Assembly: GCF_004193775.1 (NCBI RefSeq)
Contig: NC_041016.1
Coordinates: 32,411,511-32,475,510, forward strand
Source of the DNA: Glycine soja
Taxonomy: Eukaryota; Streptophyta; Magnoliopsida; Fabales; Fabaceae
Length of the DNA: 64,000 bases
Direction of reading: 5' to 3'
The translations under genes were made by a program, and so were the position numbers. Shown piece by piece: positions 1-64,000 of the stretch. The notes beneath the pieces were generated by a model. That model did no database searches and was not told the DNA's origin. It saw nothing but the letters and a program-made list of their open reading frames with translations. Each line of letters opens with the position of its first letter. The first letter of the stretch is position 1.

Positions 1-598
1 CGCCGATGAATCGCAACTACAATCAATTTCTACATGTTCACCAACCCAAACCAACACATCCTCTATAAAACCTGCAGGGTAAGCAACACTTCTATTTGCC
101 AAATGAATCACCACATCTGTAGATTGCAAAGGTCCAAGAGATAAAGAATTGAAAATGGACAGAGGCATGACACTAACTGATGCTCCTAGATCTAGCATGG
201 CATTCTCAAATTTGTTGTTCTCAATAATGCAAGGTATACAAAATGTACTTGGGTCCTTACATTTCTCAGGAATGTGAGGAACAGATTTACCTATCAATGC
301 TGACACATTTATGCCCATGCTAATCCTTCCATTGCCTTTGAGCTTCCTTTTGTGGGTGCACAGCTCCATTAGAAACTTGGCATATCTTGGAATTTGCTTG
401 ATGGCTTCTAGCAGAGGTATGTTCACCTCTACTTTCCTGAAGGTCTCCAAGATCTCCTTATCCACTTCTTCCATCTTTTTGTTTGGAATTTCTCTAGGTG
501 GAAATGGAAGAGGGATAAGAGGCTGCTGCAAGTCAGAATTACTAGAAGAAGGTCCACCTGCATGAAAAATTTTGTTAGTTCCCTCATGATTATACTCC
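1..598 (-). pseudogene. Athila-type gag-pro fragment
   Basis: The minus strand reads as one open frame from about 480 to the window edge. It encodes the end of gag and an aspartic protease. The motif DLGASVSVMP, coded at about 164-203, is the Athila form of the protease active site, with DLGA where most retroelements have D(S/T)GA. It is followed by a VIHLANRSVAYPAG stretch typical of the domain. The element runs off the left edge, so RT and integrase would lie outside. At 598-601 the homology stops and a plus-strand Ogre-like fragment begins. No start codon or LTR is visible here. It cannot be the same copy as the RT at 2560-3640, because the gene order would be reversed. Confidence 0.75.
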
Positions 599-600
599 TC

Positions 601-1935
601 AATGGCAAGAGTGGCAAAAGTGGTCAAGATCTTGGTGCAAGAGTTAGAGCGAGTGAAACAAAATAGAAATGGGGTGGTTGGGATACCAAGGAAGCACTTG
701 GAGGAGAAGGAAAAAGCTTTGGCAGATCAAGAGAGTGGACTTCATTCGTTGATGTTTTAGCAGTGTTGGTATTTGGGATCGTGCTCTTTTCAAATGTAGA
801 TGGGCTACTGGATTACATGTGTGCTGAGAAAGGGAAAGCAAATTGGGAGGAGCTCTGGGCAGGTATGGTAGGGGCGTCCGTTAATTGGTTCCCCGATGGA
901 AGGAAGGAGGGGTCAAAGTTTTGTGTTCATGTGAAGGGTTCCCAAATGTCCCCTTGATGGGAACAAGGGGTGGTATTAATTATAATCCCATGCTGGCCAT
1001 AAGACAACTAGGCTACCCTATGAGAGAGGTGCCGTCAGAAGAGATTATCACGCCTTTCATCACATGGGGTTTCAATGAAGGCAATATTCAGAGAGTACAA
1101 AAAGCATGGAATGTGGTGGAAAGAAGAGATAGGGAGCTTAGGGGAAGCAGCAATGGCATCATCGGTGGCTATCATAAGTGGTTGAAGGCTAGGACGCAAG
1201 AGATAACTTGGCTCCCAAAGCTGAAAAGTCCAAGTGGGGAAGAAGCTGAAGTTCCTAAGGAAAGTGAAGAAGTGCAAGCCTTGAAGGCAGAGCTTGAAAG
1301 AGTGTGAGTGGTCAAAGAAAAGCTAAAGACGGCAGTCACTAGGATCAGGAAGGAGTGTGATGAGCTAAGGCATGCCAACATGACCACAGCTGAAGCGTTA
1401 GAGCGAGAAACAAAGAGGGCCCAAAAAGAAAAATGGGGTAGAAACAAGTTCCGATGGGCTCTATGGGGCAGCAACAATGAGCTCAAGCTTTGAAGGGCTA
1501 AAAGGGACGAGTCAAGGGTGGAAGGCATGATATTAGAGGACAAGTTGAAGGCTTGTCAAAGGTCAAAGAGAAGTTTGACTGAACAGCTGAGTAGGACGGA
1601 AGAGAATATGTTGACAATCATTGACCAGTATAAAGAGAAGCTAAACCTAGCTGCTAGCCATGAGCAAAGGCTAGAGGACAAGCATGCGAAGGTATCGGCT
1701 CTGCACGTGGAAAAAGAAGCAAGAGAGAGAGTGATAGAATCATTGCATGGAAAAGCTATGAAATGGCTGGATAGGTTCGCTCACACTCTGAATGGGAGTC
1801 AAGAGCTTTCAAGCCTGTTAGCCAAAGCCAAGGCAATGGCGGATGTATAAACAGCTCCCGAGGAAGTTCATAGTCTTTTCGATTATTGTCAACATATGAT
1901 TGAGTTGATGTCCCACATAATTAGGAATCGCTTAG
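601..1935 (+). pseudogene. Ogre-like ORF1 fragment (DUF7745-like)
   Basis: This is a partial plus-strand copy of the ORF1 that precedes gag in the Ogre-like elements of this window (compare 23241-21576, minus). It begins mid-protein at MARVAKVVKI. Relative to the other copies it has lost a stretch between VDGL and the block starting EKGKANWEE. The C-terminal half (885-1850) stays in one frame, broken only by point stops at 1305, 1491 and 1848. It is rich in Lys, Glu and Leu and looks like a long coiled coil (QALKAELERV, ACQRSKRSLTEQLSRTEENM). The function of ORF1 is unknown. The domain name DUF7745 is from memory of legume annotations. Confidence 0.7.
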
Positions 1936-2559
1936 GCATTTGTATTTGTGCTTTCACTTGGAAAAGATAAACAATATTTGTCTCTTAATGAAAATGAGAT
2001 TTTATTCAACCCTATGTCTTTGCTGAAATTTATGTGTGGGTTCAATACTTCGACAACTTATCATTGTCATGCATTCATGTTTAGTTTGTTGTCGCATTAC
2101 TCATTGCATTTTGTTCTGTTAGCAGTTATAGTCAAAGTAAACACAATAACCAAAAAGAACGAGCGCGCTTTATGGCACCCCTATCAAACACGTTCCAAAA
2201 CCAAAATCATGAGAGAGATAAAGGAAGTTCAAGAGCAGATGAAGGCTGACATGGAGGCCATGAAGGACCAAATGACCTCCATGATTGAGGCCATGTTAAG
2301 TATGAGATGGGTGATGGAGGATAATGCGGCCGTAGTTGCCGCCATCAGCGCTGTCGCTGAGGCGGATCTGACTCACCCATCCATCATAAACCAAACAAGC
2401 TGTCTAGTCCTGGACATGGTAGGCCAGGGAGGAGAGGTGTTAGGCAGCATAGGCTGTCCCCATATGGTGCAAAATAAGAATTCATTCCCACTGTACGACT
2501 TGCATCCCAACTATACACCAGCCAATGTAGTGCACGTGCTCAACAAGAACGCTTGCTAA
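1936..2559 (+). pseudogene. Ogre-like gag, N-terminal fragment
   Basis: The spacer after ORF1 (1936-2160) leads into a gag N-terminus: VQEQMKADMEAMKDQMTSM, a Met/Glu-rich coiled coil shared with the gags at 20385 and 59667. The frame stays open to 2559 and is then cut at the junction with a minus-strand Athila pol fragment. The core Retrotrans_gag domain and zinc knuckle are missing. No target duplication is visible at 598-601 or 2559-2560, so this piece arrived by rearrangement or lost its ends. Confidence 0.65.
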
Positions 2560-3640
2560 AATTCTCTATAAAGCGCCTATAAAACCCTGCATGGCCAAGA
2601 AAAGAATGAACCTCTCGCACGCAAGAGGGGTAAGGCAATTTTGAAATAACAACTATTTTTGCAGGGTCTACCTCTATGCCCCTACTGGAAATGATATGCC
2701 CTACAACTATACCTTATTCTACCATGAAGTGACATTTTTCAATATTCAACACAAGGTTAGTTTCAATGCATCTATTAAGAACTCTATCCAGACTATCCAA
2801 AGATGCATCAAAAGAGGATCCATAAATAGTAAAATCATCCATAAACACCTCTATGCAACTCTCTAAAAAGTCACTCAAAATGCTAAGCATACACCGCTGG
2901 AAGGTACCAGGGGTGTTGCATAGGCCAAAGGGCATCCTCCTATAGGCAAAAGTGCCAAAGGGACAGGTGAATGTGGTCTTTTCTTGATCCTCAGGAGCAA
3001 TATGAATTTGTAAATAACCAGAAAAACCATCAAGAAAACAGTAATGAGACTTACCTGCCAAGCGCTCAAGCATTTGATCAATGAATGGTAGGGGAAAATG
3101 ATCTTTTCTAGTTACCTGGTTCAGCCTCCTATAATCAATGCAGACTCGCCAGCTGTTCTGCACTCTCGTGGGGATAAGCTCGTCCCTTTCATTCTTAATC
3201 ACTGTGAGGCCTATCTTCTTAGGAACCACTTAGATTGGACTCACCCACTAGCTATCAGAAATAGGGTAGATGACTCCATCTTGTAAGAGATTGGTCACCT
3301 CCTTTTTCACCACATCTAGAATGACGGGGTTGAGTCTCCGCTGTGGCTGCCTCACTGGCTTAGCTCCATCCTCTAAAAATATCCTATGCATGCAGGTAGA
3401 TGGGCTAATACCAGGAATGTCTGCTAAAGTCCATCCAATGGCTTTCTTGTGCTTCTTGAGCACTAGCAACAACTTCGCCTCTTGCTCAGCAGCAAGGGAG
3501 GCAGAGATGATCACTGGAAATTTTTCTTTGTCCTCCAAGTAAGCATATTTGAAGAACGATGTAGGATTGTATAACAGTTGCGGTTTGGAAGCGCCTCGGC
3601 CTTGTTTTTTCTTCTTCTTTCTCCTTCTCCTCAATTTCAC
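2560..3640 (-). pseudogene. Athila-type reverse transcriptase fragment
   Basis: This is a Ty3/gypsy reverse transcriptase with motifs in order on the minus strand: the N-terminal approach (KKHKKAIGWTLADIPGI), template contact region (CIDYRRLNQVTRKDHFPLPF), FLDGFSGYLQI, MPFGLCNTPGTFQRCM, and the catalytic VFMDDFTIYG. It continues toward the RNase H linker (FLGHAGFYRRFIENFSK) and is cut at 2560. Stops lie near 3246, 3231 and 2712. The first two fit CAG/CAA-to-TAG/TAA changes, as expected of old methylated DNA. The very basic N-terminus (KLRRRRKKKKK, 3600-3640) is encoded by a pyrimidine-rich tract and may not belong to the original protein. RNase H and integrase are absent. Confidence 0.85.
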
Positions 3641-3715
3641 TAAATCCTTTCAATGTTTGAAAGTTGAACCCCTTCCTTTAGCCCCCTCATGCCTATTTAT
3701 AGGAAATGAGGGGCT
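3641..3715 (-). other. Possible Ogre-LTR promoter scrap
   Basis: A pyrimidine-rich stretch is followed by a minus-strand TATAAATAGG box set in a short dyad (CCCCTCAT...ATGAGGGG). The arrangement resembles the TATA regions of the Ogre-type LTRs at 8202 and 9775. It is too short to assign firmly. Confidence 0.3.
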
Positions 3716-4036
3716 GACACTCCCTAGTAAATTTTTGCTTTGCATTGAGTCCTTAATAAAATAAAAATTTTATTTTTTATCCTTGATATTATGTTTTAGT
3801 CCTTTGTAAATCAGAAAATTTTGTGTTTGCTTCCTAATAAATTAGCAAACTTTGTTTTAGTCTATATTAATAACAAATGGGAAATATTTATCACGGAGCA
3901 AACACAAAATTTGCTAATTTATTAGGGGCTAAAAATAAGTGTCAAGGACAAAAAACAAAATTGTTGTTTTATTAGAGACCCATTGCAAAACAACAATTTA
4001 TTAGGGAGTAAATTCAAAATTGGATATTTATTAGGG
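3716..4036. mobile_element. Foldback / MITE-like inverted repeat
   Basis: The two halves are imperfect inverted repeats of roughly 150 bp. The left end TCCCTAGTAAAT mirrors the right end ATTTATTAGGGA. Longer blocks also mirror: the TTTGTGTTTGCTTCCTAATA block at about 3825 pairs with its complement at about 3900. The loop is near 3865-3890. There is no coding capacity. Terminal inverted repeats with AT-rich arms fit a small non-autonomous DNA transposon or foldback element. No clean target duplication is seen. Confidence 0.55.
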
Positions 4037-5918
4037 ATCTCACACATATTCAAGTTTCAATTAAATAGTCAATGTAATTGATTATTTCAAAAAAAGTAAA
4101 CGATTATGCTATCATTTCAATCGATTAAAATGTTCTTTCCAACATCTGGGCAACTTTCAAGAACAATGTAATAGATTAGATTTTTTATTTAATTGATTAA
4201 AGTGTTTTTGATCACTTCTGGGAACACTTTTAAGAACAAAGTAATTGATTACCATTATCTGGTAATTGATTAAAACAAAGACTCATAAAAAACCAATCCT
4301 TGTCTCAACTGAAATGTGTAATCGATTACGTTTAACTTGTCATCGATTAAACCAATACGCAAATCTCTCTACAAGCTACAAACACTTGTGTAGTTGATTA
4401 TGGTCAACCTTGTAATCGATTAAAACAGAGAGTTTTATGTTAGAGATACGGGGAGCAACATGAGCAACATGGTATAGCCTAATGCTAAAGCTTGAAGCTC
4501 AACGAAAAACTTGAAGAAGTTTTGGCTTTTACATGCCCAACTCCTTTGAGTGACATTTGTATTGGTTGTTATCTTAATTGTTGCATCTTAGTAGATTTGA
4601 TATCTATTTTTCATCATGCATCATCATGGTTAGTATGAAGAAAAATTTATTTAGAGGCAAAAACTCTCTGCTTTAATTGATTACAGCCTCGTTGCAATCA
4701 ATTACAACAAGTTGTCTAAAACTTGTAGAGTTAAGTCTCATATTGGTTTAATTGATTCCCGATATCTCGTAATCCATTACACTGTTGTTTGAGACAATGA
4801 GTGGTTTAGTTAGGAGTCTCTTCTTTAATCGCTTATTTCTCTCTCATTTAAGTGTTCAGACATGAACAAGAACAATTTAATCGATTACTTAGGTCATCTA
4901 AACGATTACATTATTCTTGAGTATTTTTCCAAATGTTGAATGAGCACTTTAATTGATTACTTAGATAATATAATCGATTACTTTGCTAAAATAATTGATT
5001 ACCTTATAGATTTAATCGATTACAGACAGTTATAAATATTTTCTCTATAAATAACCAACTTGTGTTCACATCTACACATCATGAAATCATAAAAGTATAA
5101 TCAATACATCTCGAAAATAACTTCTTAGCCTTAGAATGAGCAAGATTTTGTGCTTTCATTAGTAGATAAGAGAAGAGAAGAAAAGAAAAGAGCTTTATAG
5201 TAGCTCACAACTTCTAAATCGTTTCATTTTGAAGATATTTTCTTGAAAGTGAGTTATGTCTTTTGAGTAGAAGAAGATCATCGTTTCAATCCAGCAAGGT
5301 TTTTGTGGAAAGATTGTCTGGTTGTATCTTTCCTACTTGGTTTTCTTGTGTATGGTTTTTACACGGTCTTTGCTTTTATGCGTGAATTGCTTACAACATG
5401 CTAGAATAGGATTTTCTAGTTTGGGCTAAGAGTAGGGTTCCCTTAGGTTTATATTCACAAAGGACCCTAGTTTTGGGTGCCTTAGTCTCCTTTTCCTAGG
5501 TGGGAGTTGTAGATTGGATGTGATTTCATGTAAGGATTCTTGATGCATAGTGGAAATCTAATTCAGGTTATGGATTAGATAACTGAATTAGCTTCTCTAG
5601 AAATAGAGAGTAAACTAGTATAAAAGATTGTGTCATTCTTCTCTTGTTCTAATCCTTTTCTCTCATTCAAGTTTTAAAATATTTTTTCACAAAGATTCAA
5701 GTTTTATGTTTGTTAAAGAAAGGATGTTAGTGAAGGATCATGTTTAAGGAAGGATTGATTAAGTATTGATTACCTTTGATTCATATTTGTTTTGTGATAT
5801 GATCCATACACAAGTTTTTTTGTCACTTTGTTTTTGTAAGTATATTTTGTTTTTGAAACCAATTAACCCCCCCCCCCCCCTCCCACTCTTGGTTTATTAA
5901 GTTCCATCATCTTTTTCA
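4037..5918 (+). mobile_element. Copia-type LTR (5' LTR, left end undefined)
   Basis: This AT-rich sequence holds many exact and degenerate copies of AATCGATTA, a TATAAATA box at 5046-5053, a C-run at about 5867-5881 and a terminal ...TTTTTCA. The C-run before the 3' end matches the organisation of the two copia-type solo LTRs at 17505 and 47804. The PBS follows two bases later. The left boundary could not be fixed. The foldback element at 3716 and the scrap before it may mark truncation. Confidence 0.6.
5046..5053 (+). promoter_or_regulatory. TATA box of copia LTR
   Basis: TATAAATA lies about 870 bp before the LTR end, the expected U3/R position for a large LTR. Confidence 0.5.
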
Positions 5919-5920
5919 AT

Positions 5921-5932
5921 TGGTATCAGAGC
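5921..5932 (+). other. Primer binding site, initiator Met tRNA type
   Basis: TGGTATCAGAGC is the standard plant copia PBS, complementary to the 3' end of initiator methionine tRNA. It begins two bases after the inferred LTR end and fixes the element as plus-strand. Confidence 0.85.
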
Positions 5933-5938
5933 TAAGTC

Positions 5939-6478
5939 TTGAAAGATACTCAAGATCCCAGTTTTTCTAACAAGATAGGCTCAAAACAAATCACTTTTAA
6001 AGAGGGTGCACCTTTGAATCGACCTCCTTTGTTTGAGGGTGAACATTTTTCTTTTTGGCAAAAGAGAATGGAAATCTTTATTCAATCAATTGATCTCGGT
6101 GCATGGAATGGCATCATTATAGGTCCTTTCATTCCTACTAAAGAAGTGAATGGTGAATGAATACCTAAAGAATGGGATGAAATGAGAGATGATGAGAAAA
6201 GAAAAGTGCAAGATGATCAAAAAGCTAAAAATATTTTAACTTCTGGTTTATCTTTTGATGAATTCTTTCATACTGCAAGTTGAAAAAGTGAAAAAGAAAT
6301 TTGGAATATGCTTGAAGTCACTCATGAAGGCACAACAGATATGAGAAGAGCAAGAAAGAACACTTTCATATCCAAATATGAAGCATTTCGATTGAAGAAT
6401 GGAGAAACCATTTCAGAACTTCAAACAAGATTCACTCACATTGTTTTGATGATGCCTAAGAAATGCGCTTCTCAAGTT
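5939..6478 (+). pseudogene. Ty1/copia gag, broken
   Basis: The frame encodes a copia-type Gag N-terminus: PPLFEGEHFSFWQKRMEIF followed by the GAWNGIIIG and EWDEMRDDEKRKVQDDQKAK blocks, as in the UBN2/DUF4219-type gags of plant copia elements. In-frame stops occur at about 6158 and 6283. It ends abruptly after LMMPKKC where LTR-like sequence begins. No zinc knuckle, protease, integrase or RT follows. Confidence 0.75.
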
Positions 6479-6941
6479 TGATCCAAAATAAGACTCCAAG
6501 AAATCCAAGATAAATGATGAAGTTAGTCTCCAAATTGATGATGCATAAGTTATGGCCAAAGGTTTTTCTCAAAAGCTTTTAAAAGAGATATTTACTCTCT
6601 GGTAATCGATTACCAGTGACTGTAATCGATTACTAGTGGCCAAAGTGCTTACTGGAATGTTTTAAAATGTTTTTAATATTTTTGAAAGCTTGTAATCGAT
6701 TACACAAGACTTGTAATTGATTACCAGAAGTTTTGAACATTTAAAAACAGCCTTTAGAAATTTGAATTTAAATTTCAAAGTCTGTAATCTATTACAAAGT
6801 GTATGTAATCAATTACCTGAGTTAAAATTCAAATTTCAAATGTGAAGAGTCACAACTCTTCAGAAAACAACTGTGTAATCGATTACACCATTTTGGTACT
6901 CTATTACCAGTGAGGAATTCTCTAAAATAACTCGCAACTTT
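6479..6941 (+). mobile_element. Truncated copia-type LTR fragment
   Basis: This non-coding fragment has several GTAATCGATTAC palindromes (about 6602, 6690, 6873) in the same context, TACTCTCTGG..., as the solo LTR at 47804. It is joined directly to broken gag on the left and to chromovirus integrase on the right. It lacks both LTR termini. Confidence 0.55.
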
Positions 6942-7209
6942 CTCTAAGATCATCTTCCTAAGTTCGGGCACATTGGGAACACAAATCCTATCTTGAAGTT
7001 TGAAGACTCCATCCGATCCCACAATGAAACTACTATCTCTCCTTGACTCTATAACTTCTAACTTAGTCCTTAGAAAAGGATTAGTCTTCTGGCCCTTTTA
7101 AATATTTCCAAGTAGTTCATTGGTGATCCTCAAAACTCCCAATCTCACGCTGTTAGGGGTAACCCCACACGCAAGGCTAAGGTCCCTAAATTTTTCTAGG
7201 AGATCTATC
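6942..7209 (-). pseudogene. Chromovirus integrase N-terminus, piece 3 of split element
   Basis: The minus strand encodes the RNase H-integrase linker and the start of the integrase zinc-binding region (VGSDGVFKLQDRICVPNVPE, ending RKMILE). There is an in-frame stop near 7100. Its upstream partner is at 26555-26700. The reading frame is continuous across the two flanks once the intervening LTR and one target-duplication copy are set aside. The fragment is cut at about 6942 by copia LTR sequence. Confidence 0.8.
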
Positions 7210-8366
7210 TATCGTAACCTACCCTTCGGCGGGAGGGCAAGGTGAGATAAAAGCACGTCTTATCAAGAAGAAAATGCGTGGATTTGCCACCAAGATTTAT
7301 TCATGGGAAAATGTTAGAAAAACCAAAAAGATGAAGGTCTGCAGATTTTGAAAATAAGGGTTCAAGAGTTGTTTATGCACGGGGAAGGTATTAGCACCCC
7401 ACACGCCCGTCACAAGGGACGACAACCTTTAATCGAGTGTGCAAAACATGACTTCAAAATTATGTATTTTCCTTGTTTATATTTTTTATTTATTTTCCCT
7501 TTTTATATTTTTTATTTTTTTGGGGTCGTCAAGGGTGTTGCCCTTGTTCTTACGTATCCTCGGGTTCGATGAGGAATTCAGACCTACGTAGTTCTTTAAG
7601 TTTGATATTTTGTGTGTTACATTGATTTTTATCTTTTTTGAAAGATTAATTTTAGTTGCAAAAAAAATTCGTTTAAGGCGTTAGACCTTGAAATGATGTT
7701 TTAAACTTTTGAAAAGCAGAGAGAATCGTTAAGGCATTGGACCTTGAAATGATCTTTTGATTTTTTTTAAAAGAGGAGAGAGTTGTTAACGTGTCGGACC
7801 TTGAAACGATCTCAAGAAGAGGTTATGAATTGGTTTTATCTTGATTTTGTTTATTAACCTTCAATCCTTTTTTTATCAAGAGAACTTGCGGTACTAATGA
7901 TTAGTTAAAAACTTACTTTACAAAAGAAAAAGCAATTATCGATGATGGAAGAAAGAGATGAAGATGAACAAAACAAGAAAGAGGACCCCTAAGGGTGCAT
8001 AGATCACATTCAAATTCTTAAAAGCAAACACTAATCGGATGAAGAATGGAGAACAATTGAAAAACGATGTAGAAATCGATTGCAGTCGAGATTCGGCAAC
8101 GATTTAGGTTTTTTTCTCTTCCTCCTTCTTCTTTTCTCTTCTTTTTCTCCAATCCTTCACCTCTGGACCTCAAAACCTCCCTCTCAGCTCCTCTTCATGC
8201 TTATTTATAGCAAAACAAGGCATTTGGGGTGATGACAACTAGCCCAGACGAGCTAGTTACTTCACCATAAAGTTATTTGGTGGCCCAGGCGAGCCAGAGG
8301 CTAGCCTGGGTGAGCCAGGGTTCAGAAAAAGCTTCCAAATGACCCTTTTACCTCCTTTTTGGGTAT
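7210..8366 (-). mobile_element. Ogre-type solo LTR, left part
   Basis: Together with 26422-26554 this makes one LTR of about 1,290 bp. On the minus strand it starts TGTCATACCC (26554) and ends near GGTTACGATA (7210, degraded from TGCGACA). Flanks CTATC (7205-7209) and CCATC (26555-26559) form a target duplication with one mismatch. It carries a minus TATAAATA at 8202-8209, degenerate GCCCAGGCGAGC palindromes (8283-8325) and a TACGTAG module at 7551-7597. No internal domain is attached, so it is a solo LTR. It was later interrupted by the young Ogre-like element. Confidence 0.8.
8202..8209 (-). promoter_or_regulatory. TATA box of solo LTR
   Basis: TATAAATA on the minus strand, placed like the TATA boxes of the other Ogre-type LTRs in the window. 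Confidence 0.45.
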
Positions 8367-8993
8367 TGTCGCAACCTACCCTTCGGCGGGAGGGCGACGC
8401 GTGACTCGCGGGATGCGTGTTCCACGAAAGGAATACGCGCGGAGTCGCCACCAACGTTTATTTGAGGAAAACGTCGGAAAAACCGGAAAAGATGCGATCT
8501 ACGAACTTTTTAGTGAAAGGTTCGGGAGTTGTATTTACGCACGGGGAAGGTATTAGCACCCCACACGCCCGTCCCAAGGGACGGCAGCCTTTAATCGAAT
8601 GTGCAAACATGACTTTGATTTTTTTATGTTCCCTTTTTATGTCTCTATATCCTTTATACCCTTTTTATATTTTTTCTTTTTGTGGTCGACAAGGGTGTTT
8701 CCCTTTGCTCCTACGTATTCCTCAATTTGTGATGAGAAAATCAGACCTACGTAGTTCTTTTGGAACAAAGTGTTTGGTTAAGTTGTTTTTGTCTTTTTTG
8801 CAAAATATGTTTTTATTGAACAAAAGGTCATTTAAGGTGTTGAACCATTAAACGGTCTTTTGATTTTGAAAGGGGAGAAACGTTAAGGCGTTGGACCATT
8901 AACGATCTCTTGTTTTTGAAAGGAGAGAAACGTTAAGGCATTTGGACCATTAACGATCTCTTGGGGTGGTCGACAAAAGCGGGGCTTTTGCTC

Positions 8994-9039
8994 CTACGTA
9001 TCCTCAATTGCGATGAGGAAATCAGACCTACGTAGTTCT
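8994..9039. repeat. TACGTAG nested-hairpin module (example)
   Basis: The outer arms CTACGTA...TACGTAG enclose inner arms CCTCA...TGAGG. The same roughly 45-50 bp module recurs at 7551, 8711, 11700, 11951, 24479, 24762, 30180 (decayed), 40235, 57590 and 63655, in both LTRs and internal 3' regions. Confidence 0.7.
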
Positions 9040-9774
9040 TGCAAAAGCGGTAAAGTTACATGTTGATTTTATGCTTTTGAACGGTCCATGTTAACCGATA
9101 AAAGCAAAGAGGACCGTTTAAGGCGTTGGACCTTAAAACGGTTTTTAGTGATTTTCGGACAAAACTTGATTTGTGAGTCTATTTTAGTCTTAGTTTCACT
9201 TTGGTTATTAATCAATTCATTCAAGGAAACTTCCAAAGAAAAACGTCCGATTGATTTTTTTGTTTTATTTTATTCAAAGATATTTTGTTTATGTTATTAT
9301 TATTTTTCAAGATATTTTGATTATTTTATTATTATTTTACTTTTTTTGGTTTAACCGAGGTTATAGCGTGAACGATCGGTTAGATTTCATTTTAAAAGTG
9401 ATTAAATGAGATTACAACACAAATGATCGGTTGAAATTCATTTTATCATTTATTAGGTGAGAAAACGACTTAAACGGTAAAAGCGCGTTAAAGACGGAAG
9501 AAAAGAAATCGAAAATAAAGATGAAAGCTTAAAAAAACAAGAAATGAATTGAAAGTCTCGGATTCGAAAACTTACCCGTTGAAGAACGAAGAACGGATGA
9601 AGAACGATGAAGAACGGACGAAAACCTTCACGGATTTGCTTACGGAAACATCTCGGAAGCGTTACGGAAGCACCTCGGCTTGGATTTTCTTCACGGAAAC
9701 AATTTTTTTCACCCAAAACAGCTGAAATACATAGCCAGGGGGCTCAGGGATCCTTAGAACAGCCCCCTTCAGCC

Positions 9775-9782
9775 TTTTTATA
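9775..9782 (-). promoter_or_regulatory. TATA box, 3' LTR of copy 1
   Basis: The minus strand reads CCTATAAAAAGGC, followed downstream by the GC-rich start of the transcribed region. The twin LTR has the same box at 25543-25550. Confidence 0.6.
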
Positions 9783-10627
9783 GGAAAAAGGGGGAGGAGG
9801 TTGCCGCCCAGCTCGCCCAGGCGACCTTAGCTCGCCCAGGCGAGCTGGGTTGCTTCCTCCAGAAGCAACCCAGCTTCAAAAAACATTTTGGAAGGCCCAA
9901 TTCAAAAGTTCGAAATTGCTATTTGCACCCCCCCAATTTTGATAAGTTCACCCCCCTCTTTCGTAATTTACGGAAAAGTTACGGAAGCCTTACGGAAGCA
10001 TATAGGACTTGATTTTCTTCTTTTTTTCTCTTCCGTCTCACCCGTATTAAGTTAATTATGCTTATTTAGAGTTATGGGAATTTTACGGAAGCATTACGGG
10101 TGTCCCGGAAGCCCCAGAATCCCATTTTTCAACAAAACGGGGGGTGTGGTGGCCATCTAGCTCGCCCAGGCGAGCTAGGTTACTTCAACCTTAAGCAAGA
10201 AATTGCCCAGAAACCTCTAGAAGGGCCCAGATTCGAAAATTACTGTTTGCACCCCCCATTTTACTAAATACACCCCCCTTTGGCCTTTTTTGGTGATTCT
10301 TTTTTCGTAAAGTTACGGAAACTTACGAATTTCGTAACGATACTTGTTTTCTTTCCGTAATGTTACGGAACCTTGCGGATTACATAATCATCCCCTTTTT
10401 GACTTACGGAATGTTACGGAACCTCACTTAATTATGCAACGATGCTTCCATTTGATTTCCGGTGTGTCACGGAAACTTACGGATTGTGCATCAATATTTT
10501 TTTGGTTTTTCGGCATGTCCTGGAATTTCACAAATTGCCTAATGATGGATGCCAAGCACCTCACAAGGACCAAAGAATGGTCGCATGTTATCAAGCAAAG
10601 GTCCCCGGACGAAATTAGGGTATGACA

Positions 10628-10650
10628 GTTGCCCCTCTTTACTTGTCTTT
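10628..10650 (-). other. Polypurine tract of Ogre-like copy 1
   Basis: The minus strand reads AGTAAAGAGGGGCAAC immediately before the 3' LTR start TGTCATACCC. This is the expected position for plus-strand DNA priming. Confidence 0.75.
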
Positions 10651-10762
10651 TATTGGAGATAAAAGAAAAGTAAAGATAAGACACTAATTTCGTCCCTCTC
10701 GATTTGACGAGAGTCGCGGGTGACTATAAAATTTCCACATGCAAATGACTTGTTGTTCCCAA

Positions 10763-11023
10763 AATTTCACAAATTGCCTAATGATGGATGCCAAGCACCT
10801 CACAAGGACCAAAGAATGGTCGCATGTCATCAAGCAAAGGTCCCCGAAAATTAGTGTATGACACTAATTTCGCTCCTCTCGGTTGACGAGAGTCGCGGGT
10901 GACCATGACTAGTCGCTCCTAGAATTTCACAAATTGCCTAATGATGGATGCCAAGCACCTCACAAGGACCAAAGAATGGTCGCATGTCATCAAGCAAAGG
11001 TCCCCGAAAATCAGTGTATGACA
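10763..11023 (-). repeat. Two internal copies of the LTR 5' terminus
   Basis: The first 104 bp of the LTR (10524-10627) recur nearly unchanged at 10763-10863 and 10923-11023, each ending in TGTCATAC like the LTR itself. Each copy is fused to AAATTAGTGT-ATG-ACACTAATTT, an inverted repeat across the LTR-like end, and to a CTCTCG...CGAGAG hairpin (for example 10875-10892). They stack upstream of the true PPT. They may be relics of mis-primed or template-switched reverse transcription, or a functional U3-end decoy. Confidence 0.8.
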
Positions 11024-11199
11024 CTAATTTCGCTCCTCTCGGTTGACGAGAGTCGCGGGCGACCATGAAATTTCCGCATGTAAATGACTTGTTGTTCCCG
11101 GAGGAACAAAAGGTGCAGAAGACTGTGTCAGCCTCTGCATGCTCTCAAGCGTTCTGTCTTACAGATAGCAAAAGAATGTTTATACGGATAACCACTCGG

Positions 11200-11632
11200 G
11201 TATTTCCGCGTATCATCGGGCCCGCCGCCTCTGGATGATACAAGGGTGCAGAATGACCAAACTTGGTCTCTGCTTGTCATCGGGCCCGCCGCCTCTGGAT
11301 GACAAAAGGGTGCGAATAACCGTAAGGTATCTCCGCGTATCATCGGGCCCGCCGCCTCTGGATGATACAAGGGTGCAGAATGACCAAACTTGGTCTCTGC
11401 TTGTCATCGGGCCCGCCGCCTCTGGATGACAAAAGGGTGCGAATAACCGTAAGGTATCTCCGCGTATCATCGGGCCCGCCGCCTCTGGATGATACAAGGG
11501 TGCAGAATGACCAAACTTGGTCTCTGCTTGTCATCGGGCCCGCCGCCTCTGGATGACAAAAGGGTGCGGATAACCGTAAGGTATCTCCGCGTATCATCGG
11601 GCCCGCTGCCTCTGGATGATACAAGGGTGCAC
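11200..11632 (-). repeat. 127-bp tandem hairpin array
   Basis: About 3.4 copies of a 127-bp unit (phase points 11214, 11341, 11468, 11595). Each unit holds two versions of one hairpin around the same loop, GGGCCCGCCGCCTCTG: arms TATCATC...GATGATA and TGTCATC...GATGACA. A third hairpin is GCAGA-GACCAA...TTGGTC-TCTGC. Open frames on both strands here are artefacts of the repeat. Confidence 0.85.
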
Positions 11633-11639
11633 GTCACAT

Positions 11640-12030
11640 GACCTCAGGGTCAGTATGACAAAGATTATGGGGCGGCCGACAAAAGCAAGGCTCTTGCTCC
11701 TACGTATCCTCCAATGAGGAAATCAGACCTACGTAGTTCTGGATAACTTGTGAGACTTGAAAAGTCTCCATCGGAAAATGCTGACATCTCCGGAAAGGGC
11801 GCAGATGACCATATTGGTCTCTGCTCGTGAATCACACTTGGGGTCACTGAATGACGAGGTGCGGATAACCGTAAGGTGTCTCCGCGGGCTACCAGCTCTT
11901 GAGTCATGGCGACAAAAGGCGGTATGGTCGACAAAAGCGAGGCTCTTGCTCCTACGTATCCTCCAATGAGGAACTCAGACCTACGTAGTTCTGGATAACT
12001 TGTGAGACTTGAAAAAGTCTCGTTGTTTTC
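11640..12030 (-). other. Conserved 3' module with TACGTAG and GAGACTT hairpins
   Basis: Two near-repeats of a block each contain a TACGTAG module (11700-11740, 11951-11992) followed by a short hairpin: GAGACTT..AAGTCTC at 11752-11768 and 12004-12021, the latter with a GAAA loop. The same block in copy 2 (30140-30246) has GAGACTA...TAGTCTC. There is no coding sequence. Confidence 0.65.
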
Positions 12031-13559
12031 TCCACTAAAATGCAAACATGCTTTAGCAAAGAGACAAATATTCCAACTGATTTAGAGCAGCATATACTTT
12101 TTTTTCTTTTGAGTAAAAAACAATGCGTCTACCGGGGAAGGAGAGTCTGCCGATGGGATCCCCCTTAACCATAAATGAGATTTTGGATGTTAGCATTTCG
12201 TTTCTAAATGATCATTTAGAGGAAACACTGGGTTCGACAAAAATAGAAGAAATCCACTCAAAGTGTATCAATCTCGCACAGGTAAGTGTTTCATCCTAAT
12301 TCCGAACCATAGATATGTCATGACTTGACTTTGCAAATTATTTCCTATCAAATCAAAAATTACACGCGTGATCATGGATCAATAGGGCTTCCCTTGGGAA
12401 TGGGTTCTTTTGGTGGTTTCTTCTTTCGGCTTTTGTGTGTTTTTGGCTTTTGATTTTTCTGGCTTTTTCTTTTTCTGTTTTTTTTTTGTTTAGTGCGGGG
12501 CGAGGAAAAAAAAGTCGCCAGCGCACGGGATTTTGGTTGGTAATCAAAGGGAGAAGACCATTTTAGGTCGTGGTTTCCTTTCCTTTTTTTTTTGTTCATT
12601 TGGTGACAATTCTGTATTGTTCAGATATTGTCCGGTCCAAAGACCTCTCTGCACATTTCTTCTGTTTTCTTTCGATCCTTGATCAGGAGCTTTCTTTCCT
12701 TCTTTTCTCTTTTTTTCTTTCTCCCATTCTTTGATTGGGAATTTTCTTTCTTTTCTTTTTGCTTTCTCCCACTCTTTGATTGGGAATTTCCTTTCTTTTC
12801 ATTTTTTGCTTTCTCTTTGATTGGAAATTTTCCTTCTTTTCCTTTTTGCTTTCTCTTTGATTGGAAATTTTCCTTCTTTTCCTTTTTGCTTCCGAGGGTA
12901 AGGATTATGGTGAGTCAGGATTTTGGCTCAAGGTTTGTAGAATGGCTAGACATGATACATGTCGGGGTTTGGTTTGGCTCAAGGATAAAAGGGATGCCCC
13001 ACATTATTTCCATGACACAAATGCAAAAATGATGATTTGGAAACTTTATGCAAAACTGGTCATGCATGCACCTATGTGGACACTCAAGTGTCAAACTTTT
13101 ATGGTCATGTGATGCTAGGGCTCAGGATTCATTTCCTCTATTTTAAATCAACCCAATGTTTCCAAAATATGTTCTTTTATCAATTTGTGCATTCATCCGG
13201 GTCCATTTCGGGCGTCCGGGGAAATTTCACAGCATTCACCCTTCAGGTGTAGACACGTTTTTTTCTTCAAAAATCGGTTATGATCAATGAATGAATTTTT
13301 TCAAAGAAAAGTTGGAAATCGTCTCTTTTCAAAAGCATGTCGGTTTTTAGCTAGACAACTTATTTTCTTTTTTTCCACCTTTTTCCTTACTTGCTTTCTT
13401 CTTTTTCTTTTTTGTTCTCTTTTCCATTTCATTCATTTCATTTTTTCTTTTCTATTTTTATTTTTATCATGATCATTTGTTTATTTCTTTTTCTTGTTTG
13501 TTTTTTTTTTTTTTTTTTTTTCTTCTTCTTTTTTTTTCATGAGGTATTTTGCTACCTAA
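12031..13559 (-). other. Pyrimidine-rich non-coding 3' region
   Basis: There is no credible gene. It includes a conserved block (12120-12340) shared with copy 2 at 30340-30600. Roughly 55-bp repeats at 12710-12900 each carry TCCCA...TGGGA-type dyads around CTCTTTGAT. Runs of T occur at about 13500-13521. Short plus-strand frames rich in Phe, Leu and Ser are only the translation of pyrimidine tracts. Confidence 0.6.
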
Positions 13560-13890
13560 ACATGTGCATATTTTTGTGAGGTATTTTTGCTATATACATG
13601 CATATCCAAGGTATCTTGCCACCTAAACATACATATATATGTTTTGCGAGGTATTTTTTTGTTTACATACATGCACATCTAAGGTATATCTCTACCTAAA
13701 CATACATATATATATTTTGTGAAGTATTTTTTTGTTTACATACATGCATATCTAAGGTATCTTTCTACCTAAACATACATATATATATTTTGTGAAGTGT
13801 TTTTTTGTTTACATACATGCATATCTAAGGTATCTTTCTACCTAAACATACATATACATATTTTGTGAGGTATGACTACCTTTCGAGCTT
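13560..13890 (-). repeat. AT-rich ~72-bp tandem repeat
   Basis: About four to five copies of a unit contain AGGTA(6 nt)TACCT followed by ACATACATATATATATTTTG. A matching array is at 31555-31935 in copy 2, so it predates their separation. Confidence 0.75.
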
Positions 13891-14930
13891 GCGCTTGTTT
13901 TATTTAAATCCCCAGGATCATGAGCAACTAGGTGCGTCCTACTATAAAAAGTGATCAAATAACAAGCATAGATTCAAAAGGTACTAGGTTGCCTCCTAGT
14001 AGCGCTTCTTTAACGTCTTGAGCTGGACGCCTTATGACTTGTCGGTCACTGACCTAGTACTTTGCTTACCTTTGGCTTTGGACTTGGTTGCCTATTGGTC
14101 GGCCATGTGTCGTAGGCAATACTCAAACCTTTTTGTGGATGAGCAGAGGTGAACTCTAAAGGTGGTGGCGGTGCGTCTATTGCCTGCTACCGACCATCCT
14201 AATGCTACTGTGATGTCTCGCCCTGCGTCTGCCTGGGGACGCAGTACTTCTTGATGAAAGCTCGATTAGTAGAGGGCCTGATGCCCTTGCTGGAGGTGAC
14301 AGGTACTCTGTAGAACTGACAGAGACCCGTAATTAGAGCTTGACAACTCCAAGACCCTGTTGGACTTCTTCGGGTCCACTGGGTGTCTTGCAGGCGCAAT
14401 CCCTGCAAACAATAGATGAAATCAGAAATCAGTTGAGCGATGTGCATACTTACCTATGATGACGTGACCTTGCCGGGGGGGTACGGGCACCCTGTAGGAC
14501 TGATAGAGGCCCGTAACCAGAGCTGGAAACCCCAGGGCCCTGTTTGACTTTTTCGGGTCCACTGGGTGTCTTTGTGGGTGCGATCCCTGCAAACAATAGA
14601 TGGTATCAGAAATCAGTTGAACCATATGCATACTTACCCACGTCGGGACGACACAGACCAACTGATACTTTTGCAGGGGGAGATTGGCATTGCGGTCGCT
14701 GGGCAGAATGTTGCTAAGTAGCAATGTCATCTATATCTGTGTAAGAGTGGTCATGTTGGTGCGCATGATCCGCACTCGTCTCTTTGCAGCGGCACGGGTG
14801 AAATCTTGCCCCGGTATGCATAGTAGCTGTGTGATAGCCTCCCTCTCTGGTTGTGCTCGCACAGTTGGCCCTCCTCCAATATCAGGGGGTGGCCCAGGAA
14901 CCGTTAAAAGGAAACTACTGGTCCCTTAAC
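13891..14930 (-). pseudogene. Third ORF, 'plant transposon protein'-like, degenerate
   Basis: The minus strand shows fragments of a protein with blocks LLLSNILPSDRNANLPLQKY, VQLISDTIYCLQ, HPVDPKKSNRALGFPALVTG and TNRAFIKKYCVPRQ. From memory these match a family annotated in legumes as putative plant transposon protein; its function is unknown. A stop (about 14728) splits it here but is absent in copy 2. About 185 bp are duplicated in tandem (14290-14456 and 14475-14640). Each duplicate has a 51-nt in-frame segment bounded by GTAAGT and TTTGCAG. The ORF lies on the sense strand of the element, where pol would be in an autonomous relative. Confidence 0.55.
14587..14637 (-). other. 51-nt GT-AG bounded in-frame segment
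   Basis: On the minus strand it starts GTAAGTATGC and ends TTGTTTGCAG. The length is 17 codons and it is open, so it could be coding, an intron, or an optional exitron. The parallel copy in the tandem duplicate is at about 14402-14452. Confidence 0.4.
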
Positions 14931-14992
14931 CGGGAGTGCAAGTCTCGGTTAAGCATTTAAGGACAGAGGACCTTAAATTATCTTAAGGTGTG

Positions 14993-16665
14993 GATATGGA
15001 GCCCACTGAAAGTGAGGACGCATAGTCCTCTAAAGGCGAGGGCGTGTAGCCCTCTGAAGTTCAGGACGTGTCGCCTTTCGAAGGCGAGGGAGTGTAGTCC
15101 TATGATGGCAAGGACGTGCAATCCTCTGAAGGTGAGGGCATGCCCCTCTTTGAAAATGGGGAACATGTAGTCCTCTGATGGCGAGGACGTGTAGTCCTCT
15201 AAAGGTGAGGACATGTAGTCCTCTGAAGGTGAGGGCATGTAGCCCTACGAAGGTGAAGGCACATGACCCTTTGACGGCGAGGACGTGTAGTCCTCTGAAG
15301 TTGAAGGTACATGACCCTTTGAAGGCGAGGACGTGTAGTCCTCTGAAGGTGAAGGTAACTAGTACCCAAGGTGAGGGCGTGTAGCCCTCTCAAGGCGAGG
15401 ACATGTAGTCCTCCGGAGGTAAGGGCGTGCAGCCCTCTGATGGTGAGGACGTGTAGTCCTCTCAAGGCGAGGACGTGTAGTCCTCTGACGGTGAGGGTAA
15501 CTAGTACCCAAGGTGAGGGCGTGTAGCCCTCTCAAGGCGAGGACATGTAGTCCTCCGGAGGTAAGGGCGTGCAGCCCTCTGATGGTGAGGACGTGTAGTC
15601 CTCTCAAGGCGAGGACGTGTAGTCCTCTGACGGTGAGGGTAACTAGTACCCAAGGTGAGGGCGTGTAGCCCTCTCAAGGCGAGGACATGTAGTCCTCCGG
15701 AGGTAAGGGCGTGCAGCCCTCTGATGGTGAGGACGTGTAGTCCTCTCAAGGGGAGGACGTGTAGTCCTCCCAACGGTGAGGGTAACTAGTACCCAAGGTG
15801 AGGGCGTGTAGCCCTCTCAAGGCGAGGACATGTAGTCCTCTGGAGGTGAGGGCGTGCAGCCCTCTGATGGTGAGGACGTGTAGTCCTCTCAAGGCGAGGA
15901 CGTGTAGTCCTCTCAACGGTGAGGGTAATTAGTACCCAAGGTGAGGGCGTGTAGCCCTCTCAAGGCGAGGACATGTGGTCCTCTGAAGGTGAGGGCGTGC
16001 AGCCCTCTGTTGGCGAGGATGTGTAGTCCTCTATAAGCGAGGACGTGTAGTCCTCTTAACGGTGAGGGTAACTAGTACCCAAGGCGAGGACGTGTAGTCC
16101 TTTCAAGGTGAGGGCGTGTAGCCCTCTGATGGTGAGGGTAACTAGTACCCAAGGTGAGGACGTGTAGCCCTCTCAAGGCGAGGACATGTAGTCCTCTAGA
16201 GGCGAGGGCGTGCAGCCCTCTGATGGTGAGGATGTGTAGTCCTCTCAACAGTGAGGGTAACTAGTACCCAAGGTGAGGGCGTGTAGCCCTCTCAAGGCGA
16301 GGACATGTAGTCCTCTAGAGGTGAGGGCGACTAGTACCCAAGGTGAGGACGTGTAGCCCTCTCAAGGCGAGGACATGTAGTCCTCTGATGGTGAGGGCGT
16401 GCAGCCCTCTGATGGTGAGGACGTGTAGTCCTCTCAAGGCGAGGACGTGTAGTCCTCTCAACGGTGAGGGTAACTAGTACCCAAGGTGAGGGCGTGTAGC
16501 CCTCTCAAGGTGAGGACATGTAGTCCTCTAGAGGTGAGGGCGTGCAGCCCTCTCAAGGCGAGGACACGAGGTCCTCTGATGGCGAGGACATGTAGTCCTC
16601 TCAAGTTGAGGACTGCAGTCCTCTGATGGCGAGGACACGTAGTCCTCTCAAGGTGATAGGTACAA
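14993..16665 (-). repeat. 24-bp hairpin array, copy 1
   Basis: Tandem units of 24 bp each hold a 17-nt hairpin such as GAGGACGTGTAGTCCTC or GAGGGCGTGTAGCCCTC. From about 15342 a higher-order repeat of about 142 bp is superimposed, marked by a GGGTAACTAGTACCC palindrome at about 15357, 15499, 15641, 15786 and onward. The unit length divides by three, so long frames stay open on both strands. These are not evidence of a protein. Confidence 0.9.
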
Positions 16666-17499
16666 GTACCCAAGGGTCCACCCTTATGAGAAAGCAAGAG
16701 ATCGACTCATCGAGAGGGCTGGTCATCCCAAATCCACAAGATTTGGACATTAGATGTAGGAAATCTATGCAGTTAACATGATTTTTAGGGATGCATATGC
16801 ATGCAACCTTTGTCGTGAAATTTGGTAAATGCGGACTTCATATGAAACAATGCAATGTAATGGAAAGTTGTACAATATTCATGACATTCTTTCCCTATTT
16901 TGTGATTTTGATTTTGATTTGATTTTTTTTTGGAAAACATAGATTGACTGTCCTTTTGAAAGAGGTGATAATTCATGCGACCTTATCCTATCTTTTTGCA
17001 AATCTCTCTGGGAACTCCCTCAGAGTGTATGTTCTGTTTGATTTAGTCACTTGACCGTTTTGGAGTGACGGGAATGGAGTCGTTTGATAATTAATCAATC
17101 TATTGAAATTCCAGGGCTTGTCTCCCTTTTTTTCTTGTTTAAAAACATCGACGGGTGTGAACTTTTGATCGGCCCCTATGTTCACTTGAGGCTCATGCAC
17201 GGTGCCCCTCATTGCCCCAGTGTAAGGCTTTGAGGTACCAATCGTTGCCTTTCGTCATGACCTTGTAGGAGGGAACCTATTGGGTGAGAACTTCTAATCT
17301 GCCCCTAGGTTCGCTTGAAGTTTTTGCATGGTGCCTTTCGTTGCCCCAGTGTAGGGCTTAGAGGTACCAATTGTTGTCTTGTTTTCACGACCTCGTAGTG
17401 AGGAAGAATGAAAGAAGCAGTTGATTCTTGCAAAAAAGAATTTTCCAAGGACGAGAAATAATTGAAGGATCTTTCAGTTGATGGATTAAGTCAAATGAC
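16666..17499 (-). other. Non-coding region with 129-bp repeats
   Basis: There is no gene. Two copies of a 129-bp repeat (phase points about 17214 and 17343, GCCCCAGTGTA...GCTT) are shared with copy 2 (35361, 35490, 35619) and copy 3 (62121, 62250, 62379). The unit is 43 codons and gives fragments such as MRGTVHEPQVNIGAD. Whether it was once coding is unclear. Confidence 0.6.
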
Positions 17500-17504
17500 T
17501 CCTA

Positions 17505-18221
17505 TGTAGAAGCAAGATGTTTTGATGTCTTGATGATGCTAAAGGATCAAGTGCTTCTAAGTTTTATCCAAGAAAATCAAGATATATGATCAAGTTTGAT
17601 CTCTTTAGAATCTTTAGGAAGAAGTTTCCAAATTGAAACAAACAAAGGTTTGACCAAAGAATTCTATCATTTCAATTTGAGATTTGCTCTCTGGTAATCG
17701 ATTACCAGTAGTTAAAAATGTTTTTATTCAAATTTTTAAAACCTGTAATCGATTACGTAAGTCTTGTAATTGATTACCAGTGGGGATTTTTAGAAAATAA
17801 TTTCCAAGAGACATATCTATTCAAATGTTTTATGAACGGCCATTCAAATGTTTTAAAGAGAGTTTTCATTGCCCAAACAGTTTTATCCTCTCGAAAGATC
17901 AAGAGTTTTTCTGAACTGAAATGTCTTATCCTCTCAAAAAGATTCCTTGGTCAACCACTTGCATATTCAATAATGAATTTTGATTGGTCTTCATTGTACA
18001 ATCTATCCCTTTTAAGAGAGATTTCTTCTTCTTATTTCTGAAAAGGGATTAAGAGACCATGGGTCTCTTGTAGTAGAGGATTCTTGAACACAAGGGAAGG
18101 GTTGTCCCTATGTGCATTGTTAATCCGAAAAGAGAGAGTGAAAGTTTAATTGGGGAATAATATTCGTATCTTAATTCAATCCCCTCTTCTTCTCAAGGTA
18201 ACTGAGGCCATTTGTCCAACA
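17505..18221 (+). mobile_element. 717-bp copia-type solo LTR
   Basis: It starts TGTAGAAGCAAGATG and ends ...TTTGTCCAACA. Flanks TCCTA (17500-17504) and TCCAA (18222-18226) are a target duplication with one mismatch. The uninterrupted target is seen in copy 2 near 35778. It shares its 5' end and its C-rich, GAGGCCA-containing 3' end with the solo LTR at 47804. It contains GTAATCGATTAC palindromes (17696, 17747) and a perfect hairpin AAGAGACC-ATG-GGTCTCTT (18051-18069). It is oriented against its host. Confidence 0.88.
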
Positions 18222-18599
18222 TCCAATTCTTGATAACTCACTTCTCTCTAAAAAGACAAAATGAGGTCACATGAACGTCTATATTTTTACTTGAAAACAC
18301 AGTCAATCAAATGCCTTTTTATTTTTTATTTTGAAACTTATTTGTTTTGAACTTTGCTCGTTGTTTTACGGCACCCCCACCAACGTGCAAGATGAGTAAT
18401 CTCTGATTGAACGGTCTTGGAAGTCAACACTCAGGAGTGCAGGTTGCTTGAGCAAACAGACCAATGGCTTACACTCACATTTGAATAAGCAAAGATGTGT
18501 TCGTGAGAGGATGTCCATTTTATCTATATCATTTAACATTGTAATTGTGGTTTATGGCATAAACTTGAAAATCCTGATGAGTCATAACAACAGCTTCCA

Positions 18600-20385
18600 G
18601 AATTGCCCCATGTATGGTGTTGCTTGTTAATGTTAGGATTCAACAAGCGATTCTCCTCAAATTTCAGCCAGCCCGCATCAATTAGACCTTGCACCTTACG
18701 CCTGAGGGTCATACAGTGCTCAATGGAATGCCCCAGGGCTCCCCCACGATATGCACATGTTGCGTTCGAGTCATATCCTCAGAAAAATGGGGGTTTGAGG
18801 GAACCTAGCAGGGGTTATGGCTACCATTGCGTTATCAAGTAGATATGGGAGCAAGTTAGCATATGACACCGGAATTTGGGGTGAATCCTACAGGCTTTTC
18901 GCTGCAAAATTCATTTCTTGGTTGGTGTTTTTTTTTTGGTTTGTGCTAAAGGTGGTCTTCGTCATTGGAAGTGCGGTAGACAGGCTTTGTGGTTGATTTA
19001 GGGATGGCCTTTGTGGATAACTGGGTGGTGGGTAAGGAGGTGGTTTGTTATTGATTGAGTAATGACATTGTTGGGTTTGGTGGGAAACTTGGCCGTATAG
19101 GAATGGCAGTCACAGCATGGGTTTCTCCCTCATCCTCACCCTCTTTATTTGCCCCAGTTTTCTCAGTCGTCCTAGTAGGATGATCAAATTTGCCTCTTTT
19201 CGGACCCACCTTGATCCTTTCACTGGCGAAGACCAAATCTGTAAAACTTGAAGGTGTGTAACCCACCATTTTTCATAGTAGAACACCGGTCACGTGTCTA
19301 CTATCATTGTGATAATCTCTTTCTCTGTTTTTGGGGGTGCTACTTGAGTTGCCAAGTCTCTCCATCTTTGGGCGTATTCTTTGAAAGATTCGTGCCCCCT
19401 TTTTGCATAGTTTTTGTAGTTGCATCCTATCCGGAGCCATATCAGAATTGTACTGACACTGCCTAATGAAGGCAACCATTAGGTCCTTCCAAGAATGGAC
19501 TCAAGAAGGTTCCTAAGTTAGTATACCAGGCGACAGTTGTCCTAGTAAGACTTTCTCAGGAAAAATGTATCAGCAGTTTCTCATCTTTTGCGTATGCCCC
19601 CATCTTCCGACAGTACATCTTTAGATGGTTCTTGGAGCGAGTAGTCCCCTTGTACTTGTCGAAGTCCGGCACTTTGAACTTGGGAATGACCATGTTTGGG
19701 TATTAGGAACAACTCTTCTAGGTTAGCAAAGGCATAATCTTCACCTCCTTCAATGGCCCTGAGCCTTTCCTCTAGATGATCCAACTTTCCCATTCCTGCC
19801 ATAGTCATGAGGGTTTTTAACCGCTGTGGAATGCAAGAGGTGCAGTTGTGGGTGATACTGAGGGCCCTCCAAAGGGTTTTGTAGGGGTATACCACCAACT
19901 GCTTGCCCTTCAGTGGTATATCCGAGCCAAGGCTCGAAGTCGGCTAGATTGTGGTGGGGAATTTCATGTGTCTCTTCCACGGTTTAAAAGACATGTGCCT
20001 GATGAGGTTATTGGTTCTCAATGAGTATCGGAGTGGAGTTATTGAGATTTTCATTGAGAGTGTATGCCACATTGGGTGGTGTATAGTTGGGAGGCAAGCC
20101 ATATGATGGGAAGGCGTGCTCGTTTTGAATTTGCACATCATGGGGTCATCCGTACTTCCCAAATCTTTGCCTACCATATTTGAGGTTGGATGATTCATTT
20201 GCTTGAGGCTAGATGGGAGCATCGGGTTCACCTTAGCGACAGCGCTAATAGCGGCAACTATAACCGCATTGGCTTCCATTATCTTCTTCATGCTCATCAT
20301 GGCCTTCATCATTGTGGCCATTTGCTCTTTTATGGCCTCCATTTTCGGCCTTCATCTTCTCTTGCACCTCCTCTGCTTCACCCAT
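18600..20385 (-). pseudogene. Gag of Ogre-like copy 1, multiply frameshifted
   Basis: The start at 20385 (MGEAEEVQEKMKA) is the position used by copy 3. A Met-rich coiled coil follows, then a Pro-rich linker and the Retrotrans_gag core (KYKGT, HLKMYC.KMGAYAK, WYTNL blocks, about 19660-19260). Last comes a zinc-knuckle-like motif of the form C-x-Y/H-x-GGAxGHSIEHC (about 18760-18680). Frame breaks occur near 20343, 20135, 19800, 19690 and 19440 among others, so no full Gag can be made. This is notable in an element with nearly identical LTRs. Confidence 0.75.
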
Positions 20386-21290
20386 TACTCTAGCTCTAGC
20401 ACGAGTTCGGTAAGGGCGCCGTAAAGCGTGTCCTTTTCTTTTTTTATAACAATGATTAAGTTCATTTTATTTTATTTTATTTTATTTTTCAAGGAAAGAA
20501 TGCAATGAGCAATGCAACCAATGAAAAGCATGGATGTATGCGAATGATGTACAGTTGAAGTATTGCGAATTTTTACGCAGGATATGGGGTTGAATCAATT
20601 TAGATTTTCAACATGATCCATGACATCTTTGTCAAGGTGAAACTGGAAGTAACAAGGACATCAACAATCCTAAATATGTTTGGCAGTAGACGAAGCAGTG
20701 ATGTGACTCGATTCATCTTTTGCCCCAATTTTGCAAGACGGTTACTTCCGTATTTCAACTTGACTTGATGAACCTTTTTGTAAAAGCATGAGCTCGGTTC
20801 AACCCTATAATCCAAGGAATGGCAATTCTGATCGCCAATACTTCAACAACATCTCATAGGGATGAATGACTCGGGCATACTTTAAGCTATGCATGGAAAA
20901 TGTAATTATGAAATTGAGATGCCCGAAGAAACACCATTTCCTAGTTAACCATGCATTAGGTACCATGTTCAATTATTTTGTTTTGTTGTTGTGTGTGTTT
21001 TTTTTTTAGAAATGGGTTTATGATCCCAACATGGTTGGCTCATGGTGCCTAACACATGCAACTAAGAATGTAGTGTGAAGTTTCACGCTTCCCCTTTTTT
21101 TGTTTTTGTTTTGTAGAGGAAAACGCAAGGATGAGCAAACATGAAAACAAATGGTATGCAATTTTGCAGATCAAAAAGTTTGTTGAACGCATATGCATCA
21201 TGATGCCATGACTCATGCAAAATGTGAGGCCGGAATATGATAACGGACAAATGCAGGATATGTCCATTATGATGTTATGAAGAGATGCTT
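20386..21290 (-). other. Spacer between ORF1 and gag
   Basis: Non-coding AT-rich spacer, conserved in copy 3 (58,800-59,640). A run of TTTTA repeats lies at 20461-20490. Nothing gene-like is seen. Confidence 0.5.
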
Positions 21291-21490
21291 ATGCGATGCA
21301 TGATATGAATGCATTTTACGGACACGAGAGCCCGGAAAATTATCTCTTCTTACTTGCGCATTTGGGGGCGCAGTGCCCCATGTGTACAATTAAGAAGGTG
21401 ATATGGACCTTCCGGCTTCTCGTGACAAAGGACGAGACCAACATACAATGCATGCTAGAGATAAAATGCAGGAGTGACTTGATTCGCACT
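21291..21490 (-). repeat. Direct repeat downstream of ORF1
   Basis: This block (GAGAGCCCGG, a cysteine/GGGGC stretch and a GTGACAAAGGACGAG-like stretch) is a diverged direct repeat of 23330-23570 on the other side of ORF1. Copy 3 has only one hybrid version (58,540-58,770) and no ORF1. Confidence 0.6.
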
Positions 21491-21575
21491 GATTTTTGGA
21501 GTAAAAAACGTGGGATAAACTCATTTTATTCAAAAAGTTATAACTAGTCAAGATCTGAGCGACAATACAAATTTC

Positions 21576-23241
21576 CTAGCGGTTTCTAATCATATGGTCC
21601 ATTAAGTCTATCATATGTTGACAATAGCTGAGAAGTCCGTGGATCTTCTTGGGGGCGGAGTAGGTGTCCGCCATTGCTTTGGCCTTGGCTAGCAATCGGG
21701 GAAGTTCTTGACTCCTGTTCAAAGTAAGAGCAAATCGGTCCGTCCACATTGTTGCCTCTTGGTGCCATGAATCAATTACCCTCTCCCTTGCTTCGCTTTC
21801 TGCTGATATCTTGGCGTACTCATCCTCTAGCCTTTGCTCGTGAGTCGCCGCTAGATTTAGCTTCTCTTTGCACTCATCGATGACGGCCCACATATTCCCT
21901 TCAGTCTCGCTTAACTGTTGGGACAAATTTCTTTTCGACCTAAGGTAAGCCTTTAGCTCGCCCTTCAAGATCATGCCTTTGACCCGTGATGATTCCTTTC
22001 ACCTCTTCGGAGCTTGAGCTTACTATTGCTGCCCTATAAAGCCCTTCAAAACTTTGCTGGCACGTGTTCTTCCTTTCGGGCCTTCTTGGTTTCTCGTTCC
22101 AAGGCTTCAGCGGTGGCCATATTGACGTCCCTTAGTTCATCATACTCTTTTCAGACTTTTGATGGCTATGGACTTGAACTTCTCTTCGACTACTCGGGCT
22201 CTTTCAAGCTCTGCCTTTAGGGCTTGTACCTCATCATTTTCTTCCGAAGCTTTAACCTCATCGTCCCTCACAGTCTTTAGATTTGGGAGCCAATCCAATC
22301 CTTGTGTTCGGACTCTCAGCCACTTATGATAGCCGCCGATGATCCCATTACTGCTTCCCCTAAGCTCTCTGTCCTTTCTTCACGCCGCATCCCATGCCTT
22401 GCGAACTCCTTGGAGTACCCTCGCGTTGTGGTCACTGAAAGCTCGTGCGATGAAAGGCGTGATGCTTTCGTCTGATGGCACTCCTCTCATGGGACATCCT
22501 TCGCATGAAGATAGAATCCTGATTCTTCCTTCCTTCTAGCGAGGGAACCATTTAACAGACGCTCCTCCATGCTAGCCAAGAGTTGGTGCACAACAAACAA
22601 TTCTTGCGCCGCTCTTTTCACATCCCCGGTCGAACGTGTCATACATGGCCAAAATGGCGACGACCGGGCTTTCCTTGCCATGATGAAAGGCGAGGAAAGC
22701 GTCAATCGCTGCTAGGTCCACTAACCCTTCCATATTCGGAAAGAGGACAACTCCAAAGATCAAAAGCGCCAAGATGTCAATAAAAGAAAGCCCATTCGCC
22801 TTGATTTGCCAAGGCCTTTGCCCTTTCCTCCAAACACTTCCTTGGTACTCCGACTACTCGATTTCTGTTTTGCTTTAGACGTTCCAACTCTTGTGCTGAG
22901 ATTTTCACTACCTTGGCAACTCTTGTCGTGGAGGGATAGAACCCAAAGAAAAGATATGGCTTCCTTCCTCCCAGTTGGCATCCCAGGATTTCTTCCAACT
23001 CTTTCATAGTCGGCACTAGCTGGAAGTCCTCAAATGTGAAGCACCTTAGGGGCTGGTCATAATACTGGGAAAGGGATGCAATCGGTTCCATGGAGACTTC
23101 TACCCTAGCTAGGTCCCAAATCTTACCATAGGCTTTGCAGAAGGCTTGCCGTTGAAGTTGACCCATTAATTGCCCCAACTTTCGTAAACTGGTGACCTCT
23201 AAGCTCTTGATTTTGACTTGATAGAACCTCTTTTTAAGCAA
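21576..23241 (-). pseudogene. ORF1 of Ogre-like copy 1 (DUF7745-like)
   Basis: The frame opens at 23241. The N-terminal 154 residues are intact to 22777 and include SLRKLGQLMGQLQRQAFCKA, FTFEDFQLVPTMKELEEILG and CFGFYPS-like blocks. The next block, LLIFGVVLFPNMEGLVDLAA, is in another frame. Then there is an internal loss after about 22590, and several frameshifts and stops to 21974. The C-terminal coiled coil (21974-21576, ending MIDLMDHMIRNR) is again open. Ogre-type elements typically carry an extra ORF upstream of gag; its role is unknown. The protein is not expressible as it stands. Confidence 0.75.
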
Positions 23242-23329
23242 AGGCTTTTGACTTGATCCTATGTTTTACTAAAGTGAAATAAAATCTAGTGCGAAACAAA
23301 ACTCCTACATCTATCATCGGTGGAATGGA

Positions 23330-23570
23330 TGAATGCATGAAGAAATGCATATGACACAGATGCAATTTACGAATACGGGAGCCCGAGAAACTGTCTCCTT
23401 CTTAGATACAACGTCTAGGGGTAGCAAAGTGCCCCAACGTATGTATTTAAAACGGTGACACGGACCCTTCGTTGGTTTGCTAAAGTGAGGGGATCAAAGG
23501 CGAAACCTACGCATGATGCATATGCGAAAGGCACAACACGGGGATGTACATAGTACGACAATATTCACAA
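23330..23570 (-). repeat. Direct repeat upstream of ORF1
   Basis: Diverged partner of 21291-21490. The shared order is GGGAGCCCGA..., a GTGCCCC-containing stretch, then a GGTGACACGGACC-like stretch. The pair brackets ORF1. Confidence 0.55.
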
Positions 23571-24113
23571 ACAAATATAAGCAAAAGGGTATATGATACT
23601 TATGCATGGCAGTGTGAAAAATGGCACGCAACGTGTTTGCTCCGTGCCTCTATTTAAGGGACCTATAAGGGAAAGAGCTAACTAGGCTTTTAGTAATAAT
23701 CCCCAAGGTAGTCATATCTCTCTTGATGGTTTCTAGAGGTATCATTCTCTTCGAAGAACATATTGCAGCAGTAGGGACTACTAGCAACAATAAGTTTTCA
23801 AAGAGAAAAGCTCTAGATGAGGGTTCACTGTAATCAAGCAAGTCGGAGACCTAGCATGATCACAGATTCACCTCCACTCCTTATGTTCCCATGAACCCGG
23901 GTATAGGGCCCTTTTTCACACACAGTGTGTGCAAATAGTGTTGGTGTTTGTGTGCATCAAATGAATAAATATTTACCACATGCATACATTTTAAAACGCA
24001 CTAAAAGCAACAAAGAGTTTATATACACAAGTACATAATGAAGGAAAACAACAAAGGAGTAAGTCATGGTAAAGCATTTGCACAAGATTAAATGGCCTAA
24101 CTCTCTAAAAATA
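23571..24113 (-). other. Leader of Ogre-like copy 1
   Basis: Non-coding leader between PBS and ORF1. The block at 23650-23960 (including CCCTATACCCGGGT) is well conserved in copy 2 (39460-39665) and copy 3 (58205-58500). This suggests a cis-acting role such as packaging or dimerisation; that is inference only. Confidence 0.5.
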
Positions 24114-24132
24114 GTCCCCAGTGGAGTCGCCA
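24114..24132 (-). other. Primer binding site of copy 1
   Basis: The minus strand reads TGGCGACTCCACTGGGGAC two bases after the 5' LTR end. It is identical in copies 2 (39874-39892) and 3 (57984-58002). Ogre elements are reported to use an arginine tRNA; that match is from memory. Confidence 0.8.
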
Positions 24133-25542
24133 ACTGTCGCAACCTACCCTTCGGCGGGAGGGCGACGCGTGACTCGCGGGATGCGTGTTCCATGAAAGGA
24201 ATACGCGCGGAGTCGCCACCAACGTTTATTTGAGGAAAACGTCGGAAAAACCGGAAAAGACGCGATCTACGAACTTTTTAGTGAAAGGTTCGAGAGTTGT
24301 ATTTACGCACGGGGAAGGTATTAGCACCCCACACGCCCGTCCCAAGGGACGGCAACCTTTAATCGAATGTGCAAACATGACTTTGATTTTTTTATGTTCC
24401 CTTTTTATGTCTCTATATCCTTTATACCCTTTTTATATTTTTTCTTTTTGTGGTCGACAAGGGTGTTTCCCTTTGCTCCTACGTATTCCTCAATTTGTGA
24501 TGAGAAAATCAGACCTACGTAGTTCTTTTGGAACAAAGTGTTTGGTTAAGTTGTTTTTGTCTTTTTTGCAAAATATGTTTTTATTGAACAAAAGGTCATT
24601 TAAGGTGTTGAACCATTAAACGGTCTTTTGATTTTGAAAGGGGAGAAACGTTAAGGCGTTGGACCATTAACGATCTCTTGTTTTTGAAAGGAGAGAAACG
24701 TTAAGGCATTTGGACCATTAACGATCTCTTGGGGTGGTCGACAAAAGCGGGGCTTTTGCTCCTACGTATCCTCAATTGCGATGAGGAAATCAGACCTACG
24801 TAGTTCTTGCAAAAGCGGTAAAGTTACATGTTGATTTTATGCTTTTGAACGGTCCATGTTAACCGATAAAAGCAAAGAGGACCGTTTAAGGCGTTGGACC
24901 TTAAAACGGTTTTTAGTGATTTTCGAACAAAACTTGATTTGTGAGTCTATTTTAGTCTTAGTTTCACTTTGGTTATTAATCAATTCATTCAAGGAAACTT
25001 CCAAAGAAAAACGTCAGATTGATTTTTTTGTTTTATTTTATTCAAAGATATTTTGTTTATTTTATTATTATTTTTCAAGATATTTTGATTATTTTATTAT
25101 TATTTTACTTTTTTTGGTTTAACCGAGGTTATAGCGTGAACGATCGGTTAGATTTCATTTTAAAAGTGATTAAATGAGATTACAACACAAATGATCGGTT
25201 GAAATTCATTTTATCATTTATTAGGTGAGAAAACGGCTTAAACGGTAAAAGCGCGTTAAAGACGGAAGAAAAGAAATCGAAAATAAAGATGAAAGCTTAA
25301 AAAAACAAGAAATGAATTGAAAGTCTCGGATTCGAAAACTTACCCGTTGAAGAACGAAGAACGGATGAAGAACGATGAAGAACGGACGAAAACCTTCACG
25401 GATTTGCTTACGGAAACATCTCGGAAGCGTTACGGAAGCACCTCGGCTTGGATTTTCTTCACGGAAACAATTTTTTTCACCCAAAACAGCTGAAATACAT
25501 AGCCAGGGGGCTAGGGGATCCTTAGAACAGCCCCCTTCAGCC

Positions 25543-25550
25543 TTTTTATA
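25543..25550 (-). promoter_or_regulatory. TATA box, 5' LTR of copy 1
   Basis: TATAAAAA on the minus strand. This LTR would drive transcription of the element through ORF1. Confidence 0.6.
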
Positions 25551-25923
25551 GGAAAAAGGGGGAGGAGGTTGCCGCCCAGCTCGCCCAGGCGACCTTAGCT
25601 CGCCCAGGCGAGCTGGGTTGCTTCCTCCAGAAGCAACCCAGCTTCAAAAAACGTTTTGGAAGGCCCAATTCAAAATTTCAAAATTGCTATTTGCACCCCC
25701 CCAATTTTGATAAGTTCACCCCCCCTCTTTCGTAATTTACGGAAAAGTTACGGAAGCCTTACGGAAGCATATAGGACTTGATTTTCTTCTTTTTTTTTCT
25801 CTTCCGTCTCACCCGTATTAAGTTAATTATGCTTATTTAGAGTTATGGGAATTTTACGGAAGCATTACGGGTGTCCCGGAAGCCCCGGAATCCCATTTTT
25901 CAACAAAACGGGGGGTGTGGTGG

Positions 25924-25965
25924 CCATCTAGCTCGCCCAGGCGAGCTCAGCTCGCCCAGGCGAGC
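25924..25965. promoter_or_regulatory. Duplicated U3 palindrome
   Basis: Two adjacent copies of AGCTCGCCCAGGCGAGCT, a perfect 18-bp palindrome apart from its centre, lie upstream of the TATA box. All Ogre-type LTRs here have one or more versions of it (8283, 9800-9850, 10157, 38177, 41200, 51645, 62862). It could bind a dimeric factor or form a hairpin. Confidence 0.55.
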
Positions 25966-26421
25966 TAGGTTACTTCAACCTTAAGCAATAAATTGCCCAG
26001 AAACCTCTAGAAGGGCCCAGATTCGAAAATTACTGTTTGCACCCCCCATTTTACTAAATACACCCCCTTTGGCCTTTTTTGGTGATTCTTTTTTCGTAAA
26101 GTTACGGAAACTTACGAATTTCGTAACGATACTTGTTTTCTTTCCGTAATGTTACGGAACCTTGCGGATTACATAATCATCCCCTTTTTGACTTGCGGAA
26201 TGTTACGGAACCTCACTTAATTATGCAACGATGCTTCCATTTGATTTCCGGTGTGTCACGGAAACTTACGGATTGTGCATCAATATTTTTTTGGTTTTTC
26301 GGCATGTCCTGGAATTTCACAAATTGCCTAATGATGGATGCCAAGCACCTCACAAGGACCAAAGAATGGTCGCATGTTATCAAGCAAAGGTCCCCGGACG
26401 AAATTAGGGTATGACAGGTAT

Positions 26422-26554
26422 TTTTCGCATTCTTTTCCGAAACATCAAAAAACCTTTCGAATTGCACGACAAATGGTGTCAAGCAGCTCAATTCGGCTAG
26501 CAAGAATTAAAACGTTAGCAAATGAAGGTCCCTAGACGAAATTAGGGTATGACA
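26422..26554 (-). mobile_element. Ogre-type solo LTR, right part
   Basis: The 5' end of the solo LTR whose remainder is 7210-8366. It starts TGTCATACCC at 26554 on the minus strand and is followed by target-duplication copy CCATC. Confidence 0.78.
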
Positions 26555-28494
26555 CCATCAAGGCATATATATGTAGGGATTTCCTACTCAAGGCGTCAGG
26601 CACTACATTGGCTTTGTCAGGATGATAGCTAAGCTCAAAATCATAGTCCTTAAGTAACTCTAACCATCTCCTCTGATGCATGTTGAGCTTTTTCTAACTA
26701 AATAAGATCGTCTATTCTAGGCAAAGGGTATTTATTCTTAATCGTCACCTTATTCAACTGACAGTAGTCTACACACAACCTCATGGTCCCATCTTTTTTC
26801 TTCACTAACAACACTAGTGCTCCCCACGGAGACACACTATGTCTCGCAAACTACTTAACCAACAACTCCTCTAACTATTTCTTTAGCTCAGTTAACTCTA
26901 TAGGAGACATCCTATAAGAGCTATGGATATGGGTCCAACACTAGGTAGCAGGTCAATGAAAAATTTTATCTCTCTCGCAGGTGGTAAACTAGATACATCC
27001 TTAGGAAACACTTCAAGAAACTCTATGACAATAGGGAGGTCACACATGGAAACCTTAGTCTCTACATCCAGGTTAGGCAAGATCATGTACACTTGAGAAT
27101 CTTCTTTTAAAGATGTCAAAACTTGGTTGGCAGAAATAAACATTTCATCCTTACTCACTCCAGAATAGTCAAACATCATAGTTTTATCAAAACAGTTTAA
27201 CAAGACATGGGTTGAATATAACCAGTCCATACCCAGAATAACATCAATTTGGCTCAAAGGAAAACAAATCAGATCAATTAAGAATGTTCCACCAGAAATT
27301 TCCACAGAACAATTCAAACACACATTATAAGTTAACACGGAACTACTAGTTAGGGTCTCTACTACCAGATATTTATTTAAAGAATACACATAAAGCTTAA
27401 GTTTCTCTATACATGAACAAGATATAAAGGAATGGGTTGCACTGGAATCAAATAGCACAAGTAAGGGAATCCCACTTATGAAACATTTACCTTGGATTAT
27501 ATCTTTGGATTTCGAAGCTTCAATGCCATTAAGAGTAAATACTTTTCCCATGGCTTTCAGACATCCAGTTTGGTCATTCAGACCTCCACCATTTCATTCC
27601 TTCTCGGAATATGGTCAATCCCTCTGAATATGGCCCTTCTGTCTACAGTTGAAATAGGTCATGTCTTTGTTTGCAAAATTTGAAGAAATATGGCTTGGCT
27701 TACCACACTTGTAACAAACTATCTAAGTTGAGAAAGTAGTGGGTTTGCTACCACTACCACCAGAAAACCCCATAGCATTAGTCCTCTGATTGTTAGGGCG
27801 ATTACCATAATTCTTAGAAAGGGTTGGGTATGGTTTCCCCCCATTTTCGGATCCATTCTTCTTGTTCTTCATTGGACCCATACTCTGATCATGCGCTGCC
27901 CTGTCTCAAAATTCTTCATCCCTAATTCGACACATATTCACCAATAGTGGGAATTGACAAACACCTTGATAATTCACAGCTTGCTTCACCTCAGGTCGCT
28001 AGCCATTCAGAAACTTCACAGATTTTGAGCTTTCACCATCCCTTCCTTGGTAATGAGGGAAATACCTCACTAGCTCTTCAAACTTGACTGCATATTCAGC
28101 TATAGTCGTGTTCCCTTGCTTGAGCTCAAGGAATTCCATCTCTTTCTTGTTCCTAACATCTTCAGGAAAGTATTTCTCCAGAAATACCCTCTTGAAAGTT
28201 TCCCAAGTCACAGCATGACCTTTAGCCTCCTAACATTGATGAGTGTTCTCCCACCAATACTCAGCTTCTTCTACCAGAGTGTAGGTGCCAAAAGAAATTT
28301 GTTGCTCCTCAGGGCATGCCATCACTCAGAAGATTTTCTCAATCTCCCTTATCCAATTCTAAGCACCATTGGGGTTGTATTATCCATTGAAAGCAGGGAA
28401 ATTGTTTCTTTGGAAGTGATCCAACCCTTGATACTTGACAGCTCCTATAGCTTTTCCTCTATTCTGGTTCCCCATAGCCTGGGCTAAGACTTGG
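26555..28494 (-). pseudogene. Chromovirus gag-pro-RT/RNase H, piece 2 of split element
   Basis: Minus-strand Ty3/gypsy domains in order: the gag start region (28494-28420), Retrotrans_gag core (TWETFKRVFLEKYFP, EFLELKQGNTTIAEYA, 28211-27999), two zinc knuckles (27720-27605), protease (27551-27000), RT fingers ([26 protein letters not shown], 26845-26705), then the RNase H end (DALSRKS, to 26555). RT palm and most of RNase H are deleted. The protease site reads LFDSSATHS, with the catalytic glycine of DSG replaced by serine. Each knuckle has lost one cysteine. It continues into 6942-7209. Confidence 0.85.
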
Positions 28495-30070
28495 AGTCTC
28501 TGCGTGCTATCATGCTTTGAGTCTTAGAGATAGCAAAAGAAAGTTTAAAAGTGTGGGACCAAATGGTTCCCGCATGTCATCGGGCCTGCCGCCTCTGGAT
28601 GACAAAAGGTGTAGAAGACGACATTAGTCTATGCGTGCTATCATGCTTTGAGTCTTAGAGATAGCAAAGGAAAGTTTAAAAGTGTGGGACCAAAATGGTT
28701 CCTGTATGTCATCGGGCCCGCCGCCTTTGGATGACAAAAGGCATAGAAGACGACGTTAGTCTCTGCGTGCTATCATGCTTTGAGTCTTAGAGATAGCAAA
28801 AGAAAGTTTAAAAGTGCGGGACCAAATGGTTCCCGCATGTCATCGGGCCCGCCGCCTCTGGATGACAAAAGGCGCAGAAGACAACATTAGTCTCTGCGTG
28901 CTATCATGCTTTAAGTCTTAGAGATAGCAAAAGAAAGTTTAAAAGTGCGAGACCAAATGGTTCCCGCATGTCATCGGGCCCACCGCCTCTGGATAAAAAA
29001 AGGCGTAGAAGATGACGTTAGTCTCTGCGTACTATCATTCTTTGAGTCTTAGAGATAGCAAAAAAAGTGTGGGGCCAAATGGTTCCCGCATGTCATCGGG
29101 CCCGCCGCCTCTGGATGACAAAAGGTGCAGAAGACGACGTTAGTCTCTGCGTGCTATCATGCTTTGAGTCTTAGAGATAGCAAAAGAAAGTTTAAAATTG
29201 CGAGACCAAATGGTTCCCGCATGTCATCGGGCCCACCGCCTCTGGATGACAAAAGGCGCAGAAGACGATGTTTGTCTCTGCGTGCTATCATGCTTTGAGT
29301 CTTAGAGATAGCAAAAAAAGTGTGTGACCAAATGGTTCCCGCATGTCATCGGGCCCGCCGCCTCTGGATGACAAAAGGTGTAGAAGACGACATTAGTCTA
29401 TGCGTGCTATCATGCTTTGAGTCTTAGAGATAGCAAAGGAAAGTTTAAAAGTGTGGGACCAAAATGGTTCCTGTATGTCATCGGGCCCGCCGCCTTTGGA
29501 TGACAAAAGGCATAGAACACGACGTTAGTCTCTGCGTGCTATCATGCTTTGAGTCTTAGAGATAGCAAAAGAAAGTTTAAAATTGCGGGACCAAATGGTT
29601 CCCGCATGGCATCGGGCCCGCCGCCTTTGGATGACAAAAGGCGCAAAAGACGATGTTAGTCTCTGTGTCCTATCATGCTTTGAGTCTTAGAGATAGCAAA
29701 AGAAAGTTTAAAATTGCGGGACCAAATGGTTCCCGCATGTCATCGGGCCCGCCGCCTTTGGATGACAAAAGGTGCAGAAGACGATGTTAGTCTCTGTGTC
29801 CTATCATGCTTTGAGTCTTAGAGATAGCAAAAATAGTGTGGGACCAAATGGTTCCCGCTTGTCATCGAGCCGACCGCCTCTGGATGACAAAAGGCGCAGA
29901 AGACGATGTTTGTCTCTGCGTGCTATCATGCTTTGAGTCTTAGAGATAGCAAAAAAAGTGTGTGACCAAATGGTTCCCGCATGTCATCGGGCCCGCCGCC
30001 TCTGGATGACAAAAGGCACAGAAGACAATGTTAGTCTCTGCTATCATGCTTTGAGTCTTAGAGATAGCAA
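28495..30070 (-). repeat. ~130-bp tandem multi-hairpin array
   Basis: About twelve units of 121-132 bp. Each unit is a chain of dyads: TGCTATC...GATAGCA, GCGGGACC-AAAT-GGTTCCCGC, TGTCATC...GATGACA and CGCAGA...TCTGCG. Some units carry paired changes, for example TAGA...TCTA in place of CAGA...TCTG at 28609-28632 and 29381-29404. It is related to the 127-bp array of copy 1 through the loop GGGCCCGCCGCCTCTG. Confidence 0.88.
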
Positions 30071-31554
30071 AAGAAAAAGTTTATACGGATAACCATCAGA
30101 TATCTTCACATATCACATGACCCCAGGGTCAGTATGACAGAGATTGTGGGGCGGCCGACAAAAGCGAGGCTCTTGCTCCTACGTTTCCTCAATGAGGAAC
30201 TCATACCTATGTAATTCTGGATAACTTGTGAGACTAAAATAGTCTCGGTGTTTTCTTCACTAAAAATGCGAACATGCTTTAGTAATGAGACAAAACTTCC
30301 AACTAATCAGAGCAGCATATGCTTTTCGGATGTAAAACAATGTGTCTACCGGGGAAGGAGAGCATGATGATGAAATTTTTCTCATAAACATAAATGAGAC
30401 TTTGGATGTTAGCATTTTGCTTCTACATGAGCATTTAGAGGAAACACTGGGTTCATCCTAATGGTGTTAACTTTGGATGTTACTTTGAAAATCACTCAAA
30501 GTGTATCAACCTCGCACAGGTAAGTGTTTCATCCTAATTCCGAACCATAGATATGTCATGACTTGATTTTGCAAATCATTTCCTATCAAATCAAAGACTA
30601 CATGCGTGATCATGGGTCAATATGACCTTTCTTTTGGGAATGGTGTTTTTTGGTGGGAACTTTGTCTTTGAGTGTTCTTGGCCTTTTCCTTTTCTGTTTT
30701 GGTTTAGCGCGAGGCGAACAAGTCACCGACGCACAGGATTTTGGTTGGCAGTCAAAGGGAGAGGACCACTTCAGGTCGTTGTTTCCTTTCTTTTTGTGCT
30801 TACTTGGCGATAACTCGGTATTTGTTCAGATGTCGTCTGGTCTAAAGACCTTTCTGTATATTTCTTCTGTTTTCTTCCGATCTTTGATCAGGAATTTTCT
30901 TTCCTTTTTTTGCTTTCTCCCACTCTTCGATTACGAATTTTCTCTTTTTGTTTTCTCCTGCTCTTTTGATTAGGAATTTCCTTTCTTTTTTTGTTTTCTT
31001 CTGAGGGCAAGGATTGATATTCTCACCCTGGGTCAAGGTTTATGGTAAATTGGGATTTTGGCTCAAGGCTTGTAGCATGGCTGGACATGATATATGTCAG
31101 GGTTTGGTTCGGTTCAAGGATAAAAGGGGATGTCCCACATTATTTCCATGACACAAATGCAACAATGATGATTTGTAAATTTTATGCAAAACTAGTCATG
31201 CATGCACCTATGTGTACACTCAAGTGTCAAACTTTCATGGTCGTGTGATGCTAGGGCTCGTGATTCATTTTCTCTACTTTAGTCAACCCAGTGTTTCCAA
31301 AATATGTTCTTTTATCAATTTGTGCATTCACCCGAGTCTATTTTGGGTGTTCGAAAAACTTTCACAGCATTTACCCTTCAGGTGTATACACATTTCTTTT
31401 CAAAAACTGGTTATGATCAGTGAATTCTTTCAAAGAAAAGTTGGAAGTTATCTCTTTTCACAAGCATGTTGTTTTTTAGCTAGACAACTTTTTTATTTTT
31501 ATTATTTTTTTTCTTTTTTTCTCCTTTTTTTCCATGAGCTATTTTGCTACCTAA
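30071..31554 (-). other. Non-coding 3' region of copy 2
   Basis: Counterpart of 11640-13559. It holds a decayed TACGTAG module (about 30180), the hairpin GAGACTA-AAA-TAGTCTC (30230-30246) and pyrimidine-rich stretches with CCCACTC/ATTAGG-type dyads. No credible gene. Confidence 0.55.
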
Positions 31555-31935
31555 ACATATGTATATTTTTGTGAGGTATTTTGCCATATACATTCGTGTC
31601 CAAGAAATCTTGCTACCTAAACATACATATATATGTTTTGTGAGATACTCTTGCTACATACATGCATATCCAAGGTATCTTGCTACCTAAACATACATAT
31701 ATATGTTTTGTGAGATATTTTTGCTACATACATGCATATCCAAGGTGTCTTGCTACCTAAACATACATATATATATTTTGTGAAGTATTTTTTGCTACAT
31801 ACATGCATATTCAAGGTATCTTTCTACCTAAACGTACATATATATATTTTGTGAAGTTTTTTTTGTTACATACATGCATATCCAAGATATCTTTCTACCT
31901 AAACATACATATATATATTTTGTGAGGTATGACTA
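31555..31935 (-). repeat. AT-rich ~60-72-bp tandem repeat, copy 2
   Basis: Five or so units with AGGTATCTT(GC/TC)TACCT and ACATACATATATATATTTTG, matching 13560-13890. Confidence 0.72.
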
Positions 31936-32990
31936 CCTTTCGAGCTTGTCCTTGTTTTATTTAAATTCCCAGGATCCTGAGTAACTAGGTGTGTCCTACT
32001 ATGACTTGAGAAACAAAGGTGATCAAATAACAAGCAGAGATTTAAAAGGTACTAGGTTGCCTCCTTGTAGCGCTTCTTTAACGTCTTGAGCTGGACACGT
32101 GATGACTTGTCGGTCACGGACCTAGTACTTTGCTTACCTTTGGCTTTGGACTTGTCGCCTATTGGTCGGCCATGTGTCGTAGGCAATACTCTAACCTTTT
32201 TGTGGATGAGGTGAGGGGCTCTGGAGGTGGCGGCGGTGCATTTGTTGCCAGTTGCAGGCCATCCCCAGGCTGTTGTGGTGTCTCGCCCTCTGCCTACCTG
32301 GGGGCGCAATACTTCTTGATGAAAGCTCGGTTAGTATGAGGCCTGATGACCTTGTTGAGGGTGACGGGAACTTCGTAGAATTGACAGAGGCCCGTAATCA
32401 GAGCTGGAAGCCCCAGGACCCGGTTGGACTTCTTTGGGTCCACTGGGTGTCATGCGGGGGCGATCCCCGCAAGCAATAGATGACATCAGAAATCAGTTTG
32501 AACCATATGCATACTTACCTATGTCGCGATGGCATGACCTTGCCGGGGAGTACGGGCACCCTGTAGGACTGATAAAGGCCCGTAACCAAAGCTAGAGACC
32601 CCAGGGCCATGTTGGACTTCTTCGGGTCCACTGGGAGTCTTGTGGGCGCGATCCCTACAAATAGTAGATGACATTAGAAATCAGTTGGAAATAATGCATA
32701 CCTACCTATGTCGGGACAACATAGACCAACTGATACTTCCGCAGGGGGAGATCGGCATTACGGTCGCTGGGCAGAATGTTGCTAAGTAGCAATGTCATAC
32801 ATATCTGTGTAAGAGTGGTCATGTTGGTGCACACGATCCGCACTTGTCTCTTTGCAGTGGCACGGGTCAAATCTTGCCCCGGTATGCATAGTAGCTACGT
32901 GATAGCCTCCCTCTCTGGTTGTATTCACCAAGTTGGCGCCCTCCAATATCAGGGGGTGCCCCAGGAACTGATAAAAGGAACCTACTAGCC
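31936..32990 (-). pseudogene. Third ORF of copy 2, 'plant transposon protein'-like
   Basis: Same degenerate protein as 13891-14930, with the same tandem partial duplication (about 32330-32500 and 32519-32690). The stop that splits copy 1 is absent (TQICMTLL). The 51-nt GT-AG segment is kept at about 32650-32700 as GTAGGT...TTTGTAG, splice-compatible substitutions. In the second duplicate the AG acceptor is lost. Frameshifts remain, so no full protein is possible. Confidence 0.5.
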
Positions 32991-33057
32991 CTTAACCGGG
33001 AGTGCAAGTCTCGGTTAAGCATTTAAGGGCAGAGGACCTTAAATTCTCTTAAGGTGC

Positions 33058-34850
33058 AGATGTGGAGCCCTCTGAAAGCGAGGACACGTAGCCCTCTAAA
33101 GGCGAGGGTGTGCAGCACTCTGATGTTGGAGACGTATCGCTCTTTGAAGGTGAGGGCGTGCATGCCTCTAAAGGCGAGGGCATGCAACCCTCTGATGGTG
33201 AGGGCATGTAGCCCTCTAAAGGTGAGGACGTGTAGTCCTTTGAAGGCGAGGACGCGTTGTCCTCTAAAGCCCTCTGAAGGCGAGGACGCGTTGTCCTCTA
33301 AAGCCCTCTGAAGGCGAGGACATGCATCCCTATGAAGGCGAGGGCGTGCAACCCTATGAAGGCGAGGGCGTGCAGCCCTCTGATGGTGAGGGCGTGTAGC
33401 CCTCTAAAGGCGAGGACCTGTAGTCCTCTGAAGGCGAGGACACATAGTCCTCTAAAGGTCAGGGCGTGTAGCCCTCTGAAGGCGAGGACGTGTAGTCCTC
33501 TAAAGGTGAGGACATGTAGTCCTCTGATGGCGAGGACGTGTAATCCTCTGAAGGTGAGGGCGTGTAGCCCTCAAAAAGAGAGGATGTGTAGTCCTCTGAA
33601 GGCAAGGATGCGTAGTCCTCTAAAGGTGAAGGTGTGCAGCCCTCTGATGGAGAGGACATGCAACCCTATGAAGGCAAGGGCGTGCAACCCTATGAAGGCG
33701 AGGGCGTGCAGCTCTCTGATGGTGAGGGTGTGTAGCCCTCAAAAGCCAAGGACGTGCAGTCCTCTGAAGGCGAGGACGCATAGTCCTTTAAAGGTGAGGG
33801 CGTGTAGCCCTATGAAGGCGAGGACATGCAGCCCTATGAAGGCGAGGGCGTGCAACCCTATGAAGGCGAGGACGTGCAGCCCTTTGATGGTGAGGGCGTG
33901 TAGCCCTCTAAAGACGAGGACATGTAGTCCTCTGAAGGCGAGGACACGTAGTCCTCTAAAGGCGAGGGCGTGTAGCCCTCTGAAGGCGAGGACGTGTAGC
34001 CCTCGGAAGGTGAGGACATGTAGTCCTCTGATGGCAAGGATGTGTAGTCCTCTAAAGGTGAGGGCGTATAGCCCTCTAAAGGCAAGGACGTGTAGTCCTC
34101 TGAAGACAAGGATGCATAGTCCTCTGAGGGCGTGCAGTCCTCTGATGGCGAGGACGTGTAGTCCTCTGAAGGCGAGGGCATGCAGACCTTTGAAGGCGAG
34201 GACGTGTAGTCCTCTGAAGGTGAGGACATCTAGCCCTTTGATGGCGAGGACGTGTAGTCCTCTGAAGGTGAGGACATGTAGTCCTCTGAAGGTGAGGACA
34301 TGTAGTCCTCTGAAGACAAGGACATGCAGCCCTATGAAGGCGAGAGCGTGCAACCCTGTGAAGGCGAGGGCATGCAGCCCTCTGATGGTGAGGGCGTGTA
34401 GCCCTCTAAAGGCGAGGACATGTAGTCCTCTGAAGGTGAGGACGTGTAGTCCTCTGAAGGTGAGGACATGTAGTCCTCTGATGGCTAGGATGTGTAGTCC
34501 TCTAAAGGTGAGGGCGTGTAGCCCTCTAATGGAGAGGACGTGTAGTCCTCTGAAGGCAAGGATGCATTGTCCTCTGAGGGCGTGTAGCCCTCTGATGGCG
34601 AGGACGTGTAGTCCTCTGAAGGCGAGGGCATGCAGACCTCTGAAGGCGAGGATGTGTAGTCCTCTGAAGGTGAGGATATCTAGTCCTTTGATGGCGAGGA
34701 CGTGTAGTCCTCTGAAGGTGAGGGCGTGCAGCCCTCTGATGGTGAGGACGTGTAGTCCTCTGAAGGCGAGGACATACAGCCCTCTGATGGAGAGGACGTG
34801 TAGTCCTCTGAAGGTGAGGGCGTGTAACCGTCTGAAGATGAGGGTACTAG
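33058..34850 (-). repeat. 24-bp hairpin array, copy 2
   Basis: About 75 units by length. Most contain GAGGAC-N5-GTCCTC or GAGGGC-N5-GCCCTC; some are mixed (GAGGAC...GCCCTA). The array lacks the 142-bp higher-order repeat of copy 1 and ends at a GGGTACTAGTACCC palindrome (about 34840). It keeps a 513-codon frame open on the plus strand and a 380-codon frame on the minus strand. Both are octapeptide repeats forced by the 24-bp period. Confidence 0.92.
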
Positions 34851-36230
34851 TACCCAAGGGTCCACCCTTATGAGAACGCAAGAGATTGACTCATTGAGAG
34901 GGCCAATCATCCCAAATTCAAAAGATTGGACATTTGATGTAGGAAACCTATGCAGTTAACATGATTTTTAGGGATGCAGATGCATGCAACCTTTGTCGTG
35001 AAATTTGGTAAATGCGGACTTCATATGAAACAATGACATTCTTTCCCTATTTTGTGATTTTGATTTTGATTTAAATTTTTTGGAAAACGCAGATTGACTG
35101 TCCTTTTGAAAGAGGTGATAATTCATGCAACCTTATCCTATCTTTTGCAACTCTCTCCGAGAACTCCCTGAGAGTGTATGTTATGTTTGATTTAGTCACT
35201 TGACCATTTTGGAGTAACGACAATGGAGCCGTTTGACGTTTAATCAATCCATATAAATTCCAGGGTTTGTCTCCTTTTTTTTTGTTTAAAAACATCGACG
35301 GGCGAGAACTTTTGATCAGCCCCTATGTTCACTTGAGGCTCATGCACGATGCCCTTCATTGCCCCAGTGTAAGGCTTTGATGTACCAATTGTTTTCTTTC
35401 GTCATGACCTTGTAGCTGGGAACCTATTGGGTGAGAACTTCTAATTTTCCCCTAGGTTCACTTGAGGTTCATGCACGATGCCCCTCATTGCCCCAGTGTA
35501 GGGCTCTGAGGTACCAATCATTGTCTTTCGTCATGACCTTGTAGTAGGGAACCTATTAGGTGAGAACTTCTAATCAGCCCCTAGGTTCACTTGAGGTTCA
35601 TGCACGGTGCCCCTCATTGCCCCAGTGTAGGGCTCTGAGGTATCCATCTTTGTTTTCATAACCTGGTAGCAAGGAAGAATGAAAGAAGCGGTTGATTCTT
35701 GCAAAAAGAATTTTCCAAGGACGAGAAATAGTCAAAGGATTTTTTTTCAATTGACGGATTAAGTCAAATGGATCCTATTCTTGTTAACTCACTTCTCTCT
35801 AAAAAAGAAAAAATTTATGGAATGATAAAATGAGGTCACATGAATGTCTATATTTTTACTTGAAAACACAGTCAATCAAATGCTTTTTTTCTTTTTGAAC
35901 TTTTCTACTTTACTCGTTGTTTACGGCACCCCACCAACGTGCAGGACGAGTAATCTCTGATTGAACGGTCTTGGAAGTCAACACTCAAGGGCGCAGGTCG
36001 CTTTGAGCAAACAAACCAATGGCTTACACTCACATTCCGGTGGAAGTTGAATAAGCAAAGATGTGTTTCTGAGAGGATGAGAGAGACAAGGATGTCAAAT
36101 TCATCCATTTTAGCATTGTAACTGTTGTTTATAATAATGGAATAAACTTGAAAATCCTGATGAGTCATTAGAGACATCTAACAACAGCTTTTAAAATTGC
36201 CCCATGTGTGCTGTTGTTTGTCAATGTTAG
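34851..36230 (-). other. Non-coding region with 129-bp repeats, copy 2
   Basis: Contains three 129-bp repeats (phase points 35361, 35490, 35619). It also has a stretch (35905-36177) whose minus frame, SLMTHQDFQVYSIIINN onward, is weakly conserved after the zinc knuckle in all three copies but matches nothing I recognise. Confidence 0.5.
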
Positions 36231-36239
36231 GATTCACAA

Positions 36240-37725
36240 GCTATTCTCCTCAAATTTCAGCTAGCCTGCATCAATTGGACCTTGCACCTTATGCTTCAAA
36301 GCCCTACAATGCTCAATGGAATGCCCCGGAATTCCTGCATGATATGCACATGTCGCGTTTGAGGAACCTTGGTTTATGGATACCATTGAATTATCGAGTG
36401 GATATGGGAGCAAGTCAGCATAGGACACCAAAATTAGGATGAATTCTATAGGCTTTTTGCTGCAAGATTCATTTCTTGGTTGGTGTTTTGGTTCGTGCTA
36501 AAGGTGGTGTTTAGCATTGGTTGTGTGGTAGGTGGGTTTTGTGGTTGATTTAGGGATGGCCTTTGTGGATAACTGGGTGGTAGGTAAGGAGAAGAGTTGT
36601 TATTGGCTAAGTAATGACATTGTTGGGTTGGTGGGAAACTTGGCCGTATAGGAATGGCAATCACAACATGGGTTTCTCCCTCATCCTCACCCTCTTCATT
36701 TGCCCCAGTTTTCTCCTTCTTCCAAGCAGGATGATTAAATTTGCCTCTTTTCATATTCGCTTCGACCCTTTCCCCGGCGAAGACCAAATCCGCAAAGCTT
36801 GAAGGTGCGTACCCCACCATTTTTCATAGTAAAACACTGGTAATGTGTCTACTATATTTGTGATCATCTCTTTCTCCATCATTGTAGGTGCCGCTTGAGT
36901 TGCCAAGTCTCTCCATCTTTGGGCGTATTCTTTGAAAGATCCGTGCCCCCTTTTTGCACATGTTCTGTAGTTGCATCCTATCCGGAGCCATATCAGAATT
37001 GTACTGCCACTGCCTAACGAAGGCAACCATTAGGTCCCTCCAAGAATGGACTCAGGAAGGTTCCAAGTTAGCGTACCAGGTAACAGCTACCCCAGTAAGA
37101 CTTTCTTGGAAGAAATGTACTAGTAGTTCCTTATCTTTTGCGTATGCCCCCATCTTCCGACAATACATATTTAGATGGTTCTTGGAGCAAGTAGTCCCCT
37201 TGTACTTGTCAAAGTCCGGCACCTTGAACTTGGGAGGGGTGATGATATTGGGTACTAGGAAAACCTCTTCTAGGGTAGCAAAGGCATAATCTTTTCCTCC
37301 TTCAATGGCCCTGAGCCTTTCCTCTAGATGATTCAACTTTCCAATTTCTGCCATAGCATGAGGTTTTTACCCGCTGTGGAATCCAAGGGGTGTGGTTGTG
37401 GGTGATACTGAGGGTCCTCCAAAGTGTTTTGCAAGGGCATACCACCAACTGCTTGCCCTTCAGTGGCATATCCGAGACAAGGCTCGAAGTCGGCTAGATT
37501 GTGGTGGGAAATTTCATGTGTCTCCCCCATGGTTTGAGAGACATGTGCATGATCAGTTTGAGGTTGTTGGCTTTCAATGAGTATGGGAGTGGAGTTATTG
37601 ACAATCTCACTGGGAGTGTATGCCACATTGGGTGGTGTATAGTTGGGAGGCAAGCCATATGGCAGGAAGGCGTGCTCATTTTGAATTTGCACATCATGGG
37701 GTCGTCCGTACTTCCCAAATCTTTG
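36240..37725 (-). pseudogene. Gag of Ogre-like copy 2
   Basis: The minus strand carries the linker (THEISHHNLADFEPCLGY), the core (37354-37052: KYKGTTCSKNHLNMYCRKMG, FFQESLTGVAVTWYANLEPS), the continuation FKEYAQRWRDLATQ in another frame, and a C-terminal Pro/Gln/Asn-rich tail (36820-36446). A stop near 37052 and frameshifts near 36950 and 36830 break it. The N-terminus is cut off at 37725 by an inserted LTR fragment. The zinc knuckle at about 36330 is decayed. Confidence 0.75.
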
Positions 37726-38761
37726 TGTCATACCCTAATTTCGTCCAGGGATTATTATTTGATGATATACAACCTTTGATTGGCCGCTTCGAGATACTTG
37801 GCACCCTTTGTTGCATGATATGTGAAGTCCCGAGACGTGCCAAAAATCAAAAGAAAGCAAGCTTACGCGATCCGTGAAAATTCAGTAATGTGATGGAAAT
37901 CGACAGGAGGTGTTTTTCGCAATCCATGAGTTTTCGTAACTTCTTCGAAAGCTAAAAAAGAGTAAATACATAATCCGTAGGGATTCGTAACCTTACGGAA
38001 GGAAAATAAGTATCGTTACGAAATTCGTAAAGTTTCGTAACGTTACGGAAAAAGAATTACCAAAAAAGGTAAAGGGGGTGCATTTAGTAAAAAAAGGGTA
38101 CAAATAGCAATGAGGCCCACTTGGGCCTTCCAGATTCTTCCTCTAGAAGGCTGTTGCTTCTGGAGGAAGCAACCTTGCTCGCCTGGGCAAGCTGGGTGGC
38201 AAGCTCCTCCCCTATTTTTCTATAAATAGGGGGAGGAGTGAAGGGAGAAGGGGTTCAACCTTCTTGGCACTTCTTATTCTCTTGAAATTGCTGAGGAAAA
38301 TTGTTTCCGTGAAGAAAATCCAAGTCGGGGCGCTTCCATAACGTTTCCGTAACGTTTCCGTGAGTTATTATGCGAAGATTCTCGACCGTTCTTCAACATT
38401 CATCGTTCGTTCTTCGTTTCTTCAGTCTTCAACGGGTAAGTACCTCAAACCGAGCTTTTTAATTCATTCTATGTACCCGTGGTGGTCCACATTTTGTTTC
38501 ATGTATTTTTATTCTCGTTTTCATTCGCTTTCTATACCCCCTTTTTGACGTGCTTCAGTCATTTATTTAAGTCATTCTTGCCTAATCTAAAAATAAAATA
38601 AATTTTCACCGATCATTTGAATTGTATCATCCGTTAATTTTTGTTAAAATGAATTCTGACCGTTCAGTCGTGCCGTAACCACGTTGGAAATAAAAAAAGA
38701 GGTAAAATAATAATATAATAATCAAAAAATACCTTTTAGTAAAATAAAGCGAAAAATCAAT
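37726..38761 (+). mobile_element. Ogre-type LTR fragment, opposite orientation
   Basis: It starts TGTCATACCC at 37726 and follows the LTR at 62407 closely, then stops at about 38761 without U5 or PBS. It has a TATAAATA box at 38221-38228 and a GCTCGCCTGGGCAAGC palindrome. AATCTTTG precedes it and also follows at 38759-38766. The ORF1 C-terminus and gag N-terminus of the host are missing, so insertion was accompanied or followed by deletion, perhaps at this short homology. Confidence 0.78.
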
Positions 38762-38766
38762 CTTTG

Positions 38767-39455
38767 TTTGCTAAGAGTTGGTCCCAATTTGCCCCTCCTT
38801 TCTCTTGCATGAACGGTGACTTTCTAGCGGGCAAGCATGCCTTACCTCTTGGCGAAAAAGGTGCGAAACCAACCATACATAAAGAGCTGAAGTACAACAA
38901 ACAATCCTCGTACTGCTCTTCTCACATCTTCGGTCGAAGGTGTCATATAGGTCGGCTAGCATAGTGACAACCGGGCTTTCCTTGTGGTCATGATAGGCGA
39001 GAAAAGCGTCGATCGCTGCTAGGTCCACCAACCCATCCACATTTGGAAAGAGGACTCCTCCGAAGACCAACAGTGCGAGAATGTATATGAACGGGGCCCA
39101 TTCGCCTCTACTTGCCAAGATTCTTGCTTTTGCCTCCAAACATTTTCTCGGTATTCCAACCACCCCATTTTCGACTTGCTTTCTGTGGTCCAATTCCTGC
39201 GCCGAGATTTGGACTATCTTAGAAATTCTAGCAAATAAGGGATAGAATCCTGAGAAGAGGTATGGTCTCCTTCCCCCTAGAGGACATCCTAGGATCTCTT
39301 CAAATTCTTCTACCATGGGTGATAGCTGGAAGTCCCCAAAGGTGAAGCACCTCAACAGCTAATCATAATACTGGGCGAGGGAGGCAATGGCCTCTGTAGA
39401 GACTTCTACCATGGCTAGGTCCCAGATTTTACCGTAAGCTTTGCGAAAAGCTTGC
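38767..39455 (-). pseudogene. ORF1 of Ogre-like copy 2, partial
   Basis: Minus frame 39355-38771 encodes FTFGDFQLSPMVEEFEEILG, FSGFYPLFARISKIVQISAQ, GVVGIPRKCLEAKARILASR, LALLVFGGVLFPNVDGLVDL and YDTFDRRCEKSSTRIVCC uninterrupted. It retains the middle part lost in copy 1 and in the fragment at 601. The N-terminus lies at 39455-39360 with a stop (about 39360). The C-terminal coiled coil is deleted at 38767. Confidence 0.75.
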
Positions 39456-39894
39456 CGCTGGAGGTGGTTATATCTCTCTTGATGGTCTCTAGAGGTATCA
39501 TCCCCTTCGAAGAACATATTGCAGCAGTAGGGACTACTAGCAACAATATGTTATCAAAGAGAAAAACTCTAGTTGAGGGTTCACTGTAATCAAGCAAGTC
39601 GGAGACCTAGCATGATCACATATTCACCTCCACTCCTTATGTTCCCACGAACCCGGGTATAGGGCCCTTTTTCAACTCACCGTGTGTGCAAAAAGTGTTG
39701 GTGTTTGTGTGCACCAAATGAATAAATATTCACCTCATGCATACATTTTAAAACACACTAAAAGCATCAAAAGATTTTATATACACAAGAACATAAGAAA
39801 AAAGACAAAGAAAAAGACAAAAAGGGAAGTCATGATATTGCACAAAATTAGAAGGCCTAACTCTCTAAAAATCGTCCCCAGTGGAGTCGCCAAC
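39456..39894 (-). other. Leader and PBS of copy 2
   Basis: The leader is conserved with copies 1 and 3 (CCCTATACCCGGGT at about 39660). The PBS TGGCGACTCCACTGGGGAC is at 39874-39892 on the minus strand. Confidence 0.7.
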
Positions 39895-41597
39895 TGTCGC
39901 AAACTACCCTTCGGCGGGAGGGCGACGCGTGACTCGCGGGATGCATCTTCCAAGAAAGGAATATGCACGGAGTCGCCACCAACGTTTATTTGAGGAAAAT
40001 GTCGGAAAAACCGAAAAAGATGTGGTCTACGAACTTTAAGTGAAAGGTTCGGGAGTCGTATTTACGCACGGGGAAGGTATTAGCGCCCCACACGTCCGTC
40101 ACAAGGGACGGCAGCCTTTAATCAATTGTGCAAACATGACTTCAATTTGTTTTATGTTCCCTTTTACGTCTTTATGTCTTTTTGTACTTTTTATATTTTT
40201 ATCTTTTTGCGGTTAACGAGGGTGTTTCCCTTGCTCCTACGTATTCCTCAATTGTGATAAGGAAATCAGACCTACGTAGTTCTTTTGTGAACAAAGCATT
40301 TTTTTATCCTTTTTTGCATGATGTGTTTTTATTGAATGAGAGGTCATTTAAGGCGTTGAACCATTAAACAATCTTTCGATTCTTTGGAAAAGAGAGAAAA
40401 CATTAAGGCATTGGACCATTAATGATCTCTTTATTTTTGAAAGAGGTAATACAGTTACATGTTGATTTTAGGCTTTTTTTAGAAATCTATGTTTAAACAA
40501 TAAAGGTGGAAAAGACCATTTTAAGGCGTTGGACCTTAGAAATGGCTTTTTTGGGTGATGAAAAAAACTTGGCTTATGAATTGATTTTAGCCTTAGTTTC
40601 ACTTTGGTTATTAGTCGATTCGATTAAGAAAGGGAAATCCCAAAGAAAACGTCTGATTGATTTTTTTTTTTTTTATTTTACTAAAAGATATTTTTGATTA
40701 TTATATTATTATTTTGCCTCTTTTTGGTTTTAAACGTGGTTACGGCATGACTGAACGATCAGAATTCATTTTAACAGAAATTAAAGGATTTTACAATACG
40801 AATGATCGGTGAAAATTTATTTTATTTTTTGATTAGGCGAGAAAATGACTTAAATAAATGACTAAAGCACGTCAAAAGGGGGTACGGAAAGTAAATGAAA
40901 TGAAAATAAAAGCACGTGAAACAATTGAGGACCACTAAGGGTACATAAAATGAATTGAAAAGTGCGATTTCGGGAACTTACCGGTTGAAGACCGAAGAAT
41001 GACGAACGATGAAGAACGACTGAAAATCTTCGCAAAATCACCCACGAAAGCGTTACGGAAGTGCCTCGGCTTGGATTTTCTTCACGGAAACAAATTTTCT
41101 CACTAATTTTAAGTGAATCTCAGATACCAAGAGGGTTGAACATTTTTGTTCTTCCCTCCTCCCTGTATTTATAGTAAAATGAGGGAGGAGCTTGCTACCC
41201 AGCTCGCCTAGGAGAGCTAGGTTGCTTCCTCCAGAAGCAACTGCCTTCTGGAGGAACATCCTGGAAGGCCCAAGTGGGCCTGGTTTCTATTTGCACCCTC
41301 TGTTTACTAAATACACCCCCTTGTCTTTTTTTGCTGATTCTTTTTCCGTAACGTTACGGAAACTTACGAATTTCGTAACGATACTTGTTTTGTTTCCATA
41401 ATGTTACGGAACCTTAAGAAATACGTAATGATCCCTTTTTTGCCTTCAAGAATGTTACGGAACTTTACGGATTGTGCATTTACGTTTCCTTTTGACTTGC
41501 GACATGTCACGAAAATTCACGGGTTGTGCAACAATTCTTTCTTTTTACTTCCGACATGCCACGAAACTTCACGAATTTCCCAACGATGGGTGCCAAG
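39895..41597 (-). mobile_element. 5' LTR of copy 2, main part
   Basis: Minus-strand LTR ending ...TGCGACA at 39895. The first 69 bp are displaced to 45511-45579. It has a TATA box at 41166-41173, an AGCTCGCCTAGGAGAGCT palindrome, a TACGTAG module at about 40235-40285, and the hairpin CCATTT...AAATGG (40516-40545) around the constant loop. It is closest to the LTR at 51194. Confidence 0.85.
41166..41173 (-). promoter_or_regulatory. TATA box of copy 2 LTR
   Basis: TATAAATA on the minus strand, same spacing from the U3 palindrome as in the other LTRs. Confidence 0.55.
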
Positions 41598-43973
41598 TGT
41601 AACATCCTGGAAATTTCTACCCGGAATTTTTGGAAACGATGTATTTTGAATGATTATATATATAAGTATTATTCAGTGTATAAGCATATATGTTCTTGGT
41701 TAGAGTAGGAATAGCGGGGGCAAGATACACGGGTTAGGCTAATTAAGGAAGATAAGTCCATAACTGGGAAGTTACGGGTTGATTCTTAATTAATTAGTCT
41801 AAAAATCATCGTTTTGTGTGCGACTTAAAATTTAACGAAACCAACCTCTGAACCACGCTCGGGGTTCTATTCTGAGAGTTTTGATATATATATTGCTTGC
41901 TTTCGAAAACTGGCCCCGACGGACGCAGAGAAATGCGAGGAACTGGAACCAGAGAAACGGCACACAAACCGAGGCAGGATTTTAGCGTTTCAAAGGTCAG
42001 ATTTTTCTCACTTTTGTGGCTGAGTATGGGTCACAGTCAAAAAGAGAAAGTGGGCCCTCCTTGCTCCACTCAAATGGAGACATGTGGCATTGCTTAAATA
42101 AAATAATGGAAAAAGGGAAAAACCCTTTTTATTTAAGACCAAAAAGCTTTTCTCTCTCCTCACTCAGCCAAAGCAGAAATTCAGAAGCCTTTTCTCTCCC
42201 TCTCTCACGTAGCTTTCTTCTTCCTCATTCACCATTGAAGCTCCACACAAAGCTTCAACCTTTGGTGCTCATTTCTGCCCCAAATCGTGAAAGGAGAGCA
42301 TTTTCGGGGTCGTGAAGTGCGTGGCTACGAGTGGGACTTCGAAAATCCAGGTTTGGGTGGACTTCTTTCTCTCTTAAATTTCGTGGGTATGGGGTTTTGG
42401 GAGATATGATGGGTGGTTTTGTTAGTTTTCTGCTGTGTGATGTTTATTTGTGAAGGAACTTGTTGAGAGCTTGTTGAAAATGGCCATGTTGAATGAGTTA
42501 AACATACCCATTCTGTTTTAGGGTTTTTGTGATGATGTTTATGATGTTTATATGTTGAAATTGCTGATGGAAATCTGTTAGAGATGAAGGGTAGAACTAA
42601 CCTAGGGTTAGAAAGTAAGAATGTGATGTTATGAGTGGAAAAAGTGTGAGGCTTTGAGAGTTGGAAGGCTAAGTCTGAATTCTGTGGTAAATGGAGGTTA
42701 AAGTGAGTTAATACTAGCTTGAAATGTTATTTAGGACTTGGGAGAAAGCTTGGACTGTGCTAGGGAGAAAAAAACAAATGACCAAGTGAACAAAGAGCCA
42801 TTTCTAGGGCAAATTTGGGTGTTGAAGAGTCAAATCTTGATTCGGTGAGATTTTAGGTGTAAATCCAGTTTGAACAAGTCTAAATGGATGTTATGGACTG
42901 GTGTGAGGTGAGAGTTTGCTTCAAATTTACCTCATTCTAAATTTCACTTTTCAAACCTAGAAAACCCATTGAATTGAGGGGTTTTGGACACCTAGATTTT
43001 GTGTTGCTGTGGTTTGAAGCTTGGCTTTGGTTTAGACATGTTTGATACATGATTTGGGACTTGTAGGATTTGATTTGAGCAAGATTGGATGAGGGGAAGT
43101 GTGATTTTCGAAATCTGCACTTATGCAGAATTTTGCTGTCAAAATAGGTGCAGCAGGATTTTAGCTTGGTGCAGAAAATGCTTGTGTGTGGTTGGCTGTG
43201 GAAAGAGTAGTACAGAATGAGTTCTGGATGTTTGCTAGTAGATCCCAACGGTCACAATGTAGGCTTATACACTATAGACTTCCAGTAAAATTTTGGAGTC
43301 GATCCAACGGTTAACGAATTGGATCGAAGGAATTGTTACTGGGGTCTTCAAGTGAGAAAAGCTGTGATTTTGGTTAGTGTGTTGAGCAGAGTTTTTCTGC
43401 CTTTGCCCTGTTTTGCTTGGCTGTGATAGCTTGTGCTGTTTAAATGTTGTTTTGCTTGGATGTTGTGGAAGCTTGGGAGGATTGATGGGGACCCGGTATT
43501 GAGAGAAACGAGGATATGGGCTACGTGGGAGTACGTGAGCTCAGTTGGAGGTGGGCAACAGGGGATGGTGGGTTTATGTGCGCATTGTGGATGTGGAAAA
43601 CTTGTTGTGCACCATTGCCCGACTGCCACCTAGTACCACATGTGATGGGTACCCCATAATCCTACAAGCTTGAGATGAGGAAGTGTAGAAGGGTGAAACT
43701 TCCTGCTTTTATTGTTGACCACAGAGTGGTACCTGGAGATATGTCGCGGGGGTCAGGAGACCTTGGGGACGTCAGGTGGGGTGCTATTGCCCAAAACCAA
43801 GCTTGACCAATCCCGACCCAACCCGGGCATAGTCGGTCAGTGAGAACCTGTGATGTACCTAAGCAGGCGAGCTCCTGGCAGTCAACAAATAAAAGGAACA
43901 AAGACCACAAAGCAAGGAGGCTTGTGGTGGCTGGCCAGCTGTGAATTTTGTGTAATATGTGGATTGTGGCCTC

Positions 43974-44375
43974 TGGTAATCGATTACCAAGGGTGGGTAA
44001 TCGATTACAAGGCTTAAAATTGAAGACAGGAGGCTAAGATGGTCTCTGGTAATCGATTACCAAGGGGTGTAATCGATTACCAGGCTTGAAAACGAGGTCA
44101 GGAAGCTAGGGAAACCTCTGGTAATCGATTACCAAGGGGTGTAATCGATTACCAGGCTTAAAAAGGGAACTGGGAGATGGCGGAAGCCTCTGGTAATCGA
44201 TTACCAGCCTGTGTAATCGATTACACAGAGGAATGGGTCACTGGTAATCGATTACCAGGCATGTGTAATCGATTACACAGTGTATTATTGCATATTTCAT
44301 GTCCTGAGGCTGTGTAATTCAAGTTTAGCCTCTGGTAATCGATTACCAAGGCTGTGTAATCGATTACCAGAGATG
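43974..44375 (+). repeat. GTAATCGATTAC palindrome array
   Basis: Twelve exact copies of the 12-bp palindrome lie in six pairs. The flanks extend the symmetry in different ways: CTGGTAATCGATTACCAG (about 44192) and CTGTGTAATCGATTACACAG (about 44209). Confidence 0.88.
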
Positions 44376-44492
44376 GAAAGTCTTAAAATACCCCTTTTAC
44401 TTGCATGTAGTGGTTATGAGACAAATTGTGTGTAGCGCAGTTAGATTCTTGTGAAAGAGTCTACCCCTTTCTCTTCTTTCTTGTAGATCGTG

Positions 44493-44924
44493 ATGGCGGC
44501 GCAGCTAATCCGTGATCGAGTAGAGATGGAGTGCCTAGAGGGAGCTTGGGAGACCCTCGAAGGCAACACGAGGTGCCGATTTCGGGGCACCATTCGATTC
44601 ACGGCTACTTCTTTGGTGCATCCAGATGAACCTGCACGGACGCTTCAGCGCACTGTGGAGTGGATACTACCCACGCCTACACCATATCGTCTAGTGGAGC
44701 CCGTTCAAGTGATCGAGGTAACGTCATCCGAGGAAGACCCTGAGGAGGACCTGGAGGAGCTACCTCCTGAGCCTGCTGTGGATGCCCTTGACTTTCTAGA
44801 GGGTGATGAGGATCCACTTCTTGAGGTGGATTCTCCCGAGGAAGTCATGTCGGCATCTGAGGCAGACTCTACGGAGGATAGTGGCCCGAGGGAGATGGCG
44901 ATCAGCGGAGGCTCTTCATCCTAG
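44493..44924 (+). CDS. Small acidic ORF inside the solo LTR
   Basis: 143 codons, intact from the ATG at 44493 to the TAG at 44922. The ATG follows an acceptor-like sequence TTTCTTCTTGTAG, so it may sit just after a 5'UTR intron; a donor-like CCAG-GTTTGG lies at 42348. The N-terminal half is mixed (RDRVEMECLEGAWETL, FRGTIRFTATSLVHPDEPAR). The C-terminal half is very acidic (SSEEDPEEDLEELPPEPAV) with a Ser/Glu tail. No membrane segment or known domain is recognised. It is the best-preserved non-repeat ORF in the window. It could be a real element-encoded protein or the chance survivor of a longer one. Function unknown. Confidence 0.5.
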   Translation: MAAQLIRDRVEMECLEGAWETLEGNTRCRFRGTIRFTATSLVHPDEPARTLQRTVEWILPTPTPYRLVEPVQVIEVTSSEEDPEEDLEELPPEPAVDALDFLEGDEDPLLEVDSPEEVMSASEADSTEDSGPREMAISGGSSS

Positions 44925-45510
44925 TGGACAGCTTTTTGGATTAGTTTTGTATACTTTTTGAGGGTGGGTGTATCTAGGACTGACTGTTAGGTTTACTCTT
45001 TTGCTTTTGTATGGGTAGACCTGATGTATAGGAATTTGATGATTGTATACATGTGGCTGAAGCCACCACTATGGACACCTTTGCTCTGGATGACACTGTA
45101 TTTTGTAAAACTCCCATATTTTTGGACAGCTTTAAATGATGAATGCATTTATGATCGATCTTGTTATTTGAAAAGAAAGCATTAGCAACTTTATTTGTAA
45201 AAGAGTTTATCGACTGTATTATACCCTTTTATCTTCATGTGACGACCTAAAGTAATGGCTGGTACATTCTTCCTTTTGAAACAGCAAAATAATTTAGAGA
45301 ATTATGAGCGGTAAGAAAGAAATGACTCCGAATAGAGTTGTGAACTGGCCATTCAGGACTTTATAGTGAGGATTTTCCTTCTAAACCTAGTTATGGTGAA
45401 AAGAGAAAGAAACGAAAAAGAAAAAGAAGAAAAAAAAATTTACCATGGTTTTTGTTATTTAAATTATTTCTATTAAACCAGTCATTAATTTAGGGACGCC
45501 ACACCAAGTA

Positions 45511-45579
45511 CCTTGAAGTGGTCAAACGAGGGTCACATCCCAACAATGGATGGTCCCCGGACGAAATTAAGGTATGACA
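45511..45579 (-). mobile_element. 5' end of the copy 2 LTR
   Basis: TGTCATACCTTAATTTCG on the minus strand from 45579. It is the missing start of the LTR at 39895-41597. Confidence 0.82.
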
Positions 45580-45987
45580 CATATCTATCTCAAGTCCCTA
45601 CTTAAGTTATACTTGAGAGTTTATGCCTCAAGAAAATACTCCTCTAGAATAGTCTTCCCAAAGACATTAACACTCATTTTCAATCCTTTGTTTTCCTAAC
45701 CGCTTGCCATGTTGTCCCATTGCACTTCACAAATTATACAGATGACCAATCTGATAACTCATGACAAGGCATTGAAACTCATGGTATAACATACATCAGG
45801 GATACAAACATGTTATGACTACATCATTCAAATCTCTATTACTCATGGAAACACAACAAAGTGAGGAAGTTCCAAATCCAAACAACAAACACCAAGCATT
45901 CAACAAGGTAACCAGAGAATGCACAAAGAAACATAGTAGACTCACAACTTACTAGCCGAAAGGTTCGACCGGCTCTGATACCATTTA
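45580..45987 (-). other. Chromovirus leader and PBS, piece 1 of split element
   Basis: The minus strand carries TGGTATCAGAGCC (45971-45983), an initiator-Met-type PBS four bases after an LTR end, then about 390 bp of leader before copy 2 begins. The gag that belongs to it lies at 28494 and below, on the far side of the insertion. Confidence 0.7.
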
Positions 45988-46148
45988 TGTAATGACCCGT
46001 CTCGTCGCTATGATATCACTTACTATAAAATATGACATTTCAATTTTTAAGTGAAAGCTCCATTAATTTAATTATGAAAATGATGGTAAATTTTTCACGA
46101 TGTACATTCATCAAACAACACACAAACATGTGAGCAAATACATACACA

Positions 46149-46207
<59 letters not shown>

Positions 46208-46785
46208 TACACCACTACACATCTTTCAAATGTCAGAACATAATTCGGTTTTTACATATACATGCCCAGTCAAAAAGAGTCAAGGAACCAACTAAGGAAG
46301 AGTTCATAACAAATCATAACTCTCCCCCAAAATAAATTCCAACATTATCACGTCGTCTTGGGGCTCCAACAAAAGACTTCCTTCTAAGTCGCCTACTGCT
46401 GCTCATCTACTCCCACGAGCGAAAGTTTGAGATCATCACAAGCACCAATCACTTGGTACAAAAATTGCAAGGGTGAGTTTATTGTAAAAGATCAATAAAC
46501 ACCAAAAGACAATGATTAACAAGAATAAAATAGCAATAACCACAATCATTCACAATATCCCATCAGTTCAACATACACTTAATAAACTAGTCATCAACTT
46601 TTCCATAATTCAAATCAATTATGCTCAGAATGATGCATGTACCTGACTCAACTTTAAAATGCAATGTGGTACCATTTATCAGGAAATAGCCTAATCATGT
46701 CCACATGACACTCTCACTTAGGAAAACTAGGCAGCAAGTGTTGAGGTCACCTAATGTAATCCTACCCCCCAAGGGCATTAGATAG
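45988..46785 (-). mobile_element. Chromovirus 5' LTR
   Basis: On the plus strand it starts TGTAATGACCCGTC (the LTR 3' end on the minus strand, GGGTCATTACA) next to the PBS. The outer end could not be fixed; about 46785 is where Athila-type LTR sequence takes over. It contains a (CA)n microsatellite at 46144-46200. Confidence 0.55.
46144..46200. repeat. (CA)n microsatellite
   Basis: 57 bp of CA/AC repeats with one T interruption near the start. The Val/Cys frame on the minus strand is an artefact. Confidence 0.95.
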
Positions 46786-47803
46786 AAGACTCCCAGAAGA
46801 TTGGGCCAGAGATGCAAGAGAAGGCCCTAGGATTCTCATGAGCCTTAAGGTAAATTTCGGGCCCATGGGCTAAGTATGAGCCCACTTATCTTTGTACATA
46901 TTAGATTAAGGTTTCATTATTTTTGGGCCTTGTATTTAGGGCTCCATAATGTAGGTAGGATACCCTAGAAATGTAAGATTTTTCAACCCTTGTATTTTAG
47001 GACACCTAGACTATAGTTTTTGTATTATGGGTAGTTTTATAATTTCACATGCATTAAGTGAATATTTGATGTGTGTGCTGGGTGTTAGTCATCTTTTATG
47101 ACTAATTTTTGGTATAGAAAAGTTTCTAAAATGTAAATAAATCTCCCAATTTATGGTTATTTTTTGGTAGGATTGTAAATATTTCTAGTTTAGTTTTCAT
47201 TTGTGCTCAGTAAAAGCCTTCCTATTGAATTTAATGTAAATTTCACTTCAATTTCAAGTAAAGAGGAGAAAATTATGAAGGTTCAAAATGTGTTGTCTCG
47301 CTAAGCCTGAACCATGCGCTTAGCAAGACCAAACCGCTAAGCGAGACAGTAGTGGCTTAGTGCATGAGGATAAGCCTAAAGAGAGTTCTCCCACGCCAAC
47401 ACGCGCTTAGCACATATGCAGTTCGCTAAGCGAGGCAATTGTCTCTTCTACACTAAGCACAAGATTGGCGCTAAGCCAAATATCACTTACTCGCACTAGG
47501 CGCGAGAATGGTGCTAAGCGCGCCTTCGAGGTCAGAAAGCCCTTTTAAAGCCTGATTTGCACAGAAAAAAGGAGAGAGCATGATGACGTGAAAGAGGTCT
47601 GAATTGACTGCGAATTGTGTGCAGAGAAGACATCCCCACTGCTTTGTAATCTGAGCAAGGAAGCAAAGGTCCTAACTTTTAGGTAGATTCTAGGTTTTAG
47701 AGTTATTTTCTAGGTTCTTAGAGGTGGAGGAGACATCCCCATTGCTTTGTAATATGGTATTTTCTCTGTAACCCTTCTCCTATTTATGAAAGTTGCTCCC
47801 TTG

Positions 47804-49514
47804 TGTAGAAGCAAAGCTTCATGGTGAATCAAAGGTGATTCAAAGGTGTTTTGATGATAACAAAAGATGATGACAAAGGTGATGACAAAAAGCTCAAAGA
47901 TCAATCAAAGGACAACTCAAGTGAATCAAAGATCAATCAAAGAAAAACTCAAGTGAATCAAGAACAATTCAAGAGTTCAAGATAAGAATAAAGAACAATT
48001 CAAGACTCAAGAAGAAAGTTTAGAGTCAAGAATCAAGATTCAAGGTTCAAGATCTCAAGAATAAAGATCAAGATTCAAGACTCAAGATTCATGAATCAAG
48101 AGAAGGCTTAATCCAGATAAGTATGAAAAGTTTTTCTCAAAAATTGAGTAGCACATGATTTTTCTCAAAACATGTTTACCAAAGAGTTCTTACTCTCTGG
48201 TAATCGATTACTAGGTTGTTGTAATCGATTACCAGTAGCAAAATTGTTTTGAAAAAGTTTTCAAATTGAATTTACAACGTTCCAATTAATTTCAAAAAGT
48301 TGTAATCGATTACAATGTTTTGGTAATCGATTACCAATCCCTTTGAACATTGAAATTCAAATTCAAATGTGAAGAGTCACATCCTTTCACATAAAAGCCT
48401 TATGTAATCAATTACATTGATTTTGTAATAGATTACCAGTGACTGTTTCTGAATAAATCTAAAGATGTAACTCTTTAAAAAGGTTTTGACTTTTTCAAAT
48501 TGGTTTTAAGTTTTTCTAAAAGTTGTAACTCTTCTAAATGGTCCTCTTGGCCAAACATGAAGAGTCTATAAAAGCAAGGCTTTGATTTGTTTTTCAAAAA
48601 TTCATTCATTTTAATCTTGAACACTTATTTCATACAATCCTTTACAAGCCTTGAATCTCTTTTAACTTCTTCTTCTTCTTTGTACCAAAAGCTTTATGAA
48701 GTTTTCTGGTTTTCCAAACCTTGAAAACTTGTGCTATTCATCTTTTTCATTCTCTTCTCCCTTTGCCAAAAAGAATTCGCCAAGGACTAACCGCCTGAAT
48801 TCTTTTTGTGTCTCTCTTCTCCCTTTTCCAAAAGAACAAAGGACTAACCGCCTGAATTCTTTTGCGTCTCCCTTCTCCATTGTCAAAGAATTCAAAACGA
48901 CACAGTCTGAGAATTCTTTTGATTCTTCCCATTCCCTTATACAAAAGTGTTCAAAGGACTAACCGCCTGAGAATTCTTTTGTATCCCCATTCACAAAGTA
49001 TCAAAGGTTTAATAGCTTGAGATCTTTGTCTTAACACATTGGAGGGTACATCCTTTGTGGTACAAGTAGAGGGTACATCTACTTGGGTTTGACTGAGAAA
49101 AAGAGAGGGTACATCTCTTGTGGATCAGTTCTAGTGGAGGGTACATCCACTAGGGTTTCAAAGAAAACAAGGGAGGGTACATCCCTTATGGATGTTTGCT
49201 TGTAAAAGGATTTTTACAAGGTTGAAAAAAATCTCAAGGACCACAGGTCACTCGGGGACTGGATGTAGGCATGGGTTGTTGCCGAACCAGTATAAAAACG
49301 CTTGTGTGTATGTTTCCTTCTTCCCTACTCTTTTACTTTCCGCTGTGCATTTAATTTCCGCTTTTACTTTCTGTTAAGTTTCTCTTCTACTCCTCATTCT
49401 CTTAACAATTTAGTAAAAGCCTTAGAAGAGTAATTTTTTAATTGGTAAAGGTTTAGGAATAATTAATTCAACCCCCCCCCCTTCTTAATTATTCTGAGGC
49501 CACTTGATCCATCA
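47804..49514 (+). mobile_element. 1,711-bp copia-type solo LTR
   Basis: It starts TGTAGAAGCAAAGC and ends ...CTTGATCCATCA, flanked by perfect duplications CCTTG (47799-47803 and 49515-49519). It contains six GTAATCGATTAC-type palindromes (48200-48440), a C-run before the 3' end, and a ladder of ten hairpins (48767-49187). It shares its termini with the 717-bp solo LTR at 17505. It has no coding capacity beyond short repeat frames. Confidence 0.9.
48767..49187 (+). repeat. Ladder of ten constant-loop hairpins
   Basis: Set 1 (48767-49029): five hairpins whose loops derive from a shared CAAAGGACTAACCGCCTGA-like sequence. The arms include CAAAAAGAATTC/GAATTCTTTTTG, CAAAAGAA/TTCTTTTG and ATACAAAAG/CTTTTGTAT. 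Set 2 (49035-49187): five hairpins with loop GGGTACA and arms GGA/TCC (plus outer CACA/TGTG), CAAGTAGA/TCTACTTG, AAGAGA/TCTCTT, CTAGTGGA/TCCACTAG and AAGGGA/TCCCTT. Arms differ between units yet stay complementary. Confidence 0.92.
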
Positions 49515-50240
49515 CCTTGTAATAGAGGGCGAAAATCCTTTGTTGGGAATTTCTACTGAGTACTTGATGTAAATATTTTTATTATCTATTTGAGGTTATT
49601 TTCATGTGTTCAATGTTTCTATCTTATTTATTTTATGCATGCTTGTGGTTTGATCACCCATTGGTGTGTGCTGTTAGGAACTTTAGCATTGACAAATGTA
49701 CTGTTTCCTTGGAACTTGATAAAGCAGGGCTAGATAACTGTAGTGCTAGACGTAGTGTGTAGGGTTCTAGTTTTTATTATGCTATGCTTATAATGCTGTT
49801 TAAATTAGGCTAAGTTCAGCAAGAGATATCTGCAAACGAAGCTTAGTTTAAATTAGTCCAAACTCACGAGACATCAGTGTTGTTATTTTTGTCCTCAGCG
49901 TAGAACACAGGAATAATTTCAAATAGAGAAAAACCCTAATTTCATAAGTATCTTGATGGAAGGACCCAACGCTTTTACTTATTTGTTTTCACACTCAATT
50001 GTTCATGTTTACTGTTTCTTTGATTACAATAGAATATACCTTTGTTTTCAATTCATGATACTTAATTCTTTTTACAAACAGTTGTATTTTGAATGACGTT
50101 TTTCCAAATAAAATCAGTTCCTTGAGTTCGATACTCGGATCATTTCGTTTTAATTATTTACTTCACGATTCGGTGCACTTGCCGGTAGATTTCACACCCA
50201 CACAAACAAGTAGTATTCCTAGGGGCGGAAACAAGTATTT

Positions 50241-50258
50241 TGACGCCGTTGTTGGGGA
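50241..50258 (+). other. Degenerate Athila-type PBS
   Basis: TGACGCCGTTGTTGGGGA, against TGGCGCCGTTGCCGGGGA at 53428. Three changes, so old. Confidence 0.7.
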
Positions 50259-50398
50259 ATCTTCTTTTTATTTAGAAAAATTTTAGTTCAAATTGCAGGC
50301 ATTTATTTTGTTATTATTTTTTTATTCATTGTTTATTTTGTGAAGATTTAGTTACTGTATAATTCATTGTTCTTTGGAATTGGTTAACTGTTGTTTTG

Positions 50399-51193
50399 CA
50401 TGCAAAGAAGGTCTTCTGCAGGTGTTTTGATTCCCATTATCGCAACTTGTAGGAAAAGGAACGCCAAAAGAAATATAAAGTTTTTGTAGGAGATTGAGGT
50501 AGCAGTAATTCAGGAAGAACCTCTATCTTCTGAGGCATCTTCTAGTTTTCCAAAATAAGGGGAATCTCACACAGTATTAATTGAAGCCAATATCATGGCT
50601 GATGAGCCAAGACGAGTGACCCTAGAAGATTACTCAAGTACTTCTATGCTATAATTCTTCACAAGCATTGCACAGCCAGAGGTACAAGCTCAGAATATAA
50701 CCGATCCACATTCATTAATTCAGTTGATTCAGAACAATTTGTTTCATGGTCTGCCTAATGAAGACCCGTATGCACATCTAGCTACCTATATTGAGATATG
50801 CAATACTGTCAAAATAGCTGGTGTGTCTAACGATGTTGTTAGATTGAGCTTGTTTTCATTTTTTTTTTTTTTTGTCTGGAGAGGCGAAAAGATGGCTCCA
50901 TTCATTTAAAGGTAACACTCTTAAGACTTGGGATGAAGTGGTTAAAAATTCTTGATGAAATACATCCCAGAGTCTAAGACTATTGAAGGAAAAGCAGCCA
51001 TCTCATCCTTTCATCAATTTCTAGGTGAGTCCTTGAGTGAGGCTTTGGAAAGATTTCATGGGTTACTAAGAAAGATGCCCACTCATGGATTTTCCAAACC
51101 AATCCAGCTCAATATTTTCATTGACGAGTTAAGGCCACAATCCAAGCAGCTTTTAGATGCTTATGCAGGGGGAAAAATAAAATTGAAGACTCC
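50399..51193 (+). pseudogene. Athila-type gag, broken
   Basis: Blocks in order: an N-terminal RRSSAGVLIPI stretch, DEPRRVTLEDYSS, SLIQLIQNNLFHGLPNEDPY, HLATYIEICNTVKIAGVSND, then ISSFHQFLGESLSEALERFH and RKMPTHGF.KPIQLNIFIDE. A T-run (about 50859-50872) where the gag should encode its central Leu/Phe-rich helix shifts the frame. Stops also occur at about 50490, 50558 and 50651. It is cut at 51193 by the third Ogre-like element. Confidence 0.82.
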
Positions 51194-53423
51194 TGTCATA
51201 TCCTAATTTCATCCGGGGACCATCCGATTGTTGGGATGCGACCTTCGTTTGACCACTTCGAGGTACTTGGCACCCATCGTTAGGCAATCCGTGAAGTTCC
51301 GTAACATGTCGGAAGTCAAAAGAAAGCATTGTTGCACAATCCGTGAAGTTTCGTGACATTCCGGAAGTCAAAAGGAAGCATTGTTGCACAATCCGTGAAG
51401 TTCCGTAACATCCCGGAAGCCAAAGAAGGGATGATTACGTAATCCATAAGGTTTCGTGACATTACGGAAAGAAACCAAGTATTGTTACGTAATTCGTAAA
51501 GTTCTGTAACGTTACGGAAAAAGAATCAGCAAAAAAGGCAGGGGTGTATTTAGTAAACAGGGGGGGTGCATATAGCAACCAGACCCACTTGGGCCTTCCA
51601 GGAAGTTCCACCAGAAGGCGGTGCCTTCTGGAGGAAGCAACCTAGCTCGCCTTGGCAAGCTGGGTGGCAAGCTCCTCCCTTTTTTTCCTTTAAATAGGGG
51701 GAGGAGGGCAGAACAAAAATGTTCAACCCTCCTGGTATTTGAGAATCACTTAAAATTAGTGAGAAAAATTGTTTCTAAGAAGAAAATCCAAGCCGAGGTG
51801 CTTCCGTGATGTTTCCGTGGGTGATTTCGTGAGGATTTTCCATCGTTCTTCGTTCGTTCTTCGTCGTTCTTCGGTTTTCAACCGGTAAGTTCCCGAAATC
51901 GAACTTTTCAATTCATTTACTTTTTGTACCCCCTTTTGACGTGCTTTAGTCATTTATTTAAGCCATTTTCTCGCCTAATCAAAAAATAAAATAAATTTCC
52001 ACCGATCATTCGTATTGTAACATCTTTTAATTTATGTTAAAATGAAATCCGACCGTTCGGTCATGCCGCAACCACGTTTAAAACCAAAAAAAGAGGCAAA
52101 ATAATAATATAATAATAAAAAAATATCTTTTAGTAAAATAATAAAAAAATTCAATCGGACGTTTTTCTTGGGATTTTCCTTTCTTAATCGAATTGACTAA
52201 TAATCAAGGAGAAACTAAGGCTAAAATCAATTCATAAATGAAACTTTTGTCATCAACTAAAAAGTCGTTTTTAAGGTCCAACGCCTTTGATGTGCCATCA
52301 TTTTCTTCTATTTTCTAAACCCTTTTTGCACCATTTTAATTATTGATTGGTCTTAATTGTTAATTAATTAGGCAGTTTTATTATTTGGGCCCATTCAGCT
52401 AATTTGATGTTTTTAATCTAATTTCAGGAATTAATGAAGCATTGGGCTTGAATCTAGAATTGGGCTTGGACTTGAAGAGGGCAGACTAATTTATTCTATA
52501 AAATTAGATCTTATCTTATCTAGATATTATTTAGATTTGATCTCATCTAGATATTATTTCATCTAGATCTTATCTTATCTTATCTTATCTAGATTTGATT
52601 TGATTTTACTTATGGGCTTGGATTTAAAACATATTTGTAAGCTTTGGGGCTGAAAAAAACTATATAACAGCACCAAGGTTCTAGTTTAGAGGGCTCCCTC
52701 TCTCCCTCGCGGGAGACTCTCTCTCTCTCCTCTCTCTCTTCTATTTTTCGTTTTTAGTTTTAGTCTCTCTTCTCTTTCTCTTTTATTTTCGTTTTTTTTA
52801 CAATTCCAGTTCAGACTTTTAGTTTTATCAATAAAATTTCATTCTCTATTTGATTAATGGAAGGCTAAGTCCGCAGCGTTGTTTTCCCTTGAGGATCAAG
52901 CACAGTTCTCTTTGAGGTTCTATTATTACTGTTAAATTCTGTTTAGTTTTTCCTCTTCACTAATTACTTTGAATTTGTTGCTTTTAATTCATGCATGCTT
53001 AGTGCTTGATTAATTGTCTCTGCGCTTAATTTACGTTCATGCTTAATGATCGTTTATGAGTAATTGGTGTATGTGATGCTTAATCACATAATGAATGCCT
53101 TATGTTGAATTTCGCTTAGTAATTTAATTTAGGGTTGGATTAAGTGGTTAAACTGATAAAGGATAAACTCTCGTAACCTAGGATAAGAGACTTGCTTGTG
53201 AATCAAGGGGAAGCAACGTGTTTTAATTCTGATATTTTCTAATTCACATATATTCGCTGTTTAATTTACAAAAGCAAACAACCCCCCCCCCATCGTTACT
53301 GTTACTGTTACTGCAAGTATATTATGAACATTTGGCTTGTCACTGCTCGTTGGGAAACGACCTAGGATCACTTCCTAGTTTCTACATTTTAATGTTTATT
53401 TGATTCGGGTACGGCCTCGATCA

Positions 53424-54061
53424 AATTTGGCGCCGTTGCCGGGGAGCAGTGTCCAAAGGTTCATAATAGCTAGCTATTGTTGTGTGTTTAATCCTTTCGT
53501 GTTTTATGTTTAATTGTTAGTATTGTGTTAGTATGTGTGTTAGTGTTGATTAGTTCACTGGTATTGATAACAGACAAATCCAGAATCCATATATCTAGGC
53601 TAATTAGACTTGTCAGGTTTTAGCGATTTTAATATATAGATTTTAGTCCTTATTTTCATTGTCGGTCTTCCTTAGAAGTAGTTATTCCTTATTTTTTACT
53701 GTTGGGTTTTAGGAGTAAGTATTTAGATTTAGTAGATTTAGATCTTATTTATTTGAATTTCTTAGAAGTAGTTATCTTTATCGCAATTTAAATATTTTAT
53801 CATATCTTATCTTTAAATTTTTTATCTTATCTTATCTATTATCTTTATCTTCTATTTTGATCTTTCAATCTTTTATCTTCGAATTTTATCTTTAAATATC
53901 TTATCTTTTCTTTTATCTTCTAATTTTATCTTTAAATATCTTATCTTTTCTTTACCTTATCTTCTATCTTCTATTTTAAATTCTTATCTCTTGCTTTTAA
54001 ATTGGGTTTGCATTAATCTAAATACAAACAAAGTCCTTGTTTCAGTCTTGGGTGTTTTGCT
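53424..54061 (+). other. Leader of Athila derivative
   Basis: PBS at 53428-53445, then AT-rich non-coding sequence with a TATCTT-type simple repeat (53770-53990) that resembles the ATCTTATCTAGAT repeats of its own LTR. Confidence 0.6.
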
Positions 54062-54643
54062 GTGAAGATTGTGCAGCCAAGCAGGAAAGATTGGAGTACC
54101 AGGCTTGATGACGCTCTCTGGGCACATCGGACTGCCTACAAAGCACCCATAGGAATGTCTCCTTATCGGGTTGTCTTTGGAAAGGCATGTCATCTTCCAG
54201 TGGAAATTGAGCACAAAGCATACTGGGCAGTGAAGACTTGCAACTTCTCTATGGATCAAGCTGGCGAGGAAAGGAAGTTGCAACTGAGTGAGTTAGATGA
54301 AATCCGCCTAGACGCCTACGAGAATGCCAAGTTCTACAAAGAAAAGACCAAGAAGTTCCATGATAGCATGATAGTTAAAAAAGACTTTGTGGTTGGGCAA
54401 AAAGTGTTATTGTATAATTCTAGGCTTGGACTCATGAGTGGTAAGTTGAGGTCTAAGTGGATTGGTCCTTTTGTTGTTACTAATGTTTTTCCTTATGGTA
54501 CAGTTGAGATCAAAAGCGACTCCACAAACAAGAGCTTCAAGGTCAACGGACATCGACTTAAGCCATTCCTCACGAACCCTTCTTTAGTGGACGTAGTGGT
54601 GGAAGAGACTTCCTTACTCCACCCTACTCTTCCTCCACCATGA
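54062..54643 (+). pseudogene. Athila-type integrase C-terminal part
   Basis: 193 open codons. The first third is the end of the integrase core ([39 protein letters not shown]). The rest is the C-terminal domain ([46 protein letters not shown]). The zinc-binding region and most of the DDE catalytic core are missing, so it is inactive. It stays open to the natural stop at 54641. Confidence 0.85.
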
Positions 54644-55521
54644 CTTAGGGAGTTTTTCTTTTCCTATCTCCTTCTTTGCTTTTATTACACTTGTCCGATT
54701 CTCTTTGATGATTTAATTGTTTTTAATCTTTTAATTGTGCTACATTGAGGACAATGTGTTGTTTAAGTATGGGGGGGGGGGGGGAGTGTTCTTTGGTTTT
54801 GCTAGTTTTGTTGGTTTTGTTAATTTGTTAGTTGTGTTAATTTGTTAATGTTGTTAGTTTCGTCGGATTTTCAGTTTAATATTTTGGGTCAATTTTGTGT
54901 GCACGTACGACTTTGCATGTTTTTCTTTGAATTATAGGATATGTTCAAGAAATGGGTAATTGTTTTGAAAATAAAAGTTCTTGACATTTTGTGACTTGAA
55001 ATCCTTGATTCTTCTCTACATGTCATGATAGTTTTGAAAGCTCAATTTGAAAGTGATGATTTTACCTTTGTGAGAATTTGAGCCATCCATCATTATAATC
55101 ATTTGGTGTGTTTTGCCCCATTGATTGCTTGCACAATAGCCTTGGCTTGATTCTTGTTGATGCGTCCTAATTCACATGCATATTTGGAAATGATTAAGGC
55201 AATTTTGTTCTTATAAGCTTCTAGCCAAATGGACTTACCTTGAATTAATTCCTTTGATAGCCCTTTTGAGCCTTGTTTCCCTTTCCTTGTTTTGAAGCTC
55301 ACTACAAGCCTTAAGTGAAAAACCATGATATTACCATATCCTTAAGGAATTTTGGAGCTTTGGAATTGTTTTGGGAATAAGTGTGGGGGGTTTTTGTTTC
55401 ATTGGACAACTTGTTTTGTTGGCTATGCTTCATGATGTATTTTGGGCCATACTTGATGTACATTGTATATTGGTTAAATGTTGGACATGCTGAATGAAAT
55501 GTTGTTTCTCAAAGGCCAAAG

Positions 55522-55569
<48 letters not shown>

Positions 55570-56198
55570 CGAAAAAAAAAAAAAAAAAAAAAGCAATAAA
55601 GTTGAGTGAATAAGATCTTAAATGGCACAAGAATGATGAAACTCTTGGTTCTACTCTTCATGTTTAATTTTTATCTTTACTTCTTTTTATTTTCTTATTT
55701 TTTTTTCTTAATATGCACTTATTCCCCTTTGCTCCTCTATTCCTTTGGGATTTAGCCACTTATTCCATATTTCTCCATACCTTGTCCTTGGCCCCATTAC
55801 AACCTTAAAAGACATTTTGATCCTCATGTGCTTGTGTTTATGGGTTGATTGTCAATTTTAGAATCTTGCCAAGTTTATGTGGTGTTTGCTTTCATGGGTG
55901 CTTTGAGGGTAAATAGTAGCCTAGACACTTGAGAGATAGAGTGTATATCTTGTGAGGCTTTATCACTTTTCATTCTTGAGCTGATTAACTATTTTGCCAT
56001 GATTGGGTTGCTTGGATGATTTTCATGAATGTCTTGACTTTTTGGATCTCCTTATGTTAGATGTTACCCATTCCTTTTATTCCTTGATGTTCATTGAGAA
56101 ATATGTCAATGTTTTTGTTTGTCTCCCTCTGATATCCTTGGATTTTGTTCTTTGTTTCATTTTGCCCAGGAGTGCAAAAGGCTAAGTATGGGGGGTTT
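54644..56198 (+). other. 3' non-coding region of Athila derivative
   Basis: A first PPT-like GTATGGGG... run is at 54768-54785 and the real one (AAGTATGGGGGG) before the 3' LTR. A poly(A) tract lies at 55525-55592 with one TTCG interruption. Small frames here are not conserved in any way I can recognise. Confidence 0.6.
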
Positions 56199-57983
56199 TG
56201 ATGTGCCATCATTTTCTTCTATTTTCTAAACCCTTTTTGCACCATTTTAATTATTGATTGGTCTTAATTGTCAATTAATTAGGCAGTTTTATTATTTGGG
56301 CCCATTCAGCTAATTTGATGTTTTTAATCTAATTTCAGGAATTAATGAAGCATTGGGCTTGAATCTAGAATTGGGCTTGGACTTGAAGAGGGCAGACTAA
56401 TTTATTCTATAAAATTAGATCTTATCTTATCTAGATATTATTTAGATTTGATCTCATCTAGATATTATTTCATCTAGATCTTATCATATCTTATCTTATC
56501 TAGATTTGATTTGATTTTACTTATGGGCTTGGATTTAAAACATATTTGTAAGCTTTGGGGCTGAAAAAAACTATATAACAGCACCAAGGTTCTAGTTTAG
56601 AGGGCTCCCTCTCTCCCTCGCGGGAGACTCTCTCTCTCTCCTCTCTCTCTTCTATTTTTCGTTTTTAGTTTTAGTCTCTCTTCTCTTTCTCTTTTATTTT
56701 CGTTTTTTTTACAATTCCAGTTCAGACTTTTAGTTTTATCAATAAAATTTCATTCTCTATTTGATTAATGGAAGGCTAAGTCCGCAGTGTTGTTTTCCCT
56801 TAAGGATCAAGCACAGTTCTCTTTGAGGTTCTATTATTACTATTAAATTCTGTTTAGTTTTTCCTCTTCACTAATTACTTTGAATTTGTTGCTTTTAATT
56901 CATGCATGCTTAGTGCTTGATTAATTGTCTCTGCGCTTAATTTACGTTCATGCTTAATGATCGTTTATGAGTAATTGGTGTATGTGATGCTTAATCACAT
57001 AATGAATGCCTTATGTTGAATTTCGCTTAGTAATTTAATTTAGGGTTGGATTAAGTGGTTAAACTGATAAAGGATAAACTCTCGTAACCTAGGATAAGAG
57101 ACTTGCTTGTGAATCAAGGGGAAGCAACGTGTTTTAATTCTGATATTTTCTAATTCACATATATTCGCTGTTTAATTTACAAAAGCAAACAACCCCCCCC
57201 CCCCATCGTTACTGTTACTGTTACTGCAAGTATATTATGAACATTTGGCTTGTCACTGCTCGTTGGGAAACGACCTAGGATCACTTCCTAGTTACTACAT
57301 TTTAATGTTTATTTGATTCGGGTACGGCCTCGATCATTGAAATGGTCTTTTCCGCTTTTATTGGTTAAACGTGGATTTCTAAAAGCCTAAAATCAACATG
57401 TACCTTTGTTACCTCTTTCAAAAATAACAAGAGATCACTAATGGTCCAATGCCTTAATGTTTTCTCTCCTTTCAAAAAGAATCAAAAGATCGTTTAATGG
57501 TCCAACGCCTTAAATGACCTTTCATTCAATAAAAATATATCTTGCAAAAAAGGATAAAAAACAATTTAACCAACGTTTAGTTCTCAAAGAACTACGTAGG
57601 TCTGATTTCCTTATCACAATTGAGGAATACGTAGGAGCAAGGGAAACACCCTTGTCGACCACAAGAAGATAAAAATATAAAAAGGAATAAAAGACATAAG
57701 AACGTAAAAAGGGGAAGATAACACAAATTGAAGTCATGTTTGCACACTTGATTAAAGGTTGTCGTCCCTTGTGACGGACGCGTGGGGCGCTAATACCTTC
57801 CTCGTGCGTAAATACAACTCTCGAACCTTTCACTTAAAGTTCGTAGACCACGACGCCTTTTCTGGTTTTTCTGACGTTTTCCTCGAATAAATGTTGGTGG
57901 CGACTCCGCGCGTTTTCCTCCCATGGAAGACGCACCCGTGAGCCCTCGCGTCGCCCTCCCGCCGCAGGGTAGGTTGTGACAGT

Positions 57984-58002
57984 TGGCGACTCCACTGGGG
58001 AC
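57984..58002 (+). other. PBS of Ogre-like copy 3
   Basis: TGGCGACTCCACTGGGGAC, two bases after the LTR end. Identical to copies 1 and 2. Confidence 0.82.
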
Positions 58003-59640
58003 TATTGTTAGAGAACTAGGCCAATCAATCAGTGTGCTTTCCTTACTATGACTTCCCTTTTGTTCTTTTTCTTTGTCTTTTTTTCCTTATGTTCTTGTAT
58101 ATATAAACTCTTTTTATGCTTTTAGTGTGTTTTAAAATGTATGCATGAGATAAATATTTATTCATTTGATGCACACAAACACCAACACTATTTGCACACA
58201 TGGTGAGTTTAAAAGGGGCCCTATACCCGGGTCCATGGGAACATAAGGAGTGGAGGTGAATCTGTGGTCATGCTAGGTGTCCGACTTGCTTGATTACAGT
58301 GAACCCTCATCTAGAGTTTTTCTCTTTGATAACATATTGTTGCTAGTAGTCCCTACTGCCGCAATATGTTCGTCGAAGGGGATGATACCTCTAGAAACCA
58401 TCAATTGAGATATGACCACCTTGGGAATTATCACTAAAAGCCGTTTAGTTCCTCCCATGTAGGTCCCTAAAATAGGGGCACGGAGCAAACACGCTGCGTG
58501 CCATTTTAAACACTACCATGCATATAACCTAAATGTCATGTACGCCTTTGCTGTATGATTATTTATGGATATTGACACACAATGTACATCCCCATGTTTC
58601 GCTTTTGCGCGTCTGCATCATGTCGTCACACATGCATTGTATGTTGGTCTCGTCTTTTGTCATGGGAAGCCGGAAGGTCCATATCACCTTCTTAACTGTA
58701 CACATGGGGCATTACACCCCCAAATGTGCAAGTAAGAAGAGATGACTTTCCAGGCTCTCGTGTCCGTAAATGCATTCATATCATGCATCGCATAAGCATC
58801 TCTTCATGGCATCATATTGAGCATATCATTCCCGCATTTGTCCGTTATCATATTCCAGCATCACATTTTGCATGAGTCATTGCATCATCATGCATATGTG
58901 TTCAACATGCTTTTTGTTCTACAAACTGTATACCTTTTGTTTTCATGTTCGCTCATGCATGATCCTTGCATTTTCCTCTGCCAAACAAAAACAAAAAGGG
59001 AAGCATGAAAATTCATAATGCATTCTTAGTTGCATATATTCGGTACCATGAGCCAACCATGTTGGGATCATAAACCCGTTTCACTTAAAAACAAAATGAT
59101 TGAACATGGTACCTAATGCATGGTTAACTAGGAAATGATGTTTCTTCGGGCATCTCAATTTCATAATTACATTTTCCATGCATAGCTTAAAGTATGCCCG
59201 AGTCATTCATCATTATGAAATGTTGTTGAAGTATTGGCAATCAAAATTGCCATTCCTTGGATTATGGAGTTGAACCAAGCTCATGCTTTTACAAAAAAGG
59301 TTCGTCAAGTTGAAGTATGGAAGTAACCATCTTGCAAAAAATTGGGGCAAAAGATGGATCGGGTTACATCACTGCTTCGTCTACTGCCAAACACATTTAG
59401 GATTGTTGATGTCCTTGTTATTTCCAGTTTCACCTTGACAAAGATGTCATGGACCATGTTGAAAATCTAAATTGATTCAACCCCATGTCCTGCATAAAAA
59501 TTCGCAATACTTCAACTGTGCATCATTCGCATACATCCATGCTTTTCATTGGTTGCATTGCTCATTGCATTCTTTCCTTGAAAAAAAATGAACTTAATCA
59601 TTGTTATAAAAAAGAAAAGAACACGCTTCATGACGCCCTT
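58003..59640 (+). other. Leader of copy 3, ORF1 deleted
   Basis: The leader block (58205-58500) is followed directly by a hybrid of the two repeats that bracket ORF1 in copy 1 (58540-58770), then the spacer before gag. No ORF1 is present. Confidence 0.7.
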
Positions 59641-59666
59641 ACCGAACTCGTGCTAGAGCTAGAGTA

Positions 59667-61402
59667 ATGGGTGAAGCAGAGGAGGTGCAAGAGAAGATGA
59701 AGGCCGACATGGAGGCCATGAAAGAGCAAATGGCTACAATGATGGAGGCCATGATGAGCATGAAGAAAATAATGGAAGCCAATCCGATTGCAGTTTCCGC
59801 TACCAGCGCTGTTGCTAAGGTGAACCCGATGCCCTCATCTGGCTTCAACCAAATGAATCATCCAACCACAACTATGGTAGGCAAAGATTTGGGAAGTACG
59901 AGCGGCCCCTATTATGAGCAAATTCAAAACAAGCACGCCTTCCCGCCATATGGCTTGCCTCGCAAACTATACGCCACCCAATGTGGCGTACACTCCCAAT
60001 GAGAATGTCAATAACTCCACTCCTATACCCATTGAGAGCCAACAACCCCAAACTGATCATGCACATGTCTCTTAAACTGTGGGGGAGACGCATGAAATTC
60101 CCCACCACAATCTAGCCGACTTCGAGCCTTGCCTCGGATATGCCACTGAAGGGCAAGCAGTGGGATGTATACCCCTACAAAACACTTTGGAGGGCCCTCA
60201 GTATCACCCACAACCACACCTCTTGCATTTCACAACAGGTAAAATCCCTCATGCTATGGCAGAAATAGGAAAGTTGGATCATCTAGAGGAAAGACTCAGG
60301 GCCATTGAAGGAGGCGAAGATTATGTCTTTGCTAACCTAGAAGAGTTGTTCCTAGTACCCAAACATGGTCATTCCCAAGTTCAAGGTGCCAAACTTTGAC
60401 AAGTACAAGGGGACTACTTGCCCCAATAACCATCTAAAGATGTATTTTTGGAAGATGGGGGCATACGCAAAAGATAAGGAACTGCTGATACATTTCTTCC
60501 AAGAAAGTCTTGTTGGGGAAGTTGTCACCTGGTATACTAACTTGGAACCTTCCCGAGTCTATTCTTGGAAGGACCTAATGGTTGCCTTCGTTAGGCAGTG
60601 TCAGTACAATTCTGATATGGCTGCGGATAGGATGCAAGTACAGAGCATATGCAAGAGAGGGCACAGATCTTTCAAAGAATACGCCCAAAGGTGGAGGATC
60701 TGGCAGCCCAAGTGATTCCCTCAATGACGGAGAAAAAAAATGATAACAATGATAGTAGACACATTACCAGTATTCAACTATGAAAGGATGGTGGGTTACA
60801 CACCTTCAAGCTTTGCTGATTTAGTTTTCACTGACGAAAGGATCAAAGTGAGTCTGAAAATAGGCAAATTTAATCATCTTGCTTGGACGAATGAGAAAAA
60901 ACTGGGGCAAATGAAGAGGGTGAGAATGAGGGAGAAACCCATGCTCTGACTGCCATTCATATATGGCCAAGTTTCCCACCAACCCAACAATGTCGTTACT
61001 CAGCCAATAACAACCCTTCTCCTTACCCACCACCAGTTATCCATAAAGGCCATCCCTAAATCAACCACAAAACCCACCTACCACACAACCAATGCTAAAC
61101 ACCACCTTTAGCCCAAACCAAAACCCTTAGCGAAAACCAAAAAGGAATTTTGCAGCAAAAAGCCTGTAGGATTCACCCCAAATTCCAATGTCATATGCTA
61201 TCTACTTGATAATGCAATGGTAGCCATAACCCCTGCTAGGTTTCCTCAACCTCCATTTTTATGAGGATACGACTCGAACGCAACATGTGCTTATCATGGG
61301 GGAGCCCCGGGGCATTCCATTGAGCATTGTAGGGCCCTGAAGCGTAAGGTGCAAAGTCTAATTAATGCAGGCTGGTTGAAATTTGAGGAGAATCGCTTGT
61401 GA
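59667..61402 (+). pseudogene. Gag of Ogre-like copy 3
   Basis: It starts at 59667 with MGEAEEVQEKMKADMEAMKE, a Met-rich coiled coil. A frameshift near 59970 and a stop near 60075 precede the linker (60079-60399). The Retrotrans_gag core follows in another frame (60365-60715: KYKGTTCPNNHLKMYFWKMG, HFFQESLVGEVVTWYTNLEP, FKEYAQRW), then 60740-60949. The zinc-knuckle-like CAYHGGAPGHSIEHC and a closing GWLKFEENRL are at about 61285-61400. It is less broken than copy 1 gag. No protease follows. Confidence 0.8.
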
Positions 61403-62004
61403 ATCCTAACATTGACAAACGACACCACACACGGGGCAATTTTGAAAGCTGATGTTAGATGTCTCTAATGACTCATCAGGATTTTCAAGTTTATGCCATT
61501 ATTATAAACCACATTTACAATGCTAAAATGGATGAATTTGACATCCTTGTCTCTCTCATCCTCTCATAAACACAGCTTTGCTTATTCAACTTCCACCGGA
61601 ATGTGAGTGCAATTTGTTGGTCTGTTTGGTCAAGCGACCTGCACTCCTGAGTGTTGACTTCCAAGACCGTTCAATCAGAGATTACTCGTCTTGCACGTTG
61701 GTGAGGGTGCCGTAAAACAACGAGTAAAGTTCAAAACAAATAAGTTTCAAAAAAAAAGAAAAAAAAAAGCATTTGATTGACTGTGTTTCCAAGTAAAAAT
61801 ATAGACATTCATGTGAGCTCATTTTATCATTCCTGAAAGTTTTAAGTTATCAAGAATAGGAGTCATTTGACTTAACCCGTCAACTAAAACAAAATCCTTC
61901 AACTATTTCTTGTCCTTGAAATTTTTTTTTTGCGAGAATCAACCGCTTCTTTCATTCTTCCTTGCAATGAGGTTGTGAAAACAAAACAACGATGGATACC
62001 TTAG
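61403..62004 (+). other. Post-gag non-coding region
   Basis: Counterpart of 18240-18600 and 35660-36230. It carries the same weak frame fragment after the knuckle and nothing I can name. Confidence 0.45.
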
Positions 62005-62406
62005 AGCCCTACACTGGGGCAGTGAGGGGCACCGTGCATGAGCCTCGAGCGAACCTAGGGGAAGATTAGAAGTTCTCACCCAATAGGTTCCCATCTAAAA
62101 GGTCATGATGAAAGACAATGATTGGTACCTCAAAGCCTTACACTGGGGCAATGAAGGGCATCGTGCATGAGCCTCAAGTGAACATAGGGGCAGATTAGAA
62201 GTTCTCACCCAATAGGTTCCCATCTACAAGGTCATGACGAAAGACAACGATTGGTACCTCAAAGCCTTACACTGGGGCAATGAGGGGAATCGTGCATGAG
62301 TCTCAAGTGAACATAGGGGCAGATTAGAAGTTCTCACCCAATAGGTTCCCATCTACAAGGTCATGACGAAAGACAAGGATTGGTACCTCAAAGCCTTACA
62401 CTGGGG
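62005..62406 (+). repeat. 129-bp tandem repeats, cut by an LTR
   Basis: Three units (phase points 62121, 62250, 62379); the last breaks off after CTTACACTGGGG where the next LTR starts. Confidence 0.8.
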
Positions 62407-64000
62407 TGTCATACCCTAATTTCGTCCGGGGACCTTTGCTTGATGACATGCGACTTTTATTTGGTCCTTGTAAGGTGCTTGGCACCCATCATTAGGCAAT
62501 TTGTGAAATTCCGGGACGTGCCAGAAAACAAAAGAAAATATTGATGCACAATCCGTAAGGTTCCGTGACACACCGGAAATCAAATGGAAACATCGTTGCA
62601 CAATTAGTGAGATTCCGTAACATTCCGTAAGTCAAAAAAGGGATGATTATGTAATCCACAAGGTTCCGTAACATTACGGAAAGAAAACAAGTATCGTTAC
62701 GAAATTCGTAAATTTCCGTAACTTTACGAAAAAAAGAATCACCAAAAAAAGGGCAAGGGGGTGTACTTAGTAAAAATGGGGGTGCAAATAGCAACCAGGC
62801 CCACTTGGGCCCTCCAGAATATTCCTCCAGAAGGCTGTTGCTTCTGGAGGAAGCAACCCTGCTCGCCTGGGCGAGCTGGGCGGCAAGCATCTCCCCTATT
62901 TTGCTATAAATAGGGGAGGAAGTGAGAAGGAAAGGGGTTCAGCCCCTTATGCACTTCTCTCTCTTTCGAATTTGCTTGGAAAAATTGTTTCCGTGAAGAA
63001 AATCTAAGCCGAGGCACTTCCGAAATGTTTCCGTAACGTTTTCCGTGAAGAATTTTGTGAAGGTTTCGACCGTTCTTCGACGTTCTTCATCGTTCTTCGA
63101 TCTTCAATGGGTAAGTACCTCGAACCAAGCTTTTCGATTCATTCTATGTACCCGTGGTGGTCCACATTGTGTTTTGTGTATTTTTATTCCCGTTTTATTT
63201 ACTTTTTATACCCCCTTTTGACGTGCTTAAGCCATTTTATTTAAGTCATTTCTCGCTTAACCTAAAAATAAAATAAATTTCCACCGATCGTTTGAATTGT
63301 ATTATCCGTTAACTTCGGTTAAAATGAATTCCGACCGTTCGGTCGTGCCGTAACCACGTTGGAAATCAAAAAGAGGTAAAAATAATAATATAATAATAAA
63401 AAATACCTTTTAGTAAAATAAAGCGAAAAATCAATTGGACATTTTCTCTTTGGGATTTCTCATTCTTAATCGAATTGACTAATAACTAAAGTGAAACTAA
63501 GGCTAAAATCAACTCGCCTAGTCAAGCTCGTCCATAAAAATACGTTTTTGAAGTTTGTCATTTCAATTTCTCACTAAGTAAAATGGATCATTTTCAAGGT
63601 CCAACGCCTTAAAATGATCACCTCTTAAATAAAAAAGAAATCACTTGATAAGAAAGAACTACGTAGGTCTGATTTCCTCATCGCAATTGAGGAATACGTA
63701 AGAGCAAAGGGAAACACCCTTGTCGACCACAAAAAGAGAAAAAATATAAGAAGGGTATAAAGGATATAAAGACATAAAAAGGGAACGTAAAAATCAAGGT
63801 CATGTTTGCACATTCGATTAAAGGCTGCCGTCCCTTCGGACGGACATGTGGGGTGCTAATACCTTCCCCGTGCGTAAATACAACTCCCGAACCTTTCACT
63901 TAAAAGTTCGTAGATCGCGTCTTTTCCGGTTTTTCCGACGTTTTCCTCAAATAAACGTTGGTGGCGACACCGCGCGTATTCCTTTCGTGGAACACGCATC
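62407..64000 (+). mobile_element. Ogre-type LTR of the copy 1 subfamily, runs off the window
   Basis: It starts TGTCATACCCTAATTTCG. It matches the LTRs of copy 1 much better than the LTR at 51194. No PPT precedes it. It has TATAAATA (62905-62912), GCTCGCCTGGGCGAGC (about 62860), the hairpin GATCATTTT...AAAATGATC (63586-63619) and a TACGTAG module (63655). It is probably the 5' LTR (or solo LTR) of a fourth element nested in copy 3. Confidence 0.8.
62905..62912 (+). promoter_or_regulatory. TATA box of LTR at 62407
   Basis: TATAAATA about 500 bp into the LTR, as in its relatives. Confidence 0.55.

Follow-up and report, generated by a model that had tools for sequence, protein, structure and literature searches.

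Host element and its features

The DNA under study is a stretch of 64,000 nucleotides from Glycine soja (assembly GCF_004193775.1, contig NC_041016.1, positions 32,411,511 to 32,475,510 of the forward strand), referred to below as the window; positions are counted from its first nucleotide. The features discussed are collected in Table 1. Judged by these features, the host of the hairpin array is a solo LTR of a Sirevirus-like copia element, with which the copia-type LTR of the original prediction agrees.

The features of Sirevirus LTRs used for comparison are those given in excerpts of Bousios et al. 2010 (PMC2829016). There the LTR/PBS junction is formed by the LTR end CA, an A(T/G)TGG spacer and the 9-nt PBS TATCAGAGC. 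The window copy is a solo LTR without a junction, and the junction was seen in its relatives: ...GATCCAACA-AGTGG-TATCAGAGC is present in the close copies L035, L057 and L058 (3 of 30 loci), and AGTGG-TATCAGAGC also follows the LTR end in L082 (1 of 30 loci of another set). The excerpts place the Sirevirus TATA box near the middle of the LTR, in agreement with the position of TATAAAAG, and the poly-C on average 21 bp before the LTR end, compared with 33 nt here. The position of TTTTGATGATAACAAAA in the LTR is approximately the one given there for the PPT/3'LTR inverted repeat, whose left arm lies outside a solo LTR. The palindromes 5' of the TATA box are AT-rich GTAATCGATTAC and lack the CGG-CCG core of the RM boxes. 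According to the same excerpts, RMs were found in 13 of 21 elements, and Tnd-1 (ACAATCGATTGT) is a similar exception to the CGG-CCG core.

Table 1. Features of the solo LTR and of the hairpin array, in window coordinates
Feature	Position	Strand	Remarks
Target-site duplication CCTTG, left	47799..47803		
Solo LTR, Sirevirus-like copia retrotransposon	47804..49514	+	1711 bp, TG...CA ends, flanking direct repeat CCTTG
TTTTGATGATAACAAAA, candidate right arm of Sirevirus PPT/3'LTR inverted repeat	47849..47865	+	45 nt inside LTR
GTAATCGATTAC palindromes 5' of TATA box	48197..48334		listed inverted repeats; in place equivalent to Sirevirus RM boxes
Putative TATA box TATAAAAG	48567..48574	+	read from sequence; 45% into 1711-bp LTR
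Upstream series, five imperfect hairpins with larger loops	48767..49029	+	three share AGGACTAACCGCCTGA; stems related to CAAAAGAATTC/GAATTCTTTTG
Hairpin B1: CACATTGGA-GGGTACA-TCCTTTGTG	49035..49059	+	3+4 bp around T.T/T.T gap
Hairpin A1: CAAGTAGA-GGGTACA-TCTACTTG	49063..49085	+	8 bp; full pairing in 81/90 copies
Hairpin B2, bipartite: outer GACTGA/TCAGTT + inner helix, loop 49107-49113	49091..49130	+	window copy without pair at 49100
Hairpin A2: CTAGTGGA-GGGTACA-TCCACTAG	49131..49153	+	8 bp; pair 49132/49152 T-A or A-T by copy
Hairpin B3, bipartite: outer CAAAGA/TCTTTG in relatives + inner helix, loop 49175-49181	49159..49198	+	window copy without pairs at 49188, 49194
Closing hairpin CTTGTAAAA-GGAT-TTTTACAAG	49199..49220	+	also in L078 and, loop changed, in L128
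U5 anchor GGGGACTGGATGTAG	49254..49268	+	used for sampling copies
C10 run, Sirevirus poly-C integrase-signal type	49472..49481	+	33 nt before LTR end
Target-site duplication CCTTG, right	49515..49519		

Structure of the hairpin array

Five copies of GGGTACA start at positions 49044, 49071, 49107, 49139 and 49175 of the plus strand (span 49044–49181), exactly the row of five identical loops that the original prediction had described. The hairpins that carry them are of two alternating types, in the order B1, A1, B2, A2, B3, the A hairpins being 8 bp long. The five stems were also said to be fully paired. This is true for hairpins 2–5, which are perfect next to the loop (8, 6, 8 and 6 bp), and not for the first one, where two T.T mismatches divide the stem into 3 and 4 bp. 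The TT/TT gap of B1 is retained in 88 of the 90 genomic copies described below.

Hairpins B2 and B3 have a common build, in which the internal loop GA/GGA separates an outer helix of 6 bp from an inner one of 8 bp (A-CAAGRGA/TCYCTTG-T). The internal loop is retained in 86 (B2) and 81 (B3) of the 90 copies. In the window the arms next to the loop form 6 perfect pairs in each case, AAGAGA/TCTCTT in B2 and AAGGGA/TCCCTT in B3. The window copy itself is slightly decayed, given that the bases at 49100, 49188 and 49194 break pairs. These positions bear another base, mostly the pairing one, in 27, 25 and 28, respectively, of the 29 close copies compared (a set of 30 that includes the window copy, with L058 omitted for an indel).

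The array starts 468 nt 3' of the TATA box, and its first loop 477 nt 3' of it; hence the array is expected to be part of the RNA leader. Benachenhou et al., in excerpts of PMC3601003, concluded that R is very short in their Sire set, a group they call distinct from the Sireviruses of other work. A short R, if valid here, would assign the array to U5 and thus to the 5' leader only.

Between the TATA box and the array lies the upstream series of hairpins, and five loops of the upstream type are found in L033 as well. The perfect-stem count of this region (48745–49030) is 28, within the range of its shuffles (mean 12.3, maximum 37).

Predicted folding and pairing of the arms

The segment 49030–49195 contains 28 bp in perfect stems; in 200 dinucleotide shuffles of it the count averages 5.1 (sd 5.0) and never exceeds 19. 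The greedy stem count took hairpins 2–4 but, instead of the fifth hairpin, a competitor of equal length (6 bp), ACATCC/GGATGT. When the same segment was folded as RNA, the z-score was −3.34, and none of the 200 shuffles was as stable. In this predicted fold only hairpins 2–4 form, and the arms of the first and the fifth pair together. Hairpins 1–4 form in the fold of 700 nt, with a z-score of −2.47 (20 shuffles). The predicted fold of the close copy L057 consists of exactly the five hairpins (−67.2 kcal/mol), and the one of L033 has defects at A1 and B2.

The 5' and 3' arms were then exchanged among the five hairpins in all 120 assignments. The true one alone attains 31 contiguous base pairs, the runner-up having 28. 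Since own arms pair better than swapped ones, shared ancestry of the arms alone is insufficient to account for the pairing.

Comparison of the two tandem units

Hairpins 2–5 form two tandem units of 68 nt, A1+B2 and A2+B3. In L057 the units differ at 12 of the 68 sites. All of these differences fall within the 42 stem nucleotides and constitute six pairs changed on both sides with pairing kept, out of 21 counted (the eighth inner pair, invariant here, was left out). There are no one-sided changes, and the remaining 26 nt are identical. By helix, two of the compensated pairs distinguish A1 from A2, and three, B2o from B3o. Twelve random substitutions under a uniform model left on average 12.8 and at most 20 of the 21 pairs in 200,000 trials, with the reservation that the helices had been picked after inspection of the folds. 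The chance that 12 changes would all avoid the 26 non-stem sites is 0.0015.

The same comparison over the 90 copies yielded 476 unit differences affecting both sides of a pair, with both pairs standard in 459, and 125 one-sided differences, 40 of them standard; the copies are related, and these are not independent events. The linkers between the hairpins vary in length in the wider sample.

Variation between genomic copies

Exact matches to the U5 anchor GGGGACTGGATGTAG number 4410 in the assembly (both strands), and its reversed control has none. The first 100 listed anchor places, all of them on C1 and thus not a random sample of the 4410, were taken together with the window, giving 101 copies. 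The five-loop architecture is present in 90 of them, that is, they contain at least five near-loops, defined as GGGTACATC with up to two mismatches. The other 11 (L078, L091, L094, L105, L116, L126, L128, L134, L139, L140 and L146) were excluded from the pair counts; L091, L094, L105 and L126 have apparent deletions within the array.

Among the 90 copies, full pairing is seen in 81 for B1, 81 for A1, 67 and 64 for the inner and outer helices of B2, 73 for A2, and 75 for either helix of B3. Gaps were scored as unpaired, which lowers the figure for the outer helix of B2. The loops, in their order along the array, are intact in 76, 74, 75, 71 and 79 copies. In B1 and A1, 6–7 of the 90 copies have the loop GCGTACA in common.

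Most stem pairs hardly vary between copies, and only the pair 49132/49152 covaries at high frequency (T-A in 52 copies, A-T in 35, other in 3). At 49091/49130 both G.T (55) and A-T (20) are common. Deviations from the majority pair were counted as cells, i.e. as copies rather than events. Where both sides deviate, 39 of 40 cells are standard pairs, the swap in A2 supplying 35 of the 40. Where one side deviates, 68 of 184 cells are standard. At G-C pairs, A.C was tallied in 58 off-majority cells and G.U in 39. Dead copies lose pairs without wobble preference and with no sign of selection, as expected after insertion.

The original prediction had named two findings that would speak against it, namely unpaired stem changes at the neutral rate in other copies and covariation no stronger than expected from shared ancestry. 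The outcome is mixed: unpaired stem changes do occur in dead copies, as the one-sided cells testify, and high-frequency covariation is confined to 49132/49152.

The loop heptamer itself was searched for in the whole assembly (1.01 Gb, 1119 contigs). It is not enriched genome-wide, with 43,623+43,522 sites versus 48,578+48,428 for the reversed control, and genomic enrichment of the loop motif was rejected on these counts.

Substitution rates in the array and its flanks

Changes were counted on a tree built from the flanks. On internal branches the array has 0.10 changes per site in stems (101 sites), 0.29 in loops (35 sites) and 0.00 at its other sites (25 sites; 0.07 over 27 if two gappy linker sites are included). 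In the flanks, the closing hairpin (49199–49220) has 0.45 changes per site and the 33 nt of U5 that follow it 0.97; the 34 nt before the array have 0.41, and regions further upstream 1.45–2.37. On terminal branches the rates are 1.63 for stems, 1.89 for loops and 1.08 for other array sites, and in the flanks, in the same order, 1.25, 2.58, 2.26 and 3.23–4.47. The far upstream region aligns poorly, which inflates its rates, so that the near flanks provide a fairer comparison. Internal-branch change is lower in the array than in the near flanks as well.

Between genomic copies, conservation is no higher in loops than in stems. Hence the claim that loops stay constant while stems diverge describes the hairpins of the window array and does not extend to the genomic copies; in the related copy L078 the relation is even reversed.

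Related families

Statements across families refer to single copies. In L078, the hairpins found 3' of the TATA box form a chain of two alternating kinds. One has CAAAAG stems with ACTAACCG-type loops; the other has CAAGAAG(T)/(A)CTTCTTG stems, and its loops are GGATTTG, GGGTACA and GGACATA. Here the loops differ and the stems are constant, the opposite of the window array. Relative to A1, two pairs of the latter stem differ, and both changes are compensated (the closing A-T is replaced by T-A, and the fourth pair, T-A, by A-T). Judging by the perfect CACAAAGGA/TCCTTTGTG stem of another copy, L128, B1 seems to have acquired its T.T gap secondarily, as a defect.

Database searches and comparison with known systems

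No match to Rfam at the gathering score was obtained over the LTR; five matches had E≤1, all far below that score and none on the array. In viral contigs, the pattern of the upstream loop motif occurred in 10 stretches, and the LTR had no similarity to them beyond one 19-nt match; the two-loop pattern was absent from viral contigs. Bacterial and archaeal genomes contained 12 pattern stretches, judged unrelated by eye. Plasmids and phages had no match to 48560–49514. Among the literature matches listed (titles and beginnings of abstracts, most subscription journals being outside the scope), no description was found of such an array 3' of the TATA box in a Sirevirus LTR.

The GACG hairpin pair of murine leukaemia-type viruses is reportedly a counterpart in leader packaging and dimerisation. 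Retroviral 5' leader packaging/dimerisation hairpins in general, as presented in excerpts of PMC7599994, resemble the array in that several hairpins of the leader expose a G in the loop, in our case in predicted folds of the putative leader. Unlike them, the array belongs to a copia element and comprises five tandem hairpins with one 7-nt loop. Ty1, also an LTR retrotransposon, has 5' RNA kissing loops proposed to start genome dimerisation (excerpts of PMC5454406), though these are two different complementary loops with a pseudoknot, while the loop here contains the self-complementary GUAC. Multiple stem-loops with a common loop motif are also known as the degenerate packaging signals of satellite tobacco necrosis virus (excerpts of PMC6475782); there the motif is AxxA, the signals occupy several genome sites and their weight in vivo has been questioned, whereas here the hairpins are clustered in one leader.

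Among features of Sirevirus LTRs themselves, the RM boxes are closest, being an inverted-repeat motif in several copies per LTR. According to the excerpts of Bousios et al. 2010 (PMC2829016), they are one palindrome repeated 5' of the TATA box, mostly with a CGG-CCG core, and are possible promoter elements. The array differs from them by its position 3' of the TATA box, the shared 7-nt loop, the differing arms and the bipartite helices, and we do not classify it as RM boxes. Finally, hairpins maintained by template switching (excerpts of PMC8794818) share with the array stems with multiple compensated changes; in contrast to them, unpaired sites of the array are conserved too, and none of the 101 copies showed loop inversion, though this counts for little.

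Origin and maintenance of the array

The array is real, abundant and unusual. The reading we prefer is an RNA structure of a Sirevirus leader under selection, akin to the structured leaders of retroelements and to the repeats of Sirevirus LTRs. With a probability of roughly 0.7, by our estimate, the 5' leader (R/U5) of a Sirevirus-type copia element folds at the five hairpins into an RNA structure that selection has kept in lineages that stayed active. Selection for RNA pairing would account for the compensated unit differences and the low internal-branch change together. The selection for a folded structure proposed in the original prediction is supported by the six compensated pairs of L057, by the 459 of 476 two-sided differences with both pairs standard, and by the low internal-branch change. 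That the array is transcribed and folds in vivo, and what it does, is inferred. So is the recognition of its loop, against which stand the conservation of loops between genomic copies, no better than that of stems, and the varied loops on constant stems in L078.

Pairing could also be upheld in the course of copying, the other possibility raised in the original prediction. In template switching (quasipalindrome correction), one arm serves reverse transcriptase or DNA polymerase as the template for the other, and paired arms result without selection on RNA. Such correction is documented, its enriched footprint, in excerpts of PMC8794818, being multiple compensatory changes per event. One event for each would be enough to produce the two compensated pairs of A1/A2 and the three of B2o/B3o, and the T-A/A-T swap in A2 is a transversion without a wobble intermediate. 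The exact inverted loop, TGTACCC, is found in none of the 101 copies, which tells little against this explanation, as inversions are very rare even where template switching is invoked (PMC8794818, excerpts). However, template switching alone leaves unexplained the low internal-branch change of the whole array, its unpaired sites included, and the identity of the other 26 nt between the units of L057; moreover, the T.T mismatches of B1 have stayed uncorrected in nearly all copies. We regard it as unlikely to be the explanation. Less likely again is hitch-hiking, by which one hairpin, duplicated in tandem within a young family, would look conserved because the copies are recent, with no function at present. 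The near-invariance of most stem pairs in the 90 copies, the abundance of the anchor and the loss of pairs in dead copies agree with it, but the flanks of the same copies vary more on internal branches, and in none of the 200,000 trials did 12 random changes leave all 21 pairs intact.

A role at the DNA level, in which the imperfect palindromes, like the Sirevirus RM boxes, would bind host factors or extrude as cruciforms, is quite improbable in our opinion. Sirevirus LTRs are known for palindromic repeats (PMC2829016, excerpts), and this LTR has the GTAATCGATTAC boxes 5' of the TATA box; yet the array lies about 470 nt downstream, not upstream, of it. One would expect a protein-binding site to have uniform arms, and they differ among the hairpins, with G.T as a common state at 49091/49130. 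Following a proposal made for maize Sirevirus palindromes, the hairpins could instead serve as substrates in small-RNA production or in host silencing; of the explanations considered we find this one highly improbable. Stems of 6–14 bp, as in the array, are short for dicing, and silencing would presumably favour the loss of pairing, not its upkeep. An excess of small RNAs has been reported at the maize palindromes (excerpts of PMC5311732 and PMC10760457), but these sit in the cis-regulatory part of the LTR.

If the array is a selected structure of the leader RNA, it would display one G-rich loop with a GUAC several times over, each time on a stem that could be exchanged for another. The loops could serve as a multivalent site for the element's own Gag, by way of its zinc knuckle, and/or for loop-loop pairing of two genomes, and as a result the RNA of the element would be dimerised and packaged. 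Sireviruses encode a Gag with a CCHC knuckle (PMC2829016, excerpts), and the NC of retroviruses binds to G residues exposed in the loops of hairpins (PMC7599994, excerpts). A Gag-binding/dimerisation role fits because of the place of the array after the TATA box, its exposed-G loops with the self-complementary GUAC, and the CCHC-knuckle Gag; by analogy with retroviral leaders and Ty1, we propose this role, tentatively, as the likeliest mechanism. The best explanation as a whole, a selected leader RNA array acting through Gag or dimerisation, has in our estimate somewhat less than an even chance. A role in translation or RNA stability may be considered too. It is rather doubtful, though conceivable, that the array represents a so far undescribed packaging/dimerisation element of plant Sireviruses, in which the GGGUACA loop is repeated on stems free to drift as long as they stay paired, possibly with a second loop module, ACTAACCGC, alternating in the sister family.

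To our knowledge, little is known about how plant LTR retrotransposons select their own RNA for packaging. Thousands of LTRs in one genome probably carry the array, and its natural compensated stem changes provide ready-made test RNAs. Should it bind Gag, it would be a packaging signal that can be read from sequence, and other plant elements could be searched by the same logic. Should template-switch repair be the cause, it would have left in the stems a natural record of its action in retrotransposons.

The differing stem sequences may also limit mispairing of neighbouring hairpins, if only in part. Pairing of own arms has predicted energies of −7.4, −8.5, −9.1, −10.9 and −11.2 kcal/mol for B1, A1, B2, A2 and B3, respectively. 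The 5' arm of B3 cross-pairs with the 3' arm of B1 at −9.2 kcal/mol, better than the own arm of B1 does, and with the 3' arm of B2 at −8.2 kcal/mol; orthogonality of the stems as a design is thus only partly seen.

Further hairpins and palindromes around the GGGTACA array

Upstream of the GGGTACA array, the same LTR contains another row of hairpins, five in number and all imperfect, at 48767–49029. The loops of these hairpins are larger, and three of the five have the loop AGGACTAACCGCCTGA on stems that resemble CAAAAGAATTC/GAATTCTTTTG. The perfect-stem count of this series falls inside the range obtained for shuffled sequences. The U3 part of the LTR contains GTAATCGATTAC palindromes (48197–48334). 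Such palindromes are also present at 43992–44207, inside a 72-nt tandem repeat of three copies, in which the other two units share 79% and 72% identity with the first one.

Hairpin arrays in other copies of the LTR

In L078, the single sampled copy from the sister family, a loop core similar to AGGACTAACCGCCTGA, ACTAACCG, was found again. Hairpins with this core alternate with hairpins of the GGGTACA type, forming a two-module chain approximately 48 to 345 nt upstream of the U5 anchor of this copy. The loops in the chain differ while the stems are constant, the reverse of the array in the window.

Among the 90 copies with at least five near-loops, the loop form GCGTACA (window positions 49045 and 49072) is seen in six copies in the first hairpin, B1, and in seven copies in the second, A1. 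Being common to several copies, this form suggests a subfamily with an altered loop. Fewer hairpins are present in copies L091, L094, L105 and L126, where what look like deletions fuse the 5' side of one hairpin with the 3' side of a later one.

Other repeats in the window

Self-comparison of the window yielded three large repeat arrays and a pair of direct repeats (52286–53423 and 56197–57336) with 99.3% identity over 1140 bp. An ORF, integrase-like by eye, is located between the latter (54062–54643); together they are perhaps a young LTR retrotransposon.

Large repeat arrays identified by self-comparison of the window
Feature	Position
Large repeat array	14966–16675
Large repeat array	28495–30076
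Large repeat array	33024–34859

Judged by eye, the segment 5867–5932, in which a C14 run is followed by TGGTATCAGAGC and then by an apparent copia gag start, may be a further Sirevirus-like LTR end. The segment 6580–6930 lacks the hairpin array and, on visual inspection, looks like U3 sequence from an LTR of the same general type as the one at 47804–49514.
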